A stretch of 39,791 nucleotides of DNA from a virus. Numbering within the stretch: the stretch's first letter is position 1; the number at the start of each line of letters is the position of its first letter. This document shows positions 1 through 39,791 of the stretch, piece by piece. The stretch covers positions 1 through 39,791 of IMG/VR virus record IMGVR_UViG_3300011116_000126. One strand, written 5' to 3'. The notes below the pieces were generated by a model, which saw nothing but the letters and a program-made list of their open reading frames with translations, was not told the DNA's origin and ran no database searches. Both the position numbers and the translations under genes were made by a program.

Positions 1-127
1 GTTGCGGCTACTACTGATGCTTTTGTATCTAAACCTTGCGCAACGCTATCTACATAACCTTTATTAGCGGCATCTGTATCTGCACTTGGTGTTCCTACGG
101 AAGTTAATTTATAACCTGCCATTGATA
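1..127. repeat. Terminal direct repeat, left copy
   Basis: These 127 bases are identical to 39665-39791. The fibre reading frame passes through the join without a break, so the contig closes into a circle of 39,664 bp. A length of 127 matches a common maximum assembler k-mer, so this is best read as assembly overlap rather than a biological terminal repeat. Confidence 0.95.
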
Positions 128-638
128 AATCGGTAGATGGTGTAAATGCGTGTGTGTGGTCCTCTTTAGATGGAACAGATGCAGAACCTGCACTACCACT
201 TGCGCCACTAATGGCATTTGGTGTAGATGTTCCTAATGATGGTGTTCCGTGTGTATGGTCAGCACGAGCATATGTAGTTGCACTTCCATTACCACTACTT
301 GCGCCATATGAAGTTTGTGCAGTTACAGAACCAAACGCATTTGTTTGTGTCCATGTAGAACCATCTGAGTAATAAAATAAATAAGTATCTGTTGCGTAGT
401 AGATTGTTCCTGCATCTACTGAACCTGCGGCTGGTCGGCTTGCTAATACACCTGATTGAACGGCATTTCCAGCAACTTCCCAACGAGTGCCATTATAAAT
501 ATAAAGTTGATTATCAACTGTGTTGTAATAAATTTGTCCAGCAGTAGGAGATGCTGGCGCAGTAGCAAGATTTTGAATTACGGCATTTTGTAATTCGTTC
601 TTGCTTAAATCAATACTAACTAAAAATTTACGAGCCAT
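1..638 (-). CDS. Tail fibre protein, N-terminal part (gene continues at 39664)
   Basis: This is the 5' part of one 427-residue gene. It starts at ATG 638, runs off the left edge and resumes at 39664 on the circle, ending at 39019. I translated 638 down to 120 and found no stop, and the frame joins exactly through the 127-bp overlap. The start has a ribosome site, AGGAG, seven bases upstream. Residues 31-53 and 70-96 hold two copies of a short module (GxIYYxT, then a Y-x-G or S-D-G turn and a Trp) that recurs in other fibre genes here. DHTH motifs lie at about residues 127-130 and 160-163. HxH motifs in phage fibres, such as T4 gp37, bind metal along the trimer axis. The likely role is host recognition or attachment to the virion. 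The gene lies between the terminase genes and the portal. Confidence 0.85.
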
Positions 639-647
639 TTATTTCTC

Positions 648-935
648 CTATACTACATATGCGGTGCCTGTAAAAGCACCTGTAAATGTTATCACCATTT
701 GGTTCACACTTGGATAAGTTATTGCACCTTCACATTGAGTTCCAGCGCTATCTAATACTACTGCAACTGGATTAAAACCTAAATTATGGTTAATAGTCCA
801 TGTCGCACTTGAAACTGATTGTGTATGCGTATATGCAATATCCGAAGGCGTAAAAGCACCTGCAGGACCTTGCGGACCAGGGGCAGAAACTGTAACTGCA
901 TTAACTATGGGCGTTACAATAATTGTATCGGTCAT
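648..935 (-). CDS. Small virion-type protein with collagen-like turn and fibre-tip domain
   Basis: This 95-residue protein has a short collagen-like stretch (GPQGPAG, residues 20-26) followed by a beta-rich domain of about 60 residues. That domain carries the pattern W-x-I-NHNLG ... V-V-L-D-S. The same pattern (THNLG ... V-Y-D) ends the neighbouring 427-residue fibre, so the two C-terminal domains look homologous. The start overlaps the previous gene by four bases (ATGA) and has GAGG upstream. The gene sits between terminase and the fibre and probably encodes a small fibre or capsid-surface appendage. I do not recognise a named family. Confidence 0.7.
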   Translation of the reverse strand: MTDTIIVTPIVNAVTVSAPGPQGPAGAFTPSDIAYTHTQSVSSATWTINHNLGFNPVAVVLDSAGTQCEGAITYPSVNQMVITFTGAFTGTAYVV

Positions 936-1276
936 CTTGTTACCTCTGGAGTTACCACGGCTTGTCCTTGCACTAATCTAGTTACAATAGTTGCTGGTGA
1001 AGTAATCTCCAAATCATAATAATAAGTGCCTTCATCAATGGCACGAGTTTGTGTTGCAGTTGCATGAATATCTACTACACCAGTTGCACCAGTTATTGTA
1101 ATGCCTGAACCAGTAGATAATGATAAAACAGCAGTTGGGCTTTCTGGCAAACTACGCAATTGAAGTGCGGCAGTATAACCAGTTAAATTAATCGGTGTGC
1201 CATTAGGATTTTTATAAGTAACAGTTAAATACCAATCTGAACCTTGGTCTATGGTCACATTGTAAAGATTAGCCAC
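932..1276 (-). CDS. Small beta-rich phage structural protein
   Basis: The start codon is GTG at 1276, with AGGAG five bases upstream and the terminase stop codon immediately before it. The 114 residues begin with a D-Q-G-S-D-W motif and a transmembrane-free beta pattern (LTGYTAALQLRS, then GTYYYDLEI near the C-terminus). This resembles small phage proteins with an Ig-like or baseplate-type fold found near tail or adsorption genes. Its exact virion position is unknown. It is translationally coupled to the next gene through an ATGA overlap, and the product of that gene shares a domain with the fibre, so a role in the appendage is plausible. Confidence 0.7.
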   Translation of the reverse strand: MANLYNVTIDQGSDWYLTVTYKNPNGTPINLTGYTAALQLRSLPESPTAVLSLSTGSGITITGATGVVDIHATATQTRAIDEGTYYYDLEITSPATIVTRLVQGQAVVTPEVTR

Positions 1277-2629
1277 TTATACTCCTAAACTTGTTCCGCA
1301 GTTATTACAAATTGTTGCGTTCTTATGCGTTGGCATACTACATGATGAACATAATTGTGCCATAGCCGCTAGTGCAAGCATACTAGAACCACCGCTATTT
1401 AATTCGGTTAATGCCCATACTAGCGCATCAAGTCGGTCAGGACTTTCATTACTTAGTGGTGTCCATTCACACATTTGCATTTCTAGTTCGGGAAAGTATC
1501 CCACATGATGCACTTTGCCTTGCTCATATAAACTACTTATAGGTTCTGCTCGTAATTGTTTACCTCTAGTTGCGGTTACCTTTTTAGTCGGCACGCTGGC
1601 ATCTACTTGCTTTAATAACATAATGACCATATCGCCACCGTTATTTGTTTCAGCAATAATTTTATCTGCCTTATATTCGTGATAAAGCATTACGGCTTGT
1701 CTTGCCCAAGCATCAGGAGATGCACGCAAAGATTTATCATCAAGTATGTAGTAATCACCGTTATTGCCAATTCCAGCCGCAACTATGCCAGTTTCATCGC
1801 TAGTAGCCGCACTTGTAACGGCAGGGTCAATAGCAACTACAACTCTAACTAGAGGTGGCGCAGTATCTACTCTAGCGGTTTCAATCATTTCTCTAGTCCA
1901 TAATGCGCCTTCTACATTATCCAGTATTTCACCATAAAGTTCTTGTCTGCCAAGTCGTGTGTTTTCATAACGCAATTTTAATTCTGCGAGCGCACTTGCC
2001 GCCAAATTCTTAGCATTATCAAAAGTAGAACCACGCTGAACACGCACGCCTTCTCTGGTTATTAAATCTTTAATTAATTTTGTTGGGCGTGGCGTAGTTG
2101 TAACAATAGTTTGTGGAAACTCACCTAATCGCAAACCAAATTGATATTGGTCCCATGCATCTGGGTATTTAAATGCGGCTAACTCATCAAACCAACCGCC
2201 ATGAAATTGTGGTCCTCTAAATCGGTCTGGTTCTTCTCCACTAAACAATTTAATGCGTGAACCGTTAGTCAAAAAGATTTCACCTATGGAACGGTTATAA
2301 TCTTTCAGCGTGCCATATTCTTGTAACACTCTAACAATGCCACTCTCGCCTTCTGCGCAAGTATCTCTAACATCTCCATAAGTGGGTGCGGCTATTGCCC
2401 ATCTAGTTCTAGGGTTGCTAGATGCCTGATACGCCAACCATTCAGAAGCAGTGCGTGTCTTACCAGCACCACGACCTGCAAGATATAGCCAAGTAGTCCA
2501 ACTCTTATCGCTAGTTGGTAATTGTTCCGTTCTCGCCAACTGGTGCGTCCAGCGCACTCTCCTGCTGGCTATTAAGGATAGCGACAAGTCGCTTGACTTC
2601 GGCGTCAATTGCATCATGCTCATAGACAT
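1277..2629 (-). CDS. terL: Terminase large subunit with C-terminal zinc ribbon
   Basis: This is the DNA-packaging motor and nuclease. The ATPase has a Walker A at residues 51-58 (AGRGAGKT), a Walker B ending FDE at 147-149 and a coupling motif TTTPRP at about 177-182. The RNase H-like nuclease has acidic residues D268 (AIDPA), E327 (AETNN) and D401 (DRLDA). Unusually, the last 25 residues form a zinc ribbon with CxxC at 427-430 and CxxC at 441-444. The exact start is uncertain: ATG codons at 2629, 2623, 2617 and 2614 all lie inside the small-subunit gene. GAGG upstream suits the one at 2623 best. The overlap with terS is about 110 bases. Confidence 0.95.
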   Translation of the reverse strand: MSMSMMQLTPKSSDLSLSLIASRRVRWTHQLARTEQLPTSDKSWTTWLYLAGRGAGKTRTASEWLAYQASSNPRTRWAIAAPTYGDVRDTCAEGESGIVRVLQEYGTLKDYNRSIGEIFLTNGSRIKLFSGEEPDRFRGPQFHGGWFDELAAFKYPDAWDQYQFGLRLGEFPQTIVTTTPRPTKLIKDLITREGVRVQRGSTFDNAKNLAASALAELKLRYENTRLGRQELYGEILDNVEGALWTREMIETARVDTAPPLVRVVVAIDPAVTSAATSDETGIVAAGIGNNGDYYILDDKSLRASPDAWARQAVMLYHEYKADKIIAETNNGGDMVIMLLKQVDASVPTKKVTATRGKQLRAEPISSLYEQGKVHHVGYFPELEMQMCEWTPLSNESPDRLDALVWALTELNSGGSSMLALAAMAQLCSSCSMPTHKNATICNNCGTSLGV

Positions 2630-2975
2630 TTACCTCTATCTGTGCCTTCGTTGGCATATCCAAACCAAGTAGTTTGGCACGCCTTTCCATAATTCTGATT
2701 AGTGCTATAACGCTAGGAACTTCACCTTGAATAACATTTGTCCATATTGCCGCCTGAGCAATATCTAATCTATCCATTTCAACTTTGCGTGTTTCTACAA
2801 CATCTGCATAGATAATACGATTACAAGCAGTTACATATGCTTTATGCGCGCCACTAGCACTTGCATAACCCAACCGTTCTGCAATCATGTCAAATGTTAA
2901 TCCGCCTCGCCTTAGTTCTAACACTTTGGCTTCTTTTTCAAGCGTAGTTGGATTTAATTTGCTTTTCTTTGGCAT
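2511..2975 (-). CDS. terS: Terminase small subunit
   Basis: This is the DNA-recognition subunit of the packaging terminase, of about 154 residues. The N-terminal part looks like a helix-turn-helix (GLTFDMIAERLGYAS, then a recognition helix). A helical region follows, with MERRAKLLGLD, a phrase common in TerS proteins just before the portal-binding tail. I chose ATG 2975 because it shares its first base with the stop codon of the small upstream gene (TAATG coupling). A TTG start at 2990 is also possible. The terL reading frame begins inside its 3' end. Confidence 0.88.
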   Translation of the reverse strand: MPKKSKLNPTTLEKEAKVLELRRGGLTFDMIAERLGYASASGAHKAYVTACNRIIYADVVETRKVEMDRLDIAQAAIWTNVIQGEVPSVIALIRIMERRAKLLGLDMPTKAQIEVNVYEHDAIDAEVKRLVAILNSQQESALDAPVGENGTITN

Positions 2976-3076
2976 TAAATAGATACCCAACCTAAATAAT
3001 TTGCATCTGGGTTATCTTTTAACCATTGCTCACGCAAAGCATTTTGGTGTTTCCAATCAATATCATTAGTAGCCAT
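2975..3076 (-). CDS. 33-residue protein coupled to terS
   Basis: A short frame from ATG 3076 to TAA 2975 encodes 33 residues, starting MATNDIDWKHQNAL and ending YLGWVSI. The ribosome site GGGAG lies six bases before the ATG. The stop codon overlaps the terS start (TAATG), so translation of terS is probably coupled to it. The sequence is hydrophilic, with two Trp in its first half and one near the end. I do not recognise a family. The strong ribosome site and tight coupling argue for a real gene. Confidence 0.65.
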   Translation of the reverse strand: MATNDIDWKHQNALREQWLKDNPDANYLGWVSI

Positions 3077-3109
3077 TTACACTCCCATTATCCACTACAT
3101 ATCGTAGCA

Positions 3110-4240
3110 TTAATTTGTTGGCTTCGGGCATAATACTTTTGCAATTTCATAATCAGGTTCTCCTGCGTATCTAAATCCAGTAGTTATACGGCTTCGGGAA
3201 AGTCCTAATCTGCCAGTTATAGAAGATGTTTTGCCTCTTTGCGCCACTCTAGATGGTTCTCTTATCATCTCCCACTCTTTACTCTTATTCAAAGCCCTGA
3301 CCCGTGCTGGGTGAGATGTAGTCGTATATGTAGAGAGCCCTTGGGCTTTTAATCCAGCACAAACGGCGTTCACAAATTTTCCGCCAATCCCTATTCCCTG
3401 ATAGTCAGGCAGAACAACAGTTCTACTAATACGCCTAGCATTTTTTACATTGGCGTTAATTAACGGAAGTATTGCGGTTAATACGGCAGGTTGGTCATTA
3501 ATTAAACCAACATAGATTTGTGCAGATTTATTTAAGTCAGCAGTTAAATAGTGATGGCGTGCGAATAAATGCCACGCTTCATACTTTGCCCAAATGATTT
3601 CCAATTTGACTTGTGGGCGGGGTTGAACCGACCCCCAAGTGAAGGCACCTAAGTGCGGCTGATAAATCCAATCGGGTTGTAACCATTCTTCTATATCATA
3701 ATGGCACGCAACTGCAACAAACTTTTGCTTTCTTGCTCTAACGGTTTTGGCAATAGCGGCTGAACCTATTTGCGCAACCGTTCTATCTATAACAGATGTA
3801 AATTCATCTACTACGGCAATATCTTTGCTTTCTGCCAATACTCTAGCCATAGTTACACGGAACTTTTCTCCGTTAGATAAATGTTCAAACGGTCTAAGCC
3901 ATGCTGGCGGTGAACTAAATCCCACACTTGATAACATTTCTGTTATATCTCTAATAGGCAAATCTTTGGGAAAGTTATCTATAACGGCAGATTTATTATC
4001 CCAAATCATTTTTTCCGTTTGTGTTAATTGGTTACCAAACATTTCTTTGGCAACGGTAGTTTTACCTGCACCCGAAGGACCCACAATTAAACCTATATTC
4101 CAATCTCTAGTGCTTAAATCTGGAATAGTATTTTGAATTTCTGTAACACTATATTCGGCGGCTTGCAGGTCAAACATTCCCTCTAACTGCATTACTCGTG
4201 GTGTGCGAGCAATTTGTGTTTGTAGTTTTATAACGCTCAT
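3110..4240 (-). CDS. ABC-type ATPase fused to GNAT acetyltransferase domain
   Basis: This 376-residue protein has two domains. The ATPase shows Walker A GPSGAGKTT (54-62), an ABC signature LSNGEK (121-126), Walker B IAVVDE (141-146) and the H-loop histidine at 180. It has no membrane segments, so it is not a transporter. Residues about 220-340 form a GNAT domain with the acetyl-CoA-binding motif V-L-P-D-Y-QGIGIG (276-286), followed by TTTSHPARV. This layout matches the soluble ABC-ATPase/acetyltransferase proteins (COG2401-like) of phages and mobile elements, whose substrate is unknown to me. GAGAGG lies before the ATG. The ParB-like gene is directly upstream, 11 bases away, so the two are probably made together. 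Confidence 0.85.
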   Translation of the reverse strand: MSVIKLQTQIARTPRVMQLEGMFDLQAAEYSVTEIQNTIPDLSTRDWNIGLIVGPSGAGKTTVAKEMFGNQLTQTEKMIWDNKSAVIDNFPKDLPIRDITEMLSSVGFSSPPAWLRPFEHLSNGEKFRVTMARVLAESKDIAVVDEFTSVIDRTVAQIGSAAIAKTVRARKQKFVAVACHYDIEEWLQPDWIYQPHLGAFTWGSVQPRPQVKLEIIWAKYEAWHLFARHHYLTADLNKSAQIYVGLINDQPAVLTAILPLINANVKNARRISRTVVLPDYQGIGIGGKFVNAVCAGLKAQGLSTYTTTSHPARVRALNKSKEWEMIREPSRVAQRGKTSSITGRLGLSRSRITTGFRYAGEPDYEIAKVLCPKPTN

Positions 4241-4251
4241 TAATGCCTCTC

Positions 4252-4785
4252 TTAGATAACTATTGCTCTAACCTTTAAACCTTCTTGCGACAAACGCAGT
4301 AATAACGCTGTTTGCTCATTTTCATCTGCGCACTCAATTACTACTTCATACCGTTCTGCAATTTCTTTCATATCGGTATCAATTTCATCTCTGGTTTTTA
4401 AATCAAAATCTTTAAACCCAAAATCATTAACATTCCAATCGGCAACTTTTAGTTCTCTTAATTGTGATAACAGTATTTCGCTATCCCATGATGCCAATTC
4501 TGCTGACCGATTATCTGCTAACGCATACGCTTTAATAGTTTCCTCGTCCCAATCATCAGGCACTCTTGCAACTACTAAACCTTTCCAACCAATCTTTTGT
4601 GCGGCTTCTAGCGTTCCATTACCAGCAACCACAACATTATCTTTTGTTATAACTATTGGTTTGCGTTGCCCAAATGTTTGTAATGATTTAGCAATAGCAT
4701 CTAAGTTCTTAGTGCTGTGTTTGCGTGCATTATTAGGGTCTAACACTAAATCTTCAATATTTACAATTTCTGTTTTAAGTTCCAT
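4252..4785 (-). CDS. ParB-like nuclease-domain protein
   Basis: This protein has 177 residues. Residues 5-100 form a ParB/sulfiredoxin-type domain: NIEDLVLDPNNARKHS, then FGQRKPIV, VVAGNGTLEAA and ALADNRSAELA, which are typical phage ParB-like motifs. The remainder is a small alpha/beta tail. Phage proteins of this kind are not partition proteins; they occur next to or fused with DNA methyltransferases and other DNA-handling enzymes. The adjacent downstream gene is the ABC-ATPase/GNAT fusion. Its leader TTAGAAAGGCAAAAATG is the same as that of the HTH gene upstream. Confidence 0.88.
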   Translation of the reverse strand: MELKTEIVNIEDLVLDPNNARKHSTKNLDAIAKSLQTFGQRKPIVITKDNVVVAGNGTLEAAQKIGWKGLVVARVPDDWDEETIKAYALADNRSAELASWDSEILLSQLRELKVADWNVNDFGFKDFDLKTRDEIDTDMKEIAERYEVVIECADENEQTALLLRLSQEGLKVRAIVI

Positions 4786-4806
4786 TTTTGCCTTTCTAAA
4801 TTAGAT

Positions 4807-4842
4807 GAGAGGGTGCGTAAGGGACAACAAACGCACCCTCTC
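4807..4842. terminator. Strong 12-bp hairpin between HTH gene and ParB-like gene
   Basis: GAGAGGGTGCGT (4807-4818) is perfectly complementary to 4831-4842, with a 12-base loop. On the plus strand it is followed by TTTT. On the minus strand, the direction of the genes, there is no T-run. It lies 10 bases after the stop of the HTH gene and ends 22 bases before the ParB start. It could be a terminator, an attenuator or a mRNA-stability element. Confidence 0.6.
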
Positions 4843-4852
4843 TTTTACCGCA

Positions 4853-5056
4853 CTATTCCGAAGGGACAATCGGAGTGCGGGCTTCCTTTATTCGCAGGAC
4901 ATCTGCTAGACGGAATAGCGAGCGCCTTTTCTCTTTGCCAACTGGTATAAGCAGTTTGCGAAAAACTAATTGTCGCAAATTATTAGGTGTAATGCCAAGT
5001 ATTTGTGAAACATTAATACTGTCCACAATCTCTTCATTAGAGTTTAAATTATCCAT
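4853..5056 (-). CDS. Small MerR/excisionase-like helix-turn-helix protein
   Basis: This 67-residue protein has the pattern INVSQILGITPNNLRQLV, then a basic stretch GKEKRRSLFRLADVLRI. This is the winged helix-turn-helix of MerR/Xis-like DNA-binding proteins. With no integrase in the genome, a role as a small transcription regulator fits better than excision. It starts after the leader AGAAAGGCAAAA and is followed by a strong hairpin. It is the gene just upstream of the ParB-like/ABC-GNAT pair and could regulate it (inference). Confidence 0.75.
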   Translation of the reverse strand: MDNLNSNEEIVDSINVSQILGITPNNLRQLVFRKLLIPVGKEKRRSLFRLADVLRIKEARTPIVPSE

Positions 5057-5066
5057 TTTTGCCTTT

Positions 5067-5471
5067 CTAAGCCCATGGGTCGTCTATTGGGTCCTCTGCA
5101 ATTATTTTACTTTCAATAGGTGCAATAGGTTCAACAGGTGCATTACGAGGAACAATACCGTAGTTATCTACATTAATTTCTAACGATTTGCGTTCGTTAT
5201 TTTCTTTATCAATAAAAGTATTAACGCTAAATTTGCCAGTAATAATTACACGGCTTCCTTTGCGTAGTTCTGTTCCTGCTCCAGTTGCATCTTTACCCCA
5301 AACAAAACAACGAAACCAAATTGTTTCTCCATCTTGCCATTCATTATCTTTTTTAACTCTTGGAGTATTTGCAAGATTAAAAGATGCAACGGTTACACCT
5401 GTTGGTGTTTGTCGCAAATCTGGGTCGCTTCCTAAATTACCTGTAATGGTAATAATGCCTTCACCAGCCAT
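5067..5471 (-). CDS. ssb: Single-stranded DNA-binding protein
   Basis: This is an OB-fold SSB of 134 residues. It shows the typical N-terminus ITITGNLGSDPDLR, the strand with TPTGVTVASFNLANTPR, then WFRCFVWGKDA and GSRVIITGKF. It ends in an acidic tail, DPIDDPWA, which is a phage variant of the usual protein-interaction tip. It coats ssDNA in replication and recombination, and fits with the Bet, Cas4-like and RusA proteins further upstream. Its start lies within the last 11 bases of the HNH gene. Confidence 0.95.
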   Translation of the reverse strand: MAGEGIITITGNLGSDPDLRQTPTGVTVASFNLANTPRVKKDNEWQDGETIWFRCFVWGKDATGAGTELRKGSRVIITGKFSVNTFIDKENNERKSLEINVDNYGIVPRNAPVEPIAPIESKIIAEDPIDDPWA

Positions 5472-5811
5472 AACTATCCTTCCGTTCTATGTAATCGTAT
5501 TTACCTTCAACCGTTAGTCTAACAGTTGAACCGTTAGGCAACTGTAATGGATATTCAAATGGCTCGGCGTGTCGTGGAACTATATGTCCAGTTTCAGTTG
5601 CCAACTTTATGTTTAGATGAACAGAATTAGTGCCTAAGTTATGGCATTGATGATGTAAAGCAATTAAATTATCAACAGTATCTTTACCGCCTCTTGAACG
5701 CAGTTTTCTATGATGTAAAGCAAAATCTTCTGTTAATCCTAATCCACATTTTTCGCAGTATGCTTCGCACCGTGTTAATACCAACTCACGCAGATATTTC
5801 CAATCGGTCAT
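5461..5811 (-). CDS. HNH endonuclease
   Basis: This is a 116-residue HNH nuclease. A CxxC zinc pair (CEKCG, about 19-22) is followed by LHHRKLRSRGG with the catalytic His, then DNLIALHHQCHN, the second half of the betabetaalpha-metal fold. It could be a free-standing homing-type nuclease, or the HNH protein that many cos-type phages need for terminase cutting, although here it lies far from terL. It overlaps ssb by 11 bases. Confidence 0.88.
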   Translation of the reverse strand: MTDWKYLRELVLTRCEAYCEKCGLGLTEDFALHHRKLRSRGGKDTVDNLIALHHQCHNLGTNSVHLNIKLATETGHIVPRHAEPFEYPLQLPNGSTVRLTVEGKYDYIERKDSYGW

Positions 5812-5840
5812 GTGATGCCTTCCTAGAATTAAATAATGGG

Positions 5841-6332
5841 CTAATCGGCATATCGGTTGAAGTGTTCGTCAATTACGCTTTCAGCGCTGAGCAAACTGCG
5901 GCTTAATTTAACTTTATCTATAACTCTTATAAGCACGCCTTCGGTTTCGCCATACTCTTTAATTGCAGTTATCTTTACAACTTGTCCATCATCATCATAA
6001 GCAACCCCAGTTAATCCATCTAATACGGCACGAATTAATTTATCAATATCAGGTCGTATAAATGGTTCTTTGCGATTAACAGATTTTGGTTTTTTTAATG
6101 TAAATGTTAAATGCACTTCTACGCCTTCTAGTGCTTTTTCAACACCCACAAATTGCGCAGTATTAGATATATCGGCACGCCATAATGCTAAATCTTGCGC
6201 TCGCATATGAATTGCGTGTCCGTTAATAAATTTTAAAGAACCCTGCGGAACTGGTCGCCCTTTAACGAAAAATTGCGTGCTAATACCAGTAATGGCTTCG
6301 CCAAAATTTCCATGCTTCGCAAGGTGTGTCAT
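5841..6332 (-). CDS. rusA: RusA-type Holliday junction resolvase
   Basis: This cuts four-way junctions made during replication and recombination. The RusA pattern is clear: FFVKGRPVPQGSLK at the start of the domain, then KPKSVNRKEP, RPDIDKLIRAVLDGL and VAYDDDGQVV. These supply the acidic metal-binding residues. The frame is open up to 6395, but the preceding gene ends at 6280. I prefer ATG 6332 (about 163 residues) and see no good ribosome site for either choice. A later start closer to the FFVKG strand is possible. Confidence 0.88.
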   Translation of the reverse strand: MTHLAKHGNFGEAITGISTQFFVKGRPVPQGSLKFINGHAIHMRAQDLALWRADISNTAQFVGVEKALEGVEVHLTFTLKKPKSVNRKEPFIRPDIDKLIRAVLDGLTGVAYDDDGQVVKITAIKEYGETEGVLIRVIDKVKLSRSLLSAESVIDEHFNRYAD

Positions 6333-6678
6333 AACGATGCTTAATATAGCGCAAACCGTTAGCAATTTGTTCTGCTGGGTGTTTGCTATCTTCATTAAGC
6401 ATTTGGGCTATTCCGTAAGCCGTGCTTTTAGGGTTATCTGCTTCATAGTTCCAAGCACTTTCTTTACCCCATAATGAAAGAAGGCATTTATATTCTGAAA
6501 TAGGCAGATTTTGTTCATCTAATAACAATTTTGCATATGCTTTTGGGTCGTCATAAGCAAGAAGTGTTATATCTATTTTTTCTTTATGAGGTGCCTCTGC
6601 TTCGGCTGGCGACATTAACGCTATTAATAACGCTAATACACCAGTTATTAGTAGTTTTATTTTGATTATATTTTGCAT
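6280..6678 (-). CDS. Secreted lytic transglycosylase-like protein
   Basis: This protein has 132 residues. The N-terminus is a signal peptide: a charged start, a hydrophobic stretch LLITGVLALLIALM, and a likely cut after AEA. The mature part matches the SLT/lysozyme-like fold: LLSLWGKESAWNYEADNP with the likely catalytic Glu, then STAYGIAQML, GLRYIKHRYDTPCEAW and FW. Small secreted actinobacterial and actinophage transglycosylase-like proteins look like this. It lies in the early region, not with the endolysin at 19.3-19.7 kb, so it may act on the host wall from outside or during infection rather than in lysis. Confidence 0.75.
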   Translation of the reverse strand: MQNIIKIKLLITGVLALLIALMSPAEAEAPHKEKIDITLLAYDDPKAYAKLLLDEQNLPISEYKCLLSLWGKESAWNYEADNPKSTAYGIAQMLNEDSKHPAEQIANGLRYIKHRYDTPCEAWKFWRSHYWY

Positions 6679-6687
6679 TGCTACTCC

Positions 6688-6954
6688 TTAGAGAATGCGA
6701 GTTTTGCTCGCTTCCTGTTTATCGTAGTTTTCTGCTGATTTGAAATGGGAGAGTTCCCGCAATCTTTGCCCTAATTCCTCACTTGTTGTAGATGTATTTT
6801 GGATATGCGCTCGTTGTGGTTCGCATACTGGGCAAAATCGTGTGCCATCATACCAAGTTTCAACCACTATTTCCTCTCCTTTAAACATTTTTTTCACACT
6901 ATCTTTATAACGATAATAAATAAATCCGTTATCACAATCGCAATCTTTATCCAT
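6688..6954 (-). CDS. Small protein with two cysteine clusters
   Basis: This is an 88-residue protein of unknown function. The N-terminus has CDCDNGF and a later CPVC pair at about residues 41-44. Together these could form one zinc site, as in DnaJ-type or other short zinc knuckles. The C-terminal half is helical and charged. It is coupled to the preceding small gene by a TAATG overlap at 6954. Confidence 0.65.
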   Translation of the reverse strand: MDKDCDCDNGFIYYRYKDSVKKMFKGEEIVVETWYDGTRFCPVCEPQRAHIQNTSTTSEELGQRLRELSHFKSAENYDKQEASKTRIL

Positions 6955-7115
6955 TACAACTCCCTTCTGAGTTCATTTAACGCAAGATTTATGCCTTCTT
7001 CATAACCTTCCTTATACACAAATGCCAACTCGTTCATTGGTGTATCTTTCATGCGTGTTTGTTCTATATTGCCAATTATTTTCATAATCAACTCATAGTG
7101 GTCAATTAGTGCCAT
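6954..7115 (-). CDS. 53-residue hypothetical protein
   Basis: A short frame runs from ATG 7115 to TAA 6954. It begins MALIDHYELIMKIIG and ends NLALNELRREL. It is mostly helical with many charged residues. AGGA lies about ten bases before the start. It overlaps the previous gene by 14 bases and the next start by one base (TAATG). Such tight packing on both sides argues that it is translated. Function unknown. Confidence 0.6.
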   Translation of the reverse strand: MALIDHYELIMKIIGNIEQTRMKDTPMNELAFVYKEGYEEGINLALNELRREL

Positions 7116-7389
7116 CAGGCTTATTTCCTAACGCTATATCTGCGCAAATGGCTTGCACTCCCAGTAAAGCGTTATCTAATGACTTTGCAATCTTCATTAT
7201 TTGCGCTCTATTATCTAACGGTTTCCACGAACAAATATCTTCATAAATTTGTTGGCGAATTTGTTGTTCCAAAACAATAACGACCAATTTGGCTAAATCG
7301 GTGTGTTTTTTGTCTGGCGTTTCTAATTGCAACTGCCCATCTTTTACATGCCAGTGCGGTGATTTGCATTTTGGATTAAACAAATGCAT
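7102..7389 (-). CDS. Hypothetical early protein
   Basis: This 95-residue protein begins MHLFNPKCKSPHWHVKDG. That start has a Cys and two His that might bind metal, and the rest is a mainly helical domain. It has a near-perfect ribosome site, AAGGAGG, before the ATG, so it is likely well expressed. I do not recognise a family. Confidence 0.65.
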   Translation of the reverse strand: MHLFNPKCKSPHWHVKDGQLQLETPDKKHTDLAKLVVIVLEQQIRQQIYEDICSWKPLDNRAQIMKIAKSLDNALLGVQAICADIALGNKPDGTN

Positions 7390-7392
7390 AGA

Positions 7393-7563
7393 TTATGCCT
7401 CCTTTTTTTGCAGAATTTGTAACAGTTCTTCATAACTTTCAATCTCTGCCTTTATATAGCGTTCTATTTGCTTTTGAATAAAATCGCTACTTTGGACAAC
7501 TGTCGTTGAAGTGCCTAAATCACCAGCAATTTTATTTTCAAACCACTCTATTACATCACCCAT
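7393..7563 (-). CDS. 56-residue hypothetical protein
   Basis: A short frame runs from ATG 7563 to TAA 7393. It begins MGDVIEWFENKIAGD and ends in a charged helix, EELLQILQKKEA. The ribosome site GGGAGAGG precedes it. The start shares a base with the stop of the upstream gene (TAATG), and its own 3' end supplies the AAGGAGG of the following gene. Function unknown. Confidence 0.62.
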   Translation of the reverse strand: MGDVIEWFENKIAGDLGTSTTVVQSSDFIQKQIERYIKAEIESYEELLQILQKKEA

Positions 7564-7721
7564 TAACCTCTCCCTCTTTTATGGTCGTTAGATAAATCAA
7601 AATGGTATTCGCATATATTCTTACCCATTTTAATTTTAGTTGCAGGGTCGCCACAGATAATACAAACAATTTGTTCTTCTGCTTCTTTCTTTATATCGTT
7701 AATGGTTCTTTCTTCGGTCAT
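7563..7721 (-). CDS. 52-residue zinc-finger-like protein
   Basis: A short frame runs from ATG 7721 to TAA 7563. It contains CIICGDPATKIKMGKNICEYH, here residues 19-39, giving a CxxC and CxxH pair that should bind one zinc. The tail is basic (HKRGRG). It overlaps the replication gene by four bases (ATGA) and the next gene by TAATG. It could be a nucleic-acid-binding accessory factor, but no function can be assigned. Confidence 0.65.
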   Translation of the reverse strand: MTEERTINDIKKEAEEQIVCIICGDPATKIKMGKNICEYHFDLSNDHKRGRG

Positions 7722-8530
7722 TTGCCTTGCCTTTCTTTATACATATTTTGTGCTACTCGGTAGGCGTATGAAACTAAATCCGTTAAATCTTTACTTGCCG
7801 CTTCATCAATGGCTAATAAAGCAATACGCCCGAACCGTTTGGTCATTTGACCTATGCGCCCAATTTCTACGCTGGATAACTGTCTAGTTTGTAGTTCTGC
7901 TACATACCACGCAGTAAGTGCTATACAACCGCCTATATCGTTAGCGTTATGTAATTTATCCCATTCTTCTTCCACTAACTTAGATAAGTTCCAAGCGTTA
8001 ATGCCGTTGGCTCTAGCATCTTTTAACTTATTGCTAATAGTTTCTACGGCAAGTTTTGCGCTTTTAACTTTTACCGAAGGTAGAAGTTCTTTATTTTCTG
8101 TATTCTGTTTTATGTATTCTGTATTCTGTATTCTGTATTCTGGCTCTGTTAATAACTCGTTATCCCAATCGTCATCATTAGAACCATTATTAGTAGTGGC
8201 GTGGCGTTCTCTATAACGCTTTTGCCTTTCTCGTAGAGATTTGCGTTTTTCTTCCACTTGTTCTTTGCTAGTTTGATGCGCCAAATAATCGTGGATTTGA
8301 AATCCATTATTAGGCAAATCTTCTAGCCATAAACCAGCGTTAGAAAGTTCTACAAGTATTGCCATATCGTTATTCACCATACGGCTAGCAACTATCATTG
8401 GGATAAATCCATCGGTTAAATATCTACCCGAATAACATAACCCTTCAATATGTGTGCGGAAGGCTTTATCTGATAACCCAATTACTTTTGGGTGGTCAGC
8501 AAATGCATCATCTATTTTTATCCACGCCAT
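7718..8530 (-). CDS. Replisome-organiser-like replication initiation protein
   Basis: This protein has 270 residues. The N-terminus, MAWIKIDDAFADHPKVIGLS followed by a winged-helix pattern, is the typical start of phage replisome organisers and DnaD-like initiators, which bind the origin and load the host helicase. A low-complexity hydrophilic linker (about 110-150) is encoded partly by a tandem heptamer array. The C-terminal half is helical. The neighbours are Cas4-like, Bet and RusA genes, consistent with a replication/recombination module. In lambda and lactococcal phages the origin lies inside such a gene. Confidence 0.72.
   Translation of the reverse strand: MAWIKIDDAFADHPKVIGLSDKAFRTHIEGLCYSGRYLTDGFIPMIVASRMVNNDMAILVELSNAGLWLEDLPNNGFQIHDYLAHQTSKEQVEEKRKSLRERQKRYRERHATTNNGSNDDDWDNELLTEPEYRIQNTEYIKQNTENKELLPSVKVKSAKLAVETISNKLKDARANGINAWNLSKLVEEEWDKLHNANDIGGCIALTAWYVAELQTRQLSSVEIGRIGQMTKRFGRIALLAIDEAASKDLTDLVSYAYRVAQNMYKERQGK
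8094..8142. repeat. TATTCTG heptamer array inside the replication gene (possible iterons)
   Basis: Seven consecutive 7-base units lie in register. Five are perfect TATTCTG (8101-8107, 8115-8121, 8122-8128, 8129-8135 and 8136-8142), and two are degenerate (8094-8100 and 8108-8114). In protein they give the repeated text Q-N-T-E. Short direct repeats inside a replication initiator gene are a classical origin layout, but simple slippage would look the same. Confidence 0.6.
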
Positions 8531-9447
8531 TATTTGATAGTCAATCTCATAGTTGGTTCGCCTTGTTTCTTTGGAACTTCACCCATAACTGCTTTAACGG
8601 CTTCTTCATCTACGGAACTGCGACCTGCCACTTCCGACCATTGAACTTTGTTGCCGTTGGGTGTAACTCCATTTATGCCTTCTAAGTAGGCTTTAATGCC
8701 ATCTCTTTCGGCTTCTAACTCTTTTATATCTTCCGAAATAACTAGATATTTTTCAATAGCACCTACGGTTTGATTATCCGTAATAGTTATCTCGGCTTTT
8801 TCTTTTCCCTTGCCACCACAATTCTCGCCATAATACGAGCAGTAGAACTTACAGAATTGAGCCGCATATCTTTCTGGTTCTGGCGCCGTTTCCATAGCCT
8901 GAACTTCACGCAACCACCCTAACCCTTCTAAGGCAATAGCCTCGTTATATTCTTCTGTGTGCATTTTTATATTACGCTCATCACCATCTCTAGGAATACC
9001 AACCAGTGTTACAGTTTTTGGTTCGTGTTCGTTTTTAGATAACAAATAAGCGTATAACTGAACTTGTGTGCGTTGTTGTTTGCTTGGAAAGTAAGAAAGA
9101 TTTTTCATCTTTGTAGTTTTCCAATCTATAACTGCACCCACACTTGGTATGTATAAATCAATATGACCTTTCAATCCGTCATATTCAACTTCTTCCTCTA
9201 ACCAATAATCGCCCCAGTTGGCGGCATTATCTTTCACTAATGCTTCTTCAATCATTTTATGGATTGCAGTTCCCATTAGTGCTGGTAGTTTGAGAGTTTC
9301 ATTTGTCTTTGGTGCGTTTTGAATTTGTAACCAAACCTGCTTACGACAACCACCAATTTGGGAAACCCCAATCTGTTTTTGTTGTGAGCGTTCTCGGTTA
9401 TTATCGTAAGTTGTTAATGCCTTCATTAACATTTCATCTATTTGCAT
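8530..9447 (-). CDS. Cas4/RecB-like iron-sulphur exonuclease
   Basis: This is a 305-residue PD-(D/E)XK nuclease. The motifs are His 63 (GTAIHKMIEE), Asp 97 (GHIDLY), Asp 108-Lys 110 (IDWKTT) and QVQLYAYLL (about 128-136). Cysteines at 34, 199, 203 and 210 (CKFYCSYYGENC) match the four ligands of the Cas4/AddB 4Fe-4S cluster. It would resect DNA ends to give ssDNA for the Bet annealing protein. No CRISPR array or other cas gene is present. The leader is AGAAAGGGACAAAATG. Confidence 0.88.
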   Translation of the reverse strand: MQIDEMLMKALTTYDNNRERSQQKQIGVSQIGGCRKQVWLQIQNAPKTNETLKLPALMGTAIHKMIEEALVKDNAANWGDYWLEEEVEYDGLKGHIDLYIPSVGAVIDWKTTKMKNLSYFPSKQQRTQVQLYAYLLSKNEHEPKTVTLVGIPRDGDERNIKMHTEEYNEAIALEGLGWLREVQAMETAPEPERYAAQFCKFYCSYYGENCGGKGKEKAEITITDNQTVGAIEKYLVISEDIKELEAERDGIKAYLEGINGVTPNGNKVQWSEVAGRSSVDEEAVKAVMGEVPKKQGEPTMRLTIK

Positions 9448-9459
9448 TTTGTCCCTTTC

Positions 9460-10011
9460 TTACTTGGTTAATCTTGCTATTAAAGCAAGTAGTTGATTTA
9501 TGAGCCTTTTTATTTCTATCTTCCACTCTGAAACCATAACGGAGTTATTTATTGCCGTAGTTGTGGTTACAGTTTTAGTATCTTGTGTTGTGGCGGTTTG
9601 TGTATCTAATTGCGCCGTTGTATTTGTTGATTGAATTGTGTTACCAGTATTTGAATTAGTAGTTGAAGAAGATACTGCCGTTGCAGTTTCAATTACTGTT
9701 GGTGTTATTACGGTAGTTGTTTCAATATTTATTATTGGTTTTGGATAAACAATAATTTCTATTTTATCGCAATAAACAAACCAAGTATCATCAGAACGGT
9801 CAGCCGTAAAATTCATATTTACGCCAAAACCTTTACCCGAACCTTCGGGGCAAGTATGCAATTTGAATAAATCAGTTGCTTCCCATTGTGATTGTGTTAT
9901 GCCGGGCTGACTTGTAATGCGAGTGCCACTTATTTCATTAGCAAATGCTGGTGTGCTTGCAAAAACAACTGCTGACCCCACAAGTGCTATTTGTAATTTA
10001 TTTGCCTTCAT
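9460..10011 (-). CDS. Secreted Thr/Ser-rich protein of unknown function
   Basis: This protein has 183 residues. The signal peptide has a basic start (MKANK), a hydrophobic core and a likely cleavage after AFA. The mature region contains two Cys (HTCPEG and VYCDK) that could form a disulphide, then a Thr/Ser/Asn-rich linker of about 75 residues. It ends in a helix, WKIEIKRLINQLLALIARL, that is amphipathic or weakly hydrophobic. This layout fits an exported protein that spans or sticks to the envelope. It may protect against superinfection or alter the cell surface (inference). Confidence 0.7.
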   Translation of the reverse strand: MKANKLQIALVGSAVVFASTPAFANEISGTRITSQPGITQSQWEATDLFKLHTCPEGSGKGFGVNMNFTADRSDDTWFVYCDKIEIIVYPKPIINIETTTVITPTVIETATAVSSSTTNSNTGNTIQSTNTTAQLDTQTATTQDTKTVTTTTAINNSVMVSEWKIEIKRLINQLLALIARLTK

Positions 10012-10023
10012 TTTGTCCCTTTC

Positions 10024-10362
10024 TTACATTTCTAATGAAGCCCTAACGGAAGTTCCGATAGAGCGTGCTATATCTACTTGCGTTCTAATTCTTGTGGCGT
10101 TAGCACGAGCCGCTTTGACCGTTGCTTCTGCCACATTTAACGCTTCGTATTTGTCCTTACAGATTAACAACGCTTGGTCTTGAACATCTTGAACTCGGAA
10201 CTTTTCCCCAGCAAAAGATAAGCGTGCTTGTGCTATTGCAATCTCATAACTTGCTTTAGCGGTGTGATATTTATATTCTGCACTTTCTAAAAATTGATGG
10301 CTTTCATCAACTTCTTTACTAAGTGCAACTAATCTATTTTCTATACCCTGTGGAGTTACCAT
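10024..10362 (-). CDS. Helical coiled-coil phage protein
   Basis: This is a 112-residue, almost all-helical protein (ALSKEVDESHQFLESAEYKY, then AVEATVKAARANATRIR-like charged heptads). I chose ATG 10362 because AAAGGAAAGG lies six bases upstream; the ATG at 10383 would place that ribosome site inside the gene. Similar helical proteins occur near recombination genes in other phages. No function can be assigned. Confidence 0.7.
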   Translation of the reverse strand: MVTPQGIENRLVALSKEVDESHQFLESAEYKYHTAKASYEIAIAQARLSFAGEKFRVQDVQDQALLICKDKYEALNVAEATVKAARANATRIRTQVDIARSIGTSVRASLEM

Positions 10363-10474
10363 TAAACCTTTCCTTTCCCTCATTACCGCAAACTGAACAT
10401 TGCGCTATTGGAGTTGGTTTCCAATTAGCGCAATACCAGCAACGGAAAGGCTCGTTAGAGTTCTGTTCTTGCAT
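10334..10474 (-). CDS. 46-residue double-CxxC zinc-ribbon protein
   Basis: A short frame from ATG 10474 to TAG 10334 starts MQEQNSNEPF. It has CWYC and CSVC pairs 13 residues apart, the spacing of a zinc ribbon (CANWKPTPIAQC between). It overlaps the upstream gene by 20 bases and the next gene by 29, and has no strong ribosome site. The paired cysteines are the main evidence. It may bind DNA, RNA or a protein partner. Confidence 0.5.
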   Translation of the reverse strand: MQEQNSNEPFRCWYCANWKPTPIAQCSVCGNEGKERFNGNSTGYRK

Positions 10475-10685
10475 TATTGGCTATACCCACAACAATTATG
10501 AGTGCCTCATCTTCCGTGAAACCAGCCAAAACCAAATTCCCATAGAGTTCAAATAACTTATCTATGGAAACATTTAACAATGGCTTATCGTCAAATGTTT
10601 TATGTTTAACAGTAATGGTTGTTGATTTTGTAGTTTTAATATTGGATAGAAAATCTAACCAATCTTTTGTTATATCTTGCGCCAT
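10455..10685 (-). CDS. Hypothetical 76-residue protein
   Basis: The first half is polar, with a Lys/Thr-rich strand. The second half (LFELYGNLVLAGFTEDEALIIV) is a helix pair with a T-E-D-E-A turn, reminiscent of small UBA-like or helical adaptor folds. It is coupled to the previous gene by TAATG at 10685. It lies just downstream of bet and a conserved small gene. Function unknown. Confidence 0.6.
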   Translation of the reverse strand: MAQDITKDWLDFLSNIKTTKSTTITVKHKTFDDKPLLNVSIDKLFELYGNLVLAGFTEDEALIIVVGIANNARTEL

Positions 10686-11008
10686 TATTTGCTCCTTATT
10701 GTTCTTAGTTCAAACACTTTTTCCCATTGTGGGTTTTCAGTAATTAATAATCGTGCGTAATACGGTGCATAATTATTATTTATTTTGAAATCAGAGTTAG
10801 GGTCGTCTGTTTCCATATAGTAATTCCAGCGTAAAACTTCAAATAGCATATTTATGCCTACTCGTTTTCTACCCCGATTTACCATTTCAGCCGTCATAGA
10901 TTTCAATGCCAAATACACCTGCGGATTGCGACTATGGAACTGTTCAAATCGTTCCGCAGGTGTAAGTTCGGTAGAGAAATCAAGTTCCATAAGGAATTGA
11001 TTAGCCAT
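10685..11008 (-). CDS. Conserved phage protein downstream of bet
   Basis: This is a 107-residue protein from ATG 11008, which overlaps the end of bet by eight bases; the frame is open further upstream. It includes the phrases RGRKRVGINMLFEVLRWNYY and INNNYAPYYARLL, which I recognise as a common phage/prophage hypothetical family, but its function is not known to me. A link with recombination is suggested only by position. Confidence 0.7.
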   Translation of the reverse strand: MANQFLMELDFSTELTPAERFEQFHSRNPQVYLALKSMTAEMVNRGRKRVGINMLFEVLRWNYYMETDDPNSDFKINNNYAPYYARLLITENPQWEKVFELRTIRSK

Positions 11009-11789
11009 TATTTTCAAGAACCGTTCTGCGAGCCATAATCTCTTTACGGAGTGTTGTTGGCTCATCATTATCAGTTGGTTTGAACTCTAAGTCCAAAACG
11101 GTTTTATATGCGTTAAAACTTTCACGCAATTCTTCAATCGTTTTGTGCTTATCTATTTCATCAAGAACTGCACGCAATTCAGGAGTTTGATTGGCTTCTG
11201 CCTCTTGAACTACTGGTTTAAGTTCAACCATAGTTTTAATTGCTGGAATAGGAGTATCTGCCTGTTCCATTTCTTCTGCGGCATATATTCCTGATAGGTC
11301 ATTAGGAAATGCCTTACGGAGTGCTAATGCTTCTGCGCATTTGGCAATCATTGTGTCTGGCATTTTTTTCCATATGGGCGAACCAGCGTTATAACTATCA
11401 AACTTTGCCACGCCCCATGCTGGTTCTGTCCAACCTTTGCGCCAAACACCAACTTTGGCGGCAACTGGTGGAGTTTTTTCTAACCAAACATCTGTCCAAG
11501 TGCCATCTTCTCCACACCAATACGGACCCGATTGTCCAGCATATTCGCCTGAGCGTTGTGCAACTATTCGTAAGCCATCAATAGATGCTTGAATGGTGAA
11601 ACGACCACCTCTTTCAATCATGTATATCTGCCTAGCAAATGGGTCTAACCCAGTGCGTTGTGAGTAATGAAGAAATACGGCTAGTTCTGCTTTAGGTGCA
11701 TTTGCTAGCCCTATTTGTTTAAGTGCCGCAAGTTGTTGGTCAGACCAAAAACTTTGCTCACTATTTAGTGCGAGTGCTGAGTTGTTCAT
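11001..11789 (-). CDS. bet: Bet-type single-strand annealing recombinase
   Basis: This 262-residue protein is in the lambda Red-beta/Bet (RecT-related) family. Family phrases include YSQRTGLDPFARQIYMI, IQASIDGLRIVAQRSGEYAG and the C-terminal end of the core, MIAKCAEALALRKAFP. The region after about residue 170 is an acidic, helical tail. It anneals complementary ssDNA, together with SSB and an exonuclease, here most likely the Cas4-like protein encoded at 8530-9447. Its leader is AGAAAGGGACATAAATG. Confidence 0.93.
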   Translation of the reverse strand: MNNSALALNSEQSFWSDQQLAALKQIGLANAPKAELAVFLHYSQRTGLDPFARQIYMIERGGRFTIQASIDGLRIVAQRSGEYAGQSGPYWCGEDGTWTDVWLEKTPPVAAKVGVWRKGWTEPAWGVAKFDSYNAGSPIWKKMPDTMIAKCAEALALRKAFPNDLSGIYAAEEMEQADTPIPAIKTMVELKPVVQEAEANQTPELRAVLDEIDKHKTIEELRESFNAYKTVLDLEFKPTDNDEPTTLRKEIMARRTVLENNG

Positions 11790-11952
11790 TTATGTCCCTT
11801 TCTAGGTTATTGAACTCAAAATAAAGTCTGCCTGTTGTAATGCCTTCGTCTAGAACGCTGGCAATCTCACGCAGAACTGGTGAATTGTGAATACTTGCCA
11901 AAACGGTAAGTTCCACAATCCATTCTCTAGTGGTATTTATATCTACCGCCAT
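11761..11952 (-). CDS. Hypothetical 63-residue protein
   Basis: This is a small, mainly helical protein (TTREWIVELTVLASIHN, then an acidic C-terminal half). AGAAGG lies six bases before the ATG. It overlaps the start of bet by 29 bases, so the two may be co-translated. Function unknown. Confidence 0.62.
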   Translation of the reverse strand: MAVDINTTREWIVELTVLASIHNSPVLREIASVLDEGITTGRLYFEFNNLERDINEQLSTRTK

Positions 11953-11954
11953 TT

Positions 11955-12152
11955 TTAACCTTCTTTCTTTTCTCTTGCTATACGCAAACGCAGTAATTGT
12001 GGTTCTAGTTGTGCGGCAGTAAGAGCATCAATAATTAACTCTTCCGCCTTTTCTTTGATTTCTGCGTTGCGTTCTTTGGTAGTCTGCTTTTCAATTCCAG
12101 TTTTATATGGAATTTCCACGCTAACTACCGCTTTTACCGTTGTTTTTGCCAT
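11955..12152 (-). CDS. Hypothetical 65-residue protein
   Basis: It begins with a beta strand (TTVKAVVSVEIPY) and ends in charged helices (ERNAEIKEKAEELIIDAL). AGGAAGG precedes the ATG. It is separated by two bases from the next gene. I recognise no family. Confidence 0.62.
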   Translation of the reverse strand: MAKTTVKAVVSVEIPYKTGIEKQTTKERNAEIKEKAEELIIDALTAAQLEPQLLRLRIAREKKEG

Positions 12153-12212
12153 GTGTTGCCTTCCTGTATATCTGCGCCTTGTTGCGCAAATGTCTTTGTA
12201 TTAAACAAATGC

Positions 12213-12446
12213 CTAAAACCATGCAACTTTGCACTCGGTTGAAGTAGCATTTGGTCGTAAATCGCAATCAATATAAAAATGAGTTGCGAATAAGTGAAGA
12301 AAAAAGCCAACGACAATTGCCAATACAAATACAACTCGTTTGCCACGAATAGTTAGTTTGTTTGGATTACCGTTGGCTTTAATTAAATAAAGAACCATTG
12401 CCCCGAAGAATAGGGAAAATAAAACGCCTAATAAAGTGTTTATCAT
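12213..12446 (-). CDS. Small two-helix membrane protein
   Basis: This is a 77-residue protein with hydrophobic segments at about residues 3-22 and 38-57, separated by a basic loop (NKLTIRGKR). Two Cys follow in the C-terminal tail. TGGAGG lies upstream of the ATG. It is distant from the lysis genes, so it might be an early membrane protein affecting the host envelope or superinfection (inference). About 60 bases between it and the next gene hold no convincing frame. Confidence 0.65.
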   Translation of the reverse strand: MINTLLGVLFSLFFGAMVLYLIKANGNPNKLTIRGKRVVFVLAIVVGFFLHLFATHFYIDCDLRPNATSTECKVAWF

Positions 12447-12561
12447 TTGGGTTTGCCTCCATTATTTATTGTAGTTGTGTTAGATATTTTGTCCAGTATT
12501 TATTAAGTGCAAGTCGTTTCTACTTGTTAGGCTTAACAAAATTAAAACGATTTAAAGAACG

Positions 12562-12623
12562 GTAGGCGGTTTAGCACTTATGGGTAATACTTATCTATAC
12601 CCACTTGCCACTAAACCGCCTAC
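12562..12623. terminator. Nested 13-bp hairpin downstream of the DUF932 gene
   Basis: GTAGGCGGTTTAG (12562-12574) pairs perfectly with 12611-12623. An inner stem TGGGTA/TACCCA (12581-12586 with 12598-12603) sits in the loop. It lies 15 bases after the end of the 12638-13648 gene, in a gap of about 190 bases that otherwise shows no gene. There is no T-run on either side, so it may end or process transcripts rather than act as a classical terminator. It shares sequence with the hairpins at 14466 and 15752. Confidence 0.6.
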
Positions 12624-12637
12624 AACGAACCTATGAC

Positions 12638-13648
12638 TTATAGGAGATTAAGAACTTTGTTCTTGAAGTTATCTCCTGCGCCTGTAACAATTCTGATAGC
12701 CCTAGCAGTTTCAGGGTTTTTGTCCCTAATAGGCTTAGCCCAATCAGAATATTCAGTAAAGGCGTTATATGCCGCCCACTTAGTTTTGGCGATATTTGCT
12801 TGTGTTGGTGCTTTCCATAGACCGTTAAGAGTTCCACGAGCCGTTTCCGCTAAGTTGCGTGCTCTTGGACTTTCTTCATCAATAGGAAATACCGTTTCTA
12901 CTAATGAATAGAACTCTTTGTCCGTCATTGGCTGACTTAGTAATAACTCGGCTTTCTTTTCAAATTCTTCTGCATATTTGAAAGTAATACCAAGCGTTTC
13001 ACGAGCCGCCTGAATTTTGCCATTAACCTTTGGAGTATGGCGTAATGTATAACTGGACTTAGCATTATTAATAGCCGCAGTTAATGTGTTTTGGCAGACC
13101 ACTCTAATAGGAGTAACCATCACAGTAAATGATGATGTGCCGTCATGTGTATTCCACGCCATTAAATACAAATCAATATTGTCCACTTTACCGATTTGTA
13201 AGCCTTCTGGCATTTTCATAGTCATAAATACTTTACGACCATTATCAATAGAACCAGCAGTTTCAAATACTGCGCCACTTTCGTCAGCGACATTATTTAG
13301 AAACTCAAATGCTTCTAGATTTTGAACTGGTGTGTATCGGTTACCAACAACGCCAAGTGCCTCTGCTTTGCTGGTTTTTGGGTGATAACGGTATGTCATG
13401 AATTTATCTTTGTAGATAATTTCTTCCATAGAGTTTTCTACCATTGCGTTGCCATTATTGAACATGGGAACCATTGTTGAAACTGGTTCTTCTGATTTAA
13501 TAACTTGCCAATCAAGTTGCGCAGTTTTAAGCGCATCTTGGGCAGTTAGTGCGTCTGCGGTAACCGTGCCAAGTTTATGCCACGCTACCTCTCTTGCAGT
13601 AAAGAAGGCGGTTGTGCCATCTTCAAACTGCTCTAGATTATGTGCCAT
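12638..13648 (-). CDS. DUF932 phage/plasmid-like protein
   Basis: This is a 336-residue protein of the DUF932 family (phage/plasmid-like protein TIGR03299). Telling phrases are MAHNLEQFEDGTTAFFTARE at the start, WHKLGTV, VGNRYTPVQNLEAFEFL and PIRVVCQNTLTAAI. The family is widespread in phages and plasmids, and its biochemical role is not established. It begins a run of three coupled genes: the upstream gene's stop overlaps its start at 13648. Confidence 0.9.
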   Translation of the reverse strand: MAHNLEQFEDGTTAFFTAREVAWHKLGTVTADALTAQDALKTAQLDWQVIKSEEPVSTMVPMFNNGNAMVENSMEEIIYKDKFMTYRYHPKTSKAEALGVVGNRYTPVQNLEAFEFLNNVADESGAVFETAGSIDNGRKVFMTMKMPEGLQIGKVDNIDLYLMAWNTHDGTSSFTVMVTPIRVVCQNTLTAAINNAKSSYTLRHTPKVNGKIQAARETLGITFKYAEEFEKKAELLLSQPMTDKEFYSLVETVFPIDEESPRARNLAETARGTLNGLWKAPTQANIAKTKWAAYNAFTEYSDWAKPIRDKNPETARAIRIVTGAGDNFKNKVLNLL

Positions 13649-13899
13649 TATATTGTTGCCCCTTCTGTTGTTAGTTGTTTATTTAACTCGTCAGCCATAC
13701 TTTGCGCAATTGCGTAAGTATCTCCAACGAATGCTGGTGGTGGAACTTGAACTGTTGTTCTAGTCCATCTTTGCTCGTTATACCACTTACTCCAAGCGGA
13801 GAAACGAATAACGATATGTTGATGTGATAGCACGAAACCTTTAGATAAACAGGCATCGTGAAAGTGTCCGCCCGGACTTGTAGTTATAAAGTAATCCAT
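13648..13899 (-). CDS. Hypothetical 83-residue protein
   Basis: This is a small protein with a His-rich first half (PGGHFHDACLSKGF ... SHQHIVIRF) and a Trp-rich middle. It has AGAAGG before the ATG and TAATG coupling to the DUF932 gene. Its constant position just before DUF932 may mean a functional link, but I do not recognise it. Confidence 0.65.
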   Translation of the reverse strand: MDYFITTSPGGHFHDACLSKGFVLSHQHIVIRFSAWSKWYNEQRWTRTTVQVPPPAFVGDTYAIAQSMADELNKQLTTEGATI

Positions 13900-13930
13900 T
13901 TATTAGCCTTCTTTCTGTTAGTGGGTTGGA

Positions 13931-14407
13931 TTATGCTTCTTCAACTTCAAAATCAGTTACATCAATTGACTCTGATGTTTCTTCAACATCATCATTTGAA
14001 ATTGATGAAGAAATATTGATGCTGAAATCGCTTTCGTCAATATCGTTATCTTCAAAGTCAAGTGGAACTTCAAATTCATATTCGCACGCAACTGTGAATT
14101 TAACTTTCATTGTTTTGGTAAGTGAGATATTAAGTTCCTCTGCCAACTCTTTAAGGTCGTCAGTTGAAATATCGTCATCTTTAACATGTTGTGTAATAAA
14201 CTCTGAAATAGAGTTATAAAGATTTAGATATTTGGATTGGTTTTCAGTAGCACGAATACGGTTTTCGTTGCACTGTTTTTGGTAATAGTCCTTTTCATCA
14301 AGTAATCGTTGAATTTCTTTAACGATTTCATTTGCAGGTAAATCTTTTACTACGCTTTCTGCAATTGATTGATTAGAAGGTGTTTCAGTTGTATTTTCTG
14401 TTGTCAT
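13931..14407 (-). CDS. Acidic phage protein
   Basis: This 158-residue protein starts at ATG 14407, after AAGGGACAAAAA; an upstream ATG at 14443 lacks that site. It has a Thr/Glu-rich head, a coiled-coil middle (RLLDEKDYYQKQC), and a beta-rich, very acidic C-terminal half with the phrase KFTVACEYEFEVPLDFED. It is highly negatively charged, as are DNA-mimic and assembly proteins, but no specific function can be claimed. Confidence 0.7.
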   Translation of the reverse strand: MTTENTTETPSNQSIAESVVKDLPANEIVKEIQRLLDEKDYYQKQCNENRIRATENQSKYLNLYNSISEFITQHVKDDDISTDDLKELAEELNISLTKTMKVKFTVACEYEFEVPLDFEDNDIDESDFSINISSSISNDDVEETSESIDVTDFEVEEA

Positions 14408-14465
14408 TTTTTGTCCCTTATTTGTTTTGTTGATGAGGCTCATCAGTAGTGCCGTTTAGCACTAG

Positions 14466-14511
14466 ATAGCACTTACGGAATTAAAAAACTGCTGACTTCC
14501 GCAAGTGCTAT
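14466..14511. terminator. 15-bp hairpin between two early genes
   Basis: ATAGCACTTACGGAA (14466-14480) pairs with 14497-14511 with a single mismatch. On the minus strand the loop contains TTTTTT. It follows the 14518-14742 gene by six bases in the direction of transcription. The core GCACTTAC is shared with the hairpin at 15752, and GCACTTA with that at 12562. Confidence 0.6.
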
Positions 14512-14517
14512 TTCGCC

Positions 14518-14742
14518 TTATAAATGAGATTTATGTATGGCGTATTGTCCTAACTTGTTACCACTAACTATTAGTTGGTCAGCCACTTTCATAGCCATTT
14601 CAATATTTTGGGAATTAATTGATTTATTAAATAACTCACTTGCTAAATCAATAAATGCCAAATCAGCGTCAATATCCAAAACTGGTTGTATCTCTGGACA
14701 TTGTGGACATTCTGTATTACGGAATAAAATTACTTTACCCAT
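14518..14742 (-). CDS. Glutaredoxin-like CPxC protein
   Basis: This is a 74-residue protein from ATG 14742, which shares its first base with the previous stop (TAATG). It begins MGKVILFRNTECPQCPEIQP: a beta strand followed by a CPxC active-site motif at the start of a helix, as in glutaredoxin/NrdH. It then has LAFIDLAS, the next strand. The second half is helical and less like a redoxin. It may act in redox control, but with no ribonucleotide reductase in the genome its partner is unknown. An alternative is a metal-binding protein. Confidence 0.5.
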   Translation of the reverse strand: MGKVILFRNTECPQCPEIQPVLDIDADLAFIDLASELFNKSINSQNIEMAMKVADQLIVSGNKLGQYAIHKSHL

Positions 14743-14963
14743 TACAGATGCCTTACTGTTACCCATTTGCGAGTCGTTGCTACTAAATTATCGTAATCAC
14801 CCGACATGCTATCCATTGTGTATTGGGTAATTTCTTCTTTAGATGCGCCAGCATTTTGTAAAGCACGCTTTACTTTTGCCATGATTGCAAATGCGTTACC
14901 GTCAGGACCATCAAAATCAATACCAACGGTAACTTTATATTTTGGTGTGCTTGTGTTAGTCAT
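14742..14963 (-). CDS. Small conserved phage protein
   Basis: This is a 73-residue protein with the phrases KVTVGIDFDGPDGNAFAIM and KRALQNAGASKEEI, a common small phage family with an alpha/beta pattern. I know of no assigned function. It starts at ATG 14963, which abuts the stop of the upstream gene, and is coupled to the CPxC gene downstream. Confidence 0.7.
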   Translation of the reverse strand: MTNTSTPKYKVTVGIDFDGPDGNAFAIMAKVKRALQNAGASKEEITQYTMDSMSGDYDNLVATTRKWVTVRHL

Positions 14964-15397
14964 TATGCGTTTGCCCCTTCCATTTTCTTTTCTGCTTCTA
15001 ATTTGGCGTTTGCCAAAATAGCGTCTATCTCTGTTTGTGTTAATTGATTACTATGACCAAAACGATTTTCGGTCATAATGCGTTTTGCCTTATTAACGAA
15101 CTTAGTGCGAGATGTATCTGAAACATTAGTAGTTAAACCAATGCGTTTGCGGACATCTTCAAATGATAAATAAGTATCATCTGTTTTATTATCGCCCTTA
15201 TACATTTTTAAGGTTGCGCCTTGTATTGCCTCCCATAACTTAACTCTTGCGTAAAATTCACCAACATTTTTATCGGTGATTTCACCCAAATCAACGCCAA
15301 TTGTGTACCAAATAATTGCGTTAGTTATTGGCCATTCTGTTTCTGATTGTAGTTCTACCATCTCGTTGCATTTTGTTATATCCCAATGTAGTGCCAT
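14963..15397 (-). CDS. Hypothetical 144-residue early protein
   Basis: I chose ATG 15397 because the standard leader AGAAAGGGACAAAA lies upstream; the open frame extends to 15442. It is a mixed alpha/beta protein. The second half (SFEDVRKRIGLTTNVSDT, then KRIMTENRFG) looks like a possible helix-turn-helix region, so DNA binding is possible. No family recognised. Confidence 0.68.
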   Translation of the reverse strand: MALHWDITKCNEMVELQSETEWPITNAIIWYTIGVDLGEITDKNVGEFYARVKLWEAIQGATLKMYKGDNKTDDTYLSFEDVRKRIGLTTNVSDTSRTKFVNKAKRIMTENRFGHSNQLTQTEIDAILANAKLEAEKKMEGANA

Positions 15398-15458
15398 TTG
15401 TTTTGTCCCTTTCTTAAAAAACTGCCTACGATTTGTAGACAATTTGTGTTGCGTTTAT

Positions 15459-15692
15459 TTACTTGCTTATTTCTTGTTGGAACTTTGACCATGTATCTTC
15501 CATGGTTTCTATCTCTTTATAGCCACACGCATCTTTAAATGTATTGCGATTGAAGCGTGGGTTGTCTGTTTCTAGTGCGCCGATAAAGCGCCAAGTTAAT
15601 GAGTCAGCAATTTGGTCACACTCTGTATTACTGCCTCTAATTGAACTAATTACCGCAGCAATTAATTCGTAGTCCTTTTTTGTCATTGCCAT
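15459..15692 (-). CDS. First gene of the leftward early block; conserved small phage protein
   Basis: This 77-residue protein starts with KKDYELIAAVISSI and later has NPRFNRNTFKDACGY, a pattern shared by many small phage proteins of unknown function. The leader is GAAAGGGACAAAAAATG. It is the first leftward gene after the large non-coding block, so it should be expressed immediately after infection. The likely role, by position only, is host takeover or regulation. Confidence 0.7.
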   Translation of the reverse strand: MAMTKKDYELIAAVISSIRGSNTECDQIADSLTWRFIGALETDNPRFNRNTFKDACGYKEIETMEDTWSKFQQEISK

Positions 15693-15751
15693 TTTTTGTC
15701 CCTTTCGGTTAATAGGCTTCCATCATCAGTAACCGTTGCCTAAGCGGTTAG

Positions 15752-15780
15752 ACGGCACTTACTTTTAGTGCAAGTGCCGT
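15752..15780. terminator. Hairpin at the left border of the non-coding block
   Basis: ACGGCACTT (15752-15760) pairs with 15772-15780. The stem extends by one further pair past a mismatch. A second small hairpin, AACCG/CGGTT, lies at 15731-15749. On the minus strand both are followed by ACTGATGA, which also follows the 14466 hairpin. It may end a leftward RNA made from the block, or bind a protein. Confidence 0.5.
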
Positions 15781-16177
15781 TTCGGAATATGTATGTCCCT
15801 AGTTATTTAGAATTTGCGTTATTGTGAAACGCTATCGGTGTGCCAAACCGACCTAAGAGGTAATTCTCCATGCCGACTTCCGCCTTATTTGGATTGCGCT
15901 GATTAGCAACTACTGTGGGTGCCTTTGTCTGTCACTTTCTAGGACTTACCCGTTGCGTGCGTTCCCTTATTTGCGTGTCATAACTCCGTGTAATGTTTTA
16001 TATCGGCTAATTGTGAACCTTGCCGAATACCGAAAACCTGCCTAAATTCTGTTAGCGTAATTAATAGCGACTAACGGATAATGCTGGCTATTTTCGGACT
16101 TGCACTTTGTTACTGGATACTCTGAACGGTGCAAAATAAATAACGAATTTGCCTACCGTTTATGCCTCCCATATGTC

Positions 16178-16261
16178 AATAGCAAAACTCAAACTCGCCA
16201 GAGCGGTGCGGTCCCTTGGGATTTAATGCCGATGCCTTCACCGAGTTTTTATTTTGCTATT
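16178..16261. other. Long-range hairpin in the non-coding hub
   Basis: AATAGCAAAA (16178-16187) pairs perfectly with 16252-16261. After a symmetric 3x3 internal loop, AAACTCG (16191-16197) pairs with 16242-16248. A further CGGTG/CACCG pairing (16204-16208 with 16239-16243) can stack inside with slight competition. The apical part contains TCCCTTGGGA. This is the strongest structural element of the block. Confidence 0.65.
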
Positions 16262-16342
16262 TAGTTGTCTAGGTTCGTGTGGGTAATTTACTTTTTCGTC
16301 CCTAAGTTGGGATAAATCCCTGCCGATTTCTCGGGTAAAGGT

Positions 16343-16370
16343 TTGACGAAATTTCTAAAACCACTATTTA
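16343..16370 (+). promoter_or_regulatory. Possible rightward promoter
   Basis: TTGACG (16343-16348) and TATTTA (16365-16370) are separated by 16 bases. A run of seven T follows. It would transcribe toward the rightward gene at 16611 with a leader of about 230 bases. The -10 match is moderate, so this is tentative. Confidence 0.3.
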
Positions 16371-16390
16371 ATTTTTTTACTACTAAGAGA

Positions 16391-16399
16391 AGTATATCA
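16391..16399 (-). promoter_or_regulatory. Possible leftward extended -10 promoter
   Basis: On the minus strand TGATATACT (16399-16391) matches an extended -10 element (TG-N-TATAAT). There is no clear -35. Transcription would start near 16384 and run left through the structured block into the early genes. Confidence 0.3.
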
Positions 16400-16598
16400 G
16401 ACCACGCCGAAGTGGGTTTTAAAGGGTCATTTAAACGCCGTAGAAGCCCAATAGGGACACGCAAATAATGAAGTGGTAGGTAGATACCAAATTGCTAGTG
16501 CTAATGGCTAATAGTCGGCATTTCCCTAATCCACGACACATTACAGGCGCAAATACCGTTACAACCTGCCTACTTGAACACTTATGCTAAGGCGTATC

Positions 16599-16604
16599 TA
16601 TACT
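16599..16604 (+). promoter_or_regulatory. Possible -10 element for a leaderless start at 16611
   Basis: TATACT is followed by six bases and then ATG 16611, so the A of the start codon would be +1. The gene has no usable ribosome site. TTGAAC at 16574-16579 is a weak -35 with 19-base spacing. Leaderless mRNAs are frequent in actinobacteria. Confidence 0.35.
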
Positions 16605-16610
16605 TGGGGT

Positions 16611-16841
16611 ATGGCTAATCCAACTAATAAATCCAACTACACGCATATTGAATTGCGTTGCGGTGGATTAATTGTGCAAATTGGGACAGAAACCGAATAC
16701 CCTGATTTAGTTGATGATTTAGCAAATAGAGCACTTACAGTTTATAAAGAAGCATTGGCGCACGCTAAAGAAAACGGTATTGATGTTAGCGATATGCGAT
16801 TAATTACCACCGATTATGGCGATGAAGAAGAAGATGATTAA
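16611..16841 (+). CDS. Small acidic rightward protein
   Basis: This is a 76-residue protein, with ATG 16611 preferred over 16584. It begins MANPTNKSNYTHIELRCGG, continues with a helix (LANRALTVYKEALAHAKENG) and ends in DYGDEEEDD. It is one of only two genes that point right. It is coupled by TAATG to the Cys-rich peptide downstream. Unknown function; it may be a regulator expressed from the control hub. Confidence 0.65.
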   Translation: MANPTNKSNYTHIELRCGGLIVQIGTETEYPDLVDDLANRALTVYKEALAHAKENGIDVSDMRLITTDYGDEEEDD

Positions 16842-16927
16842 TGTGCCTAAATTGTGGAAGTTGTAGTAAAGAACACGCACCCACAATTGATGATGCAGTT
16901 GATGCAGTATTAGATAGTCCGCTTTAA
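16841..16927 (+). CDS. 28-residue CxxCxxC peptide
   Basis: A frame from ATG 16841 to TAA 16927 begins MCLNCGSCSKEHAPTIDD and ends AVLDSPL. Very short proteins starting MCxNCG are common in actinobacteria and their phages, with unknown function. The start shares a base with the previous stop (TAATG). Its 3' end overlaps the oppositely directed metallophosphoesterase stop by four bases, so this is a convergent junction with no terminator between. Confidence 0.6.
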   Translation: MCLNCGSCSKEHAPTIDDAVDAVLDSPL

Positions 16928-17958
16928 TCCAACCAAATTTTATATTCTGCGGTTACTCTGCCTTTAATTGGGTCAATAAAATGCAAACGCTGGCTTGGTA
17001 TGGCGCTGGCAGCTAATAAATCTCGTGCATACCGATTATCGCTTTCCGTGCTACCTGTTTGGTAAATAGAACCCAATCCGTTTGCCATTGGCCAACAAGC
17101 ATGGGTGTGATAATGCCCTACATATACATCTCTAAATTCCCAAGGATATGCACCTGACCGCCAACGATTAGCGTGTTGAACAATGGCTGTCGGAGAAGCA
17201 AAGCCATTTCTACCAACTTCATCACCATGAATTAATAACGCACGGTAATTGCCTATTTCAACACGCTGGACATCTTCGGGACAATCTTGCCAAGTTAATC
17301 GTTTTTCATCTGATAATAACTGGCGTGCTAATTCGTAGCACATACGGTCAATATTATCGTTGCGTGGAACATCTGCTCTTTTATTACCAATTCTGCCGTG
17401 ATTGCCCCATTCTGCAACCACTAATACATTTTCATAAATAGCAAGTGCTTGCCTAATGGTATCTGTAATTAATCTAGATACTGTTACATATTGTTCAAAT
17501 AAAGTTGCATCTACTTCGTGCAGTTGTGCTGGGTAATTAAATAAACCTTCCACCATATCGCCACCAAATAAAACAACCACATCTTTAACTGGGTGGTCAG
17601 CACGCTGAATTTCTGTTATGCGTTGTGCTTTCTTAACAAATGAATTAACTCTTTCACGCATTATTTGCGAGTTATAAGAAGTTGTTTTTTTACTGCCTTG
17701 CCAATCTGTCATATGCCATAATGCAATCTCAGTAGATTTTTTACGCTTATCTATTAATGGTTGTTCTACTGGTTTAATTGCACCCATAGCAAGAGTGGCA
17801 TCTTTAGCGGCTTGAATAGTTGCTTCAACTAATTCTTGGGTTCTATTCTTTGCATCTTTTAATTGTTTTTGCGTTCTAATTAATGCTTTACGCAATTCAA
17901 CTACATCTGACGATGCTATTTCTTCTGGTAAATCTTCAAATGCCTCTTTTAAACTCAT
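16924..17958 (-). CDS. Metallophosphoesterase
   Basis: This 344-residue protein has a calcineurin-like metal site: Asp 85 (HMTDWQ), GGDMVEG (132-138), GNHGR (185-189), then LLIHGDEVG and GHYHTH. The first 70 residues are a helical coiled coil. This is a known phage family. It could act as a nuclease (Mre11/SbcD-like fold) or on nucleotides, and its substrate cannot be told. Its start overlaps the upstream gene by four bases (ATGA). Confidence 0.85.
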   Translation of the reverse strand: MSLKEAFEDLPEEIASSDVVELRKALIRTQKQLKDAKNRTQELVEATIQAAKDATLAMGAIKPVEQPLIDKRKKSTEIALWHMTDWQGSKKTTSYNSQIMRERVNSFVKKAQRITEIQRADHPVKDVVVLFGGDMVEGLFNYPAQLHEVDATLFEQYVTVSRLITDTIRQALAIYENVLVVAEWGNHGRIGNKRADVPRNDNIDRMCYELARQLLSDEKRLTWQDCPEDVQRVEIGNYRALLIHGDEVGRNGFASPTAIVQHANRWRSGAYPWEFRDVYVGHYHTHACWPMANGLGSIYQTGSTESDNRYARDLLAASAIPSQRLHFIDPIKGRVTAEYKIWLD

Positions 17959-18221
17959 TTCTTTTTACCAATATCATAAAAAGAACAACTGTGTGCGTGT
18001 TCTGTATAACCAACTTTATCTAGCCAGTTATCTTCATGTTCGGGATTTTTAAATGCACGAACTGTTTTAAAACTATCCATCATTAATGCAACTTTATAAG
18101 GTTCAATAGGTTCTATTCCTAGTAAAGCACCCCATATTTTGCCTATGGTAAGAAAGTTTTGATAGAAGTCGCCATGGTTCATTTGGCGTTGTTCTAATAT
18201 TTCATTTACTTTTTGTTGCAT
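17955..18221 (-). CDS. DUF6378-like small phage protein
   Basis: This 88-residue protein has the pattern HGDFYQNFLTIGKIWGALLG ... VALMM ... NPEHEDNWLDKVGY. This matches the widespread phage DUF6378 family, which has an all-alpha, MazG/dUTPase-like look. Function is not established; a nucleotide-related role would suit its neighbour, the metallophosphoesterase. Confidence 0.75.
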   Translation of the reverse strand: MQQKVNEILEQRQMNHGDFYQNFLTIGKIWGALLGIEPIEPYKVALMMDSFKTVRAFKNPEHEDNWLDKVGYTEHAHSCSFYDIGKKK

Positions 18222-18448
18222 TTACAAAAGCCATTTCTATGTGCTCTTATGGATTCATGACTAGATTTGATACCTTCTGCACGCAAAGCACCTAAAATAA
18301 TATTTGCTGAATAACCCTTTTTCCATGCTTCATCTACTGCTTTTTTATCTTCTAGGCTTAATCTGTTATACATAATTTGATAAGCGCAAATATTGATAGG
18401 TTTATTTCGTTCTTTTGCCGCATTTTCTATTTTATCCGCTAATGACAT
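18206..18448 (-). CDS. Helix-turn-helix-like small protein
   Basis: This is an 80-residue protein from ATG 18448, after AGAAAGGCAACCAA. The C-terminal half (GYSANIILGALRAEGIKSSH followed by ESIRAHRNG) looks like a helix-turn-helix, ending in C-x-C. Similar phage proteins bind DNA or act as small regulators. It overlaps the following gene by 16 bases. Confidence 0.62.
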   Translation of the reverse strand: MSLADKIENAAKERNKPINICAYQIMYNRLSLEDKKAVDEAWKKGYSANIILGALRAEGIKSSHESIRAHRNGFCKCNKK

Positions 18449-18514
18449 TTGGTTGCCTTTCTCGTAAAACAAATCATACACGACAAAGTATATTGTTCGT
18501 ATTTACGACAGGCA

Positions 18515-18925
18515 TCAAATTCGTTTTGAGTTTATTTTTGAGGCATTGGCACAAGTGGCACATCTACGCCCACGCTGACCTTTTATATATCTAGTATTTT
18601 CAGGCGTAAATTCATGACCGTGTTTACAATGCGTTCTGGCACTACGAGCCTTAACCAGCAAACTTCTCTTAATATTATTAGATTGAGTTATTGCTTGTAA
18701 GTGGTCAGGATTTACACAACTAGGGTTTCGGCATATGTGGTCTATTATCAAATCTGGCGGTATAACGCCTTTAGTGCGTTCATAAATCCATCTATGAGCA
18801 GTTACCGTTTTGCGGTGTTCATTGGTAAATAACCCATAACCGCTTTTTAGTTTAGAGGCATTCCAAATCCAGCACCCATTTTCAGATACCGTAAATTTGT
18901 TATAAAACCTTCCGATTATATTCAT
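18515..18925 (-). CDS. HNH homing-type endonuclease
   Basis: This 136-residue protein has WIWNASKLKSGYGLF, then TAHRWIYERTKG, then IDHICRNPSCVNPDHL, the HNH core with structural Cys. A C-terminal C-K-H-G-H ... CATC zinc site follows. This is the usual layout of free-standing phage homing endonucleases. It sits between the lysis genes and the DUF6378/phosphoesterase pair and is flanked by a strong hairpin, which suggests insertion as a selfish element. Confidence 0.9.
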   Translation of the reverse strand: MNIIGRFYNKFTVSENGCWIWNASKLKSGYGLFTNEHRKTVTAHRWIYERTKGVIPPDLIIDHICRNPSCVNPDHLQAITQSNNIKRSLLVKARSARTHCKHGHEFTPENTRYIKGQRGRRCATCANASKINSKRI

Positions 18926-18934
18926 ATTTAATGC

Positions 18935-18980
18935 CTTTGCCTTAACGATTGACTTCCCCTCTCCAACCGTTAAGGCAAAG
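18935..18980 (-). promoter_or_regulatory. 13-bp hairpin overlapping the HNH gene ribosome site
   Basis: CTTTGCCTTAACG (18935-18947) pairs perfectly with 18968-18980, with a 20-base purine-rich loop. In the sense (minus) direction the second arm ends in AAGGCAAAGG, the only candidate ribosome site for the HNH gene, ten bases before its ATG. The stem starts two bases after the stop of the holin-like gene. It could terminate late lysis transcripts and/or hide the HNH ribosome site. Confidence 0.65.
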
Positions 18981-18982
18981 CG

Positions 18983-19231
18983 CTATTTAGTTTTTTTCTT
19001 ACTAGCCGACTTTTTGGCGGCTTTAATTACTTCTGCTTCTAATGTATCAGCAATTAGACCAAATGCAGGGTCTTTTTTATCTAACGCACGAAGCGCAGGT
19101 GCTACTACGCCAGCAATTACTGCAACTGCGTATGCCCACATATCGGTTTCATGTATTGTAATTAACGGGATAACCGCCACAATTACACCACGAGCATAAG
19201 ATTTAAGAATTGATTGCATTGTTGTATTCAT
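18983..19231 (-). CDS. Holin-like membrane protein
   Basis: This is an 82-residue protein from ATG 19231, after AGGAG; the ATG at 19252 is too early. It has hydrophobic segments GVIVAVIPLITI and AYAVAVIAGVVAPAL, then a charged, Lys-rich C-terminal tail. It lies directly after the endolysin gene. This suits a holin that permeabilises the membrane to release or activate the endolysin. Confidence 0.75.
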   Translation of the reverse strand: MNTTMQSILKSYARGVIVAVIPLITIHETDMWAYAVAVIAGVVAPALRALDKKDPAFGLIADTLEAEVIKAAKKSASKKKTK

Positions 19232-19252
19232 CTTTTCTCCTTCCTTTTTCAA

Positions 19253-19705
19253 TTAAGGGCGTGCAATAGCCATTACTAATGAGTAAGAGCGTTTTTTTAA
19301 ATACACACCATCTCCGTTGGATTGTGAACCTTTATTATCTCCAGCAGTATTTCCCTCTACACACCAAATATACTTTTTGCCATCATTTTTTACAACTATG
19401 CCAACATGGTCAGGTTCAGCATCTTTATCAAATTGAAAAAACGCTATATCGCCTTCTTTTGCTTGTCCTACTGGAACTAATTTATTTTGTTTAGCAAACC
19501 ACTTTAAACCAGCATCACAACTAGCAAAACCTTTTTTAGTTTGAGCGGCAATTGATTTAACTAGATTTGCTTGGTCATAACACCACGATACAAACATGGC
19601 ACACCAAGGGTTATTATTTAATCCATACCATTTACCATACATGGTGTCGTTATTACCAGTTTCTTGATAACCAATTTGTGATTTAGCAATATCTGTAATT
19701 AACAT
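19253..19705 (-). CDS. CHAP-domain endolysin
   Basis: This 150-residue protein is a single CHAP amidase/endopeptidase domain. The catalytic Cys is 35 (NPWCAMFVSW), the His is 100 (PDHVGIV), and the acidic or Asn partner is in CVEGNT (116-120). There is no separate cell-wall-binding domain and no signal peptide, so export depends on the holin. It is translationally coupled to the small membrane protein upstream. Confidence 0.9.
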   Translation of the reverse strand: MLITDIAKSQIGYQETGNNDTMYGKWYGLNNNPWCAMFVSWCYDQANLVKSIAAQTKKGFASCDAGLKWFAKQNKLVPVGQAKEGDIAFFQFDKDAEPDHVGIVVKNDGKKYIWCVEGNTAGDNKGSQSNGDGVYLKKRSYSLVMAIARP

Positions 19706-19905
19706 TATTTATTTCTTCCAATTAACAATACATAAATTTCATCTACACGGCTTTCCAAGCGATTAACTTGGTCTTTTAATGATTGTCCGCCATTAGGTCG
19801 CAACTCATACAAAAAGCCTTTAATAATAAATTTAATGGCAACAAATATGCCACCAAGTATTGCCATGATGCCAGCGCCGACACCAACCCACATAGAAATT
19901 TCCAT
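19705..19905 (-). CDS. Small one-TM membrane protein of the lysis cassette
   Basis: This 66-residue protein has a hydrophobic segment at about residues 6-30 (VGVGAGIMAILGGIFVAIKFI), then a Gly-rich turn and a coiled coil (LKDQVNRLESRVDEIYVLL). TTAGGA lies upstream of the ATG. It is likely a second holin/antiholin or a spanin-like accessory. The coiled coil suggests oligomerisation. Confidence 0.7.
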   Translation of the reverse strand: MEISMWVGVGAGIMAILGGIFVAIKFIIKGFLYELRPNGGQSLKDQVNRLESRVDEIYVLLIGRNK

Positions 19906-19920
19906 AGCAAAATCCTAACA

Positions 19921-20133
19921 CTATAATGTAATGAAAGCCGAACCGTTCCAATATTTAATACTGTTAGAATTAGTATCGTAGAAAATATCGCCAACTCTGG
20001 GATTTGTAGGCGTGTCTGTTAAAAAATTAACATTTGGTGCAGTAAATCTAACGGCAGTTTCCAGTTTTTGTAAGCGTTGGTAAATATCATTGAAGATAAC
20101 TCGTAAATCAGGTGGTTGATTTATATATGCCAT
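19921..20133 (-). CDS. Short fibre-module protein
   Basis: This 70-residue protein has a helical first half (IFNDIYQRLQKLETA) and a second half holding one copy of the GDIFYDT ... YWNGSAF module seen in the other fibre genes. It is a small tail-tip or fibre-associated protein located after the tail protein gene. Confidence 0.7.
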   Translation of the reverse strand: MAYINQPPDLRVIFNDIYQRLQKLETAVRFTAPNVNFLTDTPTNPRVGDIFYDTNSNSIKYWNGSAFITL

Positions 20134-20140
20134 ATTTACC

Positions 20141-21241
20141 TCAGTTAGTTGTATTTGTAAGCGTAATGGTTACACGCTCAGGATTGTTTTCACCAGGTTC
20201 AACATTAAATCCTACAATACGATAAATCTCATCAAAACCTTCGGGAAAGCGTGGGTCGGTAATAATTAAGCGTGCATCATCTCCAATTTCATATGAACCA
20301 AATTCTGGGTCAATATAGGCAGGAACTACAATTTTAATAATGGGTGGTGGTGTTGCAAGTGCTAATACTTGACCTAATGCCAAATTATTTAAAACGGTCT
20401 GGTCGGTAATATCTGAATAATTTGCTTGACCTTCTAATACTGGAAAACCATCAATAATGGAAGTGCTATCTTGTGCTAAAGAAGTTAATTTGCCTTCATT
20501 AGAACCTGCGCCAATTACATATAAAGTATTAACGGTAATTGAACCATCTTCGGGATATTCGTATTCAACTATATTGCCAGCAGGTAAATTAAATACAGGT
20601 GTATCAATATCACCAACACCAGTATCAATATTGCCTGTTCGTGGATAACCAAGCACTAAAGTTTTTAACGGTTCATTTGTAATAGGGTCATAATCCACAG
20701 AAATATTGAAATCAAAACCATTATCTTGACGGCTTAAATCTTGAATAGCCTGATATACCTGTTTTAATTCGTATGCATAATAAACACGGTCAATTAAAAC
20801 CCCTGATGTTTCAGAACCAGTAATAACGCCAATATCTCCCGAAGGAACTGCTTGCGCAGTATCTATCAAATCTCTAACAATTTGAAGTTGGTCTGTGTTA
20901 TTAAATGCAATAGTTTCGCCTATTAATCGTTTTTCAAAATAACTTTCAAACTCTCTAGCAGTTATTTGTAATACTTGTGCTTGACTTGAATAAGTGCGTT
21001 GCCAAATTATGCCGCCCCATACAAGTATTCCATTTCTATCTACATATAAAGCATTACGAGATGGTTGAGTAGAGGCATCAACATTATATTCGTAAGTATT
21101 AATACCAGATAAAAGCAAATGACCTGTAAAAGTGCCAGCCTGATTTAATTGCTGAGTAAAAGAAACGCCTGTAAACGGTAGTTCAGCAATTATTTCATTA
21201 CTTAGTAGGTCGGCAATTAAATACCTATAAGTGGTAGTCAT
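20141..21241 (-). CDS. Minor tail protein (tail tip)
   Basis: This 366-residue protein resembles siphovirus minor tail proteins of the Gp37-like type. The first 110 residues include VSFTQQLNQAGTFTGHLLL, then LVWGGIIW and EFESYFEKRLI. A beta-rich middle follows, and the end reads PERVTITLTNT. It probably forms part of the tail tip near the distal tail protein. Its gene lies after the fibre cluster in transcription order. Confidence 0.7.
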   Translation of the reverse strand: MTTTYRYLIADLLSNEIIAELPFTGVSFTQQLNQAGTFTGHLLLSGINTYEYNVDASTQPSRNALYVDRNGILVWGGIIWQRTYSSQAQVLQITAREFESYFEKRLIGETIAFNNTDQLQIVRDLIDTAQAVPSGDIGVITGSETSGVLIDRVYYAYELKQVYQAIQDLSRQDNGFDFNISVDYDPITNEPLKTLVLGYPRTGNIDTGVGDIDTPVFNLPAGNIVEYEYPEDGSITVNTLYVIGAGSNEGKLTSLAQDSTSIIDGFPVLEGQANYSDITDQTVLNNLALGQVLALATPPPIIKIVVPAYIDPEFGSYEIGDDARLIITDPRFPEGFDEIYRIVGFNVEPGENNPERVTITLTNTTN

Positions 21242-21263
21242 TTGCTCTCCTAAGTTAAATTAA

Positions 21264-21497
21264 TTAGCCAACAATGAATTTGGCTTCATCTTCTGTTAAA
21301 CCAAGTGCTGAAAGTTTGGCAACGGCAGATACTTTAGCCTCTGTTTCTGCTTTAATTTTTGCCTCTAATTTATCTCGGTGAGCCTTAAAAGCAATTTGGT
21401 CTTTTTCATATTGTTTAATTTCTTCAGCAGATAAAGGCAAAATCTCAGTTTCCCCTGTGGAGCAATCTACTACTATTTTTGTTAATGTTTCAGACAT
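21264..21497 (-). CDS. Small phage protein with a coiled coil
   Basis: This 77-residue protein has KIVVDCSTGETEILPLSAEE near the start, a charged coiled coil, and ends KLSALGLTEDEAKFIVG. Such proteins are common beside phage tail fibre genes, perhaps as assembly factors. The function is not established. Confidence 0.7.
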   Translation of the reverse strand: MSETLTKIVVDCSTGETEILPLSAEEIKQYEKDQIAFKAHRDKLEAKIKAETEAKVSAVAKLSALGLTEDEAKFIVG

Positions 21498-21512
21498 AGG
21501 TTTTCCTTTCTA

Positions 21513-22031
21513 CTAACTTCGCTTTATACCGTATAAAGCAAAAACTGAACCTGCTTGAAAACTGCCACCGCCACCTTCAAATGTGATTGAAGAAATAGCA
21601 GCAGAGCCGTCCCATCTTCCATAAGTCATATCTTGTGCATAATAAGAACCACTTGATTGTGCGTATCCTGATTGCATTAAAAACTGTTTGTTTGTGGTTG
21701 CTGAAGTGTAATTAGCCAAGTAAGCCCAACCAATAGCAAAACTTCCTGTTGTAGCAAGGTTGCCTGTTTGTTGTCCAATACGGCTAGCACCCGTATCTGC
21801 ACCAAATGTAGATGAATAAGCGTAACCAGTTTGTCCAGTAAAAGTTGCAGCACTTCCATTTAAGTTTTTTATATTTACATCTGTTCCAGTATTGAAATTG
21901 CCACTACCTCCTGCTCTGCAAGAAGTATAAATAACTAAGTCATCGTAGCCTTGGTCAATAGCAGATAAAGTAACCAGCCCTGAAACATCAGAAGGTAATG
22001 TGTAGTAAGTAATTAGTTTATAAGTTGCCAT
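21513..22031 (-). CDS. Fibre-cluster protein, paralogue 3
   Basis: This is a 172-residue protein from ATG 22031, two bases past the previous stop. It begins MATYKLITYYTLPSDVSG and ends with a beta domain (SAAISSITFEGGGGSFQAGS, then FALYGI). It is homologous to the next two genes. This end motif (IxSIxF or IxSIxV ... G-x-F/L-x-LYGI) is found in phage head or tail surface proteins of marine and freshwater phages. Likely a small receptor-facing tail protein. Confidence 0.7.
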   Translation of the reverse strand: MATYKLITYYTLPSDVSGLVTLSAIDQGYDDLVIYTSCRAGGSGNFNTGTDVNIKNLNGSAATFTGQTGYAYSSTFGADTGASRIGQQTGNLATTGSFAIGWAYLANYTSATTNKQFLMQSGYAQSSGSYYAQDMTYGRWDGSAAISSITFEGGGGSFQAGSVFALYGIKRS

Positions 22032-22033
22032 TA

Positions 22034-22516
22034 TTAACTCACTATTCCATATAGCGTTATATTTGTTCCTGCTGCTAATGTGCCAAGACAAAAAACTTGA
22101 ATACTGGTAATGACGGCGGTGTTATTCCAAGTTGAAACCATAAAACCTACTTCAGGATAAGTATCTCCATGATGCGAATAAAGACTCTTATTGAAACTAG
22201 TGCTTTGGTATCCATGTATTTCTGCAACTTGCATATTATTAGAACCATTAGTGTATCCGGTCATGCAGTAGGTAACTCCGTCAGCAGTATCACTAGTGGT
22301 AGATGTGTTGCTAGAACCAATTTGAAGGTAATGGTAATTACTACCGCTATCTCCATTAAAACGAACTGCTGTTCTTCCAGCAGTAGAAGAAACTGCAGGT
22401 GATACGCTGACTAATCTAAGATGAGTATAAGTAATTGGCAAAGTATTAAAAGTAAATGATGCCGCATTACTTGGCAAAGTATAACTTTGGATTACATCGT
22501 AAGTATTTGTTGGCAT
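22034..22516 (-). CDS. Fibre-cluster protein, paralogue 2
   Basis: This is a 160-residue protein from ATG 22516, sharing a base with the previous stop (TAATG). It has TYDVIQSYTLPSNAASFTF, a middle with YTHLRLVSVSP and VRFNGDSGSNY, and an end with AVITSIQVFCLG and LYGIVS. This is the same architecture as its neighbours. Sequence divergence is greater than for a recent copy. Confidence 0.7.
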   Translation of the reverse strand: MPTNTYDVIQSYTLPSNAASFTFNTLPITYTHLRLVSVSPAVSSTAGRTAVRFNGDSGSNYHYLQIGSSNTSTTSDTADGVTYCMTGYTNGSNNMQVAEIHGYQSTSFNKSLYSHHGDTYPEVGFMVSTWNNTAVITSIQVFCLGTLAAGTNITLYGIVS

Positions 22517-23064
22517 TATGCACCTATTCCATAAAGAGAAAATGTAGTTCCAGATGTCCAAGTTGGGTTACCTGAATTTAGCACTCTAATTGAAGTAATA
22601 GCAGAAGTGCTTGCCCATTGTCCGTTTCCGTAAGATACTTCACCTACTGAAGATGAAGGCTGTGAAGCACCGCCATAAGTCGTCATGCCTTTAAGTTTAG
22701 ATGTGGAAGTATAATCAAATATAGTTATGACTGCTATACCCATTTGAGTTCCTATTGGGAAAGATTGCATAGCACTCATTTCGGTCGCTTGATAAGCAGC
22801 ACTACTTAAATTATTAGCATTTGATACTGCAAACTTGTTCCAATAATTATTTCCTGAGTCGCTATTTACTCTTATGGCTACATTTGCGTATGACCCTGTG
22901 GTATTAGAACCAAATCCTCTAATTTCAAGATAGTTATATGTTTGAGGAATAGAAGTAAAGTCAAAGTAAGTAGCACTTCCGTTGGACACAACTGTTTGAA
23001 TTAAATCATAAGAACCCGCCACGGCAGTTAATTTAGAGGAAGCAATTACTCCAAGAATAGGCAT
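22516..23064 (-). CDS. Fibre-cluster protein, paralogue 1
   Basis: This is a 182-residue protein from ATG 23064, coupled by TAATG. It has the same pattern as the two downstream genes: YDLIQTVVSNGSATYFDFTSI, YLEIRGFGSN, VNSDSGNNY, then AITSIRVLNSG and FSLYGIGA. It also carries a 20-residue N-terminal extension. Likely a tail or fibre surface protein. Confidence 0.7.
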   Translation of the reverse strand: MPILGVIASSKLTAVAGSYDLIQTVVSNGSATYFDFTSIPQTYNYLEIRGFGSNTTGSYANVAIRVNSDSGNNYWNKFAVSNANNLSSAAYQATEMSAMQSFPIGTQMGIAVITIFDYTSTSKLKGMTTYGGASQPSSSVGEVSYGNGQWASTSAITSIRVLNSGNPTWTSGTTFSLYGIGA

Positions 23065-23708
23065 TATGAAATATCTCCTACTACATACCATTGGTCTGTA
23101 TTTGTCTTAATTAAAGTTGCAGATGAATTTTGAGCACGAAGTTTTGGTGCAGTTGCAGTAGCACCAGTTGAAGCAATAGTTGTAGTTCCACTACTTGTTG
23201 CTTGAATAGTTAATTGACCTGAGCCTGTTTGAATAATAGTTATTTGTGTGCCTATTGGAAATGCAACTGAAGCGTTGGTTGGAATATTTATTGTTCCAGC
23301 AGTTGCTCCATTACTTGCTAATAAAATATCGCCTTGGTCGCCTAAAACTAAAGTGTAAGCATTAGTTGTAAATGATGGTGTTAATAATGTTTGTGTATAA
23401 ATTAAACCTGTTGCAGTTTTATTAGTAAGTGTTTGAGTTCCAGTTAAAGTGGCAACCGTGCTATCAATAGCAATAGTTCCAGAAGAAGTAATTGTTCCGC
23501 CAGATAAACCAGTGCCAGCAGTAATACTTGTAACCGTTCCTGCGCCACCAAAGTAAGATAATGAACTCCACGCAGTTGAACCATTGCCAAGTTTTGCTTT
23601 ACCTGTATCACTTTCAAATCCCCATTCGCCAGAAGCAAGTGTTGGATTTGAAGATGTCCATTGTGCGGCTGTGCCTCTGCGTATTTGAATTGCGGTTACT
23701 ACTGGCAT
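23064..23708 (-). CDS. Tail fibre protein
   Basis: This 214-residue protein begins with IQIRRGTAAQW, ASGEWGFESDTGKAKLGNG, a widespread phage fibre N-terminal module. A linker GTVTSITAGTGLSGG follows, then QTLTNKT. The last 100 residues form a beta domain (NASVAFPIGTQITIIQTGSG ... TNTDQWYVVGDIS) shared with the C-terminus of the 322-residue gene at 23962-24930. Confidence 0.82.
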   Translation of the reverse strand: MPVVTAIQIRRGTAAQWTSSNPTLASGEWGFESDTGKAKLGNGSTAWSSLSYFGGAGTVTSITAGTGLSGGTITSSGTIAIDSTVATLTGTQTLTNKTATGLIYTQTLLTPSFTTNAYTLVLGDQGDILLASNGATAGTINIPTNASVAFPIGTQITIIQTGSGQLTIQATSSGTTTIASTGATATAPKLRAQNSSATLIKTNTDQWYVVGDIS

Positions 23709-23965
23709 TATGGGGTTCCTCCATTTACTGTTTGTGTAGCCGTAGTAGTTGGGTCGCCACCATTGTAAGGTGATGTGCCGTCAAATACGCCAGCATCTAA
23801 TTCTGTTAATGCGCTAGAAGTGCTAACTGCCGTCCAAGCAGAACCAGTATAAACCATTAAACCAGTTGAAGTGTTGTAATACAAATCCCCTGCTCTAAGT
23901 GTTGGCGTAGATATATCAGTTGCACTTGCAGGAACATTCGTTGGTGTTAATGCTAAACGGCTCAT
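23708..23965 (-). CDS. Short fibre-module protein
   Basis: This is an 85-residue protein with one copy of the module GDLYYNTSTGLMVYTGSAW and a Gly/Thr-rich tail. It overlaps the upstream fibre gene by four bases. Probably a small fibre or attachment protein. Confidence 0.68.
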   Translation of the reverse strand: MSRLALTPTNVPASATDISTPTLRAGDLYYNTSTGLMVYTGSAWTAVSTSSALTELDAGVFDGTSPYNGGDPTTTATQTVNGGTP

Positions 23966-24930
23966 GCAATATCACCAGCAACTAACCAGTTATCAGTTGA
24001 TGTTTGAATAGCAGTTAAAGTTGAATATTGTGCTCTAGTTTTAGGTGTTGCCGCAGTTGCACCAGTAGATACAACTGTTACACCACTTGCACCTGAAACT
24101 GTTATTTGACCTGCCCCTAATTGAGCAATATTTAATTGTGCGCCAATTGGATATGCAACGCTTGAATTTAATGGAATAGTGGTAGCAATAGCAGAAGCAT
24201 TTGATTGTGTAATTAATTTACCGTTATCAGCCAAAACCGTGGTATAAGTTGTTCCTGTTTGTGCATTAATTCCCAAATTTATTAATGGGCTTGTAAGTGT
24301 TTTATTAGTTAATGTTTGAGCAGTTGATAAATCAGCAGTAATAGCAGTATTAATAGTTAATGTAACTGCACCACTTGAACCGCCACCGCTTAAACCGTTT
24401 CCTGCGGTTACAGAACTTATATCTCCGCTTTCTGGAATATTAGTTGTAACTAAAACTCTTGTATCAGTAATATTTGCATTAGTTACAGAAGTTGCGCCAG
24501 CACCAACTGCTACTGTTGCTAAAGAAATAGAATTTGCTGGTAATGAAGGTGCTACTGGTGAACTAGCAGGAGTTCCAGCAACTACTTGTAAAATAACATC
24601 ATTATATGCGCCTGTATAATAAGCATCACGAACAGTTGCACAAACTAAATCAATTCTTGGATTAGTTGGGTTTGCAGTAGTAATAGATAAAGTTGTTGTT
24701 GCATCGTTATAAATTGTATAAGTTCCCATATTGGTTTGGGTTGTTCCAACAATAGCCGCCCAACCAGATGCAACAAGAACAGATAAACCAGCAGGAGCAT
24801 TTTGAGTAACCGCTAAAGAAGAAGAATTAATAATGCCAGTTGTAGCCCATAGTGCTTGTGTGCTTAAACGGTCATTTTCGGCTGGGTGAGAACCATTTTG
24901 TAACCATGACGGTGGTGTGCGTATTGCCAT
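23962..24930 (-). CDS. Tail fibre/tail appendage protein
   Basis: This is a 322-residue protein. The first half is a domain starting RTPPSWLQNGSHPAENDRLS, common in phages as a tail or baseplate protein. A linker SVTAGNGLSGGG and QTLTNKTL follow. The C-terminal beta domain (SSVAYPIGAQLNIAQLGAGQ ... STDNWLVAGDIA) is clearly homologous to the C-terminus of the adjacent 214-residue gene. Confidence 0.8.
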   Translation of the reverse strand: MAIRTPPSWLQNGSHPAENDRLSTQALWATTGIINSSSLAVTQNAPAGLSVLVASGWAAIVGTTQTNMGTYTIYNDATTTLSITTANPTNPRIDLVCATVRDAYYTGAYNDVILQVVAGTPASSPVAPSLPANSISLATVAVGAGATSVTNANITDTRVLVTTNIPESGDISSVTAGNGLSGGGSSGAVTLTINTAITADLSTAQTLTNKTLTSPLINLGINAQTGTTYTTVLADNGKLITQSNASAIATTIPLNSSVAYPIGAQLNIAQLGAGQITVSGASGVTVVSTGATAATPKTRAQYSTLTAIQTSTDNWLVAGDIA

Positions 24931-24938
24931 TTATTCTC

Positions 24939-25799
24939 CTAAATGTAAGCCGAGTTCCATACTACCGTAGCGGCAGTAGTTCCGATAAGTGTGCTACCAG
25001 CGTTGCCTGTTAAATAAAAACTATTATTTCCGGGCTGAGCAGAAAACCACTCTCCTGAAATAAGTAAATTTCTAGCAGGTTGTCCGTTCAAAGTAATAAG
25101 TTTATTATACAAATCAACTACCAATAAATCGCTAGATGAGTATGTGCCAACAAAATATAAAGCGGCATTTTGCGTATCATTACCAAGAATGGGGTTTGTG
25201 ATTGGTCCATTAAGCGTAATTGTTGGATAAGTGTCTGTCCAACCGTTATTTGTAATGGTTGTGGTAATAAGTGTTGAGCCACCGCCATATACCAAATTAT
25301 AAATACGGTCATATGTGCGACCAGTAGGCGGTGTATATGCCATTGTGGCGGTTTGTTGATTACTACTGTAATACCGTGGGTCTGGACAAAATAACTCTAA
25401 TTGTGAAGTAATTTTTCCATAGGTGTAATCTGGCGTAATAGCGGTTCTTAAACCACGAACACGGCAATTTATAAATTGGTCGCCAGTAGTTGCTGGCATT
25501 TTGAAATATAACGGTGTAGTGCCTGATGTTTGTGGTAATAACACAGATTGAAGCGTGTTGAAATTGACTTGTGCTGAATTTCCGCTAGAACCAAAAGTTT
25601 CAATAATCATTGTAATGGTTCTACCTGCTAAAAAATCCCGACCTGAAAACATACCGTCAGCAAATCCTCGGTTATCATCTTGATTACGGATTTCTGGCAA
25701 ACTTTCTAAACCATCAATACTTGTAATTTGATAAGGTGAATTTGCTCCACCAAATACTTGTGTGCCAAATTGAAATGAATATAACTCGGTAAGTGCCAT
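24939..25799 (-). CDS. Distal tail protein (Dit-like)
   Basis: This 286-residue protein starts MALTELYSFQFGTQVFGG, followed by the pattern YQITSIDGLESLPEIR and GMFSGRDFLAGRTI, as in siphovirus distal tail proteins. The gene lies immediately after the tape measure, the normal place for Dit. The second half is beta-rich and may be a carbohydrate-binding or galectin-like insertion. It joins the tail tube to the tip. Confidence 0.8.
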   Translation of the reverse strand: MALTELYSFQFGTQVFGGANSPYQITSIDGLESLPEIRNQDDNRGFADGMFSGRDFLAGRTITMIIETFGSSGNSAQVNFNTLQSVLLPQTSGTTPLYFKMPATTGDQFINCRVRGLRTAITPDYTYGKITSQLELFCPDPRYYSSNQQTATMAYTPPTGRTYDRIYNLVYGGGSTLITTTITNNGWTDTYPTITLNGPITNPILGNDTQNAALYFVGTYSSSDLLVVDLYNKLITLNGQPARNLLISGEWFSAQPGNNSFYLTGNAGSTLIGTTAATVVWNSAYI

Positions 25800-28507
25800 T
25801 ATTTAGCCCGCATTCCGTATTGAGGGTTACCTGAGCCATAACTAAAATTAGATGTAGTTTTACTTGCGGCTGCAATTCCAGCCAAAGTTGTTGTATTAAC
25901 TGTTGATGGTCGTGCGTTCATAGCAGGAGAACCATAAAGATTTAATGATTGAGATTGACTAAATTTGATGGCATTTACTACCGCAGTAGCAGTTGATTGT
26001 GGTGAAGCATTAGTTGTTTGATTAACTGTTACATTGGTATTTGATACCGCAGAACTGCCACCGCTACCAGCACCTCCACCGCTATAAACTGGTGTTGAAT
26101 ATGTAGGTGTTGGCATAGGTTGAGCCGCCAATGCTCTAGCCGCATTTAAAGCCTCTATCATAGCCAAAATAGCATTTTTGGTGCTATTTGTAGCATTATT
26201 AATTGAACCTAATTTTTCTTGGAAATCTTTTTCAATAGCACTTAAACTTTCATTTAAATCTTTTCTGGCTTGTGCTTGTGCTTCTGCCATTTGTTTTTGT
26301 GCTTGTGCTAAAGCATTAGCCATTTCTTTTTGTGCATCAGCAATAGCAGTATCTCTAGTTTTTTCTGCTTCTGCCATTTGTTCGTTAAATTTTTTGCTAA
26401 TTTCAGCCTGAGCGAGCGCATAATCGGTTTTTTGTTGTGTTAAGAAATTAGCCATATCAATTTTGGCTTGTGCGTATGCCTCGTTAAGTTCTGATGTTGC
26501 TAATTTGCCACCAGCGTTCATAGTTTGCGCTAATGCATCTAAACCTGTATTTGTGGTGTTTTCCATATCACCATAAATAGTTTGCAGTTCCTTAATCGCA
26601 TCGGGTCCAGCCTTTAAAATGCTATCGGCTAGTTGTCCGCCTATTTCGGGACCTTGTGAAACTACTTGTTCAATAAATGTTTGGCTAAATCCAGCACCAG
26701 CCAACGCAGAAGCCTTTTGCGCTAGAGATTTCATACCAGCCAAACGAGCCTTCATAGTGGCTAATAGTTCTTCGGCAGTTGCTTTACCAGCATCAATTAA
26801 ACCTTTAAATATATCGCCAACGCTAAATGAAGTGCCTTGTGAGAAAGCATTACGCAAACGGTCAATAGATGATTTAACTATTGATAAAAGTTTTTCGTTG
26901 CCTTGTTTGGTTATTTCAGCAATTTTGGCAAGATTATCAGCATCTACTTTGGCTAAATCTTCTGCTTTTTGCTTATTAAGTTTGCCCATTGTGTCGTTAA
27001 ATGTGGTTTGGGCTTTTGTAATCTTTTCTTGACCTTCTGTATTAATTTTGAGGACTTCTTCTTGATAATTTTTATCAATATCAGCCATTTTTTCTGCAAA
27101 CTTGGCTCTAGCGGTAGCAATTTTGTCTTGAAAATCTTTAACAATCTTCATATAACCTTCGTTAGCCTTTTTGGTTTCAGGACTAATTCCGCCACCCTTC
27201 GTAGTTTTACCACCAGCCGCATTAGGCATATCTGGTATAGAAGGTGCTTTAAAATTCAAACCTATTGAAACTTTTTTATCTGCTAATTTATCTAAACCAT
27301 CACCAAATTTACGAATATCATTTGCAGTTTTATTAACGGCTTCTGCAGGTCCTTTAAACTTATCTCCAATGCCCGGAATTTTAGATGCCGCACCAAGTAA
27401 TGAACCGATAGCGCCTACCAAATAACCAACACCATTTACCACAACTTGTAACATTTTAACTATTGCTTTACGGAAAGTTTCACTAGAGTTCCAAGCAATT
27501 ACAAATGCACCAACTAATAACATTACGCCAGCAACTACCAAACCAATAGGGTTAGCATTTAAAGCGGCATTTAAATTCCATTGTCCAGTTGTAAGCCCTA
27601 CTTGAACGGCAGTAGCAACGGCTGAAATAGTGCTCCATGCTTTTGTTACCGCAGTTACCACTTTTACCGTTGCGTTATATGAAGCAAGTGCAACAGTTAG
27701 AGTAACAATAACCCCACCTAAAATTGCAAATGCTTTAGCGTTGCGTGAAATAAAATCTATGGCTTTGGAAAAAAATTCAACCACATTTTTCATTACTGGT
27801 AATAATGCTCCGCCTACTTTTTCAGCAATACTGCCAACTTCTTCTTTTAATATTGCTAATTGAACTTTAAAAGTTTTTGTAGCATTTACGGCTTGACCGC
27901 CAATTTTGCCTTGTAATTCGTCCATTGCTTTAGCAACGGCTTCTGATTTAGGTAAAGTTGTATCTAATGTAATACCCATTTCTTTGAAGGCTTTAGCGTT
28001 TCCTGCGCTCGCTCTTGCAAGAGTTGCTGATGCTTCTTCAAGGCTCATATTCTTTACACGAGCAAAATCAGCTGAAAGTGCTAACAAATTAGTTGCATCT
28101 GTTACGCTTCCAGTTGCTACAAGTAGTTTGTTAAAACCATTAGCCGCTTCTTCATTACCAAACCCTAATTTTTCATAACTGTCCGTAAGTTGTTCAATTT
28201 GTTTGCGATTAGTTTCTGTATTTATGCCTAAATTAGACATAGTTTGACCAAGTTTATTAAGTGCTTGTTCGCTATCGTTGGCTTCTTTTATACCTAATGC
28301 CGCAAAACCAGCAAATGCCGCACCCATAGCCAATAAACCAGCAGTAGCAATACGACTTGACTTATCTAATGCAGAAACGCCACCGCCAGCCTTAGCGGCT
28401 TTACCTTCCATTTTTTCAAGTTCACCATTTACATCTTTAAATTTAGCAATTGCTTGGTCGGCAATAGCCTTAATTTCAAATACTGCTGGTGGAAGAAAGC
28501 CTGCCAT
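25799..28507 (-). CDS. Tail tape measure protein
   Basis: This is a 902-residue protein, the longest in the genome. It has long helical and coiled-coil regions, a tape-measure-like N-terminal helical domain, hydrophobic segments at about residues 265-295, 320-345 and 355-375, and a glutamine/alanine-rich C-terminal coiled coil. By the usual rule of about 1.5 angstrom per residue, the tail would be near 135 nm. Confidence 0.93.
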   Translation of the reverse strand: MAGFLPPAVFEIKAIADQAIAKFKDVNGELEKMEGKAAKAGGGVSALDKSSRIATAGLLAMGAAFAGFAALGIKEANDSEQALNKLGQTMSNLGINTETNRKQIEQLTDSYEKLGFGNEEAANGFNKLLVATGSVTDATNLLALSADFARVKNMSLEEASATLARASAGNAKAFKEMGITLDTTLPKSEAVAKAMDELQGKIGGQAVNATKTFKVQLAILKEEVGSIAEKVGGALLPVMKNVVEFFSKAIDFISRNAKAFAILGGVIVTLTVALASYNATVKVVTAVTKAWSTISAVATAVQVGLTTGQWNLNAALNANPIGLVVAGVMLLVGAFVIAWNSSETFRKAIVKMLQVVVNGVGYLVGAIGSLLGAASKIPGIGDKFKGPAEAVNKTANDIRKFGDGLDKLADKKVSIGLNFKAPSIPDMPNAAGGKTTKGGGISPETKKANEGYMKIVKDFQDKIATARAKFAEKMADIDKNYQEEVLKINTEGQEKITKAQTTFNDTMGKLNKQKAEDLAKVDADNLAKIAEITKQGNEKLLSIVKSSIDRLRNAFSQGTSFSVGDIFKGLIDAGKATAEELLATMKARLAGMKSLAQKASALAGAGFSQTFIEQVVSQGPEIGGQLADSILKAGPDAIKELQTIYGDMENTTNTGLDALAQTMNAGGKLATSELNEAYAQAKIDMANFLTQQKTDYALAQAEISKKFNEQMAEAEKTRDTAIADAQKEMANALAQAQKQMAEAQAQARKDLNESLSAIEKDFQEKLGSINNATNSTKNAILAMIEALNAARALAAQPMPTPTYSTPVYSGGGAGSGGSSAVSNTNVTVNQTTNASPQSTATAVVNAIKFSQSQSLNLYGSPAMNARPSTVNTTTLAGIAAASKTTSNFSYGSGNPQYGMRAK

Positions 28508-28938
28508 TATCTACCACCCACAGAAAGATGCTTTGCAACAATGCGTGGCGCAATAACCATAAACTTTTTAAATGCAGGTGCCATATATGGAAATCCTTTC
28601 GTTGCGCTTGTGCCACGCCAAGATGGTGGTGACCAATTACCGCCTAATTCTACCGCTCTGCCGTAAATTATAGTTGGTCCGACAATCGCTTCATATTTGC
28701 CAAAACCTGTCCTAAATTTTTCTCCACGAATAGAACGCCTTAAATTGCCAGTTCTGTTCATTGGTGGTTGACCTGATTGTGCTTTTTGTCCATCAGGTCG
28801 TCTGCCTTGTATTTCTTCTTTTGATAGTTGAATTAATGTAACCATCATTTCATCTCTGGCATTGCGTGCGCCATCATCTAGGCTTTTACCAGCCTTTTCA
28901 AGTGCGTTTCTAACTAGACGCAGATTTGATGTTATCAC
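28507..28938 (-). CDS. HK97 gp10-like neck/tail protein
   Basis: This is a 143-residue protein of the HK97-gp10 type, with RTGNLRRSIRGEKF, a phrase GPTIIYGRAVELGG and a C-terminal FPYMAPAFKK. I prefer GTG 28938, which has AAAAAGG six bases upstream, over TTG 28944. It overlaps the second tail-chaperone frame. In most phages this gene precedes the tail terminator and tube genes, but here it lies just before the tape measure. Confidence 0.8.
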   Translation of the reverse strand: MITSNLRLVRNALEKAGKSLDDGARNARDEMMVTLIQLSKEEIQGRRPDGQKAQSGQPPMNRTGNLRRSIRGEKFRTGFGKYEAIVGPTIIYGRAVELGGNWSPPSWRGTSATKGFPYMAPAFKKFMVIAPRIVAKHLSVGGR

Positions 28939-29469
28939 TTTCAACCTTTTTCATTAATGACGATATGGCTATTATCCAATCAACAAGTCCTGCTGGTTGT
29001 TCATCTACTTCCGCAGGTGTCCAACCAAACTCACTTGCACATACATAATAAAACCATTCTTCATCTGGATATGTGAACGCTTCGTGCCGTTCTCCACCTT
29101 CAAGTAGCCATCTTAATCGTTGGAGTCTGCGAAAGGGCTTTCGGCATCTTTCTCCGTTTCATCTGTTTGTGCAGTTTGCGGAAATAGAATTTTTTGTGCA
29201 TCTTTAGTTGCTTCTGTTAAAGCATCATAATCAGCCATTTCTAATTCATCAAGAGAACTAATACGCACAGATGGAATTATTAAATCTAATGACCAACTCT
29301 CAATGAGAACGGCAATTAATCCATCTGTAAGTGATAGTGCTTGCATGATGCCTTCCTCAGCCTTAGAGGCATTTTGGAATATCTTTTTGCGGTCTTTAAC
29401 ACGCAACTCTTTTGGGTCCCGTAATACAACTTCGGCACCACTAGGTAATTTAATTGTTTGTTTTGCCAT
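28910..29469 (-). CDS. Tail assembly chaperone, frameshifted G-T product
   Basis: A -1 slip at CCCTTTC (29137-29131) joins the first 113 residues of the upstream frame to a second frame that ends at TAG 28910, giving about 186 residues. The second frame, which I read by hand, begins RRLQRLRWLLEGG and continues EEWFYYVCASEFGWTPAEVD. This matches the T-domain of tail assembly chaperones (CA-x-EFGW-x-P). It would bind the tape measure during tail assembly, as lambda gpGT does. Confidence 0.88.
29113..29469 (-). CDS. Tail assembly chaperone, unshifted G product
   Basis: This 118-residue protein begins MAKQTIKLPSGAEVVLRDPK and continues with helical regions and an acidic end. It ends nine codons after the slippery site. 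Its position between the tail tube and tape measure genes, and the second frame that follows, identify it as a gpG-like chaperone. Confidence 0.85.
   Translation of the reverse strand: MAKQTIKLPSGAEVVLRDPKELRVKDRKKIFQNASKAEEGIMQALSLTDGLIAVLIESWSLDLIIPSVRISSLDELEMADYDALTEATKDAQKILFPQTAQTDETEKDAESPFADSND
29131..29137 (-). other. Programmed -1 frameshift site CCCTTTC
   Basis: In the zero frame the heptamer reads C CCT TTC, an X-XXY-YYZ slippery sequence. A -1 slip moves both tRNAs (CCT to CCC, TTC to TTT) and enters the frame that encodes the T-domain, which is open for 73 further codons. The +1 frame closes quickly. Confidence 0.88.
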
Positions 29470-29512
29470 CTTTATTTCCTTCCAATCGGTTGTTGTTGCC
29501 TTCCATTATAAG

Positions 29513-29569
29513 GTGCTAGGGGGCTGGGAGCAGAGGAAGGCGACTGCTACGACCTGCGCCCCCTAGCAC
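29513..29569. terminator. 12-bp hairpin after the major tail protein gene
   Basis: GTGCTAGGGGGC (29513-29524) pairs perfectly with 29558-29569, with a 33-base loop. It lies 15 bases after the tail tube gene stop and before the chaperone gene. No T-run follows on the minus strand. It is likely to attenuate or stabilise the abundant tube-protein mRNA. Confidence 0.7.
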
Positions 29570-29584
29570 TTCTGTTTCTGAAAC

Positions 29585-30571
29585 TTATGCGTAAGTTCCA
29601 GAAGCCTTTGCGTTCTTTAGAACCCACTTAATAGGTGCAAAACCGCCAGTTGAACCAGCATCGGTAGTGTTACCTTGTCCGTTAAGTTCTATTGTTACAG
29701 AAACAAAATCATCACCACGGTCAATAACGGCTGCGGTATAAGCACCTTTAGTAATTGTGGCTTGAATTTGAACTTCTGATGCACCAGTTCCATAGTTCCA
29801 GTTAAGAACAATGGCTGGTTGTGAGTTGCTTAGGAAGTTTGTAAGTTGTGTATCGGCATCCATAACAAACTTAATTGTGCCTGTTACTTCAAGTGCGCCA
29901 AGAAATACTTGATATGGGTTTTGTGTGTTGCTAACTCCGTAAATAGGCGTTACCGCACGCTTCATATCAATATTGCCTTCCATAGCAGTTGTTACGGAAG
30001 AACCACCGATAGTTACAGTTCCACGCCATACTGGTGTAGGCAAAACTGTGCTAAATGATGGTGTTGGGTCAGATACGGTTGAACTTGTCCAACCTGTTGA
30101 TTTGGCATCAAACTCTAACATTCCATCAGCATTAAACTTCAATGAGAAATCAGAGAATTGGCAACCTGGGTATGAACGAACTCCTACTGCATAAAAATCG
30201 GTAAGAGTATATGAAATAGGTTGTGTATCTGTGCTAGATGTTAATGAGTTTTTTAATGAAATTGTGTGTGTATATGGTGCAGATGCGCCAGTAGTTGCTA
30301 CTGAACCCATTACGCCAGCAATTGCATATCCAATGGTGTCCGCAAATACTGCGCCACCAAAATCAAATGTTGAACGGCTACGACCTTGAATATAGTTGTA
30401 GTTCATTACATTTGAACCACGCAACCCTGTATCGTAAAGTGGGTCATAAATATCCGCAGGTTTCAAACTATCTTTTGCAACTGGGATAAAATCTGTTGGT
30501 GCTACTGCTGTTCCTTTTGTGGCTTCTTTAGCGATACCCACATAGGAACGACTAGATGCTTGTATTGGCAT
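29585..30571 (-). CDS. Major tail (tube) protein
   Basis: This is a 328-residue protein with a classic siphovirus tube start (SRSYVGIAKEATKGTAVAPT). It has a central stretch with FSLKFNADGMLEF and a C-terminal part (GDDFVSVTIELNGQGN). It lies directly before the chaperone genes and is followed by a strong hairpin, as expected for the most abundant tail protein. Confidence 0.88.
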   Translation of the reverse strand: MPIQASSRSYVGIAKEATKGTAVAPTDFIPVAKDSLKPADIYDPLYDTGLRGSNVMNYNYIQGRSRSTFDFGGAVFADTIGYAIAGVMGSVATTGASAPYTHTISLKNSLTSSTDTQPISYTLTDFYAVGVRSYPGCQFSDFSLKFNADGMLEFDAKSTGWTSSTVSDPTPSFSTVLPTPVWRGTVTIGGSSVTTAMEGNIDMKRAVTPIYGVSNTQNPYQVFLGALEVTGTIKFVMDADTQLTNFLSNSQPAIVLNWNYGTGASEVQIQATITKGAYTAAVIDRGDDFVSVTIELNGQGNTTDAGSTGGFAPIKWVLKNAKASGTYA

Positions 30572-30753
30572 TATTCACTCTCCTGCTTTGTGTCTGTTGA
30601 TGGTGTTGGTTTGGTAAATGTTTTAGCACTATTAGATGCAACTACATCAACGGCACTAAAGTTTTCTGGGGCGTCAAATTCATCGCCAGAATTGACTACA
30701 ACTCCAAGCGAAGGGAACACACGCTCATCTGTTCCTATGTATTTGTATTTCAT
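30571..30753 (-). CDS. Small protein upstream of the tail tube gene
   Basis: This 60-residue protein has KYKYIGTDERVFPSLG, then GDEFDAP: a small SH3-like beta pattern frequent in phages next to tube proteins. The C-terminal 20 residues are Ser/Thr/Lys-rich. It is coupled by TAATG to the tube gene. Function uncertain; perhaps head-tail joining. Confidence 0.68.
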   Translation of the reverse strand: MKYKYIGTDERVFPSLGVVVNSGDEFDAPENFSAVDVVASNSAKTFTKPTPSTDTKQESE

Positions 30754-30761
30754 TTGTTCTC

Positions 30762-31250
30762 CTATGCTTGTATCATCTCGGTAACATCAAACTGCAGTTC
30801 GGCAAAAGTTTCAGTTGCACCGTCATTAGTTGTTGAAGGTTCTCCGTATGTGCCATTAATTATAGGCTCTGCGCCTTGCCAAACCAAAGTGCCTGTGGTG
30901 TCACCAAAGTTATGGTCAGAACGCAATCTTGTCTTAATAGCATCAACAAGTGTATCAAAACTATTCATAGCATCTTGTGCATTACGCTCTAATGAGTGAT
31001 GAAATATTTGAACAATTACATTGTAATCAACACGCTTCCAACCGTTAGTAGCACCACCAATAGCCAAGCGTGTTTCGTTTTCTGATTGAATAAATATAAC
31101 CGCTTGCGCACGGCTTAATTGTCCGGGCATAGAGTTCTCTTGAAACTGAATACGCTTAGGAAAAGATGTATGAATTACATTTAAACCAGCAATAGGCGGA
31201 TTTGCTAAAAATGTATAAAGCGTTTCCCGAACGCCTACACGACCTGCCAT
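30762..31250 (-). CDS. Tail terminator-like protein
   Basis: This 162-residue protein has an alpha/beta pattern (VRETLYTFLANPPIAG, VDYNVIVQIFHHS, then DTLVDAIKTRLRSD) typical of the proteins that cap the tail tube and join it to the head. It is placed between the adaptor and tube genes. It is coupled by TAATG to the adaptor gene. Confidence 0.72.
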   Translation of the reverse strand: MAGRVGVRETLYTFLANPPIAGLNVIHTSFPKRIQFQENSMPGQLSRAQAVIFIQSENETRLAIGGATNGWKRVDYNVIVQIFHHSLERNAQDAMNSFDTLVDAIKTRLRSDHNFGDTTGTLVWQGAEPIINGTYGEPSTTNDGATETFAELQFDVTEMIQA

Positions 31251-32137
31251 TATCGCACCCTGCGATATTTATTAACCATATCCAAAGCAAGTGCTATATC
31301 TGTTCCATAACGGCTTGCTCCATCAGATGTTCCTGCTGGTGCAGTTGTAATTTGCATAGTCATAGAACTATCTCCACGAGCCTTCAAAAAGGCGGTTGTA
31401 ATAAGAATACAAGCCTGTTTAATGGCATTAGGTATATTTCCTATGGTTGAACCAGTTGTGTGGCTATAAGCAAGCGGAGAGGTCAATGGCACGGTTGTGG
31501 AACCGTATGTATAACTGCTACTTACTGTAACAGTTTCAGTATTAGAACCATCTGAAATTCTTAATATTTGATTAGGCAAAATACCCAATGGATTAGCAAC
31601 TGTTATAGATGATACGCCAGCAGTTCCACTAGCAATAGCATTATTAACATAACCAGCAACATAAGTGTATAAACAATAAACTTGTTGGCGTGGTATTCCA
31701 TAACCGCCAAATGCTAAAGGTCCTTGTGATGAATAACTTGTGGCTATATTTGATAAAGGAATAATTATTTGTTGTTCTTCAAACCAAGCCGTATCACAAT
31801 CTGTTAGTGCAACTAAATTATTTGGGTTAGACCCATATTGAAAATTAGATAATGCCAAAATAGGCATATTGTTTGGGTGAAGTGCTATAAAACCATCATT
31901 AGTAAATCTGGTCCGTTGAGTTTCTGTGTATTGAGTTGCGTTTAAATTGGCATTAAAATATTCGTCCATATAAGAAGAAGCACGCAAAATAACATTTTGT
32001 AATTCTGCATCTTGCGCATTACCGTTTCCGCCTATAACTAAATTGTTATAATCAATAGAAGTAGGCGCATTTTTGTATTCTGCAATTGTGATGTAAGGAC
32101 TTTCGTGGAAAGTATCGTGAGTTAAACCGACTGCCAT
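31250..32137 (-). CDS. Head-tail adaptor with inserted beta domain
   Basis: This is a 295-residue protein. The helical N-terminus (AEYKNAPTSIDYNNLVIGGN, QNVILRASSYMDEYF) and C-terminus (IKQACILITTAFLKARGD, LALDMVNKYRR) form the usual gp6-like adaptor. Between them, at about residues 170-235, lies a Gly/Thr/Ser-rich beta stretch that is probably an inserted domain. It connects the portal to the tail. Confidence 0.78.
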   Translation of the reverse strand: MAVGLTHDTFHESPYITIAEYKNAPTSIDYNNLVIGGNGNAQDAELQNVILRASSYMDEYFNANLNATQYTETQRTRFTNDGFIALHPNNMPILALSNFQYGSNPNNLVALTDCDTAWFEEQQIIIPLSNIATSYSSQGPLAFGGYGIPRQQVYCLYTYVAGYVNNAIASGTAGVSSITVANPLGILPNQILRISDGSNTETVTVSSSYTYGSTTVPLTSPLAYSHTTGSTIGNIPNAIKQACILITTAFLKARGDSSMTMQITTAPAGTSDGASRYGTDIALALDMVNKYRRVR

Positions 32138-32422
32138 TTATTCCCCATCTCTAGGCGTTTTAGAGTTATTTGTTCCGCAACGACTACATTTAGCAAACCA
32201 ACTACCAAAACCACATTCTATACAAGTATAGCCAAGATTTTCATTAACACTAGGTCCCATTAAAGATGCTTCAAAAAAGCCTTCTGCTTTCATTTGTCTT
32301 GCGTGTTTTGGATTTTCAACATTAATTACACCTTTGCGGTCAGGATTATATTTATATGTGCCTCTAGGTGTTGTTACATCTACGCCACGAACTCCGCCGT
32401 CAGATGCTATTAATCTTGCCAT
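32138..32422 (-). CDS. Zinc-ribbon protein after the capsid gene
   Basis: This 94-residue protein begins MARLIASDGGVRGVDV and has NPKHARQMKAEGFF. It ends with CIECGFGSWFAKCSRCG, two CxxC pairs that should bind zinc. Homologues occur beside capsid genes in many phages, with unknown function; a head-maturation or connector role is suggested by place only. Confidence 0.78.
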   Translation of the reverse strand: MARLIASDGGVRGVDVTTPRGTYKYNPDRKGVINVENPKHARQMKAEGFFEASLMGPSVNENLGYTCIECGFGSWFAKCSRCGTNNSKTPRDGE

Positions 32423-32442
32423 TTTATTTTCCTTCCCTTAGA

Positions 32443-32482
32443 TAGAGAGTGGCACAACCGCTATATGCCGTGCCACTCTCTA
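32443..32482. terminator. 13-bp hairpin after the major capsid gene
   Basis: TAGAGAGTGGCAC (32443-32455) pairs with 32470-32482, with a 14-base loop. It sits nine bases after the capsid gene stop. It resembles the hairpin after the tail tube gene, so both abundant structural genes end in a strong stem. No clear T-run follows on the minus strand. Confidence 0.75.
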
Positions 32483-32491
32483 AAGGATTAA

Positions 32492-34201
32492 CTAAGCAGC
32501 AACAATTCCTGAAACTGCGCCGTTCCATGCTGGAGCAGTGCAGAAGAATGTTCCACGGAAGTATGTTGAGAACTCATATGCGAACTGAGTTACAGGCCAT
32601 TGAATGCCCATGTAATCCTGAACCATAAAGTTGCTCCATACATCTGAAACTTCTGTGTCTGGAATTGGAAGTGTGTAAGACACAACTGGGCTAACGCCTT
32701 GTGGCAACCATGGGTGAACAGTTAGCGGAACTAACTTACCTGTGATTTCGTTGTGTAGTCCACCGATTACTGCGCCACCTACATAATCGCCTGTATCTGT
32801 TTGTGACAGATTTAGACGGTAGTTAGCGGTTGAACCGTTCTTAATTGCATCTGAGAGTTGCTTACGGTCTGCACCGTTCAAGAAAATCTCATCTGGGTCA
32901 GCCTTAACTGCATCATACAAACGAGAGAATACAACTTGGTATTCATTTCCTGGGTTTGATGTAGAGAAAGTTGAGTTAATTGAATTGTTGTAACCTGAAT
33001 TTGGACCAAGAACTGTTGGAAGAATTCCGTCATAACCAGTTGCATATGCAGATGTATCTGCTGATGCGCGAGATGCGGCAGCACCTGTGGTTGAGTAAGC
33101 GGCATTGTTTCCAGTTAGACCAGTTGCACTTGCACCTTGAATGGTGAATGTTCCTGTTCCTTTTAGAGTTCCTTGATACTTCAAGTTAGCGGCACCAGTT
33201 GCAGTTCCAACATAAATGTTGTAACCAAGTGCACCTGCTACTGCGGTTGAAACTGTAACAGTTAGAACATCACCAGATGCTACAACTTCTGAAACTTCTG
33301 TTCCAAGAATGGACTCACCGAAACCTGAACCAGAAATACCAGCATCAGCAGTTACATTGATGTAATAAGTTGTTGCGGCTAGTGCGGTTTGTGAACCAGA
33401 TGCGGCTGGTGAAGCCTTTGTAAATGTAGGTGCAGAAAGTGCGCCAGAGTATCCTGATGCAGTTCCACGAGCCATAAGAAGCATTCTTTCTTCCATCAAC
33501 ATTGTTGCATAAAGAGTTGATGTTGAAGATAGTTGGCGCAAATCCTGATATCCCATACCAGAGAAGTTAGCGTCAAATGAAACGCTATCTGATAGTGAGT
33601 ATGAGTTGTAAGGCAGGATTAAATCATCTGCGGCATAAGAAATCTTTGGACCACGCTCGTAGTTGATTGAACCAAATGCAGTTGTGGTGCTTTCTGTAAT
33701 ACCAGGCCATGTGTTACCAATTCCGCCAGTTCCAGTTCCTGTGTATCCAAGAATACGCTTTACACGGTGTGATGTGCCTACACCCTTTTTGCGAGGTAGT
33801 TTGTTGCGTAGTGGAGTTGGGCGAGGTGTTAGCAACTTAGATGGTGCTTCTAGGTCAAAAGCAGCAAAAGATGTGCTAAGTGGAGATGTAAGTGTGATGT
33901 CCTTTTGGATATCTTGCATCGCCAAGCGTTGTGATGCTAGAGCGTTGTTTAAAGCGCCTACTGCATCAGGTGATAGAGATTTATTTGTGGCAAGTGTTTC
34001 AAGTTGTGCTACTGCGTTACCACTTGCAGTTGCAAATGTTGCAGAACCACTCTTGATTGCCATGATTGCTGATGGGTCTGTAACAGAGTTACCAACAGCC
34101 TTGTTAAATTCTGCTGAGTATTCGTCCATGCGTGTTGCTGCTTCTTTAGCAGAACTTGCATCGGAAAATAGTTCAGTAGCCTTTGGGGCATTTAGAGCCA
34201 T
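32492..34201 (-). CDS. Major capsid protein with inserted Ig/FN3-like domain
   Basis: This is a 569-residue HK97-fold capsid protein. The N-terminal ~115 residues (helical, Ala/Ser-rich, DEYSAEFNKAVG) act like a delta domain. The core begins near LRNKLPRKKGVGTSH and continues through NYERGPKISYAADDL and MLMEERMLLMARG. Residues about 258-365 are a beta domain (TTYYINVTA, ALGYNIYVGT) resembling FN3/Ig decoration domains. The C-terminus has FMVQDYMGIQWPV. GAAAGG precedes the ATG. Confidence 0.9.
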   Translation of the reverse strand: MALNAPKATELFSDASSAKEAATRMDEYSAEFNKAVGNSVTDPSAIMAIKSGSATFATASGNAVAQLETLATNKSLSPDAVGALNNALASQRLAMQDIQKDITLTSPLSTSFAAFDLEAPSKLLTPRPTPLRNKLPRKKGVGTSHRVKRILGYTGTGTGGIGNTWPGITESTTTAFGSINYERGPKISYAADDLILPYNSYSLSDSVSFDANFSGMGYQDLRQLSSTSTLYATMLMEERMLLMARGTASGYSGALSAPTFTKASPAASGSQTALAATTYYINVTADAGISGSGFGESILGTEVSEVVASGDVLTVTVSTAVAGALGYNIYVGTATGAANLKYQGTLKGTGTFTIQGASATGLTGNNAAYSTTGAAASRASADTSAYATGYDGILPTVLGPNSGYNNSINSTFSTSNPGNEYQVVFSRLYDAVKADPDEIFLNGADRKQLSDAIKNGSTANYRLNLSQTDTGDYVGGAVIGGLHNEITGKLVPLTVHPWLPQGVSPVVSYTLPIPDTEVSDVWSNFMVQDYMGIQWPVTQFAYEFSTYFRGTFFCTAPAWNGAVSGIVAA

Positions 34202-34224
34202 TTTGTTCCTTTCGTAAAGAGTTT

Positions 34225-36054
34225 TTACTTAATTGTTATTGCTGAGGCTTTGGCTTCAAAATCCTGAGCCAATTCCTTGTAACCACGAGCCAAATCTTTG
34301 TCTGAGGTTACGGCTGACTTTTGGCGGTATTCAGCGGCTTTAGCCAACAGTTCGCTAAGTTCTGCGATTTCTGGTTGCTTAATTGCTGAACGCTTTGGTC
34401 CACTTCCTACTGCTTTTGTTTTAGCCGTTGCTAACTCTGCTTCTAACTTATTGATTACTTCTTTATAAGCATCAATCTCGCTAATAACAGTTTCAGTTGC
34501 ACTCTTTACGGCTTTTTCAATAATAGCATTTATTGTGCTATTACTTATAGCAGACTTATCCAAGTCCTCATCGGAACTGGAATCTTCATCATCATCAATT
34601 TGTGTGCCAACGGTTTCAATGGTTGGCAACGGTGTAATAGTGCTCTTTGGTGTATCGGTTGGGCTTACCATTTCGGCAGTTGATACATCATCACGACCAT
34701 GAGAATTTGAAACTTCTCCACAACCGCACTCTAGGCATTTATGTTCAGCAGATTTCTTACCTTCTGCTTCTTCAACTTCTTCTTCGGCGGCTTCTGGGGA
34801 AGAACCTTCTTCGGTTTCTTCTTCTGCACTTTCACCATATTGGGCTTTTAATTCTTCATCAGAACAACCCATTTCTTTGCACATTTCTTCTGCTTCTTTA
34901 TACATTTTATGTGCTTCTTTTAGGCGTTCTAATAGTTCTTCTTTTGACGGCTTCTCTGAAACCGCTTTAGCATCTTGCTCTTGTTCTTGTTCCATTTGTT
35001 CTCCTTTGACGGTTTCAGCATCAATAGTTTCAACCAGTTCCTCAACTTGAACTAAGTTATCTGCGCTATCTGATTTCGCAAGCATTAATTTAGCATTTGG
35101 ATTTGCTGGTCTATCTACTAGCGAAACTTCTACAATTTGTCCATCAATAATTCTGCCATTAGCGGCTTTCTCATCACGCACTACACGAGGCGCACGAATA
35201 CCAATGCTAAATCCTTTTAGCACACCAGTTTCAACTTTCTTAACACTAACTGGGTCAACAACAAGTGCAGAAATATAATGACCGTCAGAAGTTGAATTTA
35301 ATTCTTTAGCAACTCCTGCCGCAATATTGCTATGTTGTTCTCTAATATTTCCGCCAGTTTTAAACCACTCTGGCATTGCCTTCTCTAACCATGCGGCATC
35401 ACAAATTTGTTGGTCAATGTCTAAAGCATCATCAGTTGCTTTACCATAAACTAGCAAAGTTCCATCTTCCAGTTTTTCTTGCTTAATAATTTTTGCAAAT
35501 GCACTGGTAATATCTTTAATCATTGATTTATCCTTTTTCTTTTCTCGTTCGGCTATTGAGTTAGCCCAAGTTTTGCCTGCATCGCCACCCCATAGGAGCC
35601 AAGCAATATATCCTCTTGATGGGTTAGATGCATTTCCCCAGTTCTCTCCTTTTTTATCTACTTCATGTCTAGCGAAATAACTTACCATACGATTGATGGT
35701 TTCTAACGGTAATGATTTGCCATTTGATAAATCTCTGGCACGAGCAACACCTACTTTTGTTCCACCTCGCCCAAACTCTCTGCGTAATTCTAAGCCTCGT
35801 TTGGCATTATTACGCACAGTTTGTGGTGGTGTGAAACCTTCTTCTTTCATAATCATTTTGCCAGTTTCTTTTTTGCGATACCCACCGCCACGCTTTTTAT
35901 ATTCACGAACTACCCAAGCGTTTGCTACTGCCGATGGATAAACATCAAATTTTTCTTTTGCCTCACGCTTAATTCTGTTATACAAATCAGTATCAGAAGG
36001 CTCGGAATTACCGCCACCTTCATTAATGCTTTCGTAATCTGGTTTATCAGCCAT
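34225..36054 (-). CDS. Prohead protease fused to scaffold, with extra N-terminal domains
   Basis: This is a 609-residue protein in several parts. Residues 5-60 are a DUF5872-like head (YNRIKREAKEKFDVYPSAVA). Residues 75-165 carry ARARDLSNGKSLPLETI, YFARHEVDK and AWLLWGGDAG. Residues 180-330 are an XkdF/S78-like protease, with likely catalytic His 241 (REQHS) and Ser 283 (KGFSIGI), and EVSLVDRPANP. An acidic linker and a CLECGCG motif follow. The end is a coiled coil suited to scaffolding. It would mature the capsid after assembly. Confidence 0.85.
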   Translation of the reverse strand: MADKPDYESINEGGGNSEPSDTDLYNRIKREAKEKFDVYPSAVANAWVVREYKKRGGGYRKKETGKMIMKEEGFTPPQTVRNNAKRGLELRREFGRGGTKVGVARARDLSNGKSLPLETINRMVSYFARHEVDKKGENWGNASNPSRGYIAWLLWGGDAGKTWANSIAEREKKKDKSMIKDITSAFAKIIKQEKLEDGTLLVYGKATDDALDIDQQICDAAWLEKAMPEWFKTGGNIREQHSNIAAGVAKELNSTSDGHYISALVVDPVSVKKVETGVLKGFSIGIRAPRVVRDEKAANGRIIDGQIVEVSLVDRPANPNAKLMLAKSDSADNLVQVEELVETIDAETVKGEQMEQEQEQDAKAVSEKPSKEELLERLKEAHKMYKEAEEMCKEMGCSDEELKAQYGESAEEETEEGSSPEAAEEEVEEAEGKKSAEHKCLECGCGEVSNSHGRDDVSTAEMVSPTDTPKSTITPLPTIETVGTQIDDDEDSSSDEDLDKSAISNSTINAIIEKAVKSATETVISEIDAYKEVINKLEAELATAKTKAVGSGPKRSAIKQPEIAELSELLAKAAEYRQKSAVTSDKDLARGYKELAQDFEAKASAITIK

Positions 36055-36333
36055 TTATAAAGTCCATAACAAACACATTTTGGAAGAAGATGCAGATATA
36101 CACCAAATTTGTTCTCCGCCATTAAGTTCCATATTTAAAGTTGCACCGTTATTTAAGTTATAACCTTCATCTGCACCTGTTGTTGTAACACTAGCATCAC
36201 CTAAATATGCTTTACTTCCGCCTTCGTTTGCTATATACAAATTTATTTTGCCATAAGTAGTTGGTGCTTCAAATAACATAATTGCCGTGTTATTAACTGT
36301 TGTGGTTTGATGACCTACTTGTGGTTGCGCCAT
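36055..36333 (-). CDS. Small capsid-surface or decoration-like protein
   Basis: This is a 92-residue, beta-rich protein: INLYIANEGGSKAYLGDASV and LNGGEQIWCIS. It belongs to a small structural family common in phage head clusters. It is coupled by TAATG to the Mu-F-like gene upstream. It may decorate or stabilise the head; this is inference. Confidence 0.65.
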   Translation of the reverse strand: MAQPQVGHQTTTVNNTAIMLFEAPTTYGKINLYIANEGGSKAYLGDASVTTTGADEGYNLNNGATLNMELNGGEQIWCISASSSKMCLLWTL

Positions 36334-37169
36334 TATTCTTCTCCCAAAATAATAGATAGTGCATCTTCGCCAATATTGCGAGTATCTACTACATATGGTG
36401 CAATATCACAAACGCAATTTGGGTGTGCAGGTGGTTCGGTATCTCCGCTTGGGAATGTTTCGTCAATACCGATAGGCGAAACATCTGCGTTCTCTTGGCA
36501 TATATCACAAGGGTCAGCAACAAGCCATTGCACTAACTCTACACCACTTTCCTCGTATAACTGTCTAGATGCCGCAGTAACCGCACGGCTCATTTCGGTT
36601 TGTGTAATTGTTAATGCTCTTTCAGGGTCGTCAATAATATCTTCAATATCAACATCTCTTGGCGTTAAACCGTTTTGTAGTGCATAAGCGAGCGCAGTTC
36701 CTATACGGTCTATGCTGGTTCTATTTAAACCTTGAATAACTATGCCACGATTATCTAACAATGTGCTTAAACCTCTAGGCGGTCTAACTAATGCGGCAGC
36801 GGCTCTATTGCCAGCCTTCCAGTTATCCCAATTAATTCCTACTGCTCTTTGTAATTGTTGTTTAGTAGGTGCTTTATTTATTTTTGCTTTGGCTATGGCA
36901 CTCATGCCAATATCTTCACCTAATACCCATGCCTCTGAATAAACAATACGAAATGCAGACATTAACGCTTCGCTATTTGGGCGTATGTGTGTTCTTGCCC
37001 AACTTCTTGCCTCTTCTGTGGTAATAGTGTTAGTAAATCCCATAGCATTAAAATCATCTATAACGCTATCCATATTTATTGATTGCCTAATGGCATCTCG
37101 GATTAGTTTTGCTTTTCTAGCCGCTAAACGGATTTTTGCTCCGTTTTTCTTTTTCCAAACGCCTCTCAT
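36333..37169 (-). CDS. Minor head protein, Mu gpF-like
   Basis: This 278-residue protein has the C-terminal Mu gpF/SPP1 gp7 signature: an Asp/Cys motif ADPCDICQENA, then FPSGDTEPPAHPNCVC. The helical N-terminal two-thirds match the family. It follows the portal gene and is thought to act in head assembly and possibly DNA injection. Confidence 0.88.
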   Translation of the reverse strand: MRGVWKKKNGAKIRLAARKAKLIRDAIRQSINMDSVIDDFNAMGFTNTITTEEARSWARTHIRPNSEALMSAFRIVYSEAWVLGEDIGMSAIAKAKINKAPTKQQLQRAVGINWDNWKAGNRAAAALVRPPRGLSTLLDNRGIVIQGLNRTSIDRIGTALAYALQNGLTPRDVDIEDIIDDPERALTITQTEMSRAVTAASRQLYEESGVELVQWLVADPCDICQENADVSPIGIDETFPSGDTEPPAHPNCVCDIAPYVVDTRNIGEDALSIILGEE

Positions 37170-37176
37170 GGCGTGC

Positions 37177-39003
37177 CTACGCTAAATATCGTTCGGCATA
37201 CCAGCGTGCGCTATCGTAATCCTTTTCACCCACGAATTTGTTTAGCACTTCTGCATAAACTACTGGGACATCTTTAAAGTTAAATGGTCTTGTTGGTGAT
37301 TTTTTTATAAATCGCAAGAATTGTTTTAACTCAGATTGTGCCTTTAATCCTTCATCGGGTTGTTCAATTTCTGGCGTATCTGGTGCATTAATAGATGGTT
37401 CGTTAGGAGTAATGCCATCTTCACCTAATCCATTAACGGCACTATCAAATGGCTTTACACCATTTTCTGTTACAAAATAAGCACCTTGTCCAGCAACAAT
37501 AATTGGCATATCTGCTTCTGGTGCTTCTACTAATGGCATACCTGAGCGTGAGCGTAATTCATTAATAGTAATGCCGCCTGATTTAAGTTCAATATCTCTA
37601 GTGCGTGCAACGCTTTCTAAATCTTGACGACCACTTTCCATAAACTTAAATTCAAGTTCTCTTGGCATACCTAAAAATGTGTAAGACAAATGGCTAATCA
37701 TTTTTGCTACCCATACTGCAGTTGGCATACCGCCTAATACATCTGAACTTTGTGCTTCACCAGTTTGAAAACCTGCGCCACCTAATCCGCCTTTAGGACT
37801 AAATCCAATTTCAGTTGGCATTACACCGTAATGTCCGCAAATACTATTAACCAAATAATCATCAAGAGTATCTTTAAAGCGCTCGCCATATCCATCAAAC
37901 TGAATTGGTGTCATACCTGCTGGCAATAAACGAACACGCTTGCGTTGTTCAGTTTGACCTGCTAAATCGCTATTAAAAATGTTTTCATATGCACGCAATA
38001 AGTCTGGGTTATTACCAAAGTTAGCGTCAGTTGCCATTAAGAGTTCGGGTGTAACTCCGTCTGTATATTCTGCACGAAGCCATTGTTGTCTGCGCAAATA
38101 AATATCAGCCAAGGCGAGAGCACGCTCGGTTGGGGAATAGCCATAAACAGTAGTCGTTCTGCGATTTCGCACCAAATAGGCAAGTTCGTCTGAGGTAAAT
38201 TCGCCATCTGCATTTTCTCCTTCTGAGGGAGCGGCAAATTCACTACGAGGAAAGCCATACAGTATTTGCTGAAAGGCAGGGTTTGGTGGAGTTGGTCGCA
38301 TACCTCTATCGTCAATTAATGGTTTAATTGTTGAACCATCAAGAATTTGTAGTCCGTATAAATCTCCACCGACAGATGGTTGCGGCCATACTGCCCAAGC
38401 ATCTAGCACTAATATTTCTTCAAGTGCAATATTTAACCAATCATAAAAAAGTAATCCGTTTGCCTTATCAGGTTGTTCCCAAAACTGGCGTAATCTATCA
38501 ATCTCTGGAATAAATCTTTCTCTAGCAATAGTCATAGCACGAACTTGTGTGCCACCAATTTCACTAATAATTTTTTCTGCACTATCTTCGGCAAGAACAA
38601 TATCCCAGTTAAGTCCTAGAATTTTTGCCTTACTTACTTCAATACATCTACGCAAAATATCAATTTGGTCTGCGGCTGCTCTAAGTGTCTTAAATGGGAC
38701 TAATCTTGTTTCGGTAATATTAATATTTTGTGCAACTTGATATTCATATCTGCGTGGGTCGGGTCTGCCACTTTCAGGATTTGGTGGATTAATAGCACCA
38801 GGCACAATAGGCATGCCCGGACTAAATGGCACGGTAGGTGTAATTGGATTGCGAGGCAACGCCACAGATTGTCCATAAGTTGTGTTAGCACTCTGCTGAT
38901 TACGCATTTGTGCTTCTGTCATTGCAACTGCTCCGACAGGTAAATTAGGCGCCTTCTGTAATTCGTTGGCTACTCTTTCAGCGATACGGTCAATTAGACC
39001 CAC
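37177..39003 (-). CDS. Portal protein
   Basis: This 608-residue protein starts at GTG 39003, after AGGAG. It has a Pro-rich N-terminal arm, a core with KTLRAAADQIDILRRCIE, LGLNWDIVLAE, then YDWLNIALEEILVLDAWAVW and YGYSPTERALALADIYL. The C-terminal ~100 residues are an additional polar tail. It forms the dodecameric vertex ring for packaging and tail joining. Confidence 0.92.
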   Translation of the reverse strand: MGLIDRIAERVANELQKAPNLPVGAVAMTEAQMRNQQSANTTYGQSVALPRNPITPTVPFSPGMPIVPGAINPPNPESGRPDPRRYEYQVAQNINITETRLVPFKTLRAAADQIDILRRCIEVSKAKILGLNWDIVLAEDSAEKIISEIGGTQVRAMTIARERFIPEIDRLRQFWEQPDKANGLLFYDWLNIALEEILVLDAWAVWPQPSVGGDLYGLQILDGSTIKPLIDDRGMRPTPPNPAFQQILYGFPRSEFAAPSEGENADGEFTSDELAYLVRNRRTTTVYGYSPTERALALADIYLRRQQWLRAEYTDGVTPELLMATDANFGNNPDLLRAYENIFNSDLAGQTEQRKRVRLLPAGMTPIQFDGYGERFKDTLDDYLVNSICGHYGVMPTEIGFSPKGGLGGAGFQTGEAQSSDVLGGMPTAVWVAKMISHLSYTFLGMPRELEFKFMESGRQDLESVARTRDIELKSGGITINELRSRSGMPLVEAPEADMPIIVAGQGAYFVTENGVKPFDSAVNGLGEDGITPNEPSINAPDTPEIEQPDEGLKAQSELKQFLRFIKKSPTRPFNFKDVPVVYAEVLNKFVGEKDYDSARWYAERYLA

Positions 39004-39018
39004 TTGTATCTCCTTTGT

Positions 39019-39791
39019 TTAGCCGTGGACAACTACACGATATTGATTTGAAGTTGGTGCTACTGAGAATAACAGAGTAATTGCAGAAGTGCTTGTATGT
39101 TGAACATCGCAAATAACTTCGGCGTAAGGACTTGAATTATCATAGACGGCAACTGTCACATCTTTAGTGCCAAGATTATGCGTTACAGTATAAGAAGTTG
39201 CTGAACCATCACCAACACTTGTTGAATATTTGCGAACTGCAATAGTAGTATCTAAATAGAAACCATCAGTATCTACTGTTAAACCACCACTTGCTTTTAC
39301 AACACCAGTAAAGTTAGAACCAGTTAGCAATACACCGTTTGATGCAGTATAAGTTCCAGCACCACTAAATTGTGTCCAAGTAATATTTGTAGTTCCAAGT
39401 GTTACTGGTGAATTGTTTGTGCAAACCCAACCAGTATCAGCATTTACAGTTCCTTGTTCTACAAATACATATGCGCTTGGAAATTCAGAACCAGCGTCCA
39501 TATCTGTTGAGCGTGTTGGTGCACCGCTTGCATTAACAGTATAAATACCATTTACTGTTTGGTCTGTTTGGTTCTTAATAAGAATACGATTGCCAGTTGC
39601 CAATGTAACGCCATCAATTGTTTGACCATTAGCAAATGCAGTAGCAAATGTGCCGTTAGTTGTAGTTGCGGCTACTACTGATGCTTTTGTATCTAAACCT
39701 TGCGCAACGCTATCTACATAACCTTTATTAGCGGCATCTGTATCTGCACTTGGTGTTCCTACGGAAGTTAATTTATAACCTGCCATTGATA
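39019..39791 (-). CDS. Tail fibre protein, C-terminal part (gene begins at 638)
   Basis: This is the 3' part of the 427-residue fibre gene; 39665-39791 repeats 1-127. The ATG at 39786 is an internal methionine (residue 173), not a start. The text [26 protein letters not shown] is a common fibre module. The domain near KASGGLTVDTDGFYLDT follows. The last 60 residues (YTVTHNLGTKDVTVAVYD) are a beta tip shared with the 95-residue protein at 648-935. The role is attachment or host recognition. Confidence 0.88.
   Translation of the reverse strand, partial: SMAGYKLTSVGTPSADTDAANKGYVDSVAQGLDTKASVVAATTTNGTFATAFANGQTIDGVTLATGNRILIKNQTDQTVNGIYTVNASGAPTRSTDMDAGSEFPSAYVFVEQGTVNADTGWVCTNNSPVTLGTTNITWTQFSGAGTYTASNGVLLTGSNFTGVVKASGGLTVDTDGFYLDTTIAVRKYSTSVGDGSATSYTVTHNLGTKDVTVAVYDNSSPYAEVICDVQHTSTSAITLLFSVAPTSNQYRVVVHG
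39665..39791. repeat. Terminal direct repeat, right copy
   Basis: Identical to positions 1-127. It closes the contig into a circle. Confidence 0.95.

Follow-up and report, generated by a model that had tools for sequence, protein, structure and literature searches.

The gap at positions 15693-16610 of the viral record IMGVR_UViG_3300011116_000126, analysed here over its whole length of 39,791 nt (the window), is predicted from its sequence to encode a large structured non-coding RNA of about 0.8 kb, which would be transcribed from the minus strand. The 3' end of this RNA is a type II hammerhead ribozyme, a known class that is represented here by a variant with one inserted U, and cleavage at this site is predicted. 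We consider it probable that this is a ~0.8-kb minus-strand RNA whose 3' end would be made by the hammerhead and which, once released, would act independently, the latter by analogy with other phage RNAs. The argument is built on the conserved structure of the RNA body, the architecture of the ribozyme, their position and their co-occurrence in relatives.

Genomic context of the gap

The gap is real, flanked by the start codons of a minus-strand gene (ATG 15692) and a plus-strand gene (ATG 16611), and it is devoid of a conserved reading frame, as the original prediction held, with no ORF common to the homologous gaps of 20 relatives and two short TTG ORFs (54 and 58 aa) as the only ones in the window's own gap. 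Late genes (portal, tail, endolysin, exonuclease) are found on one side, and DUF932, RecT, and other recombination and replication genes on the other, the minus strand being the coding strand for nearly all genes of this phage. Upstream of the RNA lies the exonuclease (16924..17958, minus strand; phrog_284, E 1.8e-39), and downstream a 77-aa gene (15459..15692, minus strand) with a weak match to phrog_19432, to which phrog assigns no function; the start codon of the latter and the cleavage site predicted below are 58 nt apart. The gap is bounded by a divergent 76-aa gene (16611..16841, plus strand), with homologues in many, not all, family members. Its sigma70-like promoter (16575-16604, plus strand) has the -10 box just 5' of the ATG, so near to it that a leaderless transcript opposite the RNA is suggested. 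No tRNA was found in the whole window.

The host is likely a freshwater actinobacterium, since the minor-tail relatives among the annotated phages listed all come from actinobacterial hosts and the nearest exonuclease belongs to a lake Actinomycetia phage. By this protein, the closest isolate is Actinomycetia phage DSL-LC01 (47% identity), and a comparable gap is absent at its exonuclease locus.

Conserved structure of the RNA body

Folded as a single sequence, the gap is mildly below shuffled controls (z about -2.2 for either strand), and hairpins seen or counted in an isolated sequence would therefore be weak evidence. Relatives were gathered via the upstream exonuclease (16924-17958), which provided 80 viral loci, about 20 of them with DNA downstream of the exonuclease that can be aligned to the gap at roughly 71-90% identity (alignment A1). 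With the ribozyme left out, the consensus fold reached -135 compared to -47 +/- 8 for null alignments, i.e., z of -11 on the minus and -13 on the plus strand, values somewhat inflated because the nulls preserve the tree and the substitutions and not the order of columns. Covariation by itself cannot pick a strand, so the choice of the minus strand rests on the ribozyme.

The structured body is placed by alignments and covariation at 15751..16583 (minus strand), its 3' end being set by the predicted ribozyme cleavage and its start tentatively; a weak TANNNT at 16543-16538 would make the RNA begin near 16531. Across the family the RNA measures 0.65-0.8 kb. It contains a conserved six-helix core domain of 148 nt (15973..16120, minus strand), with 96.5% of cells paired and compensatory change in 20 of its 29 base pairs. 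A covariance model of this domain (R1) found five contigs outside its training set with E values of 1e-18 to 1e-21 and matched a distant group at 1e-5 to 1e-2, and it retrieved none of 100 other contigs gathered by a hammerhead pattern. A second conserved junction domain (15881..15975, minus strand) contains the helices CGC/GCG, GGA/TCC, and GCAAC/GTTGC, two of which are individually significant. The helices outside the ribozyme that reach significance on their own include 16026-22/16007-03, 15965-63/15893-91, 16097-92/16035-30, and 15832-29/15819-16. The long-range hairpin noticed in the original prediction (16178..16261, minus strand; 16261-16241 paired with 16199-16178) is also present, with compensatory changes in relatives (GCAAAA/UUUUGC, UCUAC/GUAGA, and AAGUAACAAAU/AUUUGAUACUU); it was verified separately, being missing from the whole-RNA alifold drawing, which is unreliable at misaligned hairpins. 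De novo all-pairs covariation gave a strong signal at the ribozyme stem only, and the body had to be examined by structure-guided tests. Overall, the proposal of a large structured phage RNA is borne out by the covariation and by the consensus fold relative to the nulls. Compared with Rfam at gathering and loose thresholds, the body matched no family, and no group I or II intron, tmRNA, or riboswitch was recognized.

A gap that is non-coding, rich in hairpins, and located between gene modules could also be a replication origin or another element acting at the DNA level, as had been suggested for this region. However, it carries a hammerhead core and covariation of the RNA type, it contains no DnaA-type box (TTWTNCACA), and the cumulative GC skew shows neither a turn nor an extreme there, so that the origin found no support and we regard a DNA-level element as highly improbable. 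The box search addressed DnaA-type sites, and initiator sites peculiar to phages may still exist there.

A type II hammerhead at the 3' end

The structured RNA of the original prediction stood, but the defining feature at its 3' end had been overlooked. This is hammerhead ribozyme 1 (15713..15787, minus strand), of type II, assigned by Rfam model RF02276 and covariation, with the layout UUCC-GAAA-C[stem III]-GUC^U-[stem I]-CUGAUGA-U-GGAA. It is composed of stem II (15787-15784/15721-15718), stem III (15779-15770/15762-15753), stem I (15750-15745/15735-15730), and a pseudoknot between loop I and the tail after stem II (15742-15738/15717-15713), all on the minus strand, the loop I-to-tail pseudoknot being a described feature of type II hammerheads (PMC3088659). 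Cleavage is predicted after GUC, between 15751 and 15750 (minus strand). Searched in a 111-base stretch, the site scored 35.4 bits with RF02276 (E 3.2e-6), slightly below the Rfam gathering cut-off of 37 bits, while homologous sites scored 38.4 bits (L057, above the cut-off) and 33.7 bits (L129). The whole-window Rfam scans did not report ribozyme 1, probably due to the inserted U after A9 and the long stem III. Our own covariance model R2, whose training set included the window sequence, gave it 93.3 bits.

The catalytic core (GAAA, the NUH cleavage site, and CUGANGA) is present in 21 of 21 distinct members, in which stems I and III are closed by loops, stem II is open, and 100% of the cells of stems I and III are paired. 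As many as 14 of the 17 pairs of these two stems have changes on both sides, and controls shifted by 1-3 columns were only 23-51% paired. Two members even show a coordinated C-G to U-A change adjoining the cleavage site, and the pseudoknot, compared by eye, appears as UAGGC/GCCUA in the window and as UUGGC/GCCAA or UGGA/UCCA in relatives. In the clade of the window, an additional U (15722) separates CUGAUGA from stem II. This U is absent in L121, L042, L057, L129, and others; located in the catalytic core, it may slow cleavage.

Loop III (CACUAAAAG) is nearly invariant though it lies outside the catalytic core, and its CUAAAAG is absent from all the other hammerhead-like cores (164) of the collected contigs. 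Some family members were collected with a pattern that contains this loop, yet it also occurs in those reached through the exonuclease or the upstream motif. We discarded a tentative pairing between loop III and UUUUAG near 16358, that segment being already in a predicted stem.

Distribution of the family

Homologues of the gap were found in about 40 IMG/VR contigs, in at least two gene contexts. Motif searches added the members L129, L276, L279, L281, and L284, with no exonuclease homologue in their available sequence; in L129 and L284 the RNA comes after tail-protein and putative lysis genes (lysis assigned by inspection). The contigs retrieved with a motif of the RNA body located ~100 nt upstream of ribozyme 1 all have the ribozyme at the end of the RNA, apart from a few chance matches, indicating that body and ribozyme form one unit. 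The gap had no blastn match among 50,697 annotated phage records, and one RNA-body motif had none in 84,980 prokaryote species genomes. A relative of the exonuclease occurred in a single genome contig (an Actinomycetota MAG), with neither R1 nor R2 matches nearby.

Some close relatives differ by swapped RNA segments (L016 vs. L015, and L022, L023, and L028 vs. L003; e.g., GGCGGAAGUCGGCAUGGAGAA vs. GUGAAGGACCCAAUGGUGAAC), a pattern that looks as if RNA modules recombine. In another contig (L014:3730-4780), an insertion of ~115 nt separates the conserved RNA domains.

Other hammerheads in this and other phages

A second hammerhead of type II form (ribozyme 2; 14437..14517, minus strand) was detected by pattern and by R2 (27.5 bits, E 3e-5), with an AUC cleavage site (predicted at about 14465/14464) and a long stem III. 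It begins 1 nt past the stop codon of an 82-aa gene and precedes a 170-aa gene. Thus, the window has two hammerheads on the same strand about 1.3 kb apart, and in relatives a second one is often found 1-2 kb downstream. Such tandem hammerheads might excise and circularize the intervening 1.3-kb RNA in the manner of retrozymes, the gap being merely a flank. The intervening segment, however, contains several protein genes that vary among relatives, and the conserved RNA structure sits upstream of it, inside the gap, which makes a circle of this kind very unlikely.

Type II hammerheads were also seen in many unrelated phage contigs (L163-L272), often 2-6 nt past a stop codon, with the following start codon 25-40 nt away (distances that depend on crude ORF calls), and some contigs have five to eight of them (L168, L236, L248, and L256). 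Judged by this placement, phage type II hammerheads look like systematic cutters of polycistronic transcripts. Since they also appear between ordinary genes of such phages, ribozyme 1 may have no specific tie to the RNA. The haloviruses HF1 and HF2 have a hammerhead 13 nt upstream of an early gene, with a transcript 5' end mapping near the cleavage site (PMC3088659).

Proposed role of the RNA

Upon transcription from the minus strand, ribozyme 1 would fold with its pseudoknot and cut after GUC. Upstream of the cut, this would yield the structured RNA, ending in a 2',3'-cyclic phosphate, and downstream of it the small-gene operon mRNA, which would start with a 5'-OH and carry a hairpin leader. 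With a structured RNA as the upstream product, the simplest reading is that the ribozyme fixes the 3' terminus of this RNA and releases the mRNA that follows. Cleavage in the cell would provide the ~0.8-kb RNA with a defined 3' end and separate it from the downstream early operon, and the released RNA may then function as an independent phage RNA, as proposed by analogy with GOLLD and ROOL.

The same arrangement can be read as a very large regulatory 5' leader, with the body sensing a ligand, a protein, or the host state and controlling cleavage and early genes. The body is always immediately upstream of the ribozyme, the ribozyme is only 58 nt ahead of a start codon, and the near-invariance of loop III, together with its absence from other cores, suggests a contact with the RNA body. 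Yet the downstream gene varies among relatives, a length of 0.65-0.8 kb far exceeds the usual size of a sensor, and a docking partner for loop III was not found. We see such a leader as a possible but unlikely explanation, and the same can be said of the natural allosteric ribozyme that the element would then represent.

Returning to the released RNA, a more speculative version, which we put forward as a doubtful idea, would make it, next to GOLLD and ROOL, the third family of ornate giant RNAs in phages, with a built-in hammerhead that produces the 3' end and a loop III that docks on the body, so that the cut occurs only once the large RNA has folded. If true, this docking would couple the folding of the large RNA to the release of the downstream mRNA.

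To our knowledge, few giant structured RNAs have been described in phages, and in no case has the function been settled. The family described here comes with an alignment that is ready to use and ~40 homologous contigs, and its predicted ribozyme-defined 3' end would leave a sharp molecular signature, a 2',3'-cyclic phosphate at 15751. With it, the question of what purpose bacteriophage hammerheads have can be asked of a concrete case.

Comparison with known systems

We found no description of a hammerhead-terminated giant phage RNA in the literature searched, the scope of which left out most subscription journals and makes the novelty provisional; within these bounds, the RNA appears to be a further, undescribed family of giant structured phage RNAs. 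The original prediction had named GOLLD and ROOL as candidates, on account of size, phage genome, and lake setting. The membership did not hold in Rfam model searches, which were negative in the region (E <= 10), in the whole window (E <= 1), and in five diverse members (E <= 0.5). Association with tRNA genes is frequent in GOLLD, not universal, and the window has none. Neither did the literature searched report a hammerhead end for GOLLD, and a divergent GOLLD or ROOL is an explanation to which we give almost no weight.

GOLLD members are often >800 nt and encoded by phages, and both GOLLD and ROOL form cages (PMC12286853). The released gap RNA might conceivably do likewise. The gap RNA resembles GOLLD in being about 0.8 kb, ornate, phage-encoded, and from lake environments, and differs from it in the lack of a covariance-model match and of a nearby tRNA, and in its predicted ribozyme-made 3' end. 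With ROOL (PMC12286853) it shares the condition of a large structured phage RNA without assigned function, whereas it has no match to the covariance model, no tRNA island, and another gene neighbourhood.

Ribozyme 1 has much in common with the RF02276 hammerheads (Perreault et al., 2011; PMC3088659), including an open stem II with closed stems I and III, the GAAA/NUH/CUGANGA core, the pseudoknot between loop I and the 3' tail, and the phage setting. It departs from them in the U inserted after A9 in the window clade, in a long stem III with the nearly invariant CACUAAAAG loop, and in being joined to a structured RNA of 0.65-0.8 kb.

In the VIPR systems, arrays of vrRNA, a phage guide RNA, are interspersed with hammerheads (preprint PMC13142463). 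Compared on RNA features alone, both are non-coding phage RNAs with hammerhead cutting (predicted in our case), whereas the gap RNA is a single folded molecule and not an array, with no run of three or more GGY/NN tandem repeats in the gap. The VIPR arrays are the nearest analogue of a hammerhead-cut phage RNA that we have found.
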